Assembly: GCA_022661535.1 (NCBI GenBank)
Contig: JAKULF010000009.1
Span: 2,294,001-2,358,000 of the forward strand
Reading direction: 5' to 3'
DNA length: 64,000 nt
DNA from: Eutypa lata
Lineage: Eukaryota; Ascomycota; Sordariomycetes; Xylariales; Diatrypaceae
Positions within the stretch are counted from its first letter, which is position 1, and the number at the start of each line of letters is the position of its first letter. Positions 1 through 64,000 of this stretch are shown here, in pieces. Position numbers and translations under genes: made by a program. A model generated the notes under the pieces. That model did not search any database. It was not told the DNA's origin and was given only the letters and a program-made list of their open reading frames with translations.

Positions 1-1038
1 AGCTAATCATGGTATTATAGTGCTCCTCAATAACTACTTTGGGCGCCAATTTAGTTCTCTGAACGATATCGCTATCAATCCCCGCAACAATGACATTTAT
101 TTCACCGACACTTTATATGGTAAGTCTCCTCAATTTTTTGTTGTTGTTATATCGGCCATTTCGTTGAAAGTTTATCGGTGGCGAATCTGGAAGGTGTGAC
201 CCCCTGTTAAAGGGGCGTCACTACGTATCACTATTCATATGAATGCAGGGTGTTTTGTTTCCCCCTGAAGTGGCTTCCTCTATAATATTGGACTATGATA
301 TGAATAAAACTAATATCGAGGATTTAGGGTACTTACAGGACTTTCGACCAGCGCCGGGGTTGAGAAACCAGGTTTACCGACTCAATGATGAAACCGGTGC
401 TGTTACTGTGGCCGCTGATGGTTTCACCCTCCCTAATGGTAGGTTAGATTAAGTGACATTGATAAGTGCTGCTGTTAATATAGCATTTCTATGCAGGCGT
501 TACATTTTCTCCAGACGCTAAGCATGCTTACGTTGCGGACACGGGTGCGAATTGGGGCTTCTGGGGTTGGAATCAGTCCTATCCATCAAGCATGTAAGTC
601 TTCATCGGCTGATGACACTCGTTACACCATTATTGATTAAAGAATAGTTATCGCTTTGACGTACAAGAAGACGGAACCTGGGAGAATCGCAAGGTTTTCG
701 CCTACGTCGACTCCGGAGTGCCAGACGGTAATTTCTTCCTTCTTCTCCTCATCCCTCTTCTGCCCGTTTCTCCCTGAGCTTTTCACGACAATTTGAATCT
801 AACTAATAACCATATCGCAGGCGTCCATTGCGACTCGAACGGCAACTTGTACGCAGGCTGCGGCGATGGCATTCAGGTTTGGAACCCGTCTGGAAAACTG
901 ATCGGCAAGATCTACCTTGGGGAGGTGTCTGCGAACTTCAACTTCGCGGGCGATGGCCGAATGGTTATCTGCGCCGAGACAAAACTCTACTACGTGACGC
1001 TAGCAGCATCGGGTGCTGCCTACATAACTGATGTCTAG
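1..1038 (+). CDS. SMP-30/gluconolactonase-type lactonohydrolase, 5'-partial
   Basis: The gene enters from the left edge, so the N-terminus is missing. Exons read <1..119, 328..438, 497..593, 648..727 and 821..1038; all joins keep frame. The first bases translate ANHGIIVLLNNYFG, followed by SSLNDIAINPRNNDIYFTDT, the metal-site strand of the six-bladed beta-propeller (SMP-30/LRE family). Later exons give GYLQDFRPAPG, YVADTGANWGFWGWNQ and SGVPDGVHCDSNGNLYAG, and the C-terminus is LYYVTLAASG. Fungal members hydrolyse aldonate or pantoyl lactones with a bound Ca/Zn ion; the substrate here cannot be told. Introns are 208, 58, 54 and 93 bp, each starting with GTAAGT, GTAGGT or GTAATT. The gene converges on the dehydrogenase gene, with about 115 bp between stops. 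Family assignment is firm, enzymatic detail inferred. Confidence 0.88.
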
Positions 1039-1153
1039 CCTCTAGTCCTAGGATAGATTTATCACGAAAATAACTGTAGTTGATTACACTCTATTAAACA
1101 TCGTTTACGCATGTAGCTAGCTAATACTAATACCACCTATATATAAGGCTCTC

Positions 1154-2134
1154 TCATGATGACTTCTTCAAAGACTCCACATACTCGCGGACCAAGTCCT
1201 CCGGACTCTCATCCTTGATCAACCCCAGCTTCAACGGCGTCGAGGCATCGAAATCCTGGGGCCAGCTCCGCAAGATCCTCTCGAGCTCCGGGTTTGTCAC
1301 CTCCTTCAGGAGCTTCAGCTTGTCCTCGCCGCCATACTTGGCCAGCCCGTCCATGAGCTCCTGGACCGAGGCCGCCACGCCCGGGAAATTGATGTGGCGG
1401 ACGTGCCTCGGCAGCTTGTCGCTGTCCATGTGCAGCACGCGGACGAGGTTCTCCTGCACGGCGCGCGGCGACGTCAGGAAGGACCGGAACGAGCGGTCCC
1501 GGAGCGGGATCACGCACTCCTCGCCCTTCATCGGCTCGCGGATCATGCCCGACAGGAACGACGACGCCGCGTTGGTCGGCTTGCCCGGCCGCACCGTGAT
1601 CGTCGGGAACCGCAGGCAGAACGCGTCGATGTAGCCCTTCCGGTGCATGTCGTTGATGAAGACCTCCGTGAGCAGCTTGTGCGCCCCGTACGTGCCCTCC
1701 GGCGTCGGCGTCACGGCGTCCGTGATGACGGCGGGGAGCGGCTGCCCGTAGACGGCCTGCGAGCTGGCGTAGATGACGCGCACCCCCGGGTTTGTGTCCC
1801 GCAGGGCTAGGAGCAGGCCGCGCACGCTCTCCACGTTCACACGCAGCGAGAGGTCGAAGTTCGCTTCCGACCCGGCGCTCATGATCCCGTGGAAGATGAA
1901 AATCGCGTGCAGCGGTTGGGCGGCCGCTAGTAGAGTCTTGACGAACGCTGCGTCTCCGATGTCCCCCTTCAGGCACGTCGCATTCTCCGGGTGCTTGACG
2001 CCCGCCGGCACGGACGGCTCGACGATGTCCGTTAGTACTAGCCGGTAGCTCGGGTCATTGAGGAGGCGAGATGCTAGTAGCGGGCCTACGAGGCCGCCGG
2101 CACCCGTAATGATGATGTTCTTCTGACCGGACAT
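1154..2134 (-). CDS. NAD(P)-dependent extended SDR, DenD-like (D-erythronate dehydrogenase/epimerase family)
   Basis: Intronless 326-aa protein. It begins MSGQKNIIITGAGGLVG, with the Rossmann GxxGxxG at residues 11-17. The acidic residue D36 after the second strand (LVLTD) suggests NAD preference. The catalytic set is Ser124/125 (YASSQ), Tyr149 and Lys153 (YGAHK). The segment LRFPTITVRPGKPTNAASSF and the C-terminal part are typical of DenD-type oxidoreductases, which oxidise D-erythronate or related sugar acids; nucleotide-sugar epimerases are the nearest alternative. Length is normal for the family. The coding strand is GC-rich compared with the flanks. On the minus strand a TATATAT stretch at about 2180-2187 lies about 50 bp upstream of the ATG and could be the core promoter. 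The function is plausible cytosolic sugar-acid metabolism; a link with the neighbouring lactonohydrolase (lactone to acid to oxidised acid) is only inference. Confidence 0.9.
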   Translation of the reverse strand: MSGQKNIIITGAGGLVGPLLASRLLNDPSYRLVLTDIVEPSVPAGVKHPENATCLKGDIGDAAFVKTLLAAAQPLHAIFIFHGIMSAGSEANFDLSLRVNVESVRGLLLALRDTNPGVRVIYASSQAVYGQPLPAVITDAVTPTPEGTYGAHKLLTEVFINDMHRKGYIDAFCLRFPTITVRPGKPTNAASSFLSGMIREPMKGEECVIPLRDRSFRSFLTSPRAVQENLVRVLHMDSDKLPRHVRHINFPGVAASVQELMDGLAKYGGEDKLKLLKEVTNPELERILRSWPQDFDASTPLKLGLIKDESPEDLVREYVESLKKSS

Positions 2135-3839
2135 CGCGACAAACGGTAAGTGTGTTTAGTTCAGTCCGCGAAAATATGATATATAGTGTGCACGGATCTT
2201 ATCGTGGGGTACAATGGTTATTACTTATCATTCATCTCCTTCTCCCCTTTATACTAAGGGAGTGTAATGCCGATCTACGTAGAACCTCCAGATCTCGGCA
2301 TATTTCCCGTCACGATATCGGCGGCATCGGGGAATGATATGGCGGGGTAAGTGGGACATGCGGAGAAGCATGGCACCCTAGAACAAGACGGTGCGGGGAA
2401 TGCGGAGCTGGGAGTGACTGGAGTGGGTATTTGGGCTCGTGATGGGTTTCTTGTTCCCTCGTCTAGAGGGCACACCGCGACACCGGCGAATTCCTGAGTC
2501 CTAGTAGTTAGTGCTACTAAATGACGACGTGTAAGAACATTAACTCCCGAATGGAATGCGCCGGTGAACGGGTGCTAGAGAGCCAGTATGGTGTTTGTTC
2601 GTCCTATGCTTGCTGTGCTCGTGGATGTGTAGCAATACACAAGCAACAAGACAAATAATACGTGCATACCTACAGTACTAACATATGTAGTGTGTGTTAA
2701 AAAGCTGAATGCTGAGCTACGCTTAGACGGGAATACCGAGATATTCACTTAACAGACCAAAACCCGTTCGGTCATGTGTTACTCCGGAGCTGCGAGTATT
2801 AACTACCTAGCTCTAGGTATGTGCCGAAAGAGTTCTACGGCTCGGGCGCATCACCGTAGCCTGTCTAGCTCACACCTAGTTTCTCTTATGAGAGTATATC
2901 TTGCGCGTTGTAAACTTGTTTTGAGTTTTGAGATCTTGCATGCAGCAGCATATTCTACGTACGCCGACAGGAGCCCCATCTATTTGATGCCAAGCTTGTC
3001 TGAGCTCACTCTTCTTTGTCTTCCTAAGATTATGATGTATCTATGTCCCAGATGAAGCAGCAGGGAAGGCGCCGAAATTTGAAAGTGTAAGACACGAGCA
3101 GATGAGCTCTAAAGATGGAGGCGAATTCAATTGGCGTATGAAATGGTGTGTGTTTCATCGGCATTGGGAGGCGTCGATTATTCTGACCGCCACCACCGCC
3201 TAAGGGCGTGAGTGTTGTAAGCGCTAAAGACAAAACCCTTCACTGGTGAGGCGGGTTCCAGCATCAAATTGTTCTGATTGTACGGAATGTCACAGCATCG
3301 ACGTGCCACTATTCGTCGAAAGCTGGACCTCGCCCACCATTCCCTTTCTCTTATGCTGCAACGTAATTCGTGAGCGTGTCACCCCATCAGCTTCGCTGTA
3401 CCACCACACTTGTAATTCTATGTGTGGCCACACATGGCAACACAATAGTCGGGCGGACGTCTAAAGCCCCCTCCATAACACATCGGAAGCCGATGGCAAA
3501 TAGCAGCGATTTCTATGCGTCACACGCGGAACGTCGATGTACAATTGAAGAAGGCGGCGGAATGTCAATTCTCACTGATAGGGCTGAGCTCTTTTGCGAC
3601 GCCCCGCATGCTCCCAATGTGTGAATCGGGCTGCGACAAGGGAATTCATTCACTCACAGCCTTCTCGCCCCTGAATCTCGTGAGAGTGCGCCTATTGTAG
3701 CTTTTGATGTATATTATTTCTATTTATCAGCTCGATTCTTCAAATCTTATGCTTCCGACTGGTCCGCGACATGACTTTTCCTGCGATGCGATGTTAACTG
3801 AAAGCTAAAAACCCGTCCCGTACCGCTAACCCCCCCACG
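2135..3839. other. intergenic, promoter region, no gene recognised
   Basis: Short open frames only, none with recognisable composition. It holds the upstream region of the SDR gene and that of the RBR ligase gene. Nothing else is supported. Confidence 0.6.
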
Positions 3840-6062
3840 ATGTTCTGGCGACGTTCGCGACACAATCGCTCAGACCACCACTCCCGCCCGTCGCAACCCC
3901 AACGCGATGATCCCCCGGAGTCTCGGCGGCGGGAGGGCCAGCGTCACGACCGGAGGATCGAGATAACCCTGGAGGACCTTGATGCGGAAATATCGGGCAG
4001 ACATGCGAGCAAGATTGGCATTAAGAAGACATCTCAGCTAGGCCATGTCGTTGCCTTCCTGAAAAAGCGGTACGCCAAAGGACACCACCGGATACCCCCC
4101 GATGCGCGGATAGAGTTCTACTGGGACAGGGAGCGGTTAGATGGAGACGAGATTCCTAAGGTGATGAATACATTATCATATAGGGCCTATTGTGAAGGAG
4201 ACAACGGAGCCCTCCGTATTGACTGGAGCGGTTCCACCCTGAGCCTCGCGACTGGCCACAAAGAGCAGGTTGAGTCTGAGGTCCTGAAAGAGGGTACTGT
4301 TAGTAGCATCCGCAAAACCATTTTACGTTTATTGCGGGAGTCGGATACCAAGCTTGCTCACCTCGTAGAAGATCCGCTTCAGATCGAGATATGCGCCGTA
4401 GGAGGCCTGAGGCCGGGTGCATTGCAGGGAAGTAACTGGGTAGCACGCCGCGCAACGGATGCCTGGCTCTGTCGGTATATACGGATACATATAAGATCAC
4501 ACGGTGATTACTTTATCTTGAAGGGGTTTAATGAAGAGTATATCTGGCATCACCCGGAACTCGATCGGCGCGACTGCACCCACGTCCGCTCTCTCAAGCA
4601 ATGGCTGAGACGCGAGGTCCTCTCGGTTGCAGTTACCGGCCTGAACAAAATCCCGGTACAAAACGATGATATCCGACTTCTAAGCCAGGGGAAACTCCTG
4701 CGAGACCGGGCCCGGGTTCGCGTCGGGAGGACTCTCGACTTTAATGTGACACGCACGGTCGAGAACAAGTTCGTCGAAGTCGAAGGGTGGCTTCTCGAGA
4801 TGACGGAGATGTGTTCCGTCTGCAGCGACGATAAGAGGATTTCGGAGATGCCCCGGAAAATCACGGCATCTTGCACACACCCTGTCACCATGTGCAAAGA
4901 GTGTGTAACCCAGTGGATTGCGTCGAGTCTGGATACGGTTGCATGGGATCGCTTAAAATGCCCCGAGTGCCCCGAGTTGCTACGGTTTGAGGATGTTAGA
5001 GCATTTGCTTCACCTGATATATTTGAAAGGCAAGTGTTGTTGAAACTGACGGTTGAAGAGCCTTGTTACATCGCAACGCGTGGGCAAATTTGTGTGCAGT
5101 TTATCAACGGCATGGGTACTTGAAAAAGAAGCAAGCTGACCTAGGACAGGTACGATAATTTAGCCACGAGGGCGGCAATGGGCGGCATCACGGAATTCAA
5201 GTGGTGTCTCAACCCTCGCTGCAATGCTGGCCAGATTTATCCTCGAGGTTGCTCTAAAGCCCAATGCAATGCGTGTAAGCGTAGCATGTGTGTGCATCAT
5301 AATGTACCGTGGCACAAACATGAGACTTGTGAGCAGTACGACCATCGGACCCGTAGGCTGAGAAAGGGTGAGAAGGCTTCCGCGAAGTGGATAAAGGAGA
5401 CAACAAAGCCTTGCCCCCGGTGCGAAAGAGCCGTTCATAAGTACACAGGATGCGATCATATAACATGTAAGTTTCGTCCCGGTGCTACATTCCTCACTCT
5501 TGAGACTAACAAGGGGAATAAAGGCATTTGCGGTCACGAATGGTGTTGGCTCTGCCTGGCACCTCACTACCGAGATGATGACGGGCTGCTGCAGTGCAAG
5601 CATAGGGAAGATTGTCGCTACTTCCATCACCCACCCGATTACGAGGGCGGACGTGCATTCTTGCCCTTCCTCAATTTCGGCGGCCCGCCTCCGTTTCATC
5701 GACATGGGCATCCGCATCCGCATCCGCATCAGCACCAACATCCACATCAGCACCCACACCCGCATCCTCATCCTCATCCTCACCCCCATCCCCATCCACC
5801 GCCTCTGTTTCCGTTCCCTGCCGTTCCACCAGGCATGGATCACCATCCAATACCTCGACCCCATCCTCCTCGTGCCCCCGCCGACCCGTTCCGCTTCGTG
5901 TTCTTGAACGAGATGCTGGGACAGGGCGCGGTCAACCACCATCACCATGTTAACTTCAACGGCAACAATCAGGCGAGAGAAGCACGCCCGGGCCCGTTCA
6001 ACTTTGCTAGAGCTGCGGCAGGCTTTAATATGGAACAGTTCATGCAACGTGCCGGAAGATAA
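3840..6062 (+). CDS. RBR (RING1-IBR-RING2) E3 ubiquitin ligase with His-Pro-rich tail
   Basis: Exons 3840..5029, 5150..5466 and 5524..6062 give 681 aa. Domains in order: a basic N-terminus; a ubiquitin-like stretch near residue 280 (RLLSQGKLLRDRARV); RING1 at about 324-380 (CSVC, then CTHPVTMCKECV, then CPEC); IBR at about 410-455 (WCLNPRCNAGQIYPRG); RING2 at about 483-515 (KPCPRCERAVHKYTGC, then HEWCWLC). Cys498 in YTGCDHITC sits where the catalytic thioester cysteine of Parkin/HHARI RING2 lies. Intron 1 uses a GC donor (AG|GCAAGT) and CTGAC branch point; it is supported because the joined frame restores FERYDNLATRAAMGG, which is otherwise lost. Intron 2 is 57 bp and splits the CDHITC cysteine codon. 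The C-terminal 130 residues are His/Pro-rich. Such enzymes ubiquitinate proteins in the cytosol or nucleus; the target is unknown. Confidence 0.92.
5698..5805 (+). repeat. CATCCN hexanucleotide-type coding repeat (His-Pro/His-Gln tract)
   Basis: Within the last exon of the RBR ligase, codons alternate CAT/CAC with CCN or CAG, encoding about 18 His-Pro or His-Gln dipeptides (residues about 561-597). The array is a hexanucleotide minisatellite that keeps the frame when it expands or contracts. Confidence 0.85.
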
Positions 6063-6666
6063 AAAAATCCTCTTCTTTCTGCTTTTTATTTTGGGTATTA
6101 ATCAGTCTAAGCGTTTCGGTATTGGATGGATGTAGGCGCATATGTCACATATTGACTATTTAACGGTTTACGACGGTCAGCGGGCGATATAGAGTATTTG
6201 TAACATAACTAAGTCTGAGTAGGACGGGTAAAGAAAGATATATTCCGTAGTGATACATTGAGAGCTGATCTAACGTACAGGTACCTCTAGCTTATAATAT
6301 ATGTCGCTTTACCATAGGTTTAGCCAAACTTTATGGTATGACATCTCCTTGAACTACACCTATAGGAAGAAATAGTAATGGAGGGATGAACTACGCAATC
6401 ACACGTATAGTGATGGACTTGGAAGCCAGCAAAATACATGAGACACCAAAATAAAATGAAAAACTGAAAGAAAAACTGAAAACAGAAAAGAAAAATGATT
6501 GGCATGAGCATAGAGCATGGAAACCCTTAAATTTGCAGCATTCTGCGATACCATAATATCATCTCAGGAGCTGTTCTCTGCCTGTGTGGTTAGCACCGTT
6601 CACGCCCAGTACCTTATAAAATGCAAATGTGGGGAAAAAAGCTCAAGCCACCTCCTCGACAGATTG
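6063..6666. other. intergenic spacer between 3' ends of convergent genes
   Basis: AT-rich; no coding signal. Holds the 3' flanks of the RBR ligase (+) and of the 229-aa gene (-). Confidence 0.55.
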
Positions 6667-7477
6667 CTAATGGGTAACATAGACTTTTATAGAGAGGTAA
6701 AACTGGTCATAGTTGGTCAAGTAGGCGACGTCCTGGTCGGAAGGATAAGGAGACCAACAGAACTCGACCATGCCGATGCTGGAACTGCTGGTCGAACTAT
6801 CCTCAGCCAATACTCTCTTGAATGTATTTAGAAAGTGGTTGCTGTATTCTGCTCAGAAGGTTAGTTGTTATGTCCGTAGGTGATCCGACATTTAGCATGT
6901 ATTCCCTTTGGAAGTTATAAGAGACAAGAACACTTAAGAAATAACCTATTAAGTTCGGAATTCACTCACCCATCTGAGCCCAAGCAGGAGTGTCAGGGTA
7001 AAGGGTGATCCAGCGGTTGAAGACCTGCTCACCTTGTGCTTTCAGGACTTCAGAAGCATTAATGAAAGGCTGGCGAGTCTCGGGATTCATAACCTTGTAA
7101 CCGACAAGAAGATTCAAGGTGCTCAGTTTCCCGCCGACTTTCCGGTAGGTCTCTTTCAGAACGTCTCGACGGTTGATTGGAGGGTCGATTTCCAGCTTGG
7201 GAGCGTTGAAGAGAACGTAGGTGCCCGGGACAGCGGCAAAGCTCGTGGCCATTACGCGGTGGTGGTCGATTTTCAGAACTTCTCCATACTTCCAGTAACT
7301 GAATCTCATATTCGGGAATTGAGTTCGCACGAAGCTTTTTTCGTCCTCGAGCTCATCGGTGTCGGCGAACTTCTCGAGGTTCACTCTGAATCGGCGCGGC
7401 ATGTTGAAATTTCTATCTAGTTGAGAGTTCGTAAAGGTACGGACAGCGTGTTTTGCAAGATATGTGTATATCAACAA
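6667..7477 (-). CDS. hypothetical protein, 229 aa, two exons
   Basis: Not recognised. Exon 1 is 7477..6970 and exon 2 is 6848..6667. The open frame of exon 1 runs into a TGA inside GTGAGTGA, a strong 5' splice site (AUGG|GTGAGT). A CTAAC branch point and CAG acceptor lie 121 bp downstream, and the continuation EYSNHFLNTFKRVL...WSPYPSDQDVAYLTN stays open for 60 codons to TAG, so the second exon is convincing. The protein has no obvious signal peptide after MLIYTYLAKHAVRTF; a later Met (MPRRFRVNLEKF) at 7402 is an alternative start. A TATAAAA box on the minus strand (7556-7550) is 73 bp upstream of the first ATG and favours it. The composition is soluble and mixed-charge. Exon-intron structure and promoter look real; function unknown. 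Confidence 0.65.
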
Positions 7478-7549
7478 TAAGACCAGTGAGAAAATACGAT
7501 AGAGTGTGGTGCTAAGGTGAACTTCGATTCTTCTCTATATTGGCCCTCC

Positions 7550-7556
7550 TTTTATA
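7550..7556 (-). promoter_or_regulatory. TATA box of the 229-aa gene
   Basis: Reads CTATAAAAGG on the minus strand, 73 bp before the proposed ATG. The same sequence and spacing recur before the small cysteine-rich gene at 20.1-20.4 kb. Confidence 0.55.
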
Positions 7557-8367
7557 GAAAAAAAAGCTGTGGAAATTCGTCCGGCTTCAACAGTGATTCC
7601 CGAGAACCATTCGGGCCATGATCTTGTAAATGCGTATGTGATAGACATCGATGATTTGATGCTTACGTATGTAAACCATGTTTGCTATTCAGTCTTGGCT
7701 TATTTAGGGACGCATGTTGATGAGCATTCCGGATGACCTAGACTACTTATACTAGCGATAAGGGCCATACAAATGGACCTCCTATGAATAATCTCTTTCT
7801 CTGGGTTGTGGGCCAAGATCAAGTCGGGAAATAGTGTGATTTCTTACGCAAGTAAAATGGGGGTATCAATGCATTCTTGTAGCACTGCTTGATATTAGTG
7901 GCCTCTCTGGTCTTGTACCACGTTAGGAACTATTAGTAGCGTACGGAATTATAACGTAGTTACTAAGATACTAGAGATTAACTTATAATGGACAGAAACT
8001 ATGATATTCAGCATCTTGGATTATATGTCATGATGACAGCACTATGGCAGGTCTACTATGAGCCGTTGAAGCCATGAACTCATTGATACTGATGGTTGAA
8101 AGGCAAACAGTGCGGGGTGTACGATGCGAACTTGTTCACGACTATGTAACTCCGGGAGTATACCTAATGAATCGACGTATATTAAGATTTACAACAGTTC
8201 GACGCCCAATTTTGATTGAAAGAGGCGAGCAAGGTTTCTGTCGCTAATAAGGAGCCGTGGGGGGGTATATATTAACACGATAGGGGGTAACAAAGTAAAT
8301 GATTCGTAAATACTACATGGTATTAACCCGAGGTCTTCACATTATCTTTGATATTTAGCTATATATC
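7557..8367. other. intergenic, AT-rich, nothing recognised
   Basis: Stop-dense in all frames that were read; no RNA gene or repeat seen. Confidence 0.5.
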
Positions 8368-8894
8368 TCAAGGGATGATTTCCCACTTCTCTAGCCATCC
8401 ATGTGTTAACAACGATATCATCTCCCCATCCGCCCGCAGCAAAGGGACCTTATACCGCACGGAGATCCACCGTAGCACCGCCTGAACGACAGCAAATACG
8501 ACATAATTGATGGTAGCCTATCCAGCTAGCATGTACCATGATATGAAAGAGATCTCACAGAATTCACATGAGCCAGAGCTAGCAAAGACCTATGACGACG
8601 GCCTGTGTGGTCAAGCCACGGACGCTCAAGGCCTCCGGGCCAGAGTGGGGCCGTATCCCGGGAACTGGGCTATGACCACAATGATGGCCATAACTGGGTT
8701 CACGAGCATGGTGTGCACCCCGTGAAAGATCACTAAAAACCGCCAAAGGTCATATATTTGGGACTTGTGCTTCCCGGTGATGGTAAGGTGGAGTCGACAA
8801 TGGCGGTTGCCACCGAGCCGAGGATGCATAGGAAGTAGATTGTGGCTGTGGTACTCTTGATATCCCGGCGTTCTAGTGTTTTATAGAGGCACAT
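8368..8894 (-). pseudogene. decayed multi-spanning membrane protein gene
   Basis: On the minus strand hydrophobic segments appear one after another in shifting frames. First comes MCLYKTLERRDIKS with TATIYFLCILGSVATAI (8894 to about 8760). Next is FLVIFHGVHTMLVNPVMAII (about 8745-8640), then GPEALSVRGLTTQAVV (about 8640-8590). After a stop-ridden patch comes NYVVFAVVQAVLRWISVRY, running to a TGA at 8368. Each piece looks like real transmembrane sequence, and they line up as one four-helix protein broken by at least three frameshifts and several stops. No consensus splice sites remove the breaks. The family was not identified. Ongoing decay of a dispensable gene is the simplest reading; undetected introns are the alternative. 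Confidence 0.55.
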
Positions 8895-9658
8895 CCCGAA
8901 TCTTCAATGGTCTTTAGAATTATAGGTAAATAAAGGGGCTATGCGCTGACGGAGTACCGACAGAGCTAGGCAGCAGTGAACTGCGCCAAATTAAGGCAAT
9001 CGCATATCGTTGGCGGCGGGAATTGCTCGGAGGCTACGGTTAAGTTGAAGAGAATATAATATGGCGCGATTCCCTTGCCATCTCCGCGCGAGAGAATGTA
9101 GTGATATTGCGGGATGAAGGATGCAGTGCTCGCGTTAAGTAGAAGGCTGTTTACTTGTCAGTATGGGCCTTGACCTGGATTGGCTGGTGGCCTTTCAACA
9201 GGCTGGACTGTGTTTGTGAGGGCGGATCCCAGTAGGCAAAGAGAACACCACTGATATTAGTCACTAGCAACTGCTAATTTATTCTTCATATCTCATAGAG
9301 TATGCTTTATAGTAATTGTTAGTCAATGTAGATAGGGCGTTCTGTTCGAGGTCAAAACATAGGTAGTGAGTGTGAATCTCTCGTTACTTGATCCTTGGCT
9401 GCGCCGCACAGCCTACGGAATTCGCCTGCGTGTATTGCCCAGGCCTAACATATAATCATTCAATTACTATGAACACATTCGGGGGGTTTATGAATGGCTA
9501 TAGATCTCGTCAATTTAGTTTTGATCTAATTACCTATACCCGCCCCTATTTCTATTCGATAGGACCACGACGACACTGAACATGTCTCCTAAGATTTCCA
9601 TTCTTCCCATATCATTAGTTCCCCGTATTTTTCATTCCTCCCTCTACCGTGAAGAGGC
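8895..9658. other. intergenic, upstream of decayed gene and 3' of NLR gene
   Basis: No coding frame of believable composition. Contains the likely old promoter of the pseudogene and the 3' flank of the NLR gene. Confidence 0.5.
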
Positions 9659-12020
9659 TCACGAAGTTTTGCTGCCTTCCGAACGCCAGCTATCCAACGT
9701 AGATAGTGCCTGCTTAGTATGAGGATGTTCAGACCCTAAAGCTTCAACTAGCTCCTCAATGCATTCGTTCATGAAATTGATAGCCTTGTCAACTTTGCCT
9801 TGAGACTTCCAAATTTCCGCCAAAAAACACTTGGTACTTAGCATATCAGGATGTACTTCGCCCAACATTGTCTTCTGTCTCTCCGTTTCCGATATAGCCT
9901 GTGACGCCAATGACTCGGCTTCTTTCCACCGTCCTTGATTCAGATATATTTTTACTAAGGCATTGACAGCGGTCAGTAGAACGGGATGACCCGGGCCTAG
10001 TTCTTTTCTTCGCACCTCCATTACTTGTGATACCAACGGCTCGGCTTTGTCCCATCGTTTCTGGTGCATATACGTGTGTGCTAAATTATGCGTGGAAGCC
10101 AACGTGTCGGGATGTTCCTTGCCCAAGCTCGTCTTCCTCGTCTCCAGTATCTGGACCTCTAGCTTTTCGGCGCGTTGGTGTTGGCCTTTGCTTGAGTACA
10201 ACATTGCTAAGTTGTACTTACTGGTCACGGTTTCGGCGTTCTTGTCACCAAGTAACTTCTGCCTCGTGTCCTTCACTGAAACCAACAGTGACTCGGCCTC
10301 GTTCAAAGATCCACCATACATCCGTATGAGACCTAAAAGGGTTGAAGTCTCCAGTGTCTCTTTATCTTCTTTCCCTAGTGTCTTTTCTAGCACAGTGTGC
10401 GCGTCGTGTGCCATCCTCCCCGCGATGATATATCTGCCTTGGACCATTGCAAACGACGCAGCGTCGTGTAAAAGGACGGCCCGCTTCAGTGCCGACTTTT
10501 CATTAACTGGGGGGTAGTTTATGGCACCTTCAACATGGGCTAGGAGCTTCCGGCAAGTTTTCCAATTTTCATAGGACGGATCTGGGAATTCATTGGCTAG
10601 ACAGTCGATATAGTATTCCTTAAATCTTTCTGTTTCCTTGTGTGCTTCCAACCAATATCTTGCCGATACTTGGACCAACCCATGCATCTTGAAAATTTTA
10701 CCTGTGTCATCGACGGTGACTAAGCAATACTTTCTGAGCATCGCTATATCGTCTTCGAATGAATCTTTCTCAATAACGCTGCTCGTATTCCCTTCGACGT
10801 GGGATAAAATCAAGGTCTGTGGGATTCCCTGACAATCAAAAAAGCTCATTAGAGAAAGCACATTGGCTGCAGATTGTCTTTTGGAGTGAATATAATCAAA
10901 TGACATGTGAAATGTTGCAGATATTGATTTTTTCGAGCTTTCATCCCGTCGGAAGTAGGCTTCATCGTAGTTCATAAGCCGAGACTTGTTTGTCTCGTTC
11001 TCCTGAAACAACCTCAGGTATTCCTTCACTGATGTTCGGGGACTCCTGTGCTGTATGTAGGCCGCTGCTTGACTGATGGCAAGAGGTATGAACTCGAGCG
11101 CCTTTACAAGCTCTTGACCGGCATCTATATCCGATTTCCTCAATTTCTGTTCAAGAAGCCCCAGAGCCTGACTGGAGTCCATTGGTCCAACGTCAATGAC
11201 ACACTCAGGGTCGGGCGTTAGCCTGAATGCTAGCTCCTTGTCTTGAGTAGTAATAAGAACTGATCCGTTTGGACTTTGAGGTATATACGCCCACGGCGAC
11301 CTTGTCTCCCCTTCCTCGGAAAGAGCTGGCTGCTTTGCCTTTTCGGCTGTGTTATAAAACACATCGTAATCATCGACACTATCCAGTATTATGAACCATT
11401 TGTCGTCTGTTCCGGTGGATAGCCATCGCTTTATGAGATTCATTATGTCTGCGTTAGGCTGATCTCGACCAGGGAGCTTAAGAGCATCTGCAATGCCTCT
11501 GAAGCTCTCCTCAGCACGCGCCTTCGTACCGGCATAGACCCAGAACACCCAGATCTCTTCACCTTTCTGCGAAGCGCTGTCTTTAAGCCTATACGCATAT
11601 TCGATGGCAAGCTGTGATTTCCTACACCCGAGTCAGCTTTAACACTTCTACCATTTACATGATAACTCACCCCATGCCGCTTAATCCCACAAGTGCGACT
11701 TGAGAGGCAGGTTCGGAAAATGCCTGGGTTATCCGTTGGAGAAGATCTGGACGATCGACAAATCCGGTAGTATCGCGGCGGAAGGGAATGGAGAACCTTG
11801 GTTTCAGTGGTGCTTCTGATCATTCATATCAACCCAGTTAGCAGATTCGTAAATTCCAGGAAACAATATGCACCCTATAGAATCTCGTCGACCCTTAGTC
11901 ACTTAAACGGGCAAACCTACCGGGTGGCGAGCTGAAATGGTTTGTTATCGACCCGTTGTTCTGGCCCATTTGAAAACCGCGGTTACCATACCCGAAGGAA
12001 ATTTCTGCGAGGTCTGGCAT
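9659..12020 (-). CDS. NLR (STAND) receptor: N-terminal PP/RHIM-like amyloid motif, NB-ARC, TPR
   Basis: Exons 12020..11921, 11815..11671 and 11621..9659 give 735 aa. The start ATG opens a 33-codon exon, then a 105-bp intron (GTAGGT, CTAAC) and a 49-bp intron that splits the P-loop. The N-terminus is ISFGYGNRGFQMGQNNGS (residues 7-24), a short Gly/Asn/Gln motif with the G-x-Q-x-G core of fungal PP motifs and metazoan RHIMs. NB-ARC: Walker A GLSGMGKS (77-84), Walker B FIILDSVDD (158-166), sensor VLITTQD (203-209), GLPLA-like FIPLA (259-263) and MHD-like MHGLVQ (394). From about 466 to 700 there are tandem 42-residue TPRs (HPDTLASTHNLAHTYMHQ and similar). No enzymatic effector domain is fused, so signalling should go through the divergent gene at 12749. 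Related to PNT1-type sensors of programmed cell death and allorecognition. Confidence 0.9.
11983..12003 (-). other. PP/RHIM-like amyloid signalling motif, NLR copy
   Basis: Codes ISFGYGNRGFQMGQNNGS with the core G15-F-Q-M-G19 and following N21-N22-G23-S24. The interval marks the core and its close flank. It matches the effector copy at F9/F238, G10/G239, N13/N242, G15/G244, Q17/Q246, G19/G248 and NNGS (21-24 versus 250-253). Confidence 0.8.
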
Positions 12021-12748
12021 CGTGGATATTATGGCTGTATACTTGGATAATGATGGTGGTACTTAAGGCTGATGTCAGGGAAAGATAGATGATGCTGTTA
12101 GATAATAGCGTAGTTCAGTGAGAGATAGGGGTCACTGGGTCGCCAGAGGCTTTAAGTATAAACAATAGATGGTAAGACCGTTAATTCTTGCCGTTTTCTA
12201 GACATATTCTAGATATATGGGGTCTTGAGCCTTCTTTCTATGTGCTGCAGCGGACCTCCTGTATCACTAACCTCCTGTATCACTGGCCTCCTGTATCACT
12301 GGTGCCTTCCGCGTAATATTTGCCTGATCTCCTAACAATGGAATGGTGCTACCACATGAGGCCTCGAAAAGAAGGACCGCCCCGCACTTAATACACTTCA
12401 AGCGCTATGTGGCATATACGAACTGTCCCTAGCCGTCTTTATCGCTTAATGGTAGGGTCTCGTCTCTTTGCTGTTCTGATTTGGTCCTCGGAGAGCAAAC
12501 AATGTCGGGATTTATCGTTGTCGCGGCGCTAGGTACTTAGAGGGCACAGACTGGAGCCGAATCTCCGTATATATAGCGGCACTGCCTACCACCCAAATAG
12601 CCTTCTTCCTTTCCTTCTGTATGCAGCAACAGGATACTTCACCTAGCCCCTACTGTTCACTGTCTTCTTGACGATCATCATTTATATCTACATCTTCTCA
12701 ATCCTAGAATCGGGTCTCCCAATTCTGTTTTCCACCCTCGTCATTGCC
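12021..12748. promoter_or_regulatory. shared bidirectional upstream region of NLR and effector
   Basis: About 730 bp between divergent start codons. A TATATATA at 12568-12575 lies about 175 bp before the effector ATG, and TTTATACTTAA near 12150-12165 (minus) lies upstream of the NLR ATG. It also holds a three-unit direct repeat (separate entry). Co-regulation of sensor and effector is inferred from the layout, not seen. Confidence 0.45.
12255..12302. repeat. three tandem 16-bp units in the divergent promoter
   Basis: The unit CCTCCTGTATCACTGG is repeated three times head to tail; the first copy ends in AA instead of GG. It sits almost midway between the two divergent start codons. Confidence 0.85.
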
Positions 12749-13611
12749 ATGGCCGACCCCCTGAGCATTGTTGCTGGCGTCGCCGGTACTCTAGTTCCGG
12801 CACTCCATTGGACACGGGTCTTGCTGGACAATGTTGAGAAAGTTTCCGATGCACCGGCAGTCGTCAAAGCCTTGAAGGAAGACCTGTGTACCGTAAAGAT
12901 GGTGCTGGAATCGCTTAAAACAGTCACAGAGCCTCAATGGGACTCAGTTGGCACAGAGGTAGTCACGAAGCTGAATACCACCATAAGCATCTATACAGAA
13001 TCTTGCAACAAACTCGAAACCGACGTTGGCCACCTGACAAGGCATTCTGGAAAAATGACATTGAGAGATCGAATAAACATTCTTTTCAAGGAAAACCGCA
13101 TTAAATCAATGTCAGAGCAGCTACAAATATGCAAAAGCACACTCAGTGCTACCATGAATTCAGTGATGCTGTTAGTATCCCCTAAAGCTTACCTAGCAGG
13201 CCACCGTAATCTAACAATTGGTCTAGGGTTCGTTCCAATGTCAAGAGCCGAATCGTTCCCGATTTCATGAGCAAATTACTTGAAAATGGAGAAGAGATTA
13301 ATAATTCCATCACCACGACCAATGAACAACTCCTCGCGGTGAATACCAAGCTTGAAAATCTTTACCTCGCCGGAGGCGCGGCCGAGGACGATGTACTTAC
13401 CGATCGGAGAATACTTGAGGACGAGAAGACATCACTCGCAGTATGTCAAGATCTGCTTGAAGAAGTACGATCAAGGAATGAAGAAGAAAGGAAGAAGGTT
13501 GAACAACGGGAACAGGATCGGTCAATATCGGTGACATTTGGACGCAACAACTCTGGTATGCAACATGGAGTCAATAATGGAAGCATGGATGGATGGACAT
13601 TTGGCCGCTAG
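12749..13611 (+). CDS. HeLo-like (HELL-type) cell-death effector with C-terminal PP/RHIM-like motif
   Basis: Exons 12749..13170 and 13248..13611 give 261 aa. Intron 77 bp: donor GTTAGT, branch CTAAC, acceptor AG; the join restores SVMLRIVPDFMSKL. The N-terminus MADPLSIVAGVAGTLVPALH is the hydrophobic Gly/Ala-rich start typical of the fungal HeLo-like/STAND N-terminal domain, which forms a helical membrane-targeting bundle in HET-S/HELLP-class proteins. The helical domain runs to about residue 205, followed by a charged coiled coil (EEVRSRNEEERKKVEQREQ). The tail FGRNNSGMQHGVNNGS (238-253) repeats the motif at the N-terminus of the adjacent NLR. Predicted role: membrane-damaging executor switched on by templated folding of its tail. 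The assignment rests on domain order, shared motif and divergent pairing; an upstream in-frame Met at 12668 is less likely as start. Confidence 0.88.
13460..13608 (+). other. coiled coil plus PP/RHIM-like motif, effector copy
   Basis: Codes the acidic/basic coiled coil and then the motif F238-G...G244-M-Q-H-G248-V-N-N-G-S253, ending eight residues later at the stop. Position at the extreme C-terminus behind a flexible linker is the arrangement seen in HET-s and HELLP. Confidence 0.75.
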
Positions 13612-14318
13612 AATGTCTAAGTCTAAAGAGGCAACCGTGAGGATCAAGATGGGCAAGAGCTTTTAAGGTTGGAGGTTAAACTACTTGTGTTGCGTTACAA
13701 ACCGTTTGAATCAACTGCTTTTTTTCCTTCTTAATATGTCTTGTCCATGCGTACAGTCCATAGGACGACATGAATAGCACTCTATGAACTAATCGCAATG
13801 CTCAACTTATATCTTTATATTACTTTCGTGCACGTCAGAATAGCAACTTCATATTGTAAAGGGTACCCATTAAGCTCACTACAGTAGTAAACAACCATCA
13901 GCTTTGAAATCATACGGACATTAGTTTCAGCTCTCTTATTTCAGAGGGAGCTGTAATGTTGCTGCGCAATATAATTAAATGCCCCCCCCTTGGCTAGAGA
14001 TTGCTACCTACAGTTTCATTAAAGAAGGTCCAGAGCGAGCCTTAATAGATCTAGACAGAATACTAGCTGCCAAGGGTATAGTTGGTGGTGCGGTTTGGTG
14101 GTAACGCAATTTAGGCTAACCGCTTAATTGGCGTTTACTATCACGAAGATACCACCCTATACCCGGGTACGCGGGACGTCAATTCCGTAAAGGAACTGTA
14201 TACTAAGGCATGAACACAACATAAAAGCCGATGATCCCCAATCCATTATGAGAATACTAGCACGAGCCTCGTATGACTGTCCAATCGCGAATTGATCAGA
14301 CACTGCAAGCAATCCAGC
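13612..14318. other. intergenic, nothing recognised
   Basis: AT-rich with a short C homopolymer near 13981. Promoter of the secreted HExxH protein must lie at its right end. Confidence 0.5.
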
Positions 14319-15696
14319 ATGAGGATACCTTGGTCAATCACCACATTATGGTGGTGCGCCCTGACGGCCGTCAACGGCGCTCCAACCCAACGACTAGCAG
14401 CACCGCCGACAGAGTTCACCCCGAACACGGGGGTCGGTCCCGGAGGCAGCAGGTTCAAAGACTCACCACACTTCCGCATCTACGATGCCGCGAGTGATGC
14501 CGTGGCAGACACCATAATCCAGACTCTAGAGTCGGCGTACGACTGCTTCGTCAACGGTCAGGGATGGCGTTCGACAGGCCTGTCATTCAACACGGAGAAC
14601 GACGACGGGCCATGGTACAAGATGAACGTCTACAGCGTAGCCGACCTGGGGCCGAACACGGCCGCGAACACCGGGACGGATATGAACGAGGGGCTGAGCT
14701 TTCTCAACGTCGTGACGCAGTGGATGAACACGCCGTCGATAACCGTCCACGAGTTCGGACACGCCATGACCTACGCTGAGCGCTACTGGATCAACCAGGG
14801 GCGCACGGGAGCCTGGTGGGAGACGGTGGCGAACTTCGTGGCCGACACGTTCATCACGTCCCCGATCTGCGCGGAGTCCCGCGCGAAGTACAACCAACCT
14901 GAGGGCGACACGCTCATGAACCTCCAGAAAGTGATCAGTGACTCGTACCAGGTCATCGTAGATGGGATGAGTGGTGGGAACTACTACGACGCCTGGCCGT
15001 TCCTAGTGTATATTGCCAACAATCCCGACGAATACGCCGGTCTCGGCATGGCTAATTTCAGAAATGTATGGCTCAAGTATAGCCGGGACAGCAATGAGAC
15101 TCCTCTCCATGTGTTACAGCGCCTCGCGACGTTGACCTCCATCCAGACTGTCGTAGGCAGGTATTGGGCACGAATGGCCTACGTCGATATCGGACATCCA
15201 AAAGCTAGAGATTTGTTCGATAGGACGAAGGGAAACTTCAACTACGCTAGTATGTGTTTTAACCCCCCCTTAATTCTCAACGTGGTATATCATTTTAGAT
15301 TCCCATAGTTGTCTAGAAGCATAATTTACTAAGAACGTGTTTCCAGATTTGGATTCCTTAGGCGGTGGAAGTTATCGGGTCAAATCAGCCCGGCAGCCGA
15401 AGTACATGGGTGCAAACATTATCCCTTTGAAGGCTAGCAGCGGATCGGTCAGTGTTACAGCAACGGCATCAGCGGCATATACGGCAACATTGGCAGTCAG
15501 GGCTTCAGATAAATCCGTTCGATACGTCGATTTAACGAATGGTCAGGGGCAGGTGGATCTGAAGAGCGGAGAGGAGGCTAGCCTGGTGGTGGCCAACACA
15601 CCTAGTACACTCTATCTTTATGACCCCTTTTCGCTTACTAGTGAGGTAAGCCGGGGGCTAGATTACCAAGTGCAGATCACCGGAGCAAGTGTTTAG
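14319..15696 (+). CDS. secreted HExxH (gluzincin-like) protein, DUF6055-type
   Basis: Exons 14319..15249 and 15347..15696 give 426 aa; intron 97 bp with GTATGT donor, CTAAG branch and CAG acceptor. The start at 14319 is chosen because MRIPWSITTLWWCALTAVNG is a good signal peptide; an in-frame Met at 14292 would bury it. The mature part has HEFGH (144-148) followed by a Trp-rich helix WWETVANFVAD with Glu168, giving HExxH-x19-E, the zinc-ligand pattern of gluzincin-like peptidases. The C-terminal exon is a beta-rich Ser/Thr/Ala domain ending in LDYQVQITGASV. It resembles fungal secreted DUF6055 proteins, for which peptidase activity is predicted rather than shown. Likely secreted to the cell wall or medium. 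Confidence 0.82.
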
Positions 15697-15968
15697 GTAG
15701 ACTCGGTAAAAGCCATCACTGGCATCTGAAAGGCAGGGGAATTTTTGTTTAAAACAATTAAAGCGGATGTATTTCTTTACTTATTAACTTCTTTAACTAT
15801 ATGACGACTTCCGGGAAACGGCTCTGGCGTTAGTTTGAAGAGTTAAATTACAGATCTTAAAGAATGATACATCGGTGGCTGATCACAGCCTTTTTTTCCT
15901 TGCTCTTTTCGGTAACATTTTGCGGACAAGCCCTGGGAGTGGGCTAATCCACCCAGGCTTCTAACTAC
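15697..15968. other. intergenic spacer
   Basis: No coding or RNA signal. It may hold mutated 5' parts of the NmrA pseudogene that can no longer be read. Confidence 0.45.
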
Positions 15969-16376
15969 GTAGTCGAAGTCTTGAATACCGAACCTAATAT
16001 CAAAGCTACAGTGGTGTTCCACACAAGTCTTCCACCACCGAGATACCAAGTAGTGTGAAGGTGGTTAAGGTGGAGACAGTTAACCACAGAAGGAGCTCAA
16101 ATAAGTTTTGTCTGGGCAGGATGCTGTCATGATGGCTAATGGCTCTTAACTTATGGGCCAAGAAGGTAGGTTCATCGAAGCAGCTATCAAGGCGGGTGTC
16201 AAGCGGTTCATCAGTTCGAAGTTCGGCGGAAACACGCAAAATGGCAAGACAGTATCTATTTTTCGTAAGGTCAGTACCAAGGCAAAGATGGTGGTTATTC
16301 TAAGGAAAGCCGCTGCTGTCAAGTTTGTCACGATGATTCTCATGGGATGGAAGTGGTGGAGTGTTTTTGACCCCTG
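15969..16376 (+). pseudogene. NmrA-like NAD(P)-binding protein pseudogene
   Basis: Fragments appear in successive frames: VVEVLNTEPNIKATVVF, then SSTTEIPSSVKVVKVE, then GQDAVMMANGS with a stop, then MGQEGRFIEAAIKAGVKRF followed by GGNTQNGKTVSIFRK. Together these are the central part of an NmrA-like/isoflavone-reductase-like protein, where GVKRF(I/V)PSEFG is the family signature; here it has become GVKRFISSKFG. The N-terminal nucleotide-binding loop and the C-terminal half are missing or unreadable. At least two frameshifts and one in-frame stop argue against an expressed gene. Confidence 0.7.
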
Positions 16377-17162
16377 ACTTCCCTTAACCCAGGTTTGGCT
16401 CTAATATTCAGTGGCCCTAGAATCTATACGTATATGCATGCTGCTTATTAGACAGGCTAGAAGAAATTTGGACGTTCCATTTGTCCTTCACAGAATTCCC
16501 CATTTTACATCAGCAGTATGAAATCAATGTGATTGCCGATTCAGAATGATAGTAGACAATCTGCTCTATATACTTCTCGCCAATCACAGCGAAGATGATT
16601 GTCATGCGTTATAGCTCAACTCCACTGCCCAGGTAACCCCGCTTCAACGATCCAATTTTGATGGGGGACCTATGAACGAAAAAGGATAACGAGCTCGTGC
16701 TATTTCTGAAGATCTCCATTGGCTCAGCATGCAAGGTATGGAGGTAACTAATATGATTCCCAGAAACCCGGTTCTTACTTCTATAAGCCGATAGCTTGGC
16801 CTAAGACCATTAGTTTTGGTATTATGGCTTCGTGATGACCCGGGATGGAGAAAGGGGAAATAGAAGAGAAAGAAAGGAAAAACAGTATACAACACGACCG
16901 TATGCTTCATTCGCCATAGATTCACTGAACAATACACAATTTCTTCATCTTATGAAATTTTGATGTACTTAACATCCATCTTATCTACACTCCTTTGATG
17001 GCCCATATAATCATGGCTTGGCATCGCAGGGGGGGAGGACATGGCTTGCTCTTAGCCCCAGATGTCATAGATTCCCAATCTTGTATAAGAATCGATCATG
17101 GCCTCTCTAGTTTCCGTCGGAGGTTTTGATGACACAAGCCCCCTATTTAGTGTCAAGGTTTC
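16377..17162. other. intergenic, nothing recognised
   Basis: No believable coding frame on either strand; the right end is the upstream region of the PhoD gene. Confidence 0.5.
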
Positions 17163-19405
17163 ATGAATATGAAGAAAAAGCTGGCTTTGGTATTGCAGCT
17201 TAGTGTAAGAGCAATAGCATCTTACACAGGCAACATCAACTATTTCTCGCCCTCGCAACACCATCCTAGCCTGGGGATATCGATCCGCAAAGTTGCTACC
17301 CGCCACTATGCCAATTCACCTTGGGATCCCAGGGAGCTGAACTTTACGCACGGAGTAGCTTCGGGGGATCCGTACGAAGACAGCGTCATACTATGGACGA
17401 GGGCGGCGCCCATCGGCAGTGACAACGACAGGAGCAACGTCACGGTATCAGGATACGTGCCTCTGTACGACCATGAGACTGAGAAATATGTCCAGGCTAG
17501 TACTGCTCCTGTCTGTCTAGAATGGAAGATATCCGAGACGGATGATATGGGAGAAGTGATCAACTCTGGCAATGCCTACACGAGCTCGGACATTGACTAT
17601 ACTGTGAAAGTAAGTTTATTCCCAAAAGTGATGGTCATTTGCATCGGTACTGATTAGCATCGTGTAGGTCGAAGCAAAGAACCTTAAGTCCTTCACCACA
17701 TATTGTGAGTATCCTTCGTTACTAGTATGACTTCAAAATAGAGCCTGCTCACACAGTGTGTGTTAAAAGGGTACCAATTCAATGTCTGTAACTCGGATGT
17801 CAAGTCGGTGGTAGGCAGAACCAAAACCATCCCGGCAAAAGGAAGCAAAGACGTCTCCAATATCAAGCTTGCAGTATTTTCTTGTGCCAACTATCCGTTC
17901 GGATTCTTCAATGCATATGGCAATGTCGTCAACAAAGACTCCGTCGACTATGTCGTTCACCTTGGAGACTACATCTATGAGTACAAGAATGGTTACTACG
18001 GTTGGGGGGATGAGTTCGGCCGCATACCACTGCCGGACCGTGAAATTGTCACGTTGTACGATTACCGCAAGCGTTTAGCGACATACAGAACTGATGAGAG
18101 CCTATACCGAAACCACCAGTACTTTCCCGTAAGTAATTATTACCGTCAATTCCACGAGGTTCTCCTCTCGTCGAGGGGAAATTGTGCTCCGAAATAGTAC
18201 CTAGAACTTCCACTTTGGATCACTATAACAACTAGGAAATGAAGAGACTAATTTAGATTAATACAGTGGATCCCGACTTGGGATGATCATGAAGTCGGCG
18301 ATAACGTCTACAAGGACGGAATGGCGGAACTGAACAACACTGAAGATTCTTTCATCAAGGATGGGGGCGTATCGACTGACCAACGAAAGATGAACGCAGT
18401 TCGAGCTTACTTTGAATGGAGTAAGAGAACCCTCCCCCCATCATGGTTCCCAACATCAGAGAGCGATTATCTAACGATAATCACGCAGTGCCGATCCGCC
18501 AAGTCGATATGGACGACAACCTTCGCATTTGGCGGGACTTCCAGTTCGGGGATCTCTTCGACCTCCTGATGCTCGACACGCGGGTCTACGACCGGTCTAT
18601 CACGGATATGTACTGGAACACGGCGTACATTGATGCTATCCGAGATGATGCGAGCCGGTCCCTGATGGGACCGCGCCAGGAGACCTGGTTCTACCGAAAG
18701 CTGCGGGAGAGCAGCCGGCGCCGGACTGCGTGGCGCATCGTCGGGAGCCAGGTGCTGTTCAGCCGCGTGAACGGCAGCGAAGACGCGACGGGCTTCCTAC
18801 CCACTGATGGGTGGGACGCGTACCAGGCGAACCGAAACCGTACGCTACAGACGCTGTATGGTGATGATGGGGATGACGGGGTCGACGGTGTTATCGGCAA
18901 CAACGTGTTCCTAGCAGGCGATGTACACTCGTCGTACGTCTCGGACTTAGTGTGGCTAGACGCGCGCCCCTATGACCCAATGACGGGAGTAGGCGCGATC
19001 GGCGTCGAGTTCGGGGGCACGGCGATCACGAGCCCGGGTGGCGTGAACGGGAACAACGGGAGCATAACCGAGGGCAACGAACAGGCGGCGTTCCTGCAGG
19101 GTAACAACCGCGAACTGCAGTGGCAAGACAGCTTCTTCCGGGGGTACTTCGAGCTATCGGTCAGCTACGATGCCGTCAACGCGAGCTTCTTCGGTATACC
19201 AGTCATTAGTTCGCCGAACGGCTGGGAGATCCCCCTTGCGAATTTCACCGTGAAGAGCGGCGAGAATAGATTGCATAGAGGGGGGGACGGTGGCAAGGTC
19301 GCAGACGGCAGGGTTGAGAGTGGAAGCGTCAAGGGAGGAGAGACTGTGGGAACGAACGTTACGCTGGATACCACGACGGGAGAATGGTTTGTCTTGAAAT
19401 GGTGA
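17163..19405 (+). CDS. PhoD-like alkaline phosphatase/phosphodiesterase, secreted
   Basis: Exons 17163..17609, 17668..17704, 17770..18128, 18267..18420 and 18489..19405 give 637 aa. Exon 2 is only 37 nt. The N-terminus MNMKKKLALVLQLSVRAIAS looks like a signal peptide; an upstream exon cannot be excluded. Family marks in order: FTHGVASGDP and ILWTR (N-terminal PhoD domain), FTTY|WYQF across an intron, LAVFSCANYPFGFF, DYVVHLGDYIYEY (metal ligands), WIPTWDDHE (metal ligands), DLLMLDTRVYDRS, WRIVGSQVLFS and FLAGDVHSS (metal ligands). The PhoD fold uses Fe/Ca at the active site to hydrolyse phosphomonoesters and diesters, so phosphate scavenging outside the cell is likely. The C-terminal 60 residues are Gly/Ser-rich. 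Confidence 0.9.
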
Positions 19406-20093
19406 ATAGGTATATGTATAAATCTGATATAAGAGGCTATTTAGGAGAAACAATTGAATATCCAGTAGAACCGGGCTCAAATACCCCTTTTTAAAATGTA
19501 AAGAAACGTGTCTACAAATGTCGTGAAGAAAAATAAGATTATAGAGAACTACTATTTACATATATTGCTTGCAATCTATCGCATAACAATCAAATAGATA
19601 AATATTTGAATTAAAAGGTCTGATTAATATCTACCTACGTTTGCACACCTGAAAACACGTAGCCATCCTGGGCATCATGATATTTTTAATTTTCAACATA
19701 CACGTTATTCATAGCACTGTGCAGAAGTATATAAAGATGTCGGTCTAACGTTAAAGAAACAAATGAACAACACAAGTACTTATTTGCTATCACAGTGGAA
19801 TTATTATTAATTTTCAGATTTCAGTGGATAGTTGATACAACGAAGTTGTTACACATGAACTACCAAGTACAGTCATTCCTTACCAATTTTAGGACAACGA
19901 TGACTATACCTGTAATATGTAGCAGTACTATGTTAATAGCTCCCTATCAGTATGAACAGATAGAAGCTCTAAATAGAAGGCGCTGATTATATAGCCAGTC
20001 TCAGGGTTTGTATAACAGGAGTTAGATAATATTTCCGTACAAAACACATTTCATGCCGATAATTAACCTATTCTCTGATTAATTTTTACCTAC
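19406..20093. other. intergenic, AT-rich
   Basis: Very AT-rich 3' flank region; no gene or RNA seen. Confidence 0.5.
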
Positions 20094-20369
20094 TTAATCT
20101 TCCCAGAAAGAAGGACATGGACCTTCGATGGTCTGAGAGTATCGGGTTCCGTAATTGCGAGGGAGGAGGCGAGTCTGGGCTGTGTGACAATCACCAAAGC
20201 CGTTGAAGACCTGCTCCGACCTACATATCTCCTCGTAATCGGGACATTTCGTAATGGGTAATCTGCTGCGAAGGATACCGCGTCGGCGCTCGCACCTGAC
20301 CTCGGTAGTTCCTATTTCGGGCCGATAGCCACACACGCAAACTGTTGGATGCTTGATAAGTTTGCACAT
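20094..20369 (-). CDS. small cysteine-rich protein, 91 aa
   Basis: The frame continues upstream to a Met at 20420, but a TATAAAA box (minus strand, 20443-20437) would then leave under 20 bp to the ATG. The Met at 20369, about 70 bp from the TATA box, is therefore chosen and gives MCKLIKHPTVCVCGYRPE. The protein has seven cysteines (MCK, VCVCG, RCERR, KCPDYEEIC, DCH, PCP), a basic middle and the end GPCPSFWED. It lacks a signal peptide. It resembles the many short MC-starting, cysteine-rich hypothetical proteins of filamentous fungi, possibly metal-binding. Function unknown. Stand-alone gene with long spacers on both sides. Confidence 0.55.
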   Translation of the reverse strand: MCKLIKHPTVCVCGYRPEIGTTEVRCERRRGILRSRLPITKCPDYEEICRSEQVFNGFGDCHTAQTRLLPRNYGTRYSQTIEGPCPSFWED

Positions 20370-20436
20370 GATGGAAACCGGAAAGAAGTAGAAAAAAAGT
20401 ATGAAACAGGAATTGATCAATGACTTTGTCTTCGCC

Positions 20437-20443
20437 TTTTATA
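20437..20443 (-). promoter_or_regulatory. TATA box of the small cysteine-rich gene
   Basis: CTATAAAAGG on the minus strand, 68 bp before the chosen ATG; it decides between two in-frame starts. Confidence 0.5.
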
Positions 20444-22776
20444 GTTTCCGGGATGGTGTCAGATGAACTATGCGTTGTGTTCCCTTGTGTTTTGTCTCTA
20501 AATGACAAAGGCATTGTTTGACCTGTCTTTGTGGAGTAAGTATATCTATGCTGGGACAACCTTGGAGTTATGTAGAGTTTGAACAAAGGCTGTCCTGGGA
20601 TAGAAAGCCCTGAATAATGGATACCTTGTGTTAGACTATTGAAGTATAGAATGGAATTACTTTGGACATGGTCACATTATTCATGATTCATAAAGACTTG
20701 TAAGGAATGTAATTGAATAATTAAACTTTTAATTATGACGACCAGGACATTGTAGAAGGTCGTAAGAATGATCTGGATTCCTATTTCAAGACAAAAATAT
20801 TGTTTTTATTCATCTTTTCACAGCAGTGGTAGAAGAACAAAGCACCCGTGAATACCGTAGTAGTGTTGGCGCCTAAGCACGGTTAGCCTTACCACCTGTG
20901 AAATGTATAGAAAGATGTAGGCGGAAGAAAAGCTGGATATTCTAGATAGTAGTTACGAAAACGAGCGTCTCAGACCATACCTCCATACCTCTGCCGTCCT
21001 GGTGCTTTCGCTGACACACCCAGCCTCATCAGAGAGAAACGAGTACAGATCGGTTTGAATCTTCTTGTTGCGGACGCGACTCAACTAACTTTTGGGTAGG
21101 CTTTCAGAACCGTTCACAGAGCCCGATGCTAACGTAGCCGAACAAAATTTTGGTCTACGGAGTTTTTCTCAATGGCGGGAGCCGCATGAATATATTGCCT
21201 TGTTAATTGTTAAGCTTGAATGCGTGAGGTACAGACCGAGTTCGAAATGAGTCAGGGTAATTAGGGGGGTACCAAGGGAAAAATCCCCGCAATGTCGAAT
21301 CTCAGTCTCAGCCTCGTAAAAACTCGGGCATACTATGAACTACACTGGTTAGCACCTTGACCTGAATAATAAAAACTGCAAGAAAATAAAATTGACATGA
21401 AAATAAAGCATACATTATGGCCCTGGTTTATAGTTTGACCGACGTATGCTGGTATGGTAAGTAGTTAGGTAATGAATGTTCGTTGCCAATGAACAGGAAA
21501 TTTTGGAAACCCGTGATGAACCTTTGCGATAGCCACTTCTAGCTGCTTCCATCGTATCAACCCAATCAAGCACCTAGCGATTGTAGCATCTTATGGTTAC
21601 AATCCGGTTCGATGTTTATAATGCTAGTTAGGCAGTCATGCTGCATTGTGGCATGGATCGATCTCAATCATAATATGGTGTCTATTAAACGGTGATCGAG
21701 ACCAAGAACTGACGAATCCAAGGCCGTCTCTACTCTCAGTTAGTTTAGTAGCAATATATTAGATGTGTTCAACCTATTCTACTTACAGTGATTTATCTGC
21801 CTTTTAATAGTCATTAATGGTATTATCTAATAGTCCAAATTACTGCTTAAAAGCTGTATAGCCTATATCAAAGCAAAGAAGATGATGTTTATACAAGCCA
21901 TATAACCAATTAGGCTGCTAGGCTACTTAAATTCATCTGTATGTAACTCCAGGCACATCTTCATTTAACTCCCTGCAGGACAAACGTATATCTTACAGCT
22001 AGTCAACTGAGATATGCTATCATACGTCATAGCGCATAACTAGAGTAAAAGTTGAATTCTCGGTGGCGGGGAACAAGATTTCTCGTCTTAGTATGTGCTC
22101 GATAATTGCCATACATAGATCAAAGTCTTATGATTCAACCCGCGACCTTCCCAGAAGCGAGATCGAGTGAACTGGATCTGCTATTTTGATATCGGCAAAT
22201 AATTTGCAAGTTTAATCACACTCTTGGAATCTAACACGATTTAGGCATCATGATATCACTTCACAAGCAGCATTCTCCATTACTGAAGGATGACAAACAG
22301 AGAATCACAACAAGGCGCTTGGTTAGACAGCAATTTCCACCCGTCAACTACCTAGAACGCGTATTCCTTTCTCATTACATCAAAACCAAGCAATTTATTA
22401 TCCTCCTACGCACTCACGAAAGCATAAAGCGTGGAATACGTTATGCAATCTAGCCCTACACCCTTCATCCCCTTCTAGGAGACCATAACACAGCACATAA
22501 ACAAAGGAATCACATGCACGATCACGCATAGTGCATATATACCCTATGTCGGGAACCATCTGTTAGGGAAAAGTCTATGGCAGTGTTCTGCTCAGAAGTA
22601 GAAGCAGCTTTGAGAAAAATGCTGCTGGAAAACAATGCACTAATGGCCTTCAACACCTATGACGCCCTTATCCTACATAATCTGGCCAAAAATACCCTTA
22701 ACTCATGCTCATGCTGAGACACCAACTCACCCCACATCCTATCGCACCTATACTCAAGATGGAGAAAAACAACTAA
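20444..22776. other. long AT-rich intergenic region
   Basis: Stop-dense on both strands with no recognisable domain, RNA gene or terminal repeats. It could be old, mutated repeat DNA, but no parent element can be named. Confidence 0.5.
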
Positions 22777-24247
22777 TCACGCCTCATCATCAACAACATC
22801 ATCATCATCATTGCCCTCCTCCTCCTCTTCCCCCCCCTTTTTACCCCCCTTCCCCTTCTTCCCACCCTTGCGACCAAGGATCAAGTCGCCCACCATCTCG
22901 AACATGCACCGCGTGATGGAGATGCCAGTCTCATCGTCATCGTCCCCGTCGAGACACACCTCCCTGAAGCGGTTGAGGAGCGTCATGCGGAGGCCGGCCA
23001 TGACTCCGGGCTTGCCGGTCTCCCAGTCGGCCAGCTCGTCGAGGCCCGCCGCCAGGAGGTGCCCGCTCATCTCCTCCATCTCGCCGCCGCGGGCGGACCG
23101 CACGTACGACCAGAGGAAGTAGGTGCCGTGGCGGAGGACGCACTCTTCGAAGATCGTGACCCGCTCTAACTATATTTCACGAAAACCATTCAAGTTAGTC
23201 ACGTATTTCCTTTCTTTCTTCCTTTATTTCTCCCCTTTTCTATCTCTACATTTCTTTCTCTCTCATACACATGGAATAAAAGAGTTTGTGAACTCTGGCC
23301 AGGAGCACAGGCCATATTTCTTTTGGAAAAGTGGAGATTCCTCACTTCAGGGGTAATGGTAGTAGTAGGTAGAACGGGTGATTGGAAGGGATGGATAGGA
23401 GAAAGAGAGAGAGAGACTTACAGCAGCCGGGTCACTCGACTCGTAAATACGGCGCTTGCGGCTGAATGCCGCACCGCAGACAGCAACGAGGTAGAAGATA
23501 AACAGGACATCCTGGGCAGGCAGCGCACGGATGTACGCGATCTGGGCTGGCCTGGCCTCGAAATTGGTGCACGGATCGCGGCCACGAATCTCCTCGGGGA
23601 AGTCCTCCTCGGGGAGCCTCCACGCGCCGGTGGTGATCAGGTCCCAGCGCTCGGGCGGCGGCGCCCCCGCCGCCTCATGGGGGCCATTGGCAGCCAAGTC
23701 GGCAACGCGGTCGCAGTGGTAGATGGCGCGCCAGAGTAGCCCCACTGCAAAGCATTGGGAGTTAGCAACCATTGCTTTCTTTCTTTATGTTGTATCTTGG
23801 CAAAGAGAGGTCTGGGAGTTGTTCCCGAACATGACATGAACCCCTTCCGGTAACTTCAAGCACTGGGCTTGGGGCTAGCTAAGGTACAAAGAGCAGAAAA
23901 GGAAAAGAAAGAAAAAATTCCAAAATTTACTTACCAAGCCTATCCTGCTGCGCTGTCGTGAGCTCCGACCGCAGCTCTAGCGGGCTCGTCATGTCTAGGA
24001 ATTCTGTGCTGTGCCGGAGTAGGTCGTCGACGCGGCGCTCGCGGCGCTCTAGCTCCGCCGCTGCCTTGAAGGTGCCGCATGACAGCACGTGGCGCGTAAT
24101 CGTCGTCGACGACATGATATATTTCCCGCATGGGGGGAGCGTGTATGCCGAGGTCTTGGCTTCGGTGATAGACCGCTCATGACTATTGATGAGCTCGTAT
24201 AGGTCCTGGAGGCTTGGGTTAGTCTGGCTAGTTACGTCGTCGGCCAT
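22777..24247 (-). CDS. hypothetical protein with charged low-complexity C-terminus
   Basis: Exons 24247..23935, 23744..23422 and 23169..22777 give 342 aa. Donors are GTAAGT twice, acceptors CAG and TAG, and frames join exactly. Not recognised. The N-terminal part (MADDVTSQTNPSLQDLYELI) is helical and polar; the central exon holds LPAQDVLFIFYLVAVCGAAF, a possible single membrane-like or buried helix. The third exon carries RVTIFEECVLRHGTYFLWSY, then a helical part, a run of Gly/Lys, and ends in Glu and Asp runs (EEEEE, DDDD). The acidic tail suggests nuclear or chromatin contact but this is weak. The start codon lies just below a CRE-like repeat. Confidence 0.75.
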
Positions 24248-24284
24248 GGAGGATAGCTTTCGCCATATTCGCGAATGAGCCACA

Positions 24285-24304
24285 TCACGTCACGTCACGT
24301 CACA
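24285..24304 (-). promoter_or_regulatory. triple CRE/ATF-like TGACGT repeat
   Basis: Four 5-bp units (TCACG x3, TCACA), which on the minus strand read as three overlapping TGACGT half-sites, 38-57 bp upstream of the ATG of the 342-aa gene. TGACGT is the half-site of bZIP factors of the ATF/CREB class. Confidence 0.55.
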
Positions 24305-26172
24305 TTGAGTCGAGTACTTCTTTCTGCGTTGTCCGTCCTTCATGTGGCGGCGAGAGAGGTGGATTCGCGTTGCCTTTTCCTGGGTTGAAAACATACCTTG
24401 TTCGTGGCCATGAATTGCTTCAATGAGGCAATATCCATGTGCTCGGCCAAGTCGAGCACCAGCTCTATCGGAAGAAGCTCCAATGACACCATTTTGAAGA
24501 TTGATGATCCGCGAAAAGAGGATGTCTGTTGAGTATGAAGGCTGGAGTGGCAATGGGAAACGAATTGATAAAAGTGGTGAGCTAGGATTATGGCAAGCGC
24601 CTGAGCACAGATAAAATGATGTTAGACTGGCGGGGGGAGGGAATGATTCTTTTATTAGTCGACAACTGACTAATGATGAATGCGGTCTGTTCTTAAGAAC
24701 GAATGGATCAAGCATATGCATACAATATGTATTTATGTCTATAGGTTCAGAGGGGGAGAGAGGTACCATTCAGTCCGCAGACCACAATACTATGACGAAG
24801 AAGGATGACTGAATAGGTGGAACCTTGATGGCACAGCGCAACAGACAATATTAATTTTTTTTTGTGTTTTGTTAGGTTACCTAAAAGACAAGACGGAAAG
24901 ATAATAGGAACGAACGAGCCATCAAGGTCATCGGATCTTTCAACAATAGTCGCTGTTTCCCATTGTACTTTTTTTCCTTCTTAGTACTGTGCCGCGCCCT
25001 ATGCGCCTCTCTGTTTCGTTTCCCATTGTTGCATCATCGAGGATGAAAATGCGTTGATGGATTAGTCCATCGCTACTGAAGTTCAGATGGACGGTCGAGT
25101 AGGATGTTGAGGTTATTACAACGCTCATACACTAGTGTAGCGGGGAACTGATATGGTGGGAGTGGACGAACCAAGTACCACGAGCGAAAGCCTCTAGGCG
25201 CAAGTTTAGATAGGGCTGGGGAGGTTTGCCCATAAAACTATTGGAAAGTATAACTGCTCTATCGATCTATGATACATGTAACTACTACCTAGGTAGGTAC
25301 TCTTTGAACAACAAAGAGGCACTGTACTTGAGTAGAAAAGCTAGGACGGTAAATCCAGAAGCAACACTGATAAAATGGGTTGAAATTCAACGAATTACTA
25401 CACGTATGTATTCCACTATTCACGCATTCAGGCTAACTCCACGTGACGAGGTATCCAAACACGAAAATGATGTTGTATGTGGCTTTGTATGACTTAGGTA
25501 TTTATAATAGGTAGTTATTCCATAAGATCTTGAATGAGTAACTAAATGTCCAGATGTATGCCATCATACAAGCAGACAATTCATTCTTAAATAGGTGCAG
25601 GTATCGACAATAGGAAACTAACGTAAGCAAACCGGGATCATCTTAAGAGGTTGACTAGGGCTGCGGGGACAATCAAGTTGTCTAGATAAAGGGGTTTGCA
25701 TCATACTTCCTCCCCTCAAATCTGCTCGCATACCTATATACCAACAACGTAGTAAATAGAAACACCCTGTGCTTTCCAACTAACATAGAGAATTGCAATT
25801 GGAGTTAGAAACGAGGCTTAATACTAGATAATATTCCACCATGTCATCCACCAAGCAAAGCTTCGTAATATAATTGCATATAATATTTGGCAGTATCATA
25901 CATAGCAGACAAATGTGCCAACCTCCTTTGACTAACAAAGTCCCGCCCGTCCGGCCATTATAATCATTAAAGCAACTAGAAGTCGCGCAGCAGCCAATAA
26001 TAATAATAATAATAATAATATGAACTCCCCAACGCCGTTGATGCAAATAACCACAGGTTCTCTTCCCATGACATTACAACCGCCCATCCATGTGACCTAG
26101 AATATCCTCCCAGACCAAGAGAAAAAGAAACAAGCTTTTTATAGCTACCAGATTTGGGTGTTTCCCCCTTAT
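24305..26172. other. intergenic with one trinucleotide repeat
   Basis: No coding gene recognised; a 159-codon frame on the minus strand (24290-24769) has promoter-like, not protein-like, composition. The (AAT)n tract is listed separately. Confidence 0.5.
25996..26020. repeat. (AAT)n microsatellite
   Basis: About eight perfect AAT units in the 3' flank of the glutaredoxin gene. Confidence 0.95.
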
Positions 26173-27065
26173 TTATATCTCTTTCGATTTGTCAACGAAT
26201 CGCTCTTTCATCGTGAACTGTTTGCCACCCCCCATGGACTTGAACTTGTCGATCAGAGTCTTCCTCGCATCGAGCTCGGCAATCTCGTCGCCACCTCCGA
26301 TGCTCTTCTTGTTAATCATAATGTTGGGTACGGTCTTGCGACCGGTCAATTCTCCCAATCTGGCTTGTATCTTCGCGCCGAGGGGGTGCTCGTCGAGTTC
26401 GACAACGTAGGGAGGTGGGTCGATGGAGTACTTCTCGAGAAGAACGCCCTTGGCACGCTTCGAGTATGGGCAGAACGATTTCGAGAAGATAATCACTAGA
26501 AAGCCAGTTAGTTTCCGAAACAAAATCAACGGGGAGGCTCGAATGCAAGCAAGACCGTACCTAGAGACTTCTTGAAAATCTCCTCCAACGTAGTATCGAG
26601 CTCCAAGTCCGCTTCGGTCGCGTCATCCTCCTCCTCGGTAGAACCGACCCTAGATTTGCCCTTCTTGTTCTGGCCTCCGGCAGCGCTTCCGACACCAACG
26701 ACCTTCTGGGGAGAATCGGGCTTTAGGGGTGCCTTCTGATTCGCGAGGTCCTTGGCTCTCTGTTCGGCAGCACGCAGTCGGTCTGTCATCTCTCTCGCCA
26801 GTTGTTCGTCGTCCTCGTCAACAGACCCGTCCCCGTCTTTATCTTTTATGAGCGGGTCGCTTGTCGAGCCTTTGCTGCCAACAACGACCTGCCCGCCGCT
26901 GTGTGGGTGGTCCATTGCATTCATCGTCTTATGGTAGAAGTCCTGGATCGTCCTCGTGTCTTGCGGGGCGCTCTGGCGCATCTTGGATGTGAAAAAGAGC
27001 ACGGTGATGACCGTGGCCAACACCGCCATCATCAGGAGGCGCATCCTCCTTGGCGAAGGCATCAT
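26173..27065 (-). CDS. membrane-anchored monothiol glutaredoxin (Grx6/Grx7-like)
   Basis: Exons 27065..26561 and 26495..26173 give 275 aa; the 66-bp intron joins KKSL|V|IIFSKSF. The first residues MMPSPRRMRLLMMAVLATVI form a cytosolic basic patch plus one transmembrane helix, a type II anchor. A long charged, disordered stalk follows (GDGSVDEDDEQLAREMTDRL, then GSTEEEDDATEADL). The C-terminal glutaredoxin domain has the monothiol-type active site C177-P-Y-S, the TVPNIMI cis-Pro loop and the GGGDEI glutathione-binding end. This layout matches yeast Grx6/Grx7 in the ER/Golgi, which reduce glutathione mixed disulfides; Grx6 can bind a Fe-S cluster. Either of the two first Mets could start. Confidence 0.9.
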
Positions 27066-30000
27066 TGTCGTAGGTGTTCGAAGCTGGTTGATGGAAGGGG
27101 AGAAATAGCAAGCTCGGATCGTTTGCGCGGAATACGAGGATGGCGCTCGTGACGTGGTTCCAGATTAGGTTAATTCTGATCTGGTTGGGGTAAAGAAGAA
27201 CAATGACCGATTATGTAAATATCTGCTCCTAAAATCCGCGCATGTGTTGTCGGAGAGCTATCTGGAAGCTGTCGCAAACTCGTGGATCGAGGATAGATTT
27301 GAAGGTGCAACAATTGAAGCAGGTAGACCCTATAGTTGGATGCGTCAAGGCACCTATAAGTAGAGAGGCGACAGAAGATATCAGGATATCGGGATCAAGA
27401 ACAGGTGGTTCAATTCGAGTGATAAATGTTAAAAGCACTGTCAAATCGGTCCCTGCAACTAGAGGTAAAAAGCAAGAATTGTGCACAGGAATGATTGATA
27501 ATCGAGAGTTAAGGCGGGGGAGTAATGGGGGTTAGCTGATTGTCTCCCTTTTAGGGCTTCTTAATAATGGTGAAGCCGATGAGAAGAGAAGAAGAAGAAG
27601 AAGAAGAAGGGAATTCCATTTATGATAATGAAATGGTAAAAAGTTTAAACAATTTGTTGGAGCTTCACGTATTTTACATGTAGGTATGTACGGTTCGGCT
27701 AGTCAGTTAAAATCATACGTATTGCGTATGTACGTAACTATGTAGACTTGAACTTAGCAGACAGTGCATGCTTCTGTGATGCTACTACGTAAGTAACTTT
27801 AGCACCTTAATAGGGTGGAGCTACTGGAACAATTGGTTCCATAACCCAAATGCGGCCAAGATAACTAGGTATCCACCTGGGCATAGATGTCTCTCCCGTC
27901 CAGAATTACCTTGCTCCTTGTAAACTCATAGCTCATAGGCCTAGCCCGTCAAGCCCCGTGATCAGCCAGGTGCGGCCAAGGAGGGCGGCAGGGAGATCAC
28001 GAACGGGACATTTTGGCCCCATACGCCGAAGGACGCCCATTGGAATCAGGCACAGAATGAATTGGACCCACAAATAAATATCGGAAAGTTGAGGCTGAAT
28101 TCGGTTAGCGCGACCCCTGCCCCGAGAGCCTGAGCCAGGGAGGGGCCGCGCCCACATGCATCATACTCTCCTTGTCTTGTTACCGTCTCAGTAGGAGGAA
28201 ACAAAGGGATCAGTTAAGACCAAACTTATAGTAGTTAGAGGTACTTCGCAGCTTTGCACTTAGGGTAAACACCATATAAACAAACCTATGTGCGGATACG
28301 TAGATAAGCCTTCATAACCGCCGCTCTACCCATGACCTGTTTCGTCTTTTCTTGAAACTAAGCTAATATGTGGGCAACGAAGATCCACGGCCTTGCTATC
28401 AGATCCTGTCGATCCTCAATGACATGGTACCTAAGCGGCAACTTGCATTTTATATGCCGCCGACCCGAAGCCTTGATAGTGATCTATTATCGCAGAAGAT
28501 GACAATTCTGAGGTTATCGCAAATAATTCACCGGGTAGCTACTAGTAGTTAATAGAAGCTTATAAATATGTCATCTACATCCTTTCCACTGATACTAGGA
28601 CGTTAGTATGAGTATACCACCGTTCTAATGAACCCTAGAACTGTTGTTCTACACATATCAAGGACTCCATGCCATTGCCTATATAGCATTATATAAGTCA
28701 TCTGGTTAGAGCTGGGCTAGTATAACAATCACTTGGCATCAGCTTGTGAAATTGTTAGAAAATTAATAAACAGAAGGCATTGACGAATTAATGAGAACTA
28801 CCCACGGCTAATTGAATAACAATATTAAAAGAAACCACTCTACTGGACTATAGGCTCCCAATTTATTACGTCATCCTAAATAAGCCTATTTTAACTACAC
28901 AGCTACGTTGGTCTTAATCCTATCCAATCAAAGCCAGTAAACATACAACGAAATTCATGCTCAATTTAGAGACAACTAGTTATTCCACGATTGTAAGCAG
29001 AAAACATCAGAGCTTATATATGAAATCCGGCATTTTGTAACACAGAAATGAGGGTGGTGTGGAAACCTTTACTGAGATGGAATAGTAGAACACGGTTTCT
29101 TCTAGCATTCTTAAGACTATCAATCATCATTGTAGTCGGATACTGGCACGCCAGCAACTCGTATGAACAATACTGAGGCTAAAGATGTCAATAAACCAGA
29201 AAATGAACAAAATACTCAGATCATATTCACATAGAATCTTATTACGGCAAACATGACCACATCTTAGTTAGCAAGTGTGTTACGATAAAAGATGTTATTA
29301 GTGAAGACCTGCACATGAAGATGTGGTAAGGGGGTCAACTTTTCGAGAATTGTATTATGACTAGCATGACTGTGCCAGTAATACTATGTTGCTCACTATC
29401 GTTACTTGGTTTCTCCTATAAATTATAATAGTTTAAGCAGTCTTTTCCTACGAGCCTTCAATAAATTTTTGGCAGGTTTGGTAATGTTTAGATACTAAGA
29501 AATGAAACCAACTTGTGAAAATTAAGTAATGTCCTGGTATACTATATAGTGAGCTGATAACTGAAGCAAGCTATTGGTATATGTTATCATACGTGCATTT
29601 GTTCTTACCAGACCTAATTTCACGTTGCCTCTTTGATAATGTCATATAAACCAATTTAATAGGTTCTTGATATATTGGTACCTTTGATGACATATATTGA
29701 TCGTAGTTTTATTTCTGCTACCTTGCACAGCGAGATAGCACGATATTTAGCATCTCACTTATCGTGATATACTTATGATTTACCGGTCAAGGCTATCTTA
29801 ATTTAGTGAAATGTAGTGGGATAGTAGCACGAACCATTTCAGTTATTAAATAATAGAAACGATTCAAGTTTAGGTAGGAAGTGACGATAGTAAATCGTGA
29901 TATTGGCCGATAAAATCATTTTGTTGTCAATGGACATAGTAAGGCGTATATATACATTAAGATTTAAGATGAAGCTACTTCCTAATCATGTATGCAGTAT

Positions 30001-30458
30001 ACCAAAGGGATTATGGGGGTTGCGCAATTATTATAAATATAACTTTCTTTCACTTTCAAGTGGCTCATACCTTAATGGATTGCATTATGCAAGGAATGAG
30101 GCGGAGCCGAATTCGATTCGGTTATCGGTCATATTAGGTAGGTATATCTAATAAAGGCAGGTGGGCGAGTAGCTGAGTAAGGCCTCGGTGTTATTCTGCC
30201 TCTATAATCCCACGCGCCAAGCCAATCAACAAGCCATGATGGTGTCAGCTTCCGCTTTCTTGATGGTCTAGATCTCAGCCCTAAGTCTTAGTACCGCTTT
30301 CACAAAACTATGCGAAATTGGGGGTATGCTCACCACACTGTAACGTACGATCCGAAAATGGCCGTTGCCCATAAAAGCGATCGAAGACCCGGATATCTGT
30401 TTGGGTTAAAGATCTTCATACCGTCTCCCCCGTCAGCCTTTTCATAGACTACATAAAG
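27066..30458. other. long AT-rich intergenic region
   Basis: 3.4 kb with no gene recognised. From about 28.5 to 30.2 kb the sequence is especially AT-rich and stop-dense, as in mutated repeat DNA. A GAA microsatellite lies at the left. An ATAAAAG at 30371-30377 is 82-88 bp before the GH5 ATG and may be its TATA element. Confidence 0.5.
27581..27609. repeat. (GAA)n microsatellite
   Basis: GAGAAGAGAAGAAG-type purine tract with about seven GAA units. Confidence 0.9.
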
Positions 30459-31778
30459 ATGAAGCATTCCACCTTCCTCGCTCTCGTGGCTAGCGCCGCG
30501 ACTGGCGTCCTCGCTTGGCTGCCGACAGACCGCGACCTAGCGGCCTTCAACCGCACCATCGCCGATGGCAACGGCAAACGCGTGCCATCTATGCCGTCCA
30601 GCAAGATCCGGGGCGTCAACCTGGGCGGGTGGCTCGTCTCGGAGCCGTGGATGATGAGTACTGAGTGGAACACCATGGGCTGTTCTGGGCAGTGCTCTGA
30701 GTTCGACTGCGTATCAGCGCTCGGCCAAGCGACGGCGGACGCCAACTTCAACGCCCACTACGCGCGTTGGATCACGGCGGACGACGTGCAGCGCATCCAC
30801 GACGCCGGGCTGAACACGATACGCATCCCGATCGGGTACTGGAGCTTCCGCGACGTGGTCGACTCCAGCGAGCACTTCCCGCAAATGGACCTGAAGTACC
30901 TCGACGCGGTGATCCAGAAAGCCGCCGACCTCGGCATGTTCGTCGTCATGGACCTGCACGGCGCTCCGGGGTCGCAGAAGACGCTGGACGCCTTCACGGG
31001 CCAGTGCCTGCCCACCGAGTACCTGCCGGGCTTCTTCCAGCAGTGGAACTACGACCGCGCGAAGCGGTGGCTGGCGTGGATGACCAACCGCATCCACACC
31101 ACGCCGGCGTACAACAAGGCCGTCGGCATCATCGAGGTCGTCAACGAGCCCCAGACGTCGCGCGACGCCGGCGGGATGCCGCAGGAGGAGAAGGACACCC
31201 TGACGCAGGTCTACTACCCGCAGGCGCTGGCGGCGGTTCGGGATGCCGAGAACGCTCTCGGCATTGCCGAGGGCGATCGCTTGCACGTCCAGTTCATGGA
31301 CGAGCAGTGGGGCGCCGGGAACCCGAAGTCGAACCTCCCAGGCGACGGCCGCCTCGCCTTCGATGACCACAACTATGTCGGCGGGGCGGTCGCGGTCCTC
31401 CACCCGGACGCCAAGCAGGCGGATTACATGTGGTACACGTGCTACGACGACAACCGGATGACGGACGGCGATACGCCCAAGATCGTGCAGGAGTTTAGTC
31501 TCACGGTATTGGGGGATTTGGAATGGAACAGCGAGTTCGATCCCTTCCAGGACAAGAACGTCGACTTCTACAAGCAGTGGTGGATTGCCCAGCAGAGGCT
31601 GTATGAGCAGACTGATGGCTGGATCTTTTGGACTTGGAAGAACGAGTTGAACAACCCCCGCTGGGATTACAGCTACCTCGTTTATCTAGGCTGGGTGGCG
31701 AATACGGCCCAGGGGTTGGATGATAGTGTTCGCCATGATGTCTGTCTAGATTATTTCGGCACCTCAGATGGAAGATAG
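30459..31778 (+). CDS. secreted GH5 beta-glucanase (exo-1,3 or endo-1,6 type)
   Basis: Intronless, 439 aa, GC-rich coding sequence between AT-rich flanks. Signal peptide MKHSTFLALVASAATGVLA. Family 5 marks: IRGVNLGGWLVSEPWM (N-terminal strand), LNTIRIPIGYW, VVMDLHGAPGSQ, the acid/base in VVNEP (Glu230), FDDHNY, and the nucleophile in KIVQEFS (Glu345). The insert GCSGQCSEFDCVSALGQ with conserved cysteines suggests the subfamily of fungal endo-beta-1,6-glucanases rather than classic exo-beta-1,3-glucanases, but this is from memory of the family and not certain. It acts outside the cell on wall glucans, in remodelling, feeding or mycoparasitism. Confidence 0.92.
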   Translation: MKHSTFLALVASAATGVLAWLPTDRDLAAFNRTIADGNGKRVPSMPSSKIRGVNLGGWLVSEPWMMSTEWNTMGCSGQCSEFDCVSALGQATADANFNAHYARWITADDVQRIHDAGLNTIRIPIGYWSFRDVVDSSEHFPQMDLKYLDAVIQKAADLGMFVVMDLHGAPGSQKTLDAFTGQCLPTEYLPGFFQQWNYDRAKRWLAWMTNRIHTTPAYNKAVGIIEVVNEPQTSRDAGGMPQEEKDTLTQVYYPQALAAVRDAENALGIAEGDRLHVQFMDEQWGAGNPKSNLPGDGRLAFDDHNYVGGAVAVLHPDAKQADYMWYTCYDDNRMTDGDTPKIVQEFSLTVLGDLEWNSEFDPFQDKNVDFYKQWWIAQQRLYEQTDGWIFWTWKNELNNPRWDYSYLVYLGWVANTAQGLDDSVRHDVCLDYFGTSDGR

Positions 31779-32241
31779 TTTGGAAATCTGTTGTAGATAT
31801 AGGTAGATGTAGGTAATGATACATGTTTATCCATTGTCTTTCAGAGTTCGGTTGCATGTAGCACGACAAAGCACATGAAAAGTCTAGGCGATGTCAACAT
31901 AATAAGCGAGTAGCTCTGCTCATACCATCCCCGCGTCGTCTGACTTCAGCAAGCCATATGCAATTACCCAGAAAGCTATGAATGACACGTCCTACATATA
32001 TGGTTGACTGTTTCTCATAGGAGAGGGACATTTTGGACCCCTAGACATACGACGGCACACTCAAGATGGACTTATTAGTCTTATAGAGCGCGAGATTACA
32101 TGGGCAAGGACACTGCTTTTCGGGCTACCGCTTCTCCTTGAGTATGCGAGTGTGTTAATTATGTACTCTTTACCTAACATATCACGGAAACAAAATCTGC
32201 AAACCTATCTGAGCATTTTGTGTTGTTGTCTAATAATACCC
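31779..32241. other. intergenic spacer before pseudogene
   Basis: No coding signal found; the missing FAD-binding N-terminus of the pseudogene should have been here but cannot be read. Confidence 0.45.
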
Positions 32242-33385
32242 CTTAGCGATGAACCCTTGAAGGACTTCACCTCGGACAGCTTGGAACTGCATGAGTTCGT
32301 CTGCGACGTCATCGGAGACGACTCGGTCAACTTCGAGATCGTGCGGCTGGACCCGTGGGTTATCAACGATATTGTCGCCAAGCGATTCTCTTCTGCGGAG
32401 AACAACCCCTTTCTATTTGGGGATATCTACTGCACATCGCCACCCTGGCTCTAGCATTGGGCAATAACATATAAGTCGGCCCATTTCACAAATCAAAACA
32501 ATACTCTACCCTGCTACACACCCCGTGACCTGAGCTAAGTCACCTACCTATAGCTGACTTCATTTTTACCCAGCTATCTCCAGGACACATTCAATCTTAG
32601 CTAAAAAGTCGCCTACGTGGTGAGGGGTCTCGCAGGCTCAAGGCTCCGCGAATCCTAGACCTAAGAACACCAGCTCATAAGCACGCAGCTCGTCCGCAAA
32701 GCTAACAAGCAGGTGTCTAGTTAAGCACACGGCGTTATGGGAAGCGCTTCGGATGGGGATGCAGTCTAACAATGAGGAGGAAGCAGGGCAGGAGCCAATT
32801 GGAGAACTATCCGCGTCGATAAGGGAGGGAAGCGCGGGACGGGCGCCCCTGCACGCTGCCCTCAAAGTTAAGCGCCAGGAGGTGAGAGTAGTGGCATAAA
32901 GTGCAACCAGTGGTACGACGACGTCTCGGATGCCATTTATGTCGATGATGAGCTTGAAACAATAGAGAGGCCGATGCTCCCTACACGAACCTCCAAGTTA
33001 CCACGTATCCTGGCACTCATCTGCCGCACGCCTGGCTGCTCAGCGTGCCGAGACCCGCAGGAGGGAGACCTCGACTAAGGACTTGGCCCGGCATAGTGCC
33101 ATCTGCCCGCTGCCCGGAATCGGCGGCGAGGCTTGGAAGCGCGTGGCGGAGAAGATCTCCGCTGACACAGGTATTCCGATTAACAACTAGGTATGGGATA
33201 GGGTTCGGACTAGACTATCGCGATACCTATCGGGACTGACAGGACCCGGGAGGTAGAGGTGGATGGGTGTGTGCTTGTTCGCCCGGATAGGTACGTTGCG
33301 TGGCGATCTACGATGATAGATCCGGTCTGCGAGAACAAGCTGTTAAGCGTCCTGAACAAGATCCCGTTTAGAGATCAAATTAAGC
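32242..33385 (+). pseudogene. FAD-dependent aromatic (phenol) hydroxylase pseudogene
   Basis: Ordered fragments of one protein appear in changing frames. FEIVRLDPWVINDIVAKRF (about 32330) precedes a damaged FAD-contacting GD motif (FLFGDIY). QDTFNLS-stop-KVAYVVRGLAG (about 32580) is the usual DAFNLAWKVAYV segment, with its Trp codon turned into TAA. Then come TQLVRKANKQV and ALWEALRMGMQSNEE (about 32740), YDDVSDAIYVDDELETIERP (about 32915), PGTHLPHAWL (about 33010), GGEAWKRVAEKISADTG (about 33120), YGIGFGLDYRDTY and REVEVDGCVLVRPDRYVAWR (about 33250). This is the C-terminal half of a phenol 2-monooxygenase-like enzyme including the thioredoxin-like dimer domain. At least four frameshifts and three stops make it non-functional. 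Decay by C:G to T:A change fits the TGG-to-TAA site. Confidence 0.85.
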
Positions 33386-33749
33386 TTCCTAATGGCCGGT
33401 AAGCTAACTTAGGTGTGGACTAGTTCGCGAATGCCATCTGTTATAGTGGAATGTGGGACTTAGAGAAATAGACATTAAAACCATCAAGTTTCAACTCGTT
33501 TTCCGAATCTCCTTGTTTGAATCTATTACCTGCACCCGTGACTGGCATATCCTAGGTGCTTAAAAACCAAATGGTCAAGAGATATGACGTTCGTTGATAC
33601 GTGTCGAATCTCACCGCCCGCTCCCTGGCCATCTTAACCATGCAGTCAAGATGTGCCGTACACGATAGTCGTCACATTTCATGTCCTCGATTTTGTCTCA
33701 CAACTCGGTAATGGGCCACACGTGTACTCGCTATATTGTACCGTCATTG
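33386..33749. other. intergenic, nothing recognised
   Basis: Between two decayed genes; no readable coding pieces. Confidence 0.45.
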
Positions 33750-34105
33750 TCTATGTAGGCTCCTCATGTTGAGGACTTGCGACAGTGTTTCGGTCTCGGT
33801 GTAGCCACCTAAGATATTCTACCGCCTTCCATGGTCTGTTGAACCGCATCGCGTAGAGATTGTAGCGCGGACCGGGTCCAAGTAGATGCCCTAGGAGGTC
33901 CGAACCCACGGTTTTCCGTCGTGGCGGTAGGAGTCGTGGACGTAGACCGCCACGGTGTTTGCCCAGTCCAAGCTATCTTGGCTATACTAGCACAGAATAG
34001 GACATATTAATATCGCTGTGAGACCTGCTTCCCGCGCGTGCTGTTCTACCAGCCTATAATCGGGCACGTGGCGTTGGTCCGGCTCCATATGGATTGAAAG
34101 AGGCG
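33750..34105 (-). pseudogene. decayed coding remnant, family unknown
   Basis: On the minus strand from about 34102 downward, MEPDQRHVPDYRLVEQHARE continues to a TAG, then DSLDWANTVAVYVHDSYRHD with GKPWVRTS and another TAG, then (after a frameshift) RYNLYAMRFNRPWKAVEYLR and WLHRDRNT to a stop near 33756. Composition is clearly protein-like and joins across the breaks, so an old gene is likely. The family was not recognised. At least two stops and one frameshift are present. Confidence 0.5.
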
Positions 34106-36892
34106 GTTGTGGACTTGAGTTGAAGTTTTGACATCTCAAAACTTCAAGGTTACCAGATTGACAAATTCAGCTTCTTCTATTGGGCATTATTGAAGATACC
34201 ATCATCCGGTTAGCTATCGTCCTTATATATATGCTAGTGACCTTAGAGAAAAGATATTACATACCTACCTAGGTGTCTATCTTCGTCATGCTCAGCACCT
34301 GCATACATACGTAGATTCCGGGCCGCTATGAATCTTAAATGTAAACTCCACTATTTCGTCATCCCTATCGATTTTTTATAATGCGCCTACATATCTGCGC
34401 CTAGTCATGCCAAGCCTTGCCTTATCCTATAGCCTTGACTTGCGTACCTCGTAGCTGCATGCATAGGTAGTCTCTCAGGCTTCAGCAAGCCTAAACTAAC
34501 TAATGCAGGATTTCCATAGTTAGGTCACGGATATTTAAACTTGACTTATCCGAAATGCTGTTTTTAGATCCTGATTAAGAGAAGCGCCGGTTAGGTCGTA
34601 TTTTGCGTCGTCTGATGTTTTGTCTGCGTGGTTGAGTTAGGTATAAGCACACCTAGTACCTAAGTAATTACGATACTGTAGATAACTTGCATATATTATA
34701 TATTATTGCGTTATGAACATGCAGTGGAAGATGCAATGTAACCTTAATTACTTGTACGCGTAGTAATTACCTCCTATCAGCTCCTATGTAGTTACTCGGA
34801 TGAGATTCCGCGAAGAGCTCTGATTACATCACTTCCATAGAAATTACACTAGTTAAATCTTCAGCCCGAAGTCCGTCTTCAAAAGAATCGATTATTTACA
34901 TGGAATTGGACTGCCGAATTACATATTATTACTACGACATTCTATTACCAAATAATGGCTGTGTTCTAGTGGCAATGATCAACCCGTTGTGCTGGCGCGT
35001 ATCATTGTCGATCCCCCCCCCCCCAAGGCGAAGCACTTCTTGGACTTGTGCCTCCTGAGCGCCTATAAGCTTTAGCCTTGCCAGCTTGTCACACTTGTGC
35101 AGCACTGCGAATAAATGAAAACATTCGTTAAAAATACAAGTAGTCAAAGCCAATTAATTCCCCTCCTTATTATCTCGTTACGGGTAAATTGTTCTCAAAG
35201 GCGGTGCCATGGTGCCGGTGTCCATTGAAACTCTAAAAGTTTTCTGGAACGACCATTCATATCTAGATCTAAGAATCTAAAATGGGGCTTCCGATCGCCA
35301 ACCACGCTAGGTACATACATATGTAAGTCCCTACCTAATATCATATGCATGTATGTCTTCAAAGACGACCAAACCTGCCTACAAAACTGACCGCCCTTCA
35401 AGCCTGGTCTACAAATTATCGCCAGATTTTGCAAAACGTTCAATCGCCACTATTGAATTTATATACATCAATATTTGGTATGTGGTTATTTGCAAGATCT
35501 CTGCAAGTGCCTCAATAGTGCCCACCTTACTACAGTACCAACATGTACCTAAGCACCACCTCCTTATGTGCCTAAGGTAACCTTAACGTTAAAAAGGGGT
35601 AGGTACCTAGTTCGGTATGTATGTAGGCATTAACTACATGTACCTAGACCTTTATTCACCGCTAATAAAAACACTATGTATACGAAAAAGGATGTTGATC
35701 TTCATCAAGAGCCAACTTGCCAGGTTGCTTGCTTCACTGCTTCAATAAACCCCTGGTTAACTGTGCCTCCGACTTAAAACTGTTGGAGATGAGATACTTG
35801 GAGGAATAGCGATTCCGGAGTATAGGAATTTTCGGGGATTCATATCCAGGCCATGTTTTACTGCACGTGGTTGCAGTGGCCTGGGCAGATGCGACGTTAT
35901 GGTGCAAGGCGAAGTTACCTTAGGTAGGCACTTCAAGTACTTTTATGTATGTGGCCCTGAACTTACCGACCGGCGTGGTTCGAGTATTGTACCGAGCGAA
36001 ATTTATTAAGGCTCTGAATCATTAATGGGCCTCTGAGCAACTACAAACAATAGTTGTGATTCAAGGGCTCGAAGCATTACGTATGATGGGATTTTCAAAT
36101 TGGCCATGCTATGTTACATTAGCATTACACAGTACCTATTTTCATAAAAGGCTTGTACAATACTGCGAATGGATTATTAGGCATGTGCAATACCAAACAC
36201 CTAGCACTAAGTTAGGGAGGTAAGTACATACTACATACATATGTAGTTCGTTGGTTATTAGGATCTCCAACTGCAAATGTTGCCAACGCTGCAGTAGGTA
36301 CCTGAGGCGGTTCCTACCTTCGCTAAAATTATCCGTTATCACCTAAGTTTAATGCTAAGCCTTGTTGTTGAACTTTTCTTGAAACAACAACTTCAAGGCC
36401 ACTTTAGTTATTTCCTCGTTATTCCATTAGTTATACCCCTGTTCATTCTTTTTTCGCTTTACTTTACGAAGTACGAATACGTTAGCAGCAATTTGTTACA
36501 CCCGGTCGTTAGTCAAAGGAAGAAACCAGTTTTCTCTATTTTTCTATTCCCTAAAAATATTGAGGTATACAAACCGGATACACTACTTACTTCATACGCT
36601 ATTGACATGCGTTACGGATTATTCTAAGAAGAGGTGCGTATCCGAATTGGAATGGTCGAGCTTTTACTATTCAATGTTAATAGTTATTGACTAATGGCCG
36701 AAGTGGGATTTGATCCTAGTAGCACAGACGTACATACCTCGCAACCCCATGCAGTAATCCGCCCGAGCCAAGGTCTCCCACTACGCTGCCACCACCTACA
36801 TACACCACGTTTGGAAGCATATCCTCAACAGCAGCATACCTAGATTTGCATCCATTGTTCCACCATTGCTTCTCACTTACCTACCTGGGCCC

Positions 36893-36913
36893 GAGTCCTG
36901 AGTCCTGAGTCCT
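36893..36913. repeat. three tandem GAGTCCT units
   Basis: Perfect head-to-tail 7-bp triplication about 260 bp upstream of the DUF1765 ATG. GAGTC resembles half of a bZIP AP-1 site (TGAGTC is present at two junctions). Confidence 0.85.
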
Positions 36914-36963
36914 GTTCGTTCGTTTACAGACATACTCCAGCTTCTCCAGGAAATAGGCCAGGT

Positions 36964-37003
36964 CGGGATAGCACGGGACTGCGCGGGACTGCACGGGATA
37001 GCA
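36964..37003. repeat. four tandem 10-bp units (CGGGAYWGCR)
   Basis: CGGGATAGCA, CGGGACTGCG, CGGGACTGCA, CGGGATAGCA in an A-B-B'-A order, about 170-200 bp upstream of the DUF1765 start. Confidence 0.85.
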
Positions 37004-37169
37004 TACAAGGGGATCAGTGCACAACTCAACATATCTATAATCTAACTTTTAGGTCGGGTATTCATTCACTCATCCACTCTGATTTGATTGCTCGCTGGCC
37101 GGGTCTGGTTGATCCACAAGGCTGCAAGAGCAGCGCAATTCCCTCCCTAACCCATGGCCAGACCATGAG

Positions 37170-40100
37170 ATGAGCGGTTCCATCATGACTGTGGCGGTCC
37201 CAGCCGTCGATCCCATACAGTCATCTTCACAATCAACCTCCCACTCCCAGTCAGCTTTCTTCCACCGATCACACTCCACTTCAGACCTGCTGTCCGGAAC
37301 ACCACGTCGATTCACACCGAGCTCAGACCCTTCCTCGCATTCGCACATCCGTTCTCTGAGCGTACAGAGTCTGCCGAGCTCGCCCGCCTTCGATTTTCCT
37401 TCGTTTGACTTCGAGTCGGATTTCAGCAGTAGGCTCTCCCTCTCCGCCGACGACTTGAGCATAGGCTTTGGCACAAATGAGAAATCCACGATCGTTCAGA
37501 GCGAGAAGATACCGTCCGTGCTTGAGCAAAGGACGGGAAAGATGGGCAAAGGGAAATCGATTTTAAACAGACCACAAATACGGACCCCCTCGTCCAAATC
37601 ATCGTCCGTGGAGAAAAGAGGGGGGGATCATGGAGAGGGTATGGAAAGGAGAAAAGAAGAAGAAAAAGACACAAACAATGAAAAGGAGGTCGGGAAGTCC
37701 AGGTTCTTAGAACCAAACCCTCGTGGAAAGACGAAAGCCGTCACAGATTCCTTGACATCCCTTGCACGGCGCTCATGGATGGCTACGTCGCGGTCTCCTT
37801 CACCTGGTAACAAAGAGGAGGAAGGGAACAAGAAAGAAGACTCCGATGGCGTTCCTAACGTTTTATCAACAGGTCGCGAGCGTTCCAATAGCGCTAGTTT
37901 AGGCTCTACGTTGACTCGAAGGATGTCACGCAGATTTCAAGTTTCACCCATTGATAATGAAGATGGGAAAACTCTAGATTCGCGGGGAAAATTGGGAAGC
38001 TATATCACTAAGATCAAACAGCGACCTCAAGTAGCTCTGGCTAGGGGCAGAGCTTCTAATAGCGTGGGAAGTACTGCTTCTTCGACGACTAGCCTTGCTC
38101 CGCCTTCTACCGATACACGCCTTTCACACGCGTCTGAGAGAAGCAGCAACACTGTTCCGGAGGATGTCGTTACCGCACTAAAACCGCCAAAAGCTCGTGA
38201 TCCCCTATGGTCTCTGTTCAAGAATCTCGAGTCGGAATATAGTAAATTCCAGGCGAAATCTGCACCCGCCAGGATGAACCTAGTCCGAAGTGTACTTTTA
38301 CCATTTTTACGGAATTATGCCTCCCACGTGTCGAACAAGCGGCTGTCTCCCGAGGATCTGGAGCGGAGAGCTATGATCCTGAACAAGTGGTGGAGTGGGC
38401 TGCTCGAGATGCTCGATGGGAGAGCCGAGTATTCCGTAGCCGGAGTCGACCGACCGACATTAATCGAAGTCGTCACCCTGATCATGATGCGCCCCGAATG
38501 GCGACAGAGTACCACAAGCTTCACCCCACTGTCGGATCGACGTCCTCGAGAAAGTCCGAAAACGCGAGCACGAATGGACACAAATGCATCCTGCTCAGCA
38601 GGTTCTGTCGAATCAACCGATTCCGAATATTTTGCCGAATCTGCAGAACACAACGTAAGGACAATGTTTGTGAACAACTTAATTGCGCAGATGACCATCG
38701 CTGTAGACAAGCTATCCCTTCGGCATACTCCTCTAGTTCTAGTCAATTTTGCCGGCAAGACTTGTGCTTACGCATTCTTTTTTGCTCCTGGGATTGCCGA
38801 TGTATTGGTTCGAATTTGGGCTCTAAAACCTGATTTGATTCGCCGTATTGCAGACGAATTCCACCTACCTAGGTTGAGCCAGTCCGAAGATAGCGATGTA
38901 ACAGCGCTGTTTCCACCGAATCTAGCACCTCTAGGCTGGAGCTCGATGAGAGCAATGTCGTCCAAATTGCGGGAGACTCCAACCCTCCCTCTAACTGCTG
39001 CGAGGATCAACTGGCACGGACCTTGGTTATCGCGATGGCGAGGCCGAGATACTGATCTCTTCTTCATTTTCTGCAAGTACTATTATATACTAGCGGAAGA
39101 GTTCATGCCATCCGAGCTTCCTCTTGTCGAAAAAGCTAGGGCCCCGGGCTTTGTGCTCATAAATGCTCAGATTCTTTCTGTTCTCGACTCAACGATTCAC
39201 CGGCAAGCAGCTGCCGAGGCCAGCTTAGGTCTTGCGCTCACAGACGCCTCGCCTGGAAACGATGCTATGGCCATGCCATTGCCATTGCCTGTGGCAGCGA
39301 ATGCCATGAAAGGCATGGGTGACAACCGGTTGATTGTCCTGCTGAAAGATATCCTCTCTAGCGCGGCTGTTGGACTATCCGATGCGCGGCACACATTCGC
39401 TGGGTCATTCATGTCAATCATGAAGGCTTCCGCCAAGCGAACTTCACAGTATGATCACAATGCCTGTTTCGTTCTCTGCGATTTTCTCGAGGAGGTACTG
39501 CAGGTTTTCGATAACTTTGTGGACTTACAAAGACCTGGCCTCAACCATGTTGACTGGTCGTTTTGGCTCGAAGCCTGGAAGAAAGTAATGGACTCCCACC
39601 ATACCATGTCGGAAATCCGAGTCCTTTCACTGTTATTCTCGCTGTGGGATGCGATATCTAGCGATCCGGTTCGGAAAGAGCAGTTCTGCATGGACTGGTT
39701 GCTGACACCAGAAACCTTCAGCAAATTATTTACAAATTGGTGTCCAATGGTTAGAGCCTACTACATGCGATTGCTGTGCTGGAGAATTTGCAGAGACGCT
39801 GGTCAGGCGAATGAGTCAGATGCGTAAGTCCTTCCTCACTATCAATCTATATCTGTACTGATTCGACTTCACAGCAAGATTTTTCTGCTTGTTTCATCAC
39901 GCTTGAGAACAACGTGGTCCCATTACTTATGGCTGAAGCAGGATGCCGAGAGGAGGGGCTGGTTCCCTCCATCGACGGCACCCTCGTATCCGGCGCCTGG
40001 CAAACGATTCATGATTATCCGTACTGAGGCCACTCTATCCCAGCCTGGATTAGTCATGGGCTTTGACCACTTCACCAATACAGTTTCGGAACCAGAATTT

Positions 40101-40913
40101 ACGCATGATCCGGCTAACATATTTGACACGCTTGAGTCGCCAACATTTGAGACCAAGAAGAAATGGGGTCTTCTAGGTAAAGTATTCTCGTTCAGTGGAA
40201 ACAACAATTCCAACGATCTAGATAGTATCAGACGAGAGACAGCAATGACCCGAAGCAAACCTATACCGCCGCCCAAAAGCCTGGTCAGCTCCGTGACCCC
40301 ACCTGCTTCCGACTCCGATAGCATGGGCTCGGCCCCTACATTTGACACACTCCAATACGTTTTCAAGTTCGTTCTATCATACAATGCCTACGGGACCATG
40401 GCTCCACCCAATCGCATCCTCACCCGCCCCCGTCTACCAGGTCCTGCGCAGTCTTGCGTCAACTCAAGAGACGCCAACGGGGCTCTATCACAGCCTGCTG
40501 CTGGACGGCCCTCTGCTACTAGAGCTTTCTCTGGAAGCTCTCATGCAGGGCTTGTAGATTCTGCGAGGAATGCTGGCCCTGCTGGTGCCTCTCCAACGTC
40601 TATTCGGACAACTGCGTCGTTTGATCGCAGTAATAGCCCTGATTCTCTTAGTCCCGTCGAGCAGACTAGTGTTGATCCGCAACCAAACGTAAATGCCGTT
40701 ACACCTACCCAAGAGCCTATTACGCAGCCAGTTCGACCAACCGGTATATTTGCCGGCACAACGAAGTATGCTGGGCGTGCCCTTGCTGAATGGGGTCTTG
40801 TTGTTGGTGAATGCAATGGATTCATCGACAGGAGAAGAGATGAGGGTGTTTTAGGTCTAAGTGATGTTGAGGTCCCGACTCTCGGTGTCGAAGGAATTAG
40901 GAAAATTGGTTGA
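37170..40913 (+). CDS. DUF1765 domain protein, 1230 aa
   Basis: Exons 37170..39823 and 39875..40913 with a 51-bp intron; the join reads NESDAKIFLLVSSRLRTTWS. The first 340 residues are Ser/Pro/Arg-rich and disordered with many SP and RSxS phospho-site-like motifs. The conserved DUF1765 part starts near WSLFKNLESEYSKFQAKSAP and covers a helical region of several hundred residues to about the exon junction (FCMDWLLTPETFSKLFTNWC). The second exon includes APPNRILTRPRLPGPAQ and the strongly conserved C-terminal end, from YAGRALAEWGLVVGEC to DEVGVLGLSDVEVPTLGVEG-like sequence. The family is fungal-wide and uncharacterised. No transmembrane segment or signal peptide. The length is normal for the family; the assignment is from remembered C-terminal conservation. 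Confidence 0.85.
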
Positions 40914-43900
40914 AGACCTTCTTTCCAAGGTTTTCAAAATGGATTCAACATTGAATGGCACTTCCAACATACTCTTTTACAAATACACCCGAACGCCCCA
41001 TCACAAAGCACAATATGCATTTCCAACTTGCTGAGCAAAGCGGCCATACAACTATCGTTTCTATGATTTCGGGTCTAAAAAGGCATATTCGCAAGCATCC
41101 CTCCTACATCAATATATAGGAGTTCTATTATTATTTTCACTTCGGCGACCAAGTCGATTTTGGTATATATACCCCGCATTGCGAGGAATCCTCACGGCAG
41201 GCAAACGGCGTTTTCGGTTTTTTTTTCTTTCTCCAGGGCTTTAAAAGGCATCACATTGCGGTTCTCATCTGTCTACGGTTCATATCTATTAGGCCAGACC
41301 AAAAATCATTCCAGGCGGCCTGTCGGTCATTCCCCGGCGTTAGAAAGTCAATGTCATGAGAAGATATTTGTGGTAAAATCTATTCAGGGGGGGCTTCATA
41401 CAATTAAGGTGACGAACTGGTATCTTGTGCTTTCTTTTCTGTTCTTGCACAGCGACATATGCATTCGATCGGAGCATCGTGAACTTGGATATTGTGCGGT
41501 TCCCAGCAACGAAGGAAACAAATGTGTCTCACTCAAAGCTGGGTTCACCGACCTGAGCTGGGCATATCGAGAGAGCTAGCCGGTATTTTAGCTACATCCG
41601 GAGGTACACTGCATTGAGAAAAGATGGCTGTATATATCACAAAACCTACTTGCGGAAAAGATGAAGAATTATTAAGAGCGCGGTGTAATCGCTGTATCAT
41701 TACTGCTGTTTATCGTATTGGTGGTGAATATTTGGCATCAAGAGCTGAGATGGCCATCTTGGTGCTCTTTTTGCTGACCACATCCTTGTTCCATGACCCA
41801 AAGTCCGTATGATATGGTATCAGTGACTTGAGAATAATGATGCTTCAAAAGAACGACGTTTTTAGCACCAGATCTTTAAGACCGTGTGAAAAGGGGTTCA
41901 AGTCAGGTGAGATCAGGTTATTAACGGAAGCTCTATTCCGCCCATTAGGTTGGTCTCGAGCAATTCTATCTAGCAACCTACCGTCGACTTCTACGCGTTT
42001 CTTTCCCTCTCGCCTTACGTGCTGTCCCTTCCTCCCGTCCCTCCCTCTTTCCCCCTGCCCCCCTCTTTCTTTCTTTATATATATTGCGTCAAGGGACCAT
42101 TGGTTTCTGGAAATTGTTTTAGAGAACCAATGGCTATGTTTCCAAGAGAAGGCCACATGGATAAATCTCGTATTTCCTGACGCACTCCCCCATGGTACAC
42201 TGGATGCGGTAAGTCATACTGCGTGCATAGATGCACATGTAACATGATGTGGTTAGTATGCTTCTTTGCTGTGGGATGAGAAAAGGGGGTTCGCGTGAAA
42301 GGATTTGGTCAAGAAAAAGCGATGATTTGCGGTTATCACAACAGGTGCACACTCCGGCTTCAGGAGTCATTTTCGTCATTATTGCCTGCTTTGATACCTG
42401 TCGGGGTGTATGTAGGCTCATCGCAGGTATTGATTGCCAGGATGCTTGGTTCGGTATTCGGTTTTATGTTAGGAATCTCTAGCTAAATAATTACAGGCCA
42501 AATGATCACCTTGTCATAGATACAAGTGCCTATCATTAGCAGCTAAAGGAACTATGCCTTCACACTGACATAATTCCTCCTATCTTCACAGCTGGCAATA
42601 CTAGAGCCAATAATGTAGGTAGTTTTGATGCTCAACATTGCCTACCTACCTACCTACCTGCCTACCCGCCTACCAGCTGCCTACCTATGTTAGGAATAAT
42701 CTGCCCATATACATGTTCTCTCTCTCCCCTTCCATAAACAGAATCATTTTATTAAAAGAAATATTGGCGCCTTTATTAATGGCCAGGCTTCGGTCAGCCT
42801 CAATGTATCCCACCAAATTATCCTGTTAGCTAATCCTAGTTGATAAAAGCTATCATGTAACGAACGACGTAACGTGGAAAATAAGCATCTGATCTACCAT
42901 CGGTCAGCTTATGTTACATAGCTATATATGTAGTTAGCTACATATGTAAATCAATAGTAACTTGGTGTCAGCGTCTAGCCTCCCCTTGGAAAATTGATAT
43001 GCAGCGTTTCGCCCCTCGAGCTCGTATTGTCTTTTACCCGGCGCATAACCCCGATGTAGCAGTGGGATGGCGTCAGCATAGCTTCACTTTTTTGAAAGAT
43101 CAAGAGATCACCAACTTATGTGCATATGTCCTTAACTATGTAAGGATAGTCAAATACATAGTAATTGGTAAGTCTCAATCGATTCAACTGCGTATGTGTG
43201 TGTGCTGCTAAGCTGGGGGGTTGGTCGTAAGATGTTGGTGTATGAGAATGTGCTTTACGTTTTAAGTAACTGAGTATTATAGTCATCATTACATATTTTC
43301 AATGAACTAGACACGATGGTGCGTTAATGGTTCTGATAATATGCATTTTATCTTCTCCTCGAAGCTTACAAAGCTTGATTGCTAAGTTCAGGGGTTAAAT
43401 ATAATTATATACCTGGTAGTAACCCCTGGGAGATTATAATAAAGCCATAGATCCGAGAACACGAGTATTTTTTAAGATACTTCCTCTTTCGCTATAAAAC
43501 ATCCTACGAATTAACAAACACGCTGTATGTTAATCGGAGCTTTGCTTCCGGGCCCTTTTAGAAAGGCGCGAGTTGACATTATCGATATCATGCTTATATA
43601 TAACTATATCTACATAGATATAGGACTCTTCACTCAGGCTCCCCTTAATCTGGGACGATGATCCACAACGTTAAGTCTCTACCTACGTACGCGTCCTAAT
43701 AACCCGGTTGTGCCCTGGTATCAAGTGTGTTCACACCGAGCAATTGGTATACACGGAGATATCGGATGGTAATCATTTTATGTAAAGAGGAAACAACTAG
43801 GGCAACTAGGGTCAGAACGGACGCGATCACGTCAAGCCTCTAATATCATCGTGAAACTTGACCACAATTAACTATTCAGTTGCTAGTATTTAGCTCTTAT

Positions 43901-45466
43901 GACGTAGCTGTCTTATTTAGTAACGATTCGTGTGTGACATTCCATTTACAGCCTCGGCACTACGACGTAAGAACTCTAATTCGCATTGCGACGTCGAGAG
44001 AGAGAAAATATCGCGTTTTTTACCTAATTCGCTCCCTATCTGTCAGCTATCTATCCGTTGGCTCACAGCGTCTACCCTGCATCATCAAGGTCCTTGATAC
44101 CACAACTGCTGTATGCTTCCACGCCTAACTAAATTGTTAGGCACATCAGCTAGCTACTGACTATCTACGTACTGCTTCGTCCATATGGCCGACCACGGTT
44201 AGCACGGCGGGCTCAAGATCGGCTATCGGGGTACGTATGTAGTATTAAGTGAGATCACAACAGCTGAGCTGAGCTCATTAATAAAGTGGAGTGAGAAATC
44301 CCATCTCACTACGCACTTGCCTCATTCGGATAGCTGAGTCTTGATTGTTCTCTCTCTTAACTTGTAGTTGTGATCGTTGCACATCGATAAGTATGTAGGT
44401 ACGCATATGTATTAATTGTCATGAAATCAGAAGTTAGTGTTTAAGAAGCCGGTTTAAGGAACGAAAGTGACAATGAATAGATTCTAGCTAATGACCGATA
44501 TCATGAGCTGACAGTTCATACATATGTACGTAGTATGTAACTAGTATGTATAAATAAACCTACGACAAGGATGACAGTAATTGAATAATTCCCCGCATTT
44601 AAGGTCCTTGCCATTTCGGGACGTTAAAATAAGCATCGGCGGGAGGCGGCGGCATTGGCAAATACGAATCCCTGCTCACATGATGTCAGGAATACGAGCT
44701 TTTCCAACCACATCCTTCGAAGACTATGTACCTAACTAAATGATTGCTGCCTTTGCCTCCCCCGCGTTGCTGCCGGGCGTGCTTGCTTGCGCTCGTTGTG
44801 ATATCCCGCACATACGTATGCCGTTATACGAGATATTTGAACAGAAAAACAACGTAACCGTCCAATCACTGCCCTTGGTTCGAGATGCTTTCATCGCACG
44901 AGGGTCGAGAGACCGTCTCGATCACGATGCGGTGCGACTGGTTGGTTATGCGGCTTTTCATCTAATAAGTTAGCAATCGGACGGAACGGTAGGCGGTGTG
45001 ATCCGCGCAGGAGCCGAACCGTTGGGCTACCTATGTCAGCTATGTACATGCATATGTACGTATGTATGTAGAGGGATCGTCAGGTAACGGACAGCTTTGT
45101 TAGGTCGGATGCACGAGATTCCTCTAGTGACATAGTTTAAAAGTAAGTAAAGTGAGTAATGCGCATCCGGCCTAGGCCTCGTCTGTTTTCCGACTCCACA
45201 TCACCAGACTACATATCGCAACGATCAGCGTTCCCCGGCCTTTTGGGCATTCCAGATAAGCCCACGATTCACGTCATATAAATATCGAAGTCTCTTCCGC
45301 CCCTCAAGAGACGAAGCTCGTTTGGCGTTTCTCACACTTCAAGCCAACGAACAAATCAATATCCCACATAGTTAAGGGGAAAAGATAATACTATAATAAT
45401 TTAAAACTCTGTCGTCGTTTCCACTTCTTAATACATACCTACAGAAAGAACCCTACCAAAGCAAGA
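40914..45466. other. 4.5-kb intergenic region, no gene recognised
   Basis: Open frames up to 139 codons exist but their composition is not protein-like. It has a CT-rich stretch near 42000-42080, a CTAC/CTGC repeat, and ACATATGTA-like palindromes near 42945, 44520 and 45052. ATATAAATAT at 45276-45285 is a likely TATA element for the next gene. Confidence 0.5.
42641..42688. repeat. imperfect CTAC/CTRC tetranucleotide repeat
   Basis: CCTACCTACCTACCTACCTG followed by degenerate copies (CCTACCCGCCTACCAG). Confidence 0.8.
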
Positions 45467-46169
45467 ATGGCTTTCAAGTTCTTCGGCGCCGCGGCCGCTC
45501 TGGCTGCGACGGCGCTCGCTTCAAACACGACGGGACCGTACACAATTCACGTCACCGGCAAGGGGGATACGTCAATTGATGGTATGTTGGCTCCATTAGC
45601 GACTCTACGGCACACCCATACATTTGATCGCGCATAGTTACTAACTAGCACCCTCCAAAGGTTACATCGGAGCCTGCCACGCCGGCGCCGCCATCGAGGG
45701 CATGTGCTTCATCGAGGGGGCGGTGAACTCGAGCAGCACCTACAGCCAGTTCTACTTCGACTTCGGGGGGTACAGCCCGGACACGGGCGAGGTGTTCCAG
45801 CCGGGGTGGGTGTCGTGGCTGCTGCCGTACCAGAACGGGAACGGCAGCACGCTGTACCAGACGTCGCCGCTGGAGTTCCAGCCGTCCTGGGGCAGCAACG
45901 TCGCCCCGGGCTACTTCCAGCCCGGCGAGACGTACACGTACATCGGGTACGACGACGACAAGAAGCTCTACATGAACGGCGGCTACGACGACTCCAGCTT
46001 CAACGCCACGCGCCCCGAGCCCGTGCCCACCCTCGGCAACCTCTACAACTGGAACCTCTGCTACCAGTACCTCGGCAGCTACTACTACCAGTCCATCGGC
46101 TGGTCCTTCACCGACCCGCCCCACAACCCCTCGTGCGAGCCCGTCGACCTGACTCTCGTAGAGGTCTAG
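45467..46169 (+). CDS. small secreted protein, 207 aa
   Basis: Exons 45467..45581 and 45661..46169; the 79-bp intron has GTATGT, CTAAC and AAG. Signal peptide MAFKFFGAAAALAATALA. The mature protein begins SNTTGPYTIHVTGKGDTSID and carries GACHAGAAIEGMCF, an aromatic, Tyr/Trp-rich beta-type body (YSQFYFDFGGYSPDTGEVF, WNLCYQYLGSYYYQSIGWSF) and the end NPSCEPVDLTLVEV. Cysteines at GAC, MCF, LCY and SCE could form two disulfides. The coding part is very GC-rich, unlike the flanks. It matches the pattern of a common fungal secreted hypothetical family, probably cell-wall associated; no enzymatic motif is visible. Confidence 0.85.
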
Positions 46170-47105
46170 TGGTGAGGAGGAGGCTGTGTGCGGCTCTGCA
46201 GTAGCCGTCGCCCGCCAGACCGCCTTCTTTCGGTGCTTAAGTAGCTTGGGCTGACGAAGGCAGGCAGCGTGAAGGGCTTTCAGGGGTAATGATGGGTTGT
46301 TTTGTTTTAGATGGAAATTTTGTAATGAGATAATGAAGAAAATATTATGCAGAGTAATTAACTATTAATGGGGGTATGACTGCATGCATACATAATACAT
46401 GTATAAATAAAACGACATAGTTACTTACGTCGCCGTACATACGATAACTAGAAAATCTTTAAGCGAATTAGCTTAATGAAGAATTTTGAGACGTTGGACG
46501 TATTATCTGGTTCCTGGGAAGTCTGTAGTTTTCACCACGTCGATCTGCAATAAAAGTTTATGTAAAATCATGAATCCTGGTTGCGTAGTTGAGAAGCAGT
46601 TAAACTGTAATTGCGGATATGTTTAGTCATTACTTTATACGAGTATCCTGATCCTCGTATGCTAAATCAAGGCTTACTTACACGAAGCAACTGAGAATAT
46701 AGTGCATATATAGAAAAGTGTAATTAAATATATCCGAAATTTCATGAGATCTCCATGTTCTTCCGGATAAATAGGGTTAAATATATGCTTCCATAGGAAC
46801 TGCGTATGAAGACATCTACTCCCCCGAGATGCATCTGAACAAATCCATACCCCATGCCCTAGTAATTGCAAGATAATAATATATAGCCATACAGCTAACA
46901 GCCCACAGACTTATTTCACTTAGTTTCAGTTTCATATCATGCTTTAAGACTTCCATGCTTTAAGACTTCCGTGGTTGGTCTTGCTAGGTTAACTTGAAAC
47001 CCCCATAGAACTGCTGCTACGAATTGGTAATATATATAAGGATATATAAACTGGGTATCAAATCCTACCTAAATAAATATTTCGCTCCAGATAGTCACTC
47101 GAAAA

Positions 47106-47138
<33 letters not shown>

Positions 47139-47239
47139 AGGGATTCCACGAGATAAAAGCAACCGCTTTTATGGAGTTGTAAATTTCTCATGCCAACACC
47201 AAGCCCCAAACAGATCTGTGCCCCCCCCCCCCTCTTCCC
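46170..47239. other. intergenic with poly(A) and poly(C) tracts
   Basis: AT-rich spacer; no gene seen. Contains the homopolymers listed separately. Confidence 0.55.
47102..47138. repeat. poly(A) tract
   Basis: 35 A in 36-37 positions, broken once by G; followed 80 bp later by 12 C at 47221-47232. Confidence 0.95.
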
Positions 47240-49654
47240 CTAGTTTAATTTATTACCCGTCACGTAAAACTTACTCCTAGCACCATTATTCCCACTCACA
47301 GTCCCGATCGTCCCATCCCAGGGCGTCTCCGGCCTTGCCGTAGTAACGACCTCAACGACCGTCTGACCCGCCACCCCGCCACCCTCAGAACCGCCGCTAC
47401 CATCACCACCACCACCGACTACAAAATGATCCCCTACCCCATCCGAGGACACAGCAACACCGACGAGCTCTACGTCGCTATCGCTACCGCTATGGTTGTG
47501 GTTATGGTTGTGGTTGTGGCAGTTGTTGTTGCTTCTGCTTCTGCTACCATTTCCACCCTCGAAGTTGTTGATATTACCATCCGACGCCACCGGATTGCTC
47601 AGCACCGTCCACTCATGGCGGACGCTGATCTTATTTTTACTACCACCACCTCCACCACCACCACTACTACCACTTAGGACAGCTCCCCCGCTACTGCGCC
47701 TGTAGTTGTTGCCCTTGCCCCGCGAGCCGCCCCCGCTAGCATAGTAGTACGAGGAGCCCGTCGCGGCGGCACCGCGCGAGGTGCCGAAGACGCGCGGGAA
47801 CACGACGCTGAAGAGCGATCGGATCGCTGGGAGACAGGCGCAGATTATCCCTACGGGTACCTCGATCGTGGACATGTAGCCGATTTCGACGAAGTCTTCT
47901 GTTTTCGGGGTAGGGAGATGGGGTGGTGTTAGCTAGTGAAAAGGGGAGGCGGTGGGGGTTAAGGCAGTTAAAGAGAAAAGGAAAGGGGGGTGGGGGGGGG
48001 GGGGAGGTAGTCGGGAGTAATAGGAGCTTACGTGTGATATTATGAGATGTGCCGAATTTGAGGATCGAGCGGAGCCGGATGATGGCTACAATGGTATCGC
48101 TGGGATTTGAATGTTTCTTAGCCATTATGTACCCTATCCCACTTTGCGTTCTTAGGGGTCCAGCGACGCAAAGACAGCCATTCTATTTCATTAATTCTCC
48201 CTCCATCTTCACTACCACACTACCGGAATAGCTTAATTCAAGTACTAGCCAAACAAAGAGAAAAAAGAAAAAGAAAGAAAACGCAACAAGACCTACAAGA
48301 ACCCCAGGGCGAACATCCCAACAATCTGGACCTTCTTGCGCCTCGACATGGACAGCGCGAAGAGCTCGGGCATGGGCAGGGCGATGGTGGCGACGTCGAG
48401 GACGATATTGGCGACGGCGCCCGACCAGCCGATGACGTTGAGATCGAGGCAGCGGGCGTCCCCCCCGTCGAAGGCGGTGTCGGTGTCCCAGGCGCGCCAG
48501 GCCCCCGAGACGGGGCGGCACTGGAACAGCAGGAGGCAGCCGAAGACGACCACGTAGACGGCGTTCCCCGCGATGAGCAGGTGCGCCACGAGGCGGAACG
48601 AGCGCTTGGGGAACACTGTCAGGTAGAAGAGCAGGATCGAGACCTTGGTCAGGCCTAGGCAGGTTACGTAGAGGACTGCGTCGAAGTACCATAACTGTTT
48701 TTTTTTGGTTGAAAAGGGGGGAGAATGTTAGGTTTTGACTATTGGATGTGTGTGTATTCGTAGGTTCATTATTTCTTTTGGGAATTTGAATTTGGACTGT
48801 TGTCACTTACGTAAAGAACACGGGTTATGTCGTCGAAGGGGACGAACCATATGTCTAAGCCGAGCCCCTTTTGGGAAACTATTACGCGCCTCTGGTTAGC
48901 AATGAGACCATGACACTGAGGACTGTTCCTACTAAAATGTCGCCTTACGAGGTACAGAGAGGAAGGCGAGCGGCATTGCGAACCCCTGAATTGATATATC
49001 AGCTACGAACGTTGATGAGATCGATATCGCCTTCTTTTTTCTATGACGGCGCCCTTACCATCGTCAGGGTCATAACCCAGTCATCCGGCCCCCAAGATCG
49101 CGTGCCGTAAGCGGAGAGCCTGGCGACGCATCGCAACATGAAAGCCACGAGCCCAAGTAGCCCGAAGACGAGAGCGATGGCGCGTACCAGGACAGTCCGA
49201 TCTTCCCCCTCAATGCCGCAGAGCTCATAAGAGTACTTCTGTGTTGCTTTTTCAAGACGGCTACTATTAGCTAGGTGGACGCACGGGCGATAACACCTCG
49301 CCCTTTGGAACTCTTCGGAATACCATATACGCACATAGCTGGTCTCGTATGGGACAACTCGCCAGGACGCATGCTTGGATCTGTAGCTGTAGCTCCTGGT
49401 TGGCGCATATACACGTAGCATTCGTCGGTGCGCAGGTGGAGTCTACGACGTATTTCTGGATACACTCAAGCTGCGTTGGGTTAGCGATCTCGCACGTCCT
49501 AGCTAGATATACACATCTGGATGTCAGATTAGGCCCGCGGGCGACTTACACCACAGCTGGGAGGCACTTCCGTGCTGCTGCTGCTACTACCGACTTGCGC
49601 AACCGCCGACTGCAGTGCGCATAGGGCTAGGGTCAAGAACGTAAGGTATCGCAT
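47240..49654 (-). CDS. CFEM-domain PTH11-like seven-transmembrane receptor
   Basis: Eight exons: 49654..49550, 49470..49335, 49246..49059, 48985..48949, 48878..48811, 48694..48297, 48099..48032, 47898..47240; 552 aa, all joins in frame. Signal peptide MRYLTFLTLALCALQSAVAQ. CFEM domain with eight cysteines (C34, 38, 47, 54, 56, 68, 73, 89), including the TCICANQEL core. The fungal rhodopsin-like 7TM region follows: VRAIALVFGLLGLVAFMLRC, YGTRSWGPDDWVM, the 37-nt exon GFAMPLAFLSVPL, GLGLDIWFVPFDDITRVLY, LTKVSILLFYL, NAVYVVVFGCLLLFQC, IGWSGAVANIVLDVATIALP, VAIIRLRSILKF and EVPVGIICACLPAIRSLF. The cytoplasmic tail of about 160 residues is Ser/Gly-rich with a poly-Gly run and an Asn-His repeat. PTH11-type receptors sense surfaces or host cues; the ligand here is unknown. 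Confidence 0.9.
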
Positions 49655-51983
49655 ATTCGATGCGATATTCTATAGGCGGTTCAATGGTTAGAGAGCATGG
49701 GATAAATAAGCCAGTGAGGTTAAGGTCGGATGTTGAGGAAAGACATAAGAGACACCATGACCCCCTGCATTCGTGTATTAGGGGAAACTGCTGTCAGCTC
49801 TTCCTCAAAGCCTAATAAAAACGGTATGAAGTTGACAGAGTACGTTTTATGATCCCATAACGGTTACGGAAAGGTTATAACATCAGATCAGTCTATCTCC
49901 CTAGTTGCGAGTGAGATGGGGCACGATTTCATTATCTGCAGGCTGTAAGCCACCAATCACGACCGTGGCGTCCCGACCCAAGTCTAGACATCTCCCTAGG
50001 GGCCACATGCAGCCTGCGGTATTATTGACAGTAGTTATACGGACAATGGAGGTCTTCGTCATGGTGCGGAGCTTTGGTAGATGCCCGTCATCAGCTAACC
50101 GAACTTTTGTGTGAATCCTTCGGGAATTGCTGAAGACTAGGATAGAAAACCACCCTCCTCCCCAGCCCTAGGAGACAGCGCATGTGGGGACATACGGATC
50201 AAATGGCTAGTATAGCCGTATATCATAGAGCGAGCCAAGAACTCCAAACTATAGGCGCAAGTATATCTACCTATCGCGGGGTGGGGTAAATCTGACCTGA
50301 ATGATCGTGGACTGGTCTTACTACCGCACCGGTCTCCGGTACCTGGAGATGCTGAGCTAAAGTACAATACAGCCTCATGTCTTTTTTAAGCATAAGAGCT
50401 GATGGGTATCTCCACCTTCTAGGTATACCAAGATAGTTAGCCTTTCTGGGCCGCATGCCAGATGTATGCAAGCACAGTAATCTTTCTTTTCGGACTACTG
50501 CAGCCATCGTAAAGAAGAATAGGAAGAAATCTTGGGGAGGTTACGTCCATGTCACCTTGAGCAATCTAAATTGAGGCACACGCAGAAGGAAGAGCAAGCC
50601 AGAGCGTGCCATCTTCCGTGTCTGTCTCCATGCGGAATAACGAACCGCGGTTAGGTAGGGTTGCAGTGCACGCGAGCGAGAGACTACGCACGCATGAACG
50701 CACGCATGGGCAAGCGTGTCCTTCCTTACCCCTGACCAATTGACAAATCAATGTCGACTACGATTGGTCGAGTAGCCGGTGCAAACATGCTCTCTATAAC
50801 GTGCGGTCTAGATACCTACCCGCTGTCGCACCATGAGGCTTACCACTTACGGGCTCTCTCGCCTGATCTCGTTGGTGCTCGTATTACTGTATCGCACGGC
50901 TGACTCGACTGCTGCAGGAGCAGGATCGTGCCGGTGTGACCTGACGTGACGAGAAGAAAGCTTGGGCGTGTCAGCGTAGCAGCAGCGTGTGATATTATTC
51001 AATAAGTGTGCAGCTCAGCTCTTTAAACAAGCCTCATCTGTTTGAGCCATCGATTCCCCTGCCGCCCTGTTGAAGTCGTCCCTCTAAAAAGTATCGGTTT
51101 TGGTAGGTATCTGACTTGATTAGCTAACCTGCTCTCCGCATATTTCTTTCTGGAAGCAGATTGGGTTATTATCCCCTTATTATGTGGTATTTGGAGGGAA
51201 TTGGCTAGCATACTGCACAAATGTACTTCTCTTAAAAAGGCTGACCACCAACCCCAATTCCTACCGAAATCTAACTAACAGGTAAAAGCTCATTAAAGAC
51301 CCTAGTTACACTTCACTACGTAGTTATCATGCATCCTGACACACTCGATTCAGTAATATAACACAAGCAAACATTCAAACTAAAGATGCAAGGACGTGCG
51401 GATAATCATCAACAGGCCCAAAACAACTGTCATCCATGAGGACCTGCCTTCCTGGCTTGCCCCTGCGAGATCTATAGGGACCTTTGAGATCGCCAAGATA
51501 AGCTTATTTTAGCGGCGGGAACTATTTTAGCGACCGCCAAGGTGGTTCTTCCTACATCCAATAACTAATGAACTTATGCCATTACTAGACGAACAAGCAT
51601 TTTGGTGTTTTCCATCCAAGATATTTACTTAGTCAGCCAGTCCTCTGGAATGAAAAGGCTACAAGCGCTAAATTTCGGATGTTAATCAATAGGAGACACG
51701 GCTAAAGCTGCTCTTTGGAAAATACCCCTTTCTATTATAGCAACAGAAAGCAATGCAACATGAGGCCTAAGCTAGAATGCATAAGCCTACCGACTCGGTT
51801 AGGATCTATCTAACCTATGCACAGTCGAGCTCGAGAAAATGCGTTCGTCTTGAGTATCTCGACATTGTCTTATAACCATAGCTGCTCTGCTGCATTCTGG
51901 TATGTATCATACAGCGTGACGCCCAAAACGCCGTTCATCCATTCGGCAAGCCCCAAAATACAAGGAAAATGCTGCTAACGGGA
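49655..51983. other. intergenic, no gene recognised
   Basis: Promoter side of the CFEM receptor and 3' flank of RPF2. No coding frame of believable composition. Confidence 0.5.
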
Positions 51984-53285
51984 TCACTTCTTTTGCCGCT
52001 TCGTCGTGTCCGCCGTCGCATCAGCATCATCGGCCTCATCTTCCAGCGCCTTATTTCTCTTCAGGCCCTTCATCTTCCTTGTCTGGAGCTCGCCGAGATC
52101 CTGCTTGCCCAGGTGGATCCTGCCTATCTTGTCGCCCATGAGATCCATTGTGATGTTCTTCTTCGTCTTCTCCTCGTTGGTCTTCGGCTTCTTCAGCGCC
52201 TCCTTCCAGACCGCCTCGTCCGGCTCGGTCACTCTTCCGACATGGCTGGAGCGATAGTTAGCTACTTTTCTTCCCAAATGGTGCAGTGCTTATACAAGCA
52301 GCACAAAACTCACAAGTCCATTCTTGGGCCCATCTCCTCGACTTCCACGCGGGGTAGCTTTTGACCGCTTCGCTTCGTCGAGATTAGGTAAACCCGTAGA
52401 TGAAGAGCGGGCTTGGAATCATCCCCGGCCGGCTCATCGGCCGAGACCGAGACAATGTACTGGAGACCTTCGACGTCAATCTTGTCTGATGTTTCGCCCT
52501 TGAACATATCTGTGATCATAGACTTGAACATCGTATACTCGTTGTTTACGGGAGACTCAAAAGCCGTACCCGAGAACACCATCATAGGTCGCCTGTATCT
52601 AGAGTTAGCGACTCGTCTTGTACTAGATAGTCTACCAAGGACAGAGAAAGAATGGAAGGATTCCTGCTTGGATTGAAAACGGGATTGCTTACAGTCCAAT
52701 AGCGAACTTCCTTGTTTTAAATTGAGATATCCTCCGGAAACTTTCTGGGTTAAGAGACAATTCCAGCATGTCAAGGGTCTTGTAATTAAAAGTCCGGGCA
52801 ATCGTCAAGGTATGGGGTCTCTGCCACAGTCTTCTTGTTAGCATAATAGAACATTGAGCATGGAGCCGCTCGGTTCTGCTTCCCGCCGTTAAGGTAGATT
52901 ATCGTTGCATACCTTCTTAGAGCTACTGCCGAAGCAGAGTATCGAGGAATCGTTCTTCTCCGCAAAGAACTCGAGCGATGCAGCGGACTCGAAAGGGTGA
53001 ATGTCATTCTTCTTGGTAAATTTCTTGCTGAGCGGCCGTCGCAACTCGTATAGGTCGGTCAGGGCATCTTGGATAATCTGCGAACAGCTGGTACCGCGCA
53101 AAAAGAGGATCGTTTTCGGGTTCTCAGCGTTCTTTGGGGCACGCTTCTCGAGTGCTCTTTTCGACCGAGCCGAACGAGGTTTTCTAACAATCAGTGCTCC
53201 CAGTCAGCCGCAGAACCATCTCCCCTCCCTCGTTCCCCGTCCCCCCAATTGACATAATTCTAAAAACTTACATTTGTCTCAGCAT
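51984..53285 (-). CDS. RPF2: ribosome biogenesis protein RPF2 (Brix domain)
   Basis: Exons 53285..53272, 53183..52913, 52820..52693, 52592..52314 and 52245..51984 give 317 aa. The first coding exon is only 14 nt (MLRQI split). The protein starts MLRQIKPRSARSKRALEKRA, with a basic rRNA-contacting N-terminus. The Brix domain follows: KTILFLRGTSCSQIIQDAL, DLYELRRPLSKKFTKKNDIH, FESAASLEFFAEKNDSS, RPHTLTIARTFNYKTLDMLE and RPMMVFSGTAFE. The Lys-rich tail is typical (KNITMDLMGDKIGRIHLGKQ, then LQTRKMKGLKRNKA). RPF2 with RRS1 loads the 5S RNP onto pre-60S particles in the nucleolus. Length agrees with yeast and fungal orthologues. Essential housekeeping gene. Confidence 0.95.
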
Positions 53286-53804
53286 ATTTAGCGCTTCAGA
53301 GTTCCTCAATGAATTGAATGGCTGCGTGCGATTCCTGGAACAAAAAAGGTTGTGGATAATATTAGAGTAGAAGAGTCCAGTGCATGCAGGCCTTGTAACG
53401 AATGAATTGCGCTTTGCGACGATTACCACCCAAGCGGTGGACAAAAAAATTGATACACTTCGTGCACTGTGCTACAGCCAAATTTGCTTATATTTGGACA
53501 GTGCGGATTAAGGTAGTGTGTCAATTATTTTGTCCACAGCTTGCCACCGATTGCCCAGCCCAGAGGGACCAGGAATTTTTTGTTATCAGTGGTGGCAGAA
53601 TTGTGGGCCAGCCTCCGATACGCAGCTGGTCAAAATCGGTAGGCGGTCGGATACTAGTTATTGTCTTACTGAGGTGATTATGCAATTATCCAACCACATG
53701 AATAACTATGCATTATGCATTAACTATGCATAATCTCAGCTAAGCTATATACATATGCGGAAAGGGGTAGGGCGGGAAAGAAGAACAAAAAGAAAAAAGT
53801 ATTG
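53286..53804. other. intergenic, upstream of RPF2
   Basis: Promoter region of RPF2; no gene recognised. Confidence 0.55.
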
Positions 53805-53909
53805 TGGCCACGGCAGGAATCGAACCCGCCCCTCTCTCAACAGGAAGAAGAAGTAGTAAAGATATAGAGTAATGTTTGTGAGAGTGTGCAACCATTACAC
53901 CACGCGGCC
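53805..53909 (-). tRNA. intron-containing tRNA-like locus, identity uncertain
   Basis: On the minus strand a 7-bp acceptor stem (GGCCGCG with CGTGGCC, one G-T pair), a D arm GTGT/GCAC with loop AATGGTT, an anticodon stem CTCTC/GAGAG, and a T arm GCGGG-TTCGATT-CCTGC fold well. The A box (TGGTGTAATGG) and B box (GGTTCGATTCC) are intact. Between the anticodon-stem halves lies about 42 nt, so a spliced intron of about 35 nt is needed. The base expected to be U33 is C, so the anticodon cannot be assigned; it may be a tRNA pseudogene or an unusual copy. Confidence 0.5.
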
Positions 53910-54481
53910 TTTTGGGTTCTTTGTTAGGGGAGATAGAACTAATTAGGAATATATAGGCAGTATCTCCGAATGTTTCTGTTGACTATAAAGTTTAGTGCTG
54001 GGACCGCGAATAGAAAGGCTCAACTGAGCTAGAATGTGTAATCCTTTCTACGAGATGCTAAATATGGGGTGGTAACTACATTTGTAGGTATTAGACTCCT
54101 GGTAGCAAAGTTATATTTAGTATAGTCTAATGAGGTTTAAATTATCCCAAGCCCCTTTGATACTATGAATAGTCATGATTGTATGGCTATGTCTTGGCCA
54201 TTATACTATTATGTAGCTGTTGATAGTTGATCTTTCTTTTACCACATAAACCTCAATAGTTTATGTAGATGATAATCCTAAAGTCTTATAAACCTAAGTA
54301 CTCTAACACACTCCCCTTCTTACAGTATACAGCATAGTAAACTTAAAACTCTACTGTGGGTCTCTTTATTAGCAACATATCATCATTCTCTGATGTCATA
54401 GTAGAAGACATCAAACCTCTGCGGCGCTGTCTACTTCGTAGGCTCGTCTAGTTAGTCTACGCCTGATCTCTATATCTAACT
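53910..54481. other. intergenic, AT-rich
   Basis: Between the tRNA-like locus and the 3' end of the dynamin-type gene; nothing recognised. Confidence 0.5.
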
Positions 54482-56756
54482 CTATGCACCCGAGACGAGT
54501 TCTTGAGTGCCCGATCGTGCGGTGAACGCGTCTAGGTCCATCAATCCCTTCACGAGAGTCTTCAGCTTCTTGGTCAAGTCCTCGCGGTCCTTCACCGTGC
54601 CGTCGTCCTCGGATCCCAGCTCTTCGACCTGCTCGTCTGATAGGTCCCATACCACGTCGGGAGAGAACCTGTGAACAAGAAGAATCATGATTTAGCAAAT
54701 GACTTCCCAGCTTATAGCTTCTGAAAGACTTACACATTTGGGAGACACTGAATAAGACAGGTCTCGATGGCGTTGACGCTTATATCGTCAATGAACTTCT
54801 TGAGGGCGACCTATGACGTGTAAGTCTTGCCAAGTCATGGAAATTAGGGGATGATTGTTTGATTGTTACCTCGTAATAAGCGGCGGCGACATCTACAGCA
54901 AGTGAGGCGGAATATTCCTCCACATTTGGCCGTGTTCCTTTTCTTAATTCTCCCAGAAGTGATTTCAATTTTATGTTGTGAGTCTCATCTTTGGCTGTGT
55001 CGGCGGTGAGTTTGCAAATAGAATTACACAACTTGTCAAAATTGGCATCATGGCGTTGAGTCTGAATCTTCTGGACTATATCCACTAGCCAATCGTTATA
55101 GGTGATAGGGTGCACCGACAGATGCGGCTCTAAGAGCTCATCTACTTTCTGCTTCAAGTCTGTTCGAAGCTGGTGTAGCGATGGTTGGATTAATCCTCTC
55201 ATCAAGCGAGACTTGGTATTCTGATCGCAGAGCTCCGACACAATTTTGTTGAAAGTTGTCGTAGCTGCTTCGTGGATGTGCTCAACCAAGTCCCGAGTAA
55301 TGGCTTCCCAAGGTTTGCATTGCCGACTGAACATGTCCCCTACAACGAGAGGATTGAACGTTCCCGGCAGTTCCCGGCCCCGGCATTCAACCATGAGAAC
55401 TTTGACCTCTTCCAGGTACTCTGTTCTCATCATGAATTGAGAAGCTTTAATCCGGCGCGGCTTCTCGTAGTCCTCGACAATTTCTAAGGCGTGTCCACTG
55501 GTGCGCATCTTCTCCGCATAGTCAGTGAGAATCTTTTGCACATTGGCACGTAATCGTCGCTCAAATGCGTCCTGTTGCCTAGGAAAGGACTCAAAGAATC
55601 GATGAGAGTACACGCCATCGATGGCTGCGCGGACAAGCACGGAGAGACGACTTGAGATATGCTGAAGGTAAGTATGCTTTTCCTTCCGACTGCTCCATGC
55701 CTTCCCAAGTTGTTCCAACTTATGATTGCAGTCCTTTATTCCAGACTGCACATCGGACTTGACACCAGGAAGCCCCCGTTGGATGTGCTTCCAAAGAATT
55801 TCACGCAATCGTGTTCTGAGAGCCTTGACTCCAAGCTGGTAAGGCTCCAGGACGTTCCACGCCGAGTCATTGAAGAAAGTAGCCTCTCTTGCATCTCGCT
55901 CATCAGTAGTATCGTCGATAGTTTTATGGCTACGATTACGTAGAACATGCCAGCCAAGGTTGAGCTTGACGTTCTGGTTCTGAGCCATATCTACATAATA
56001 TTTTTCGCCATCCGAGTCCCTGTCTATCTTATCTGGCTTGGTGATTAGGCCGAGTGTTCTGACTCCCTCTGGATCAATATCTCGAGCAAATTTGGTAACA
56101 GGCTGGTTCGCGAATGGAGTATCGGCTGTGACGACAGCTAGGATAATACTGCGCTTCTGCTGCATATATGAAGTGACCAAATCATGAACTAACTTGGCGT
56201 CATCGTCCGATTGGTTCTTGTCAGACGCGCCAAAGAGTCCAGGAAGGTCAACAAGCGTCAAGTTAGGTGCGTTCGGTGAAGTACTCTCGATACGCAGCAC
56301 ATCAGTACTGTAAACTTTGGATCCTTCCCCAACAAGGCCCATAGCAGCCTTTGCTGCTTCGACAATCCTCGGAAAATCCTTCTGATCGCTTGTTCTTGCG
56401 AACGCAAGTAGTCTCCGCCGACTTTCCTTACTTCTCTTGGCGGCTGGTTGGATATGGACTTTCAGTTCATGTTTGTCACCACGCCTCAGAATGAGCTCTG
56501 TGGCAAATCGTGTGCAGAGGCCTTCAGCGGTAGGAAACGCAATGCCGGAAAGTGACTCAAGTGTCGAACTCTTTCCCGAAGACTGGCTTCCACACACAAT
56601 GATCTGTGGTAGATCCACATAGTGACTGACACCACGAGACCGTAGCGAGTCGACGACATCTAGCAGATCTCTGTGGCTCGTTGACTGAATCAAACCTGAT
56701 GTCTGCTGGGAGATTTGTTCCGCTAAATCACCCGTCGGGGCAAAGGTGTCTCCCAT
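54482..56756 (-). CDS. dynamin-superfamily GTPase (fungal Mx/Vps1-like)
   Basis: Exons 56756..54870, 54810..54734 and 54668..54482 give 716 aa. GTPase motifs: G1 GSQSSGKSS (56-64), switch region with FPTAEGLCTRFATEL, G3 DLPGLFG and G4 TKPD. The helical stalk follows (GVKALRTRLREILWKHIQRG, LPGTFNPLVVGDMFSRQC). A GED-like end is split over the last two short exons (VALKKFIDDISVNAIETCL, FSPDVVWDLSDEQVEEL). There is no PH domain, no proline-rich tail and no transmembrane segment, unlike classical endocytic dynamin or mitofusin-type members. Such stand-alone genes are abundant and variable in filamentous fungi, related to Mx proteins; functions in membrane fission or antiviral/heterokaryon defence are conjecture. 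The frame is fully intact. Confidence 0.9.
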
Positions 56757-57927
56757 TTTGCTGTTTTGTTAGTCTAGGAAACACAGTTGATTTGGCTGAG
56801 ATTAGATGGCGGAATAGGATCAGATTATAGGGAAATCTGTCTGCTTTATAAAAGGCCCAGTCAGGACTAAACAGATTTGTTCATAAAGACCAAGGTAAAA
56901 GAATCCGTAGCAGCCTCATCTTTGGTGCAAGTTGCCCTGGGGCCTTCTGAAAATTGGGCCTCAGGGTCTCAATAACTACTAGACTCTAGCTGCCTCAGGG
57001 AACCAACGGTCTCCTGCAGGTTGACAAGGGTGGACCATGACCAAAACCAGGTACGAAGCAGGCAGACAAGTCTTATCTAGCAGTCTTCTTTGAATGTGAT
57101 AATTGATGTAATTTTATGTAAGCAGCTTTCATGTCTAGCCTCGTTACCTGGTGCATACATACACTGTTTGAGCATACCCATGAAGTAGCTCATTCGATGA
57201 CATGCATGCGAAGCCCTATAACTTCATGTAGAACTCCTCCACTGATATCTTTGTTTGGTCCCACTTTTGACCCTTCACCTGAAGTTTGGAATCAAAGGGG
57301 CTGAATGGGATTTGGTCGTCTTAGCTGATAGGGGGAATTTGGAGCAACAGAAGCATATAGTCTAACTACCTCACAATGAACGGACCTATTTACAAGTTAC
57401 ACACATAACTACTTACATACTCTAGATTCATCTAGTCTTACGAATACATCTCCAGCAAAAGACTCCGCCGCCCTGAGATTGGGTGAGTCTTAATGAATAT
57501 TAAAAATTAGAAGACATGATTGGACCCTGAAATCTTCAACGGCGTTCTAGTCTCCCGAATCCCCGACTTGCCCCCACTTGAAATGGAAGATTCCGCGTAA
57601 AGGAAGTGCAGGCGTGGCTTAGCCGATTTAGTGGGGGTTTATCCTTATGTAATTAACTAATAGCGTTCTGGTAGGGAATAGGATTGATTCTTAGACTAGG
57701 CGCAACAGTTCCCTCCTATCCAATTACAACTTACAACTTATTACTCGAATTTATATATTCCCTTGATGGCTTCCGCCCAGCAGACTTTGAGGCGTGATAG
57801 ATTCGGTTTCTCAATGACATCATGCGACTTGACATAGTCTGTCGATTCTGGAGTATAGCGCTACTTGGTTGTAAACTACACAAACATACTGCCCCCTGAC
57901 CCTGGACCTCAGGCACTTATTTATAAG
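56757..57927. other. intergenic between divergent dynamin-type and Zn2Cys6 genes
   Basis: 1.2 kb shared upstream region; no coding frame recognised. Confidence 0.5.
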
Positions 57928-59532
57928 ATGCCACCACGACGATCGCATAAGAAGTCTCGAGCTGGGTGTCGACGTTGTAAGGCAAGAAAGATAAAGGTCC
58001 GTAGTATCCACGGTTCGTACATAAAATTCGGACAATGAAGGCTAACATGACATGGATATCACAAGTGCGACGAAACCCACCCTCGATGCGGGAACTGTCT
58101 CAAGCATGGTGTTGCCTGTGACTTTGAGCATCCTGACCTAGCCGACTCTCTCGCCGCTGCTGAGACTCCTCGCCCGACTACTTCGACCAGCAGCTTTCCT
58201 GATAGCCCTTCAGCCGCGTCTTCTATGACTACTAGCAATACTATTGTTACCACACCTTCTATAGCAGCCAGCACTCCGTTTCTTCTCTATCGCAACCCTG
58301 AACCTGTGACGACCTTATCAACTACTTCCAAAAACAATAGAATGATGGAATTGAAACTCCTCCACCACTACACAACCATCACCTGCAAGACTCTAGCCAT
58401 AGCAGATGATGTAAGCGAGAATATCTGGAGGGACACGGTCCCGAACCTCGCGTTCTCAGGCGCCAGCTTCTTAGCTGATGCCCTGCTGGCTGTTTCCGCG
58501 CTTCATTTAAGATCACACACTCCCCACGATCAGGATCTAGTCCGGGCAAGCCATGCCTATATGGCTGCCACCTTATCAGAGTACGGAACAAGTCTTAGCA
58601 ATGGGATTACAGAGACCAATGCCGAAGCTCTTTTCTTGACAGCCTCCCTTATCGCCTTCCAGTCTACTGCTTCGCGCATTTTCACGCGCGACGATAGCGG
58701 AGATCTCAAGGATAGGAGCGATGGTTATGTGTTGCCACTCTCCTGGTTCCATTCTTTCCAGGGCGTCAAGGCCGTTGTTGCGTCTAGCTGGCAGTGGTTG
58801 CGTAACAGTGGCATTGTCATTCCGATTATTGAAGCGCAGCCGGCTTTGAATCTCAATCTTGCAGAACATGAGAATACCTTCTTCGGGGATCTGCTCGTCG
58901 GACTCGACGAAGAACTCGCTCAATCTGGAGAAGACGAGTCGCCTGGCTACCTTCTCACCCGTCAGGCCTACCAACACGCCGTGGCTGTCCTGAACTGGGC
59001 CCACAAAATTCCTCAGACGGGTGCACCTTTGGTCTTTCTAGCCACAGTATCGCGTCGATTTATTGAACTTCTCGAATCGCGCCGTCCTCGCGCACTCGCC
59101 ATACTCGCCAGTTATTTCGCTCTGCTCAAATGTCTCGACAGCTTATGGTGGCTCAGGGGCGTCGCTCGTCGCGAGGTGATGGGCATCGTGTCGCTTTTCG
59201 ATCCGGACGATGAGGAGTGGTGGCCGCGGTTACAGTGGCCTCTTCGAATCGTCTTGTACGAGGGGGATACGATCCCGTCGGATGTGTGGGGCGCAGATTG
59301 GAACGACCAGCACGCCTTGCTGCAACAAGCGAACCGAAACGGCGGCTTTGTCACCCATATCGAGCTCCTGAGTAAAATGTTCAGCGCGATGCAGAACACG
59401 ACCTCGTCGGCGCTTCGAGACCCCCTTGATGTCGCCTCGCATGCCGAGGCTGTACTTCAGGATAGAGCGCTGCAAGCCTCAGCGAATATGATGGCCTTAT
59501 CAGAAAGCTTACACGTACCTCAAGTAGACTGA
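57928..59532 (+). CDS. Zn2Cys6 transcription factor (UPC2/ECM22-like layout)
   Basis: Exons 57928..57996 and 58066..59532 give 511 aa. The 69-bp intron cuts inside the zinc cluster, a common intron position. DNA-binding motif: SHKKSRAGCRRCKARKIK then CDETHPRCGNCLKHGVAC, with C14, C17, C24, C31, C34 and C41 (C-x2-C-x6-C-x6-C-x2-C-x6-C). A Ser/Thr/Pro-rich linker (about 50-100) is followed by a helical regulatory domain starting MMELKLLHHYTTITCKTLAI, typical of short fungal activators of the sterol-uptake-control type. The target genes are unknown. The gene starts about 1.2 kb from the divergent dynamin-type gene. No frameshift. Confidence 0.9.
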
Positions 59533-61298
59533 ACGGGCCTCGAATACATATACATACATAGTAGTTACCTAGAACAACTCCATACATATATGTATAGTGG
59601 TCTTTATTACCACTTCTGAGGTAGCCGCGTCCGGATGTCGCAAACTCGCGCCAGGATTGCCCGCCGAACCTTGAGACCGCGAGGAGTCTGGATATATATA
59701 TCATGACGTAGGTGTCGTTGACATCGCGCATGAGCTATACGTTATAATACCCGAGAAGTTGGAATAGGTACGGCCTTGGCTATGACACATCTTTTGAAAT
59801 CAAAGATAGACGACGCAGCAGTACTTATCTACCATCAGAGATTTATCGGTGCTTGCCTAGGACGTCGAGCTACTCTTTAACAAGTCACTGGGTATGTGAG
59901 GGGATGGGTGGGATTGGTGGGTGACACGAGAATTAGGGGTCGAATGGTGGGGATGCCAGCCTGGAGGAGATAACCTCACCTCACGTCGTCGTCGCACAAC
60001 AGAGGATGGATGTGTCACTCTGATAACCCCATTTTGAGCAAATGAGGGACATCGTTCATAGATAACGACTTAACCTACATATATAAAGGCAGTTGGAACA
60101 AATGAAGGCTTATTAATAAGTAAATGCAACGACATTATTACTGCATAAAACAGAGCATTTAATATTATGATAGTAAATCATTATATTGCTGGTTATTCTT
60201 TTGATGGCCCAGCTTCTGATGACCTATCCTAAACTTTGACCACCTAGATTCAACGGCCTTTCCAGTCTTTGAAGCTATTGATAACCTAGGTGGTCTGGCT
60301 GTTGACGGGGTCTCTTAACCGTCATTATAGACTTAGAAAATACAACATCCCTTATCCTCCCCCATCCTAAATTAACTCCAGTTAAGTCTACATAATCTAC
60401 CTACGTAACCTACCTACATAGACGGACATTTATAGTAAAACTCTAGGCAAGCCAAGTTAGTATCTTTTGATCGAATATCTCTGGGTACCTAATGGGATCT
60501 AGAAATATATACATACCGAATACCACCACTGTCTGCTCTGCCTACATGTAGGCAGCTCTTGGCTACAACTAGTCTATTTTAGAGTTTTATACCAACAGAA
60601 AGTTTAAATAGAGAGCAGGGAGTTCTGAGTAGTACTAGTTATTTCCAAGCATCTAGATAAATTTCGAACTATTTACACCTCTTAAGAGGTACACTGCAGC
60701 TTACTGGCTAGTTGATAAACGATCAATATTGTTACACTCTTTTCTGCCAAGCGCTATTAGCTACGAATCAACTATCTCAGTCCCAGGGATGAGACTTAAG
60801 TACACACATGTGCGCAAATAGTAGAAATATCTCTTGCGTGAATTAATAACTAACGTTGAAGTTATAACCCGAACGATAATACAATTAAGCATGAGCATAT
60901 TTGCAACTATCGGGTATGGTGTATTATCCAGTTATTGCATGCGGCTCTCGATAATCCTAGCACTTGCTTCCCTAACCTTAATCTCTGGTTCCAGTGGGCT
61001 GGACGGGCCCTTTTACTGGATATCGGAGAGCCTTAGCCTAGTATTTCTTAGCCTCAAAAAGAGACGACAGGGGAAACTGTCGCAACTGACAGGATCACCC
61101 CGAGAAAAAGGTTCAATTGACGTTGCACCTAAAGAATTCAATTCACTTCGAGGAATTCAATTTGGAAGTCAAGCTCCGACAAACGTCTGTCTTAGTCTTA
61201 TCGGTTACAACATGCGTATGTCAGAAACTGGAATCGCATTTCTTCCAACGGACCTCATCCGCGACACCCGATTTCCATTCCTCTAGAAACCCTACACG
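59533..61298. other. intergenic, no gene recognised
   Basis: AT-rich; contains CATACATATATGTATAG near 59582 and repeated CTACCTACGTAACCTACCTAC near 60400. A 150-codon open frame (60834-61286) just upstream of the next gene is not protein-like. Confidence 0.5.
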
Positions 61299-62675
61299 AT
61301 GCGACGACCTATGTCCGTCTCACGGGCGACCCCGGTCTGCCAGATCTGCGAGTCAATATTCTCACGACGTTTACACTCTGCTAAGCTTGTTACTATCCCT
61401 AGAACACCTGTTCGGGCGCAACGAGGCAGTGTTCTTGCCTCTGCTAGATTACGCGACAGGCATTTATTAGTTACGGCAGCAGCAGCATCAATCAGAGCGG
61501 CAACGGGACAGAATGCGGCAAGAACAATAAGTAGCGTTGCAGAAAACGCTAGAGAACCTCATCATGCTACGGAGCAGGGTACAAGGGCGGCTAGTCAAGA
61601 GCTATCGTCCGTAACCAACATGATAACCTTCTTAGAGAACAGCAGATTAAAAATCCTCAACCACCCAAAAATCCCATCCGAGGCGGAGATAAGCCATGCC
61701 CTGCAGGCCTGCCTCGTTGTGGCTGATTACATCATGGATGAATCGGTCCAGCCTCAGATTACACACATGATCAAGGAGATGGACTCGACAGCATCAAACC
61801 TATTGTCCCTGGATAAGATAAAGCCTTCCCCCAAAAAGACCCGGGCTCCCAACGCGCCAAACACAGCCTCCGAGAGGATAACAGCCCAGTTCCGCGTCTT
61901 AGTGGACAGGATATCAGATACCGCGTACGCAATCCTGGCCCACCCACCCGTCTTCATCACGCCAAGCCTCCTCCAGCAGTACGTGGACGTCCAAGCTCGG
62001 CTGGGCAAGCCCGAGACCCTCGCCAAGGCCTTCCACCTCTACGCCTCGAAGCCCATGCCGCGCGCGACATCCGGCCGCGGCGGTGGAACCGCGAGCATCA
62101 GCTACGCGAAGCAGAACCCGCACAAGATCGCGAATGCCATCGAGCCGGCCGTCATCGAGAAGGCCCTCGACACGGCGATCGAGGCCAAGCACCTGGACGC
62201 GGCCGTCGGCATCATCGAGAGCAGCTACACGACGAAGGCGTACATCCGCGCGAAGTTAGTGCGGCACGCCGTGCTGCCCGCGGGTGCCGTGGTCGGCGTG
62301 CCCCTGGCGGCCTACGCGCTGGCCTCGAGCCTCTCCTCCCTCCAGAACACCATGGACCCGGCGACGGCCACAAACGTCGCGTTCGCGGGCATCCTGGCCT
62401 ACGTTGGCTTCACGGCGTCGCTCGGCGTCGTGGCCCTGACCACCGCCAACGACCAGATGCGCCGCGTTACCTGGGCCCCCGGCGTCCCGCTGCGCCACCG
62501 CTGGATCCGCGAGGAGGAGCGCGCCGCCCTCGATAAGGTTGCCTGCGCCTGGGGCTTCCAGGAGAAGTGGCGCCAGGGCGAGGAGGAGGGCCGCGAGTGG
62601 AACGTCCTGAGGGAGTATATTGCCACGAAGGGCATGGTGCTTGATCGCACCGAGCTCATGCCGGGCATGGAGTGA
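61299..62675 (+). CDS. predicted mitochondrial membrane protein, 458 aa
   Basis: Intronless. The N-terminal 75 residues are rich in Arg/Ser/Ala and lack acidic residues until C-ICE (MRRPMSVSRATPVCQICESI), fitting a mitochondrial presequence. The middle part is helical (AEISHALQACLVVADYIMDE, QFRVLVDRISDTAYAILAHP, QQYVDVQARLGKPETLAKAF), possibly PPR-like helical pairs. Two transmembrane helices lie at about 325-347 (LPAGAVVGVPLAAYALASSL) and 358-385 (NVAFAGILAYVGFTASLGVV). The charged C-terminus WIREEERAALDKVACAWGFQ with KGMVLDRTELMPGME is well conserved-looking. I recall similar proteins across filamentous fungi without known role; inner-membrane location is inferred. Confidence 0.8.
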   Translation: MRRPMSVSRATPVCQICESIFSRRLHSAKLVTIPRTPVRAQRGSVLASARLRDRHLLVTAAAASIRAATGQNAARTISSVAENAREPHHATEQGTRAASQELSSVTNMITFLENSRLKILNHPKIPSEAEISHALQACLVVADYIMDESVQPQITHMIKEMDSTASNLLSLDKIKPSPKKTRAPNAPNTASERITAQFRVLVDRISDTAYAILAHPPVFITPSLLQQYVDVQARLGKPETLAKAFHLYASKPMPRATSGRGGGTASISYAKQNPHKIANAIEPAVIEKALDTAIEAKHLDAAVGIIESSYTTKAYIRAKLVRHAVLPAGAVVGVPLAAYALASSLSSLQNTMDPATATNVAFAGILAYVGFTASLGVVALTTANDQMRRVTWAPGVPLRHRWIREEERAALDKVACAWGFQEKWRQGEEEGREWNVLREYIATKGMVLDRTELMPGME

Positions 62676-64000
62676 TCGAGTGGTTGAGACCGTGGCTTGG
62701 GAGCGGGGGAGGGGTTTGTTGAGATCTTCAGGACATCCGGGTATCGATGCCAAGGCTGGCTGCGGGTGGGTGGATAGAATACCTCATCGACGCGCATGCT
62801 CGAGATCGCAGAAAAGAAAAACATCCCTCCCAAGTGTGATCTCTGACTGCCGTCTTGGGTGCCAAGGACGCAAGGCTCGAAGGCGCCGTCGTCACCACTA
62901 CGAATCAAAGTCCAACTAGGCATTTTAGACCCGCGGCAGTTCAAACGACGGCCCGTGCCAAGCAAGCTATAGCATAACACGATGCGTGGGGGAGAGACTC
63001 CGTGGGGGTTTGGCATAAGGCTTACTTTTGTGAAAATCCCGATAAGCTATCTTTTTTGGTGTATATTATCTGAATTCTGACGTGTACACTGCCCACCTAA
63101 CTTCTTGGTAACACTTAACTAGTTGCTACTCCGGCGGAGTTGACTTGCCCTCACATTTGAAACTCGTCATCATCGGTTTGTTCTACATGAACACCGTAAG
63201 CTGCTAGTGTTGAGCTCACCCGGCTCGGCATTGAACTATTGCTCAGCACCCCTCTGATTTCTAATGTAATGTATGACTGTGATAGGATTAACGCTTAAGT
63301 GGATTACAGGAAATAGTCAGACTTTCCCTGTTCGCATTTTCGAGTCTCATATAAGATGATACGGTACGTTGAACGCATTTTAATTGTAATATTCTAAAAA
63401 CGTGTCTCTTCTCAGCCACATTCTCCCCTGAGACACTGAACGATAGGTTGATTCTACGAAGTCAAACCAAAGTCATCCGCTAATCTGTCTTAAATAATCA
63501 TCAACCTATGATGTTACCTTATCCTGAATTTCACATTTATCCCTTCGGGGGGAAAAAAGACTATGTATGTATGCCGGTGTGAACAACAGTAAGTACACTG
63601 TCTTACCCTAGTGGGTGGAAACATGTATGAGATCGGTGATTTCTTTGAGAATAGCCGCTATACGGATTACTTTGCCAGCAATTGGGCTGTGCCTCCTTAT
63701 CCACGTATGCATTTTGTTTCGAAACTTCGGTGTTCTGCCCGGGGACAGGGATGTGGGCTATGTGAGATCTCTCTCACATACATGCAGGCAGATCCTAGCG
63801 TTTAGATCCGTCTGTTCCTAACCCCTGTATGACTATATCATTCTTGAACCTCTCAGCCTCTCCCCTATTTTAGCTTATCTACCCAAACGTAACCTAAGGG
63901 CGCATATCCTTTCTTATTTCCTCGTCCCGCCAAGGTGATCAGCTAGGAATAGAGGTGCCACTACATATGCCGTCCGTCGCCAAGCAACAGTAGATTGAAA
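62676..64000. other. intergenic to right edge
   Basis: No gene recognised; frames up to 99 codons on the plus strand overlap the 3' flank and lack protein-like composition. Confidence 0.5.

What the first reader, a model, noticed from the sequence alone, without database searches (positions are those of the whole stretch)
9659..13611. Divergent NLR / HeLo-like effector pair sharing an amyloid-type signalling motif
The 735-aa NB-ARC/TPR receptor starts with GYGNRGFQMGQNNGS, and the 261-aa HeLo-like protein encoded on the opposite side of a shared promoter ends with GRNNSGMQHGVNNGS. The copies agree at F, G, N, G, Q, G and NNGS with identical spacing around a G-x-Q-x-G core, as in RHIM and fungal PP motifs. 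Known fungal systems (NWD2/HET-S, PNT1/HELLP) use exactly this geometry, N-terminal on the sensor and C-terminal on the executor, to transmit a death signal by templated amyloid folding. Both motif exons are easily missed: the NLR motif sits in a separate 33-codon first exon.
Basis: partly seen in the sequence, partly recalled or inferred. Interest (0 to 1): 0.93.

Follow-up and report, generated by a model that had tools for sequence, protein, structure and literature searches.

The report
Fungal PP-motif NLR and HeLo-like pair
Two back-to-back fungal genes, an immune-type receptor and a probable membrane-killing protein, share a short amyloid-type tag of a kind already known in other fungi, so this is a well-supported new example of a described cell-death switch rather than a new one.

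Summary
A minus-strand three-exon gene gives exactly 735 aa: N-terminal motif, NB-ARC-like NTPase, TPRs.

The match is not chance. Homolog-derived profiles, window excluded, find only these two places in the window. Pfam Ses_B over the 54.5-Mb genome at E<=10 also gives only these two, below its cut-off. The motif sits at the C-terminus of 36 of 38 effector homologs of 240 aa or more and near the N-terminus of 26 of 116 NLR homologs.

Both copies fit the published PP core NxGxQxGxN and the pair has PNT1/HELLP architecture, worked out in Chaetomium and Podospora. One oddity: a core histidine in the effector, seen in 0 of 58 homologous motifs. Amyloid formation and killing were not testable here.

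The parts
11921..12020 (-). NLR exon 1 (33 codons + 1 nt), carries the N-terminal PP-type motif
   Evidence: ATG at 12020, GT-AG intron 11920-11816 joins in frame to the next exon; the exon-1 ORF is matched by homolog profiles
11949..11996 (-). PP-type motif of the NLR, residues 9-24
   Evidence: fits NxGxQxGxN (PMC9815663); PF17046 hit in own genome at window 11943-11993, 16.3 bits against cut-off 23.2, but no Ses_B row for the spliced NLR at E<=0.1; head profile 37.0 bits, tail profile 18.0 bits
11671..11815 (-). NLR exon 2 (linker and start of the P-loop)
   Evidence: intron 11670-11622 (49 nt) restores a GLSGMGKS P-loop
9659..11621 (-). NLR exon 3: rest of the NB-ARC-like NTPase, DUF7779, TPRs, stop
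   Evidence: NB-ARC PF00931 22.7 bits (cut-off 23.5), NACHT 20.6 (cut-off 26.7), DUF7779 27.8 (cut-off 27), TPR_10 115.2, TPR_12 110.5
12021..12748 (.). 728-bp intergenic region between the two divergent ATGs (probable shared promoter); 3 x 16-bp tandem repeat at 12255-12302
12749..13170 (+). HeLo-like effector exon 1 (PF17111); residues 1-19 are the most hydrophobic 19-residue stretch of the protein
   Evidence: AlphaFold model, mean pLDDT 86.7
13227..13611 (+). HeLo-like effector exon 2 in the preferred 268-aa model (13248-13611 in the 261-aa model), including stop
   Evidence: 263.5 against 252.9 bits
13537..13584 (+). PP-type motif of the effector, residues 245-260 of 268
   Evidence: fits NxGxQxGxN; tail profile 37.7 bits, head profile 19.2 bits; PF17046 19.5 bits in own genome, 17.7 and 16.3 bits, cut-off 23.2

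Best explanation
A PNT1/HELLP-type two-component amyloid signalosome. SHOWN here (sequence): a PP-type motif at the N-terminus of an NB-ARC-like/TPR NLR and a homologous motif at the C-terminus of a divergently encoded PF17111 HeLo-like protein, each conserved in homologs. INFERRED from the characterised family: a ligand binds the TPRs; the NLR oligomerises through its NTPase; the clustered N-terminal motifs nucleate a cross-beta fold; that fold templates the effector's C-terminal motif; the HeLo-like helical bundle is released, inserts its hydrophobic N-terminal helix into the plasma membrane and kills the cell, as immunity or allorecognition.
Confidence: 0.87

Rival explanations
1. The pair is homologous to PNT1/HELLP but one side is decayed or changed (effector core His), so it no longer signals by amyloid templating, or does so only under particular conditions.
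For: His at the second variable core position of the effector motif, absent from 58 homologous motifs; two nearly invariant Trp of the HeLo-like domain (alignment positions 96 and 105) read Leu in the window.
Against: Both frames are intact with GT-AG introns; core G, Q, G and flanking N and G are kept; 5 of the 58 homologous motifs also have a polar residue (T, Q or S) at that position; the closest relative, P0002 (85% identical over exon 1), also has Leu at both Trp positions, which speaks for lineage divergence, not decay.
Confidence: 0.08
2. The motifs are a scaffolding or non-lethal signalling tag: the NLR clusters the HeLo-like protein for another output.
For: PP motifs also occur on a putative lipase (SBP) in Chaetomium (PMC7885112, PMC5485727), so the motif is not tied to one output.
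Against: The partner here is a PF17111 protein with a hydrophobic N-terminus and a predicted fold that lists MLKL N-terminal domains among its neighbours; Podospora HELLP kills when triggered by PP prions and CgHELLP is described as cell-death-inducing (PMC7885112).
Confidence: 0.04
3. The resemblance of the two N/G-rich tails is chance or low-complexity convergence.
For: Short motif rich in G and N; Pfam profile below cut-off.
Against: Homolog-derived profiles in both directions, 20 shuffles for one of them, the two PF17046 hits as the only ones in the genome, and conservation at the same ends in homologs.
Confidence: 0.01

Closest known systems
PNT1/HELLP of Podospora anserina (Pa_5_8060 / Pa_5_8070; PMC7885112)
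   Same: NB-ARC/TPR NLR with N-terminal PP motif adjacent to a HeLo-like protein with C-terminal PP motif; two-gene cluster; similar effector size (HELLP motif region given as residues 214-271)
   Different: Different lineage; own TPR array; effector core residue is His; relative orientation of the Podospora genes not seen by me (figure not held); no functional data here
CgPNT1/CgHELLP/CgSBP of Chaetomium globosum (PMC7885112, PMC5485727)
   Same: Same receptor and HeLo-like effector architecture and motif class
   Different: No third PP-bearing gene found here: the strict core occurs only twice in the window and PF17046 gives two hits in the genome, within the limits of those searches
PP motif class NLR07 of Wojciechowski et al. 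2022 (PMC9815663)
   Same: Core NxGxQxGxN, motif near the NLR N-terminus, Ascomycota, HeLo-like or enzymatic effectors in the neighbourhood
   Different: Their profile files (supplements) could not be run here
NWD2/HET-S (HET-s motif, HRAM)
   Same: Logic: receptor N-terminal motif templates effector C-terminal motif
   Different: Different motif class, NACHT/WD receptor, two repeats on the effector (PMC5485727)
RHIM (RIPK1/RIPK3)
   Same: GxQxG-type core only
   Different: No RHIM row in the Pfam scans; different protein architecture

Membership tests
PP-type PNT1/HELLP signalosome | NLR with NB-ARC and TPR and a short N-terminus | tested here: met
   TPRs strong, DUF7779 above cut-off, NB-ARC 22.7 bits just under cut-off 23.5 (homologs P0067 and P0068 above it); P-loop restored by splicing
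PP-type PNT1/HELLP signalosome | PP motif (core NxGxQxGxN) at the NLR N-terminus | tested here: met
   residues 9-24; pattern from PMC9815663
PP-type PNT1/HELLP signalosome | HeLo-like (PF17111) protein with the same motif at its C-terminus | tested here: met
   PF17111 66.7 bits against 27.2; motif ends 8 residues before the stop
PP-type PNT1/HELLP signalosome | Genes adjacent | tested here: met
   divergent, 728 bp between ATGs
PP-type PNT1/HELLP signalosome | HeLo-like domain resembles the MLKL four-helix bundle | tested here: inconclusive
PP-type PNT1/HELLP signalosome | Motifs form amyloid/prions and cross-seed | not testable with these tools
   needs wet-lab work
PP-type PNT1/HELLP signalosome | Effector kills cells at the membrane when seeded | not testable with these tools
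   needs wet-lab work
Pfam Ses_B (PF17046) | Score above the curated cut-off of 23.2 bits | tested here: not met
   16.3-19.5 bits where listed; spliced NLR not listed at E<=0.1; homolog P0092 passes at 36.0 bits
RHIM | Match to a RHIM family profile | tested here: inconclusive
   no RHIM row in Pfam scans (at E<=1 without the NLR head; at E<=0.1), but HMMER filters can drop weak short matches
HRAM / HET-s motif | Match to a HET-s-motif profile; two repeats on a HeLo-like effector | tested here: inconclusive
   no HET-s-motif family listed in the Pfam scans and the tail profile finds one copy on the effector; the published HRAM profiles were not run

The most novel reading that the evidence does not exclude
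The pair carries a diverged PP core (His in the effector core, receptor and effector motifs 10 of 16 identical) that makes its amyloid switch conditional, for example pH-dependent, or confines seeding to its own receptor, giving a natural specificity variant of fungal RHIM-like signalling.
Probability: 0.08. Interest if true: 0.5.

Novelty: new member of a known kind. Interest (0 to 1): 0.27.

Why it matters
It adds a PP-type receptor/executor pair from a probable Xylariales genome, including a motif-bearing first exon that gene callers can miss, and supplies a natural motif variant for testing which residues set seeding specificity. It does not change the picture of how fungal amyloid signalling works.

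Tried and rejected
A third PP-bearing gene (SBP-like lipase): not found. The strict core occurs only twice in the window; PF17046 gives two genome hits; homolog profiles found no credible motif in 15 fetched loci, chosen from the places listed (best 10.7 bits in a 15-residue peptide between stops), nor in the 1.5-kb flanks of the 17 PF17111 loci apart from this one. Motifs split by an intron would be missed, and not all NLR matches were fetched. Genome-wide absence is not proven: single-sequence searches with the effector tail or a homolog tail found only the effector copy and missed the NLR copy, so their sensitivity is low. One search, a degenerate DNA pattern meant for the effector motif, was mistyped by me and does not match even the window's own copy; its zero has no value.

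Receptor/effector co-variation: in 5 same-genome pairs chosen and gapped by hand, the summed score was 240 against a mean of 200.6, with 4 of 120 permutations reaching it. This is confounded by relatedness and not used as evidence. For two of these pairs (Nemania P0005/P0068, Bisporella P0065/P0107) both proteins report the same longest-contig length, which suggests linkage but does not prove adjacency.

Solved structures by sequence: neither the effector alignment nor the motif alignment finds a meaningful relative (best E 0.1 and 0.15, unrelated proteins). The plain Foldseek listing against the PDB could not be run; only the VIA-align second look on Foldseek's ranking was. A fold of a full-length homolog was not accepted, so disorder of the tail was not tested. 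A literature search with Diatrypaceae, Eutypa, NOD-like receptor, amyloid and HET-s (listing of 8 of 41 papers) showed no title about this pair.

Rows dropped: P0001 and P0002 (the window's own exon and an exon-only relative) left out of the counts over 63 effector homologs; 3 of 38 tails left out of the tail profile for length; 24 of 58 motifs used in alignment A2; 30 of 63 effectors, chosen as motif-bearing, in alignment A3, which I therefore do not use as conservation evidence. One script stopped with an error in its last print, after the counts used.

Full report
WHAT IS THERE. The window lies in a 54.5-Mb, 29-contig genome at C9:2294001-2358000. A dynamin-like gene of the window (54783-56768) has Diatrype stigma as its closest named relative at 85% identity, then Monosporascus ibericus at 79% (best 120 of 3322 listed), so the source is probably a Xylariales fungus near Diatrypaceae (one gene; the family placement of Diatrype is recalled). 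The minus-strand gene splices into exactly 735 aa from exons 12020-11921, 11815-11671 and 11621-9659. It has a short N-terminus with the motif, a P-loop restored across intron 2, an NB-ARC-like region (22.7 bits, cut-off 23.5), DUF7779 (27.8, cut-off 27) and TPRs. The plus-strand gene starts at 12749, 728 bp from the NLR start, and ends at 13611. Its N-terminal part is PF17111 (66.7 bits, cut-off 27.2).

IS THE SHARED MOTIF REAL. Receptor residues 9-24 and effector residues 245-260 agree at 10 of 16 ungapped positions. Both fit NxGxQxGxN, the core that Wojciechowski et al. give for the PP class (PMC9815663, passages read), and that pattern appears nowhere else in the window's six-frame peptides of 20 aa or more. 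A profile of 35 homologous effector tails, window excluded, finds the effector ORF (37.7 bits) and the NLR exon-1 ORF (18.0 bits, E 2e-4; 13.2 bits, E 0.0066 in the spliced protein); the next of 2034 targets scores 5.0 and the best of 20 shuffles 9.8. The profile of 20 NLR heads gives 37.0 and 19.2 bits, next 7.5; it was not run on shuffles. Pfam Ses_B over the whole genome at E<=10 rings at these two places only, both below its cut-off; the tool scored two candidates, and 1 of 14 control genomes also rings below cut-off. Against this, Ses_B does not list the spliced NLR at E<=0.1.

RELATIVES. The effector search returned 65 proteins and the NLR N-terminal search 116. Leaving out P0001 and P0002, 38 of 63 effector relatives carry the tail motif by pattern. 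Of the 38 that are 240 aa or longer, 36 do; 20 of the 25 without it are 206 aa or shorter and look like one-exon gene calls. Of the NLR relatives 26 of 116 carry the N-terminal motif by pattern or tail profile, 21 of the 36 with a P-loop at residue 50-110; of the 90 without it, 48 have no P-loop by my pattern, 8 have it before residue 50, 19 after 110 and 15 at 50-110. The strict core is a minority: 4 of 65 effectors and 10 of 116 NLRs. At its last N position 28 of 38 effector tails and 6 of 20 NLR heads have Ile, while 5 and 10 have Asn as in the window. In the 38 tails the first core G is kept in 38, Q in 37, the second core G in 34 and the last G in 38.

HOW IT WORKS. The best reading is a PNT1/HELLP-type two-component system. 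[quoted passage not shown] The Chaetomium globosum version has a third, lipase-like member (PMC5485727, parts 1 and 2 of 4). PMC12881547 (passages) explains the name PNT1 as PP-NB-ARC-TPR, which is this receptor's architecture. Wojciechowski et al. list 296 NLRs with the PP motif NLR07 and 37 matching motifs in genomic neighbours. Ligand, oligomerisation, amyloid templating and killing are inferred for this pair; gene structure (as models), motif homology and domain content are shown.

WHAT IS UNUSUAL. At the residue after Q in the core the effector has His; 0 of 58 homologous motifs do. Of the 58, 53 have A, V, L, F or I there and 5 have T, Q or S. This may be drift in one lineage or may tune seeding; it cannot be decided here. 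No SBP-like third gene was found in the window and no second PP pair was detected in the genome, within the limits of the searches.

VERDICT. Observation confirmed with a small correction to the effector model; interpretation supported; novelty limited to a new member of a published kind.

Noticed in passing
G000:C14:595248-595697 (L001, L041): The best PF17111 match in the genome (80.7 bits) has two stops inside the matched stretch, so it holds an intron or is decayed; no PP motif was found around it.
   Followed up: partly
G000, 17 loci (L001-L017): 17 HeLo-like PF17111 places in the genome at E<=0.001, 14 of them over the cut-off; only the window's one shows a PP motif within the 1.5-kb flanks searched.
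   Followed up: partly
window 14277-15305 (+): DUF6055 protein (41 bits, cut-off 27) with an HEFGH stretch, metallopeptidase-like, about 700 bp downstream of the effector stop.
   Followed up: no
window 54783-56768 (-): Dynamin-family GTPase; several named homologs are called interferon-induced GTP-binding protein Mx.
   Followed up: no
window 12255-12302: Three 16-bp tandem copies in the shared intergenic region.
   Followed up: no
window 3798-5120 (+), 39828-40910 (+), 61287-62672 (+): Long open frames (441, 361 and 462 aa, stop to stop) with no Pfam family at E<=0.001.
   Followed up: no
homolog sets: Impression: PP motifs fall into a form with Asn and a form with Ile-Asn-Gly after the GxQxG core, and receptor and effector of a lineage tend to share the form (the former mostly in Xylaria-like fungi, with exceptions such as P0075; taxon placement recalled). 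Not tested beyond the small permutation.
   Followed up: partly
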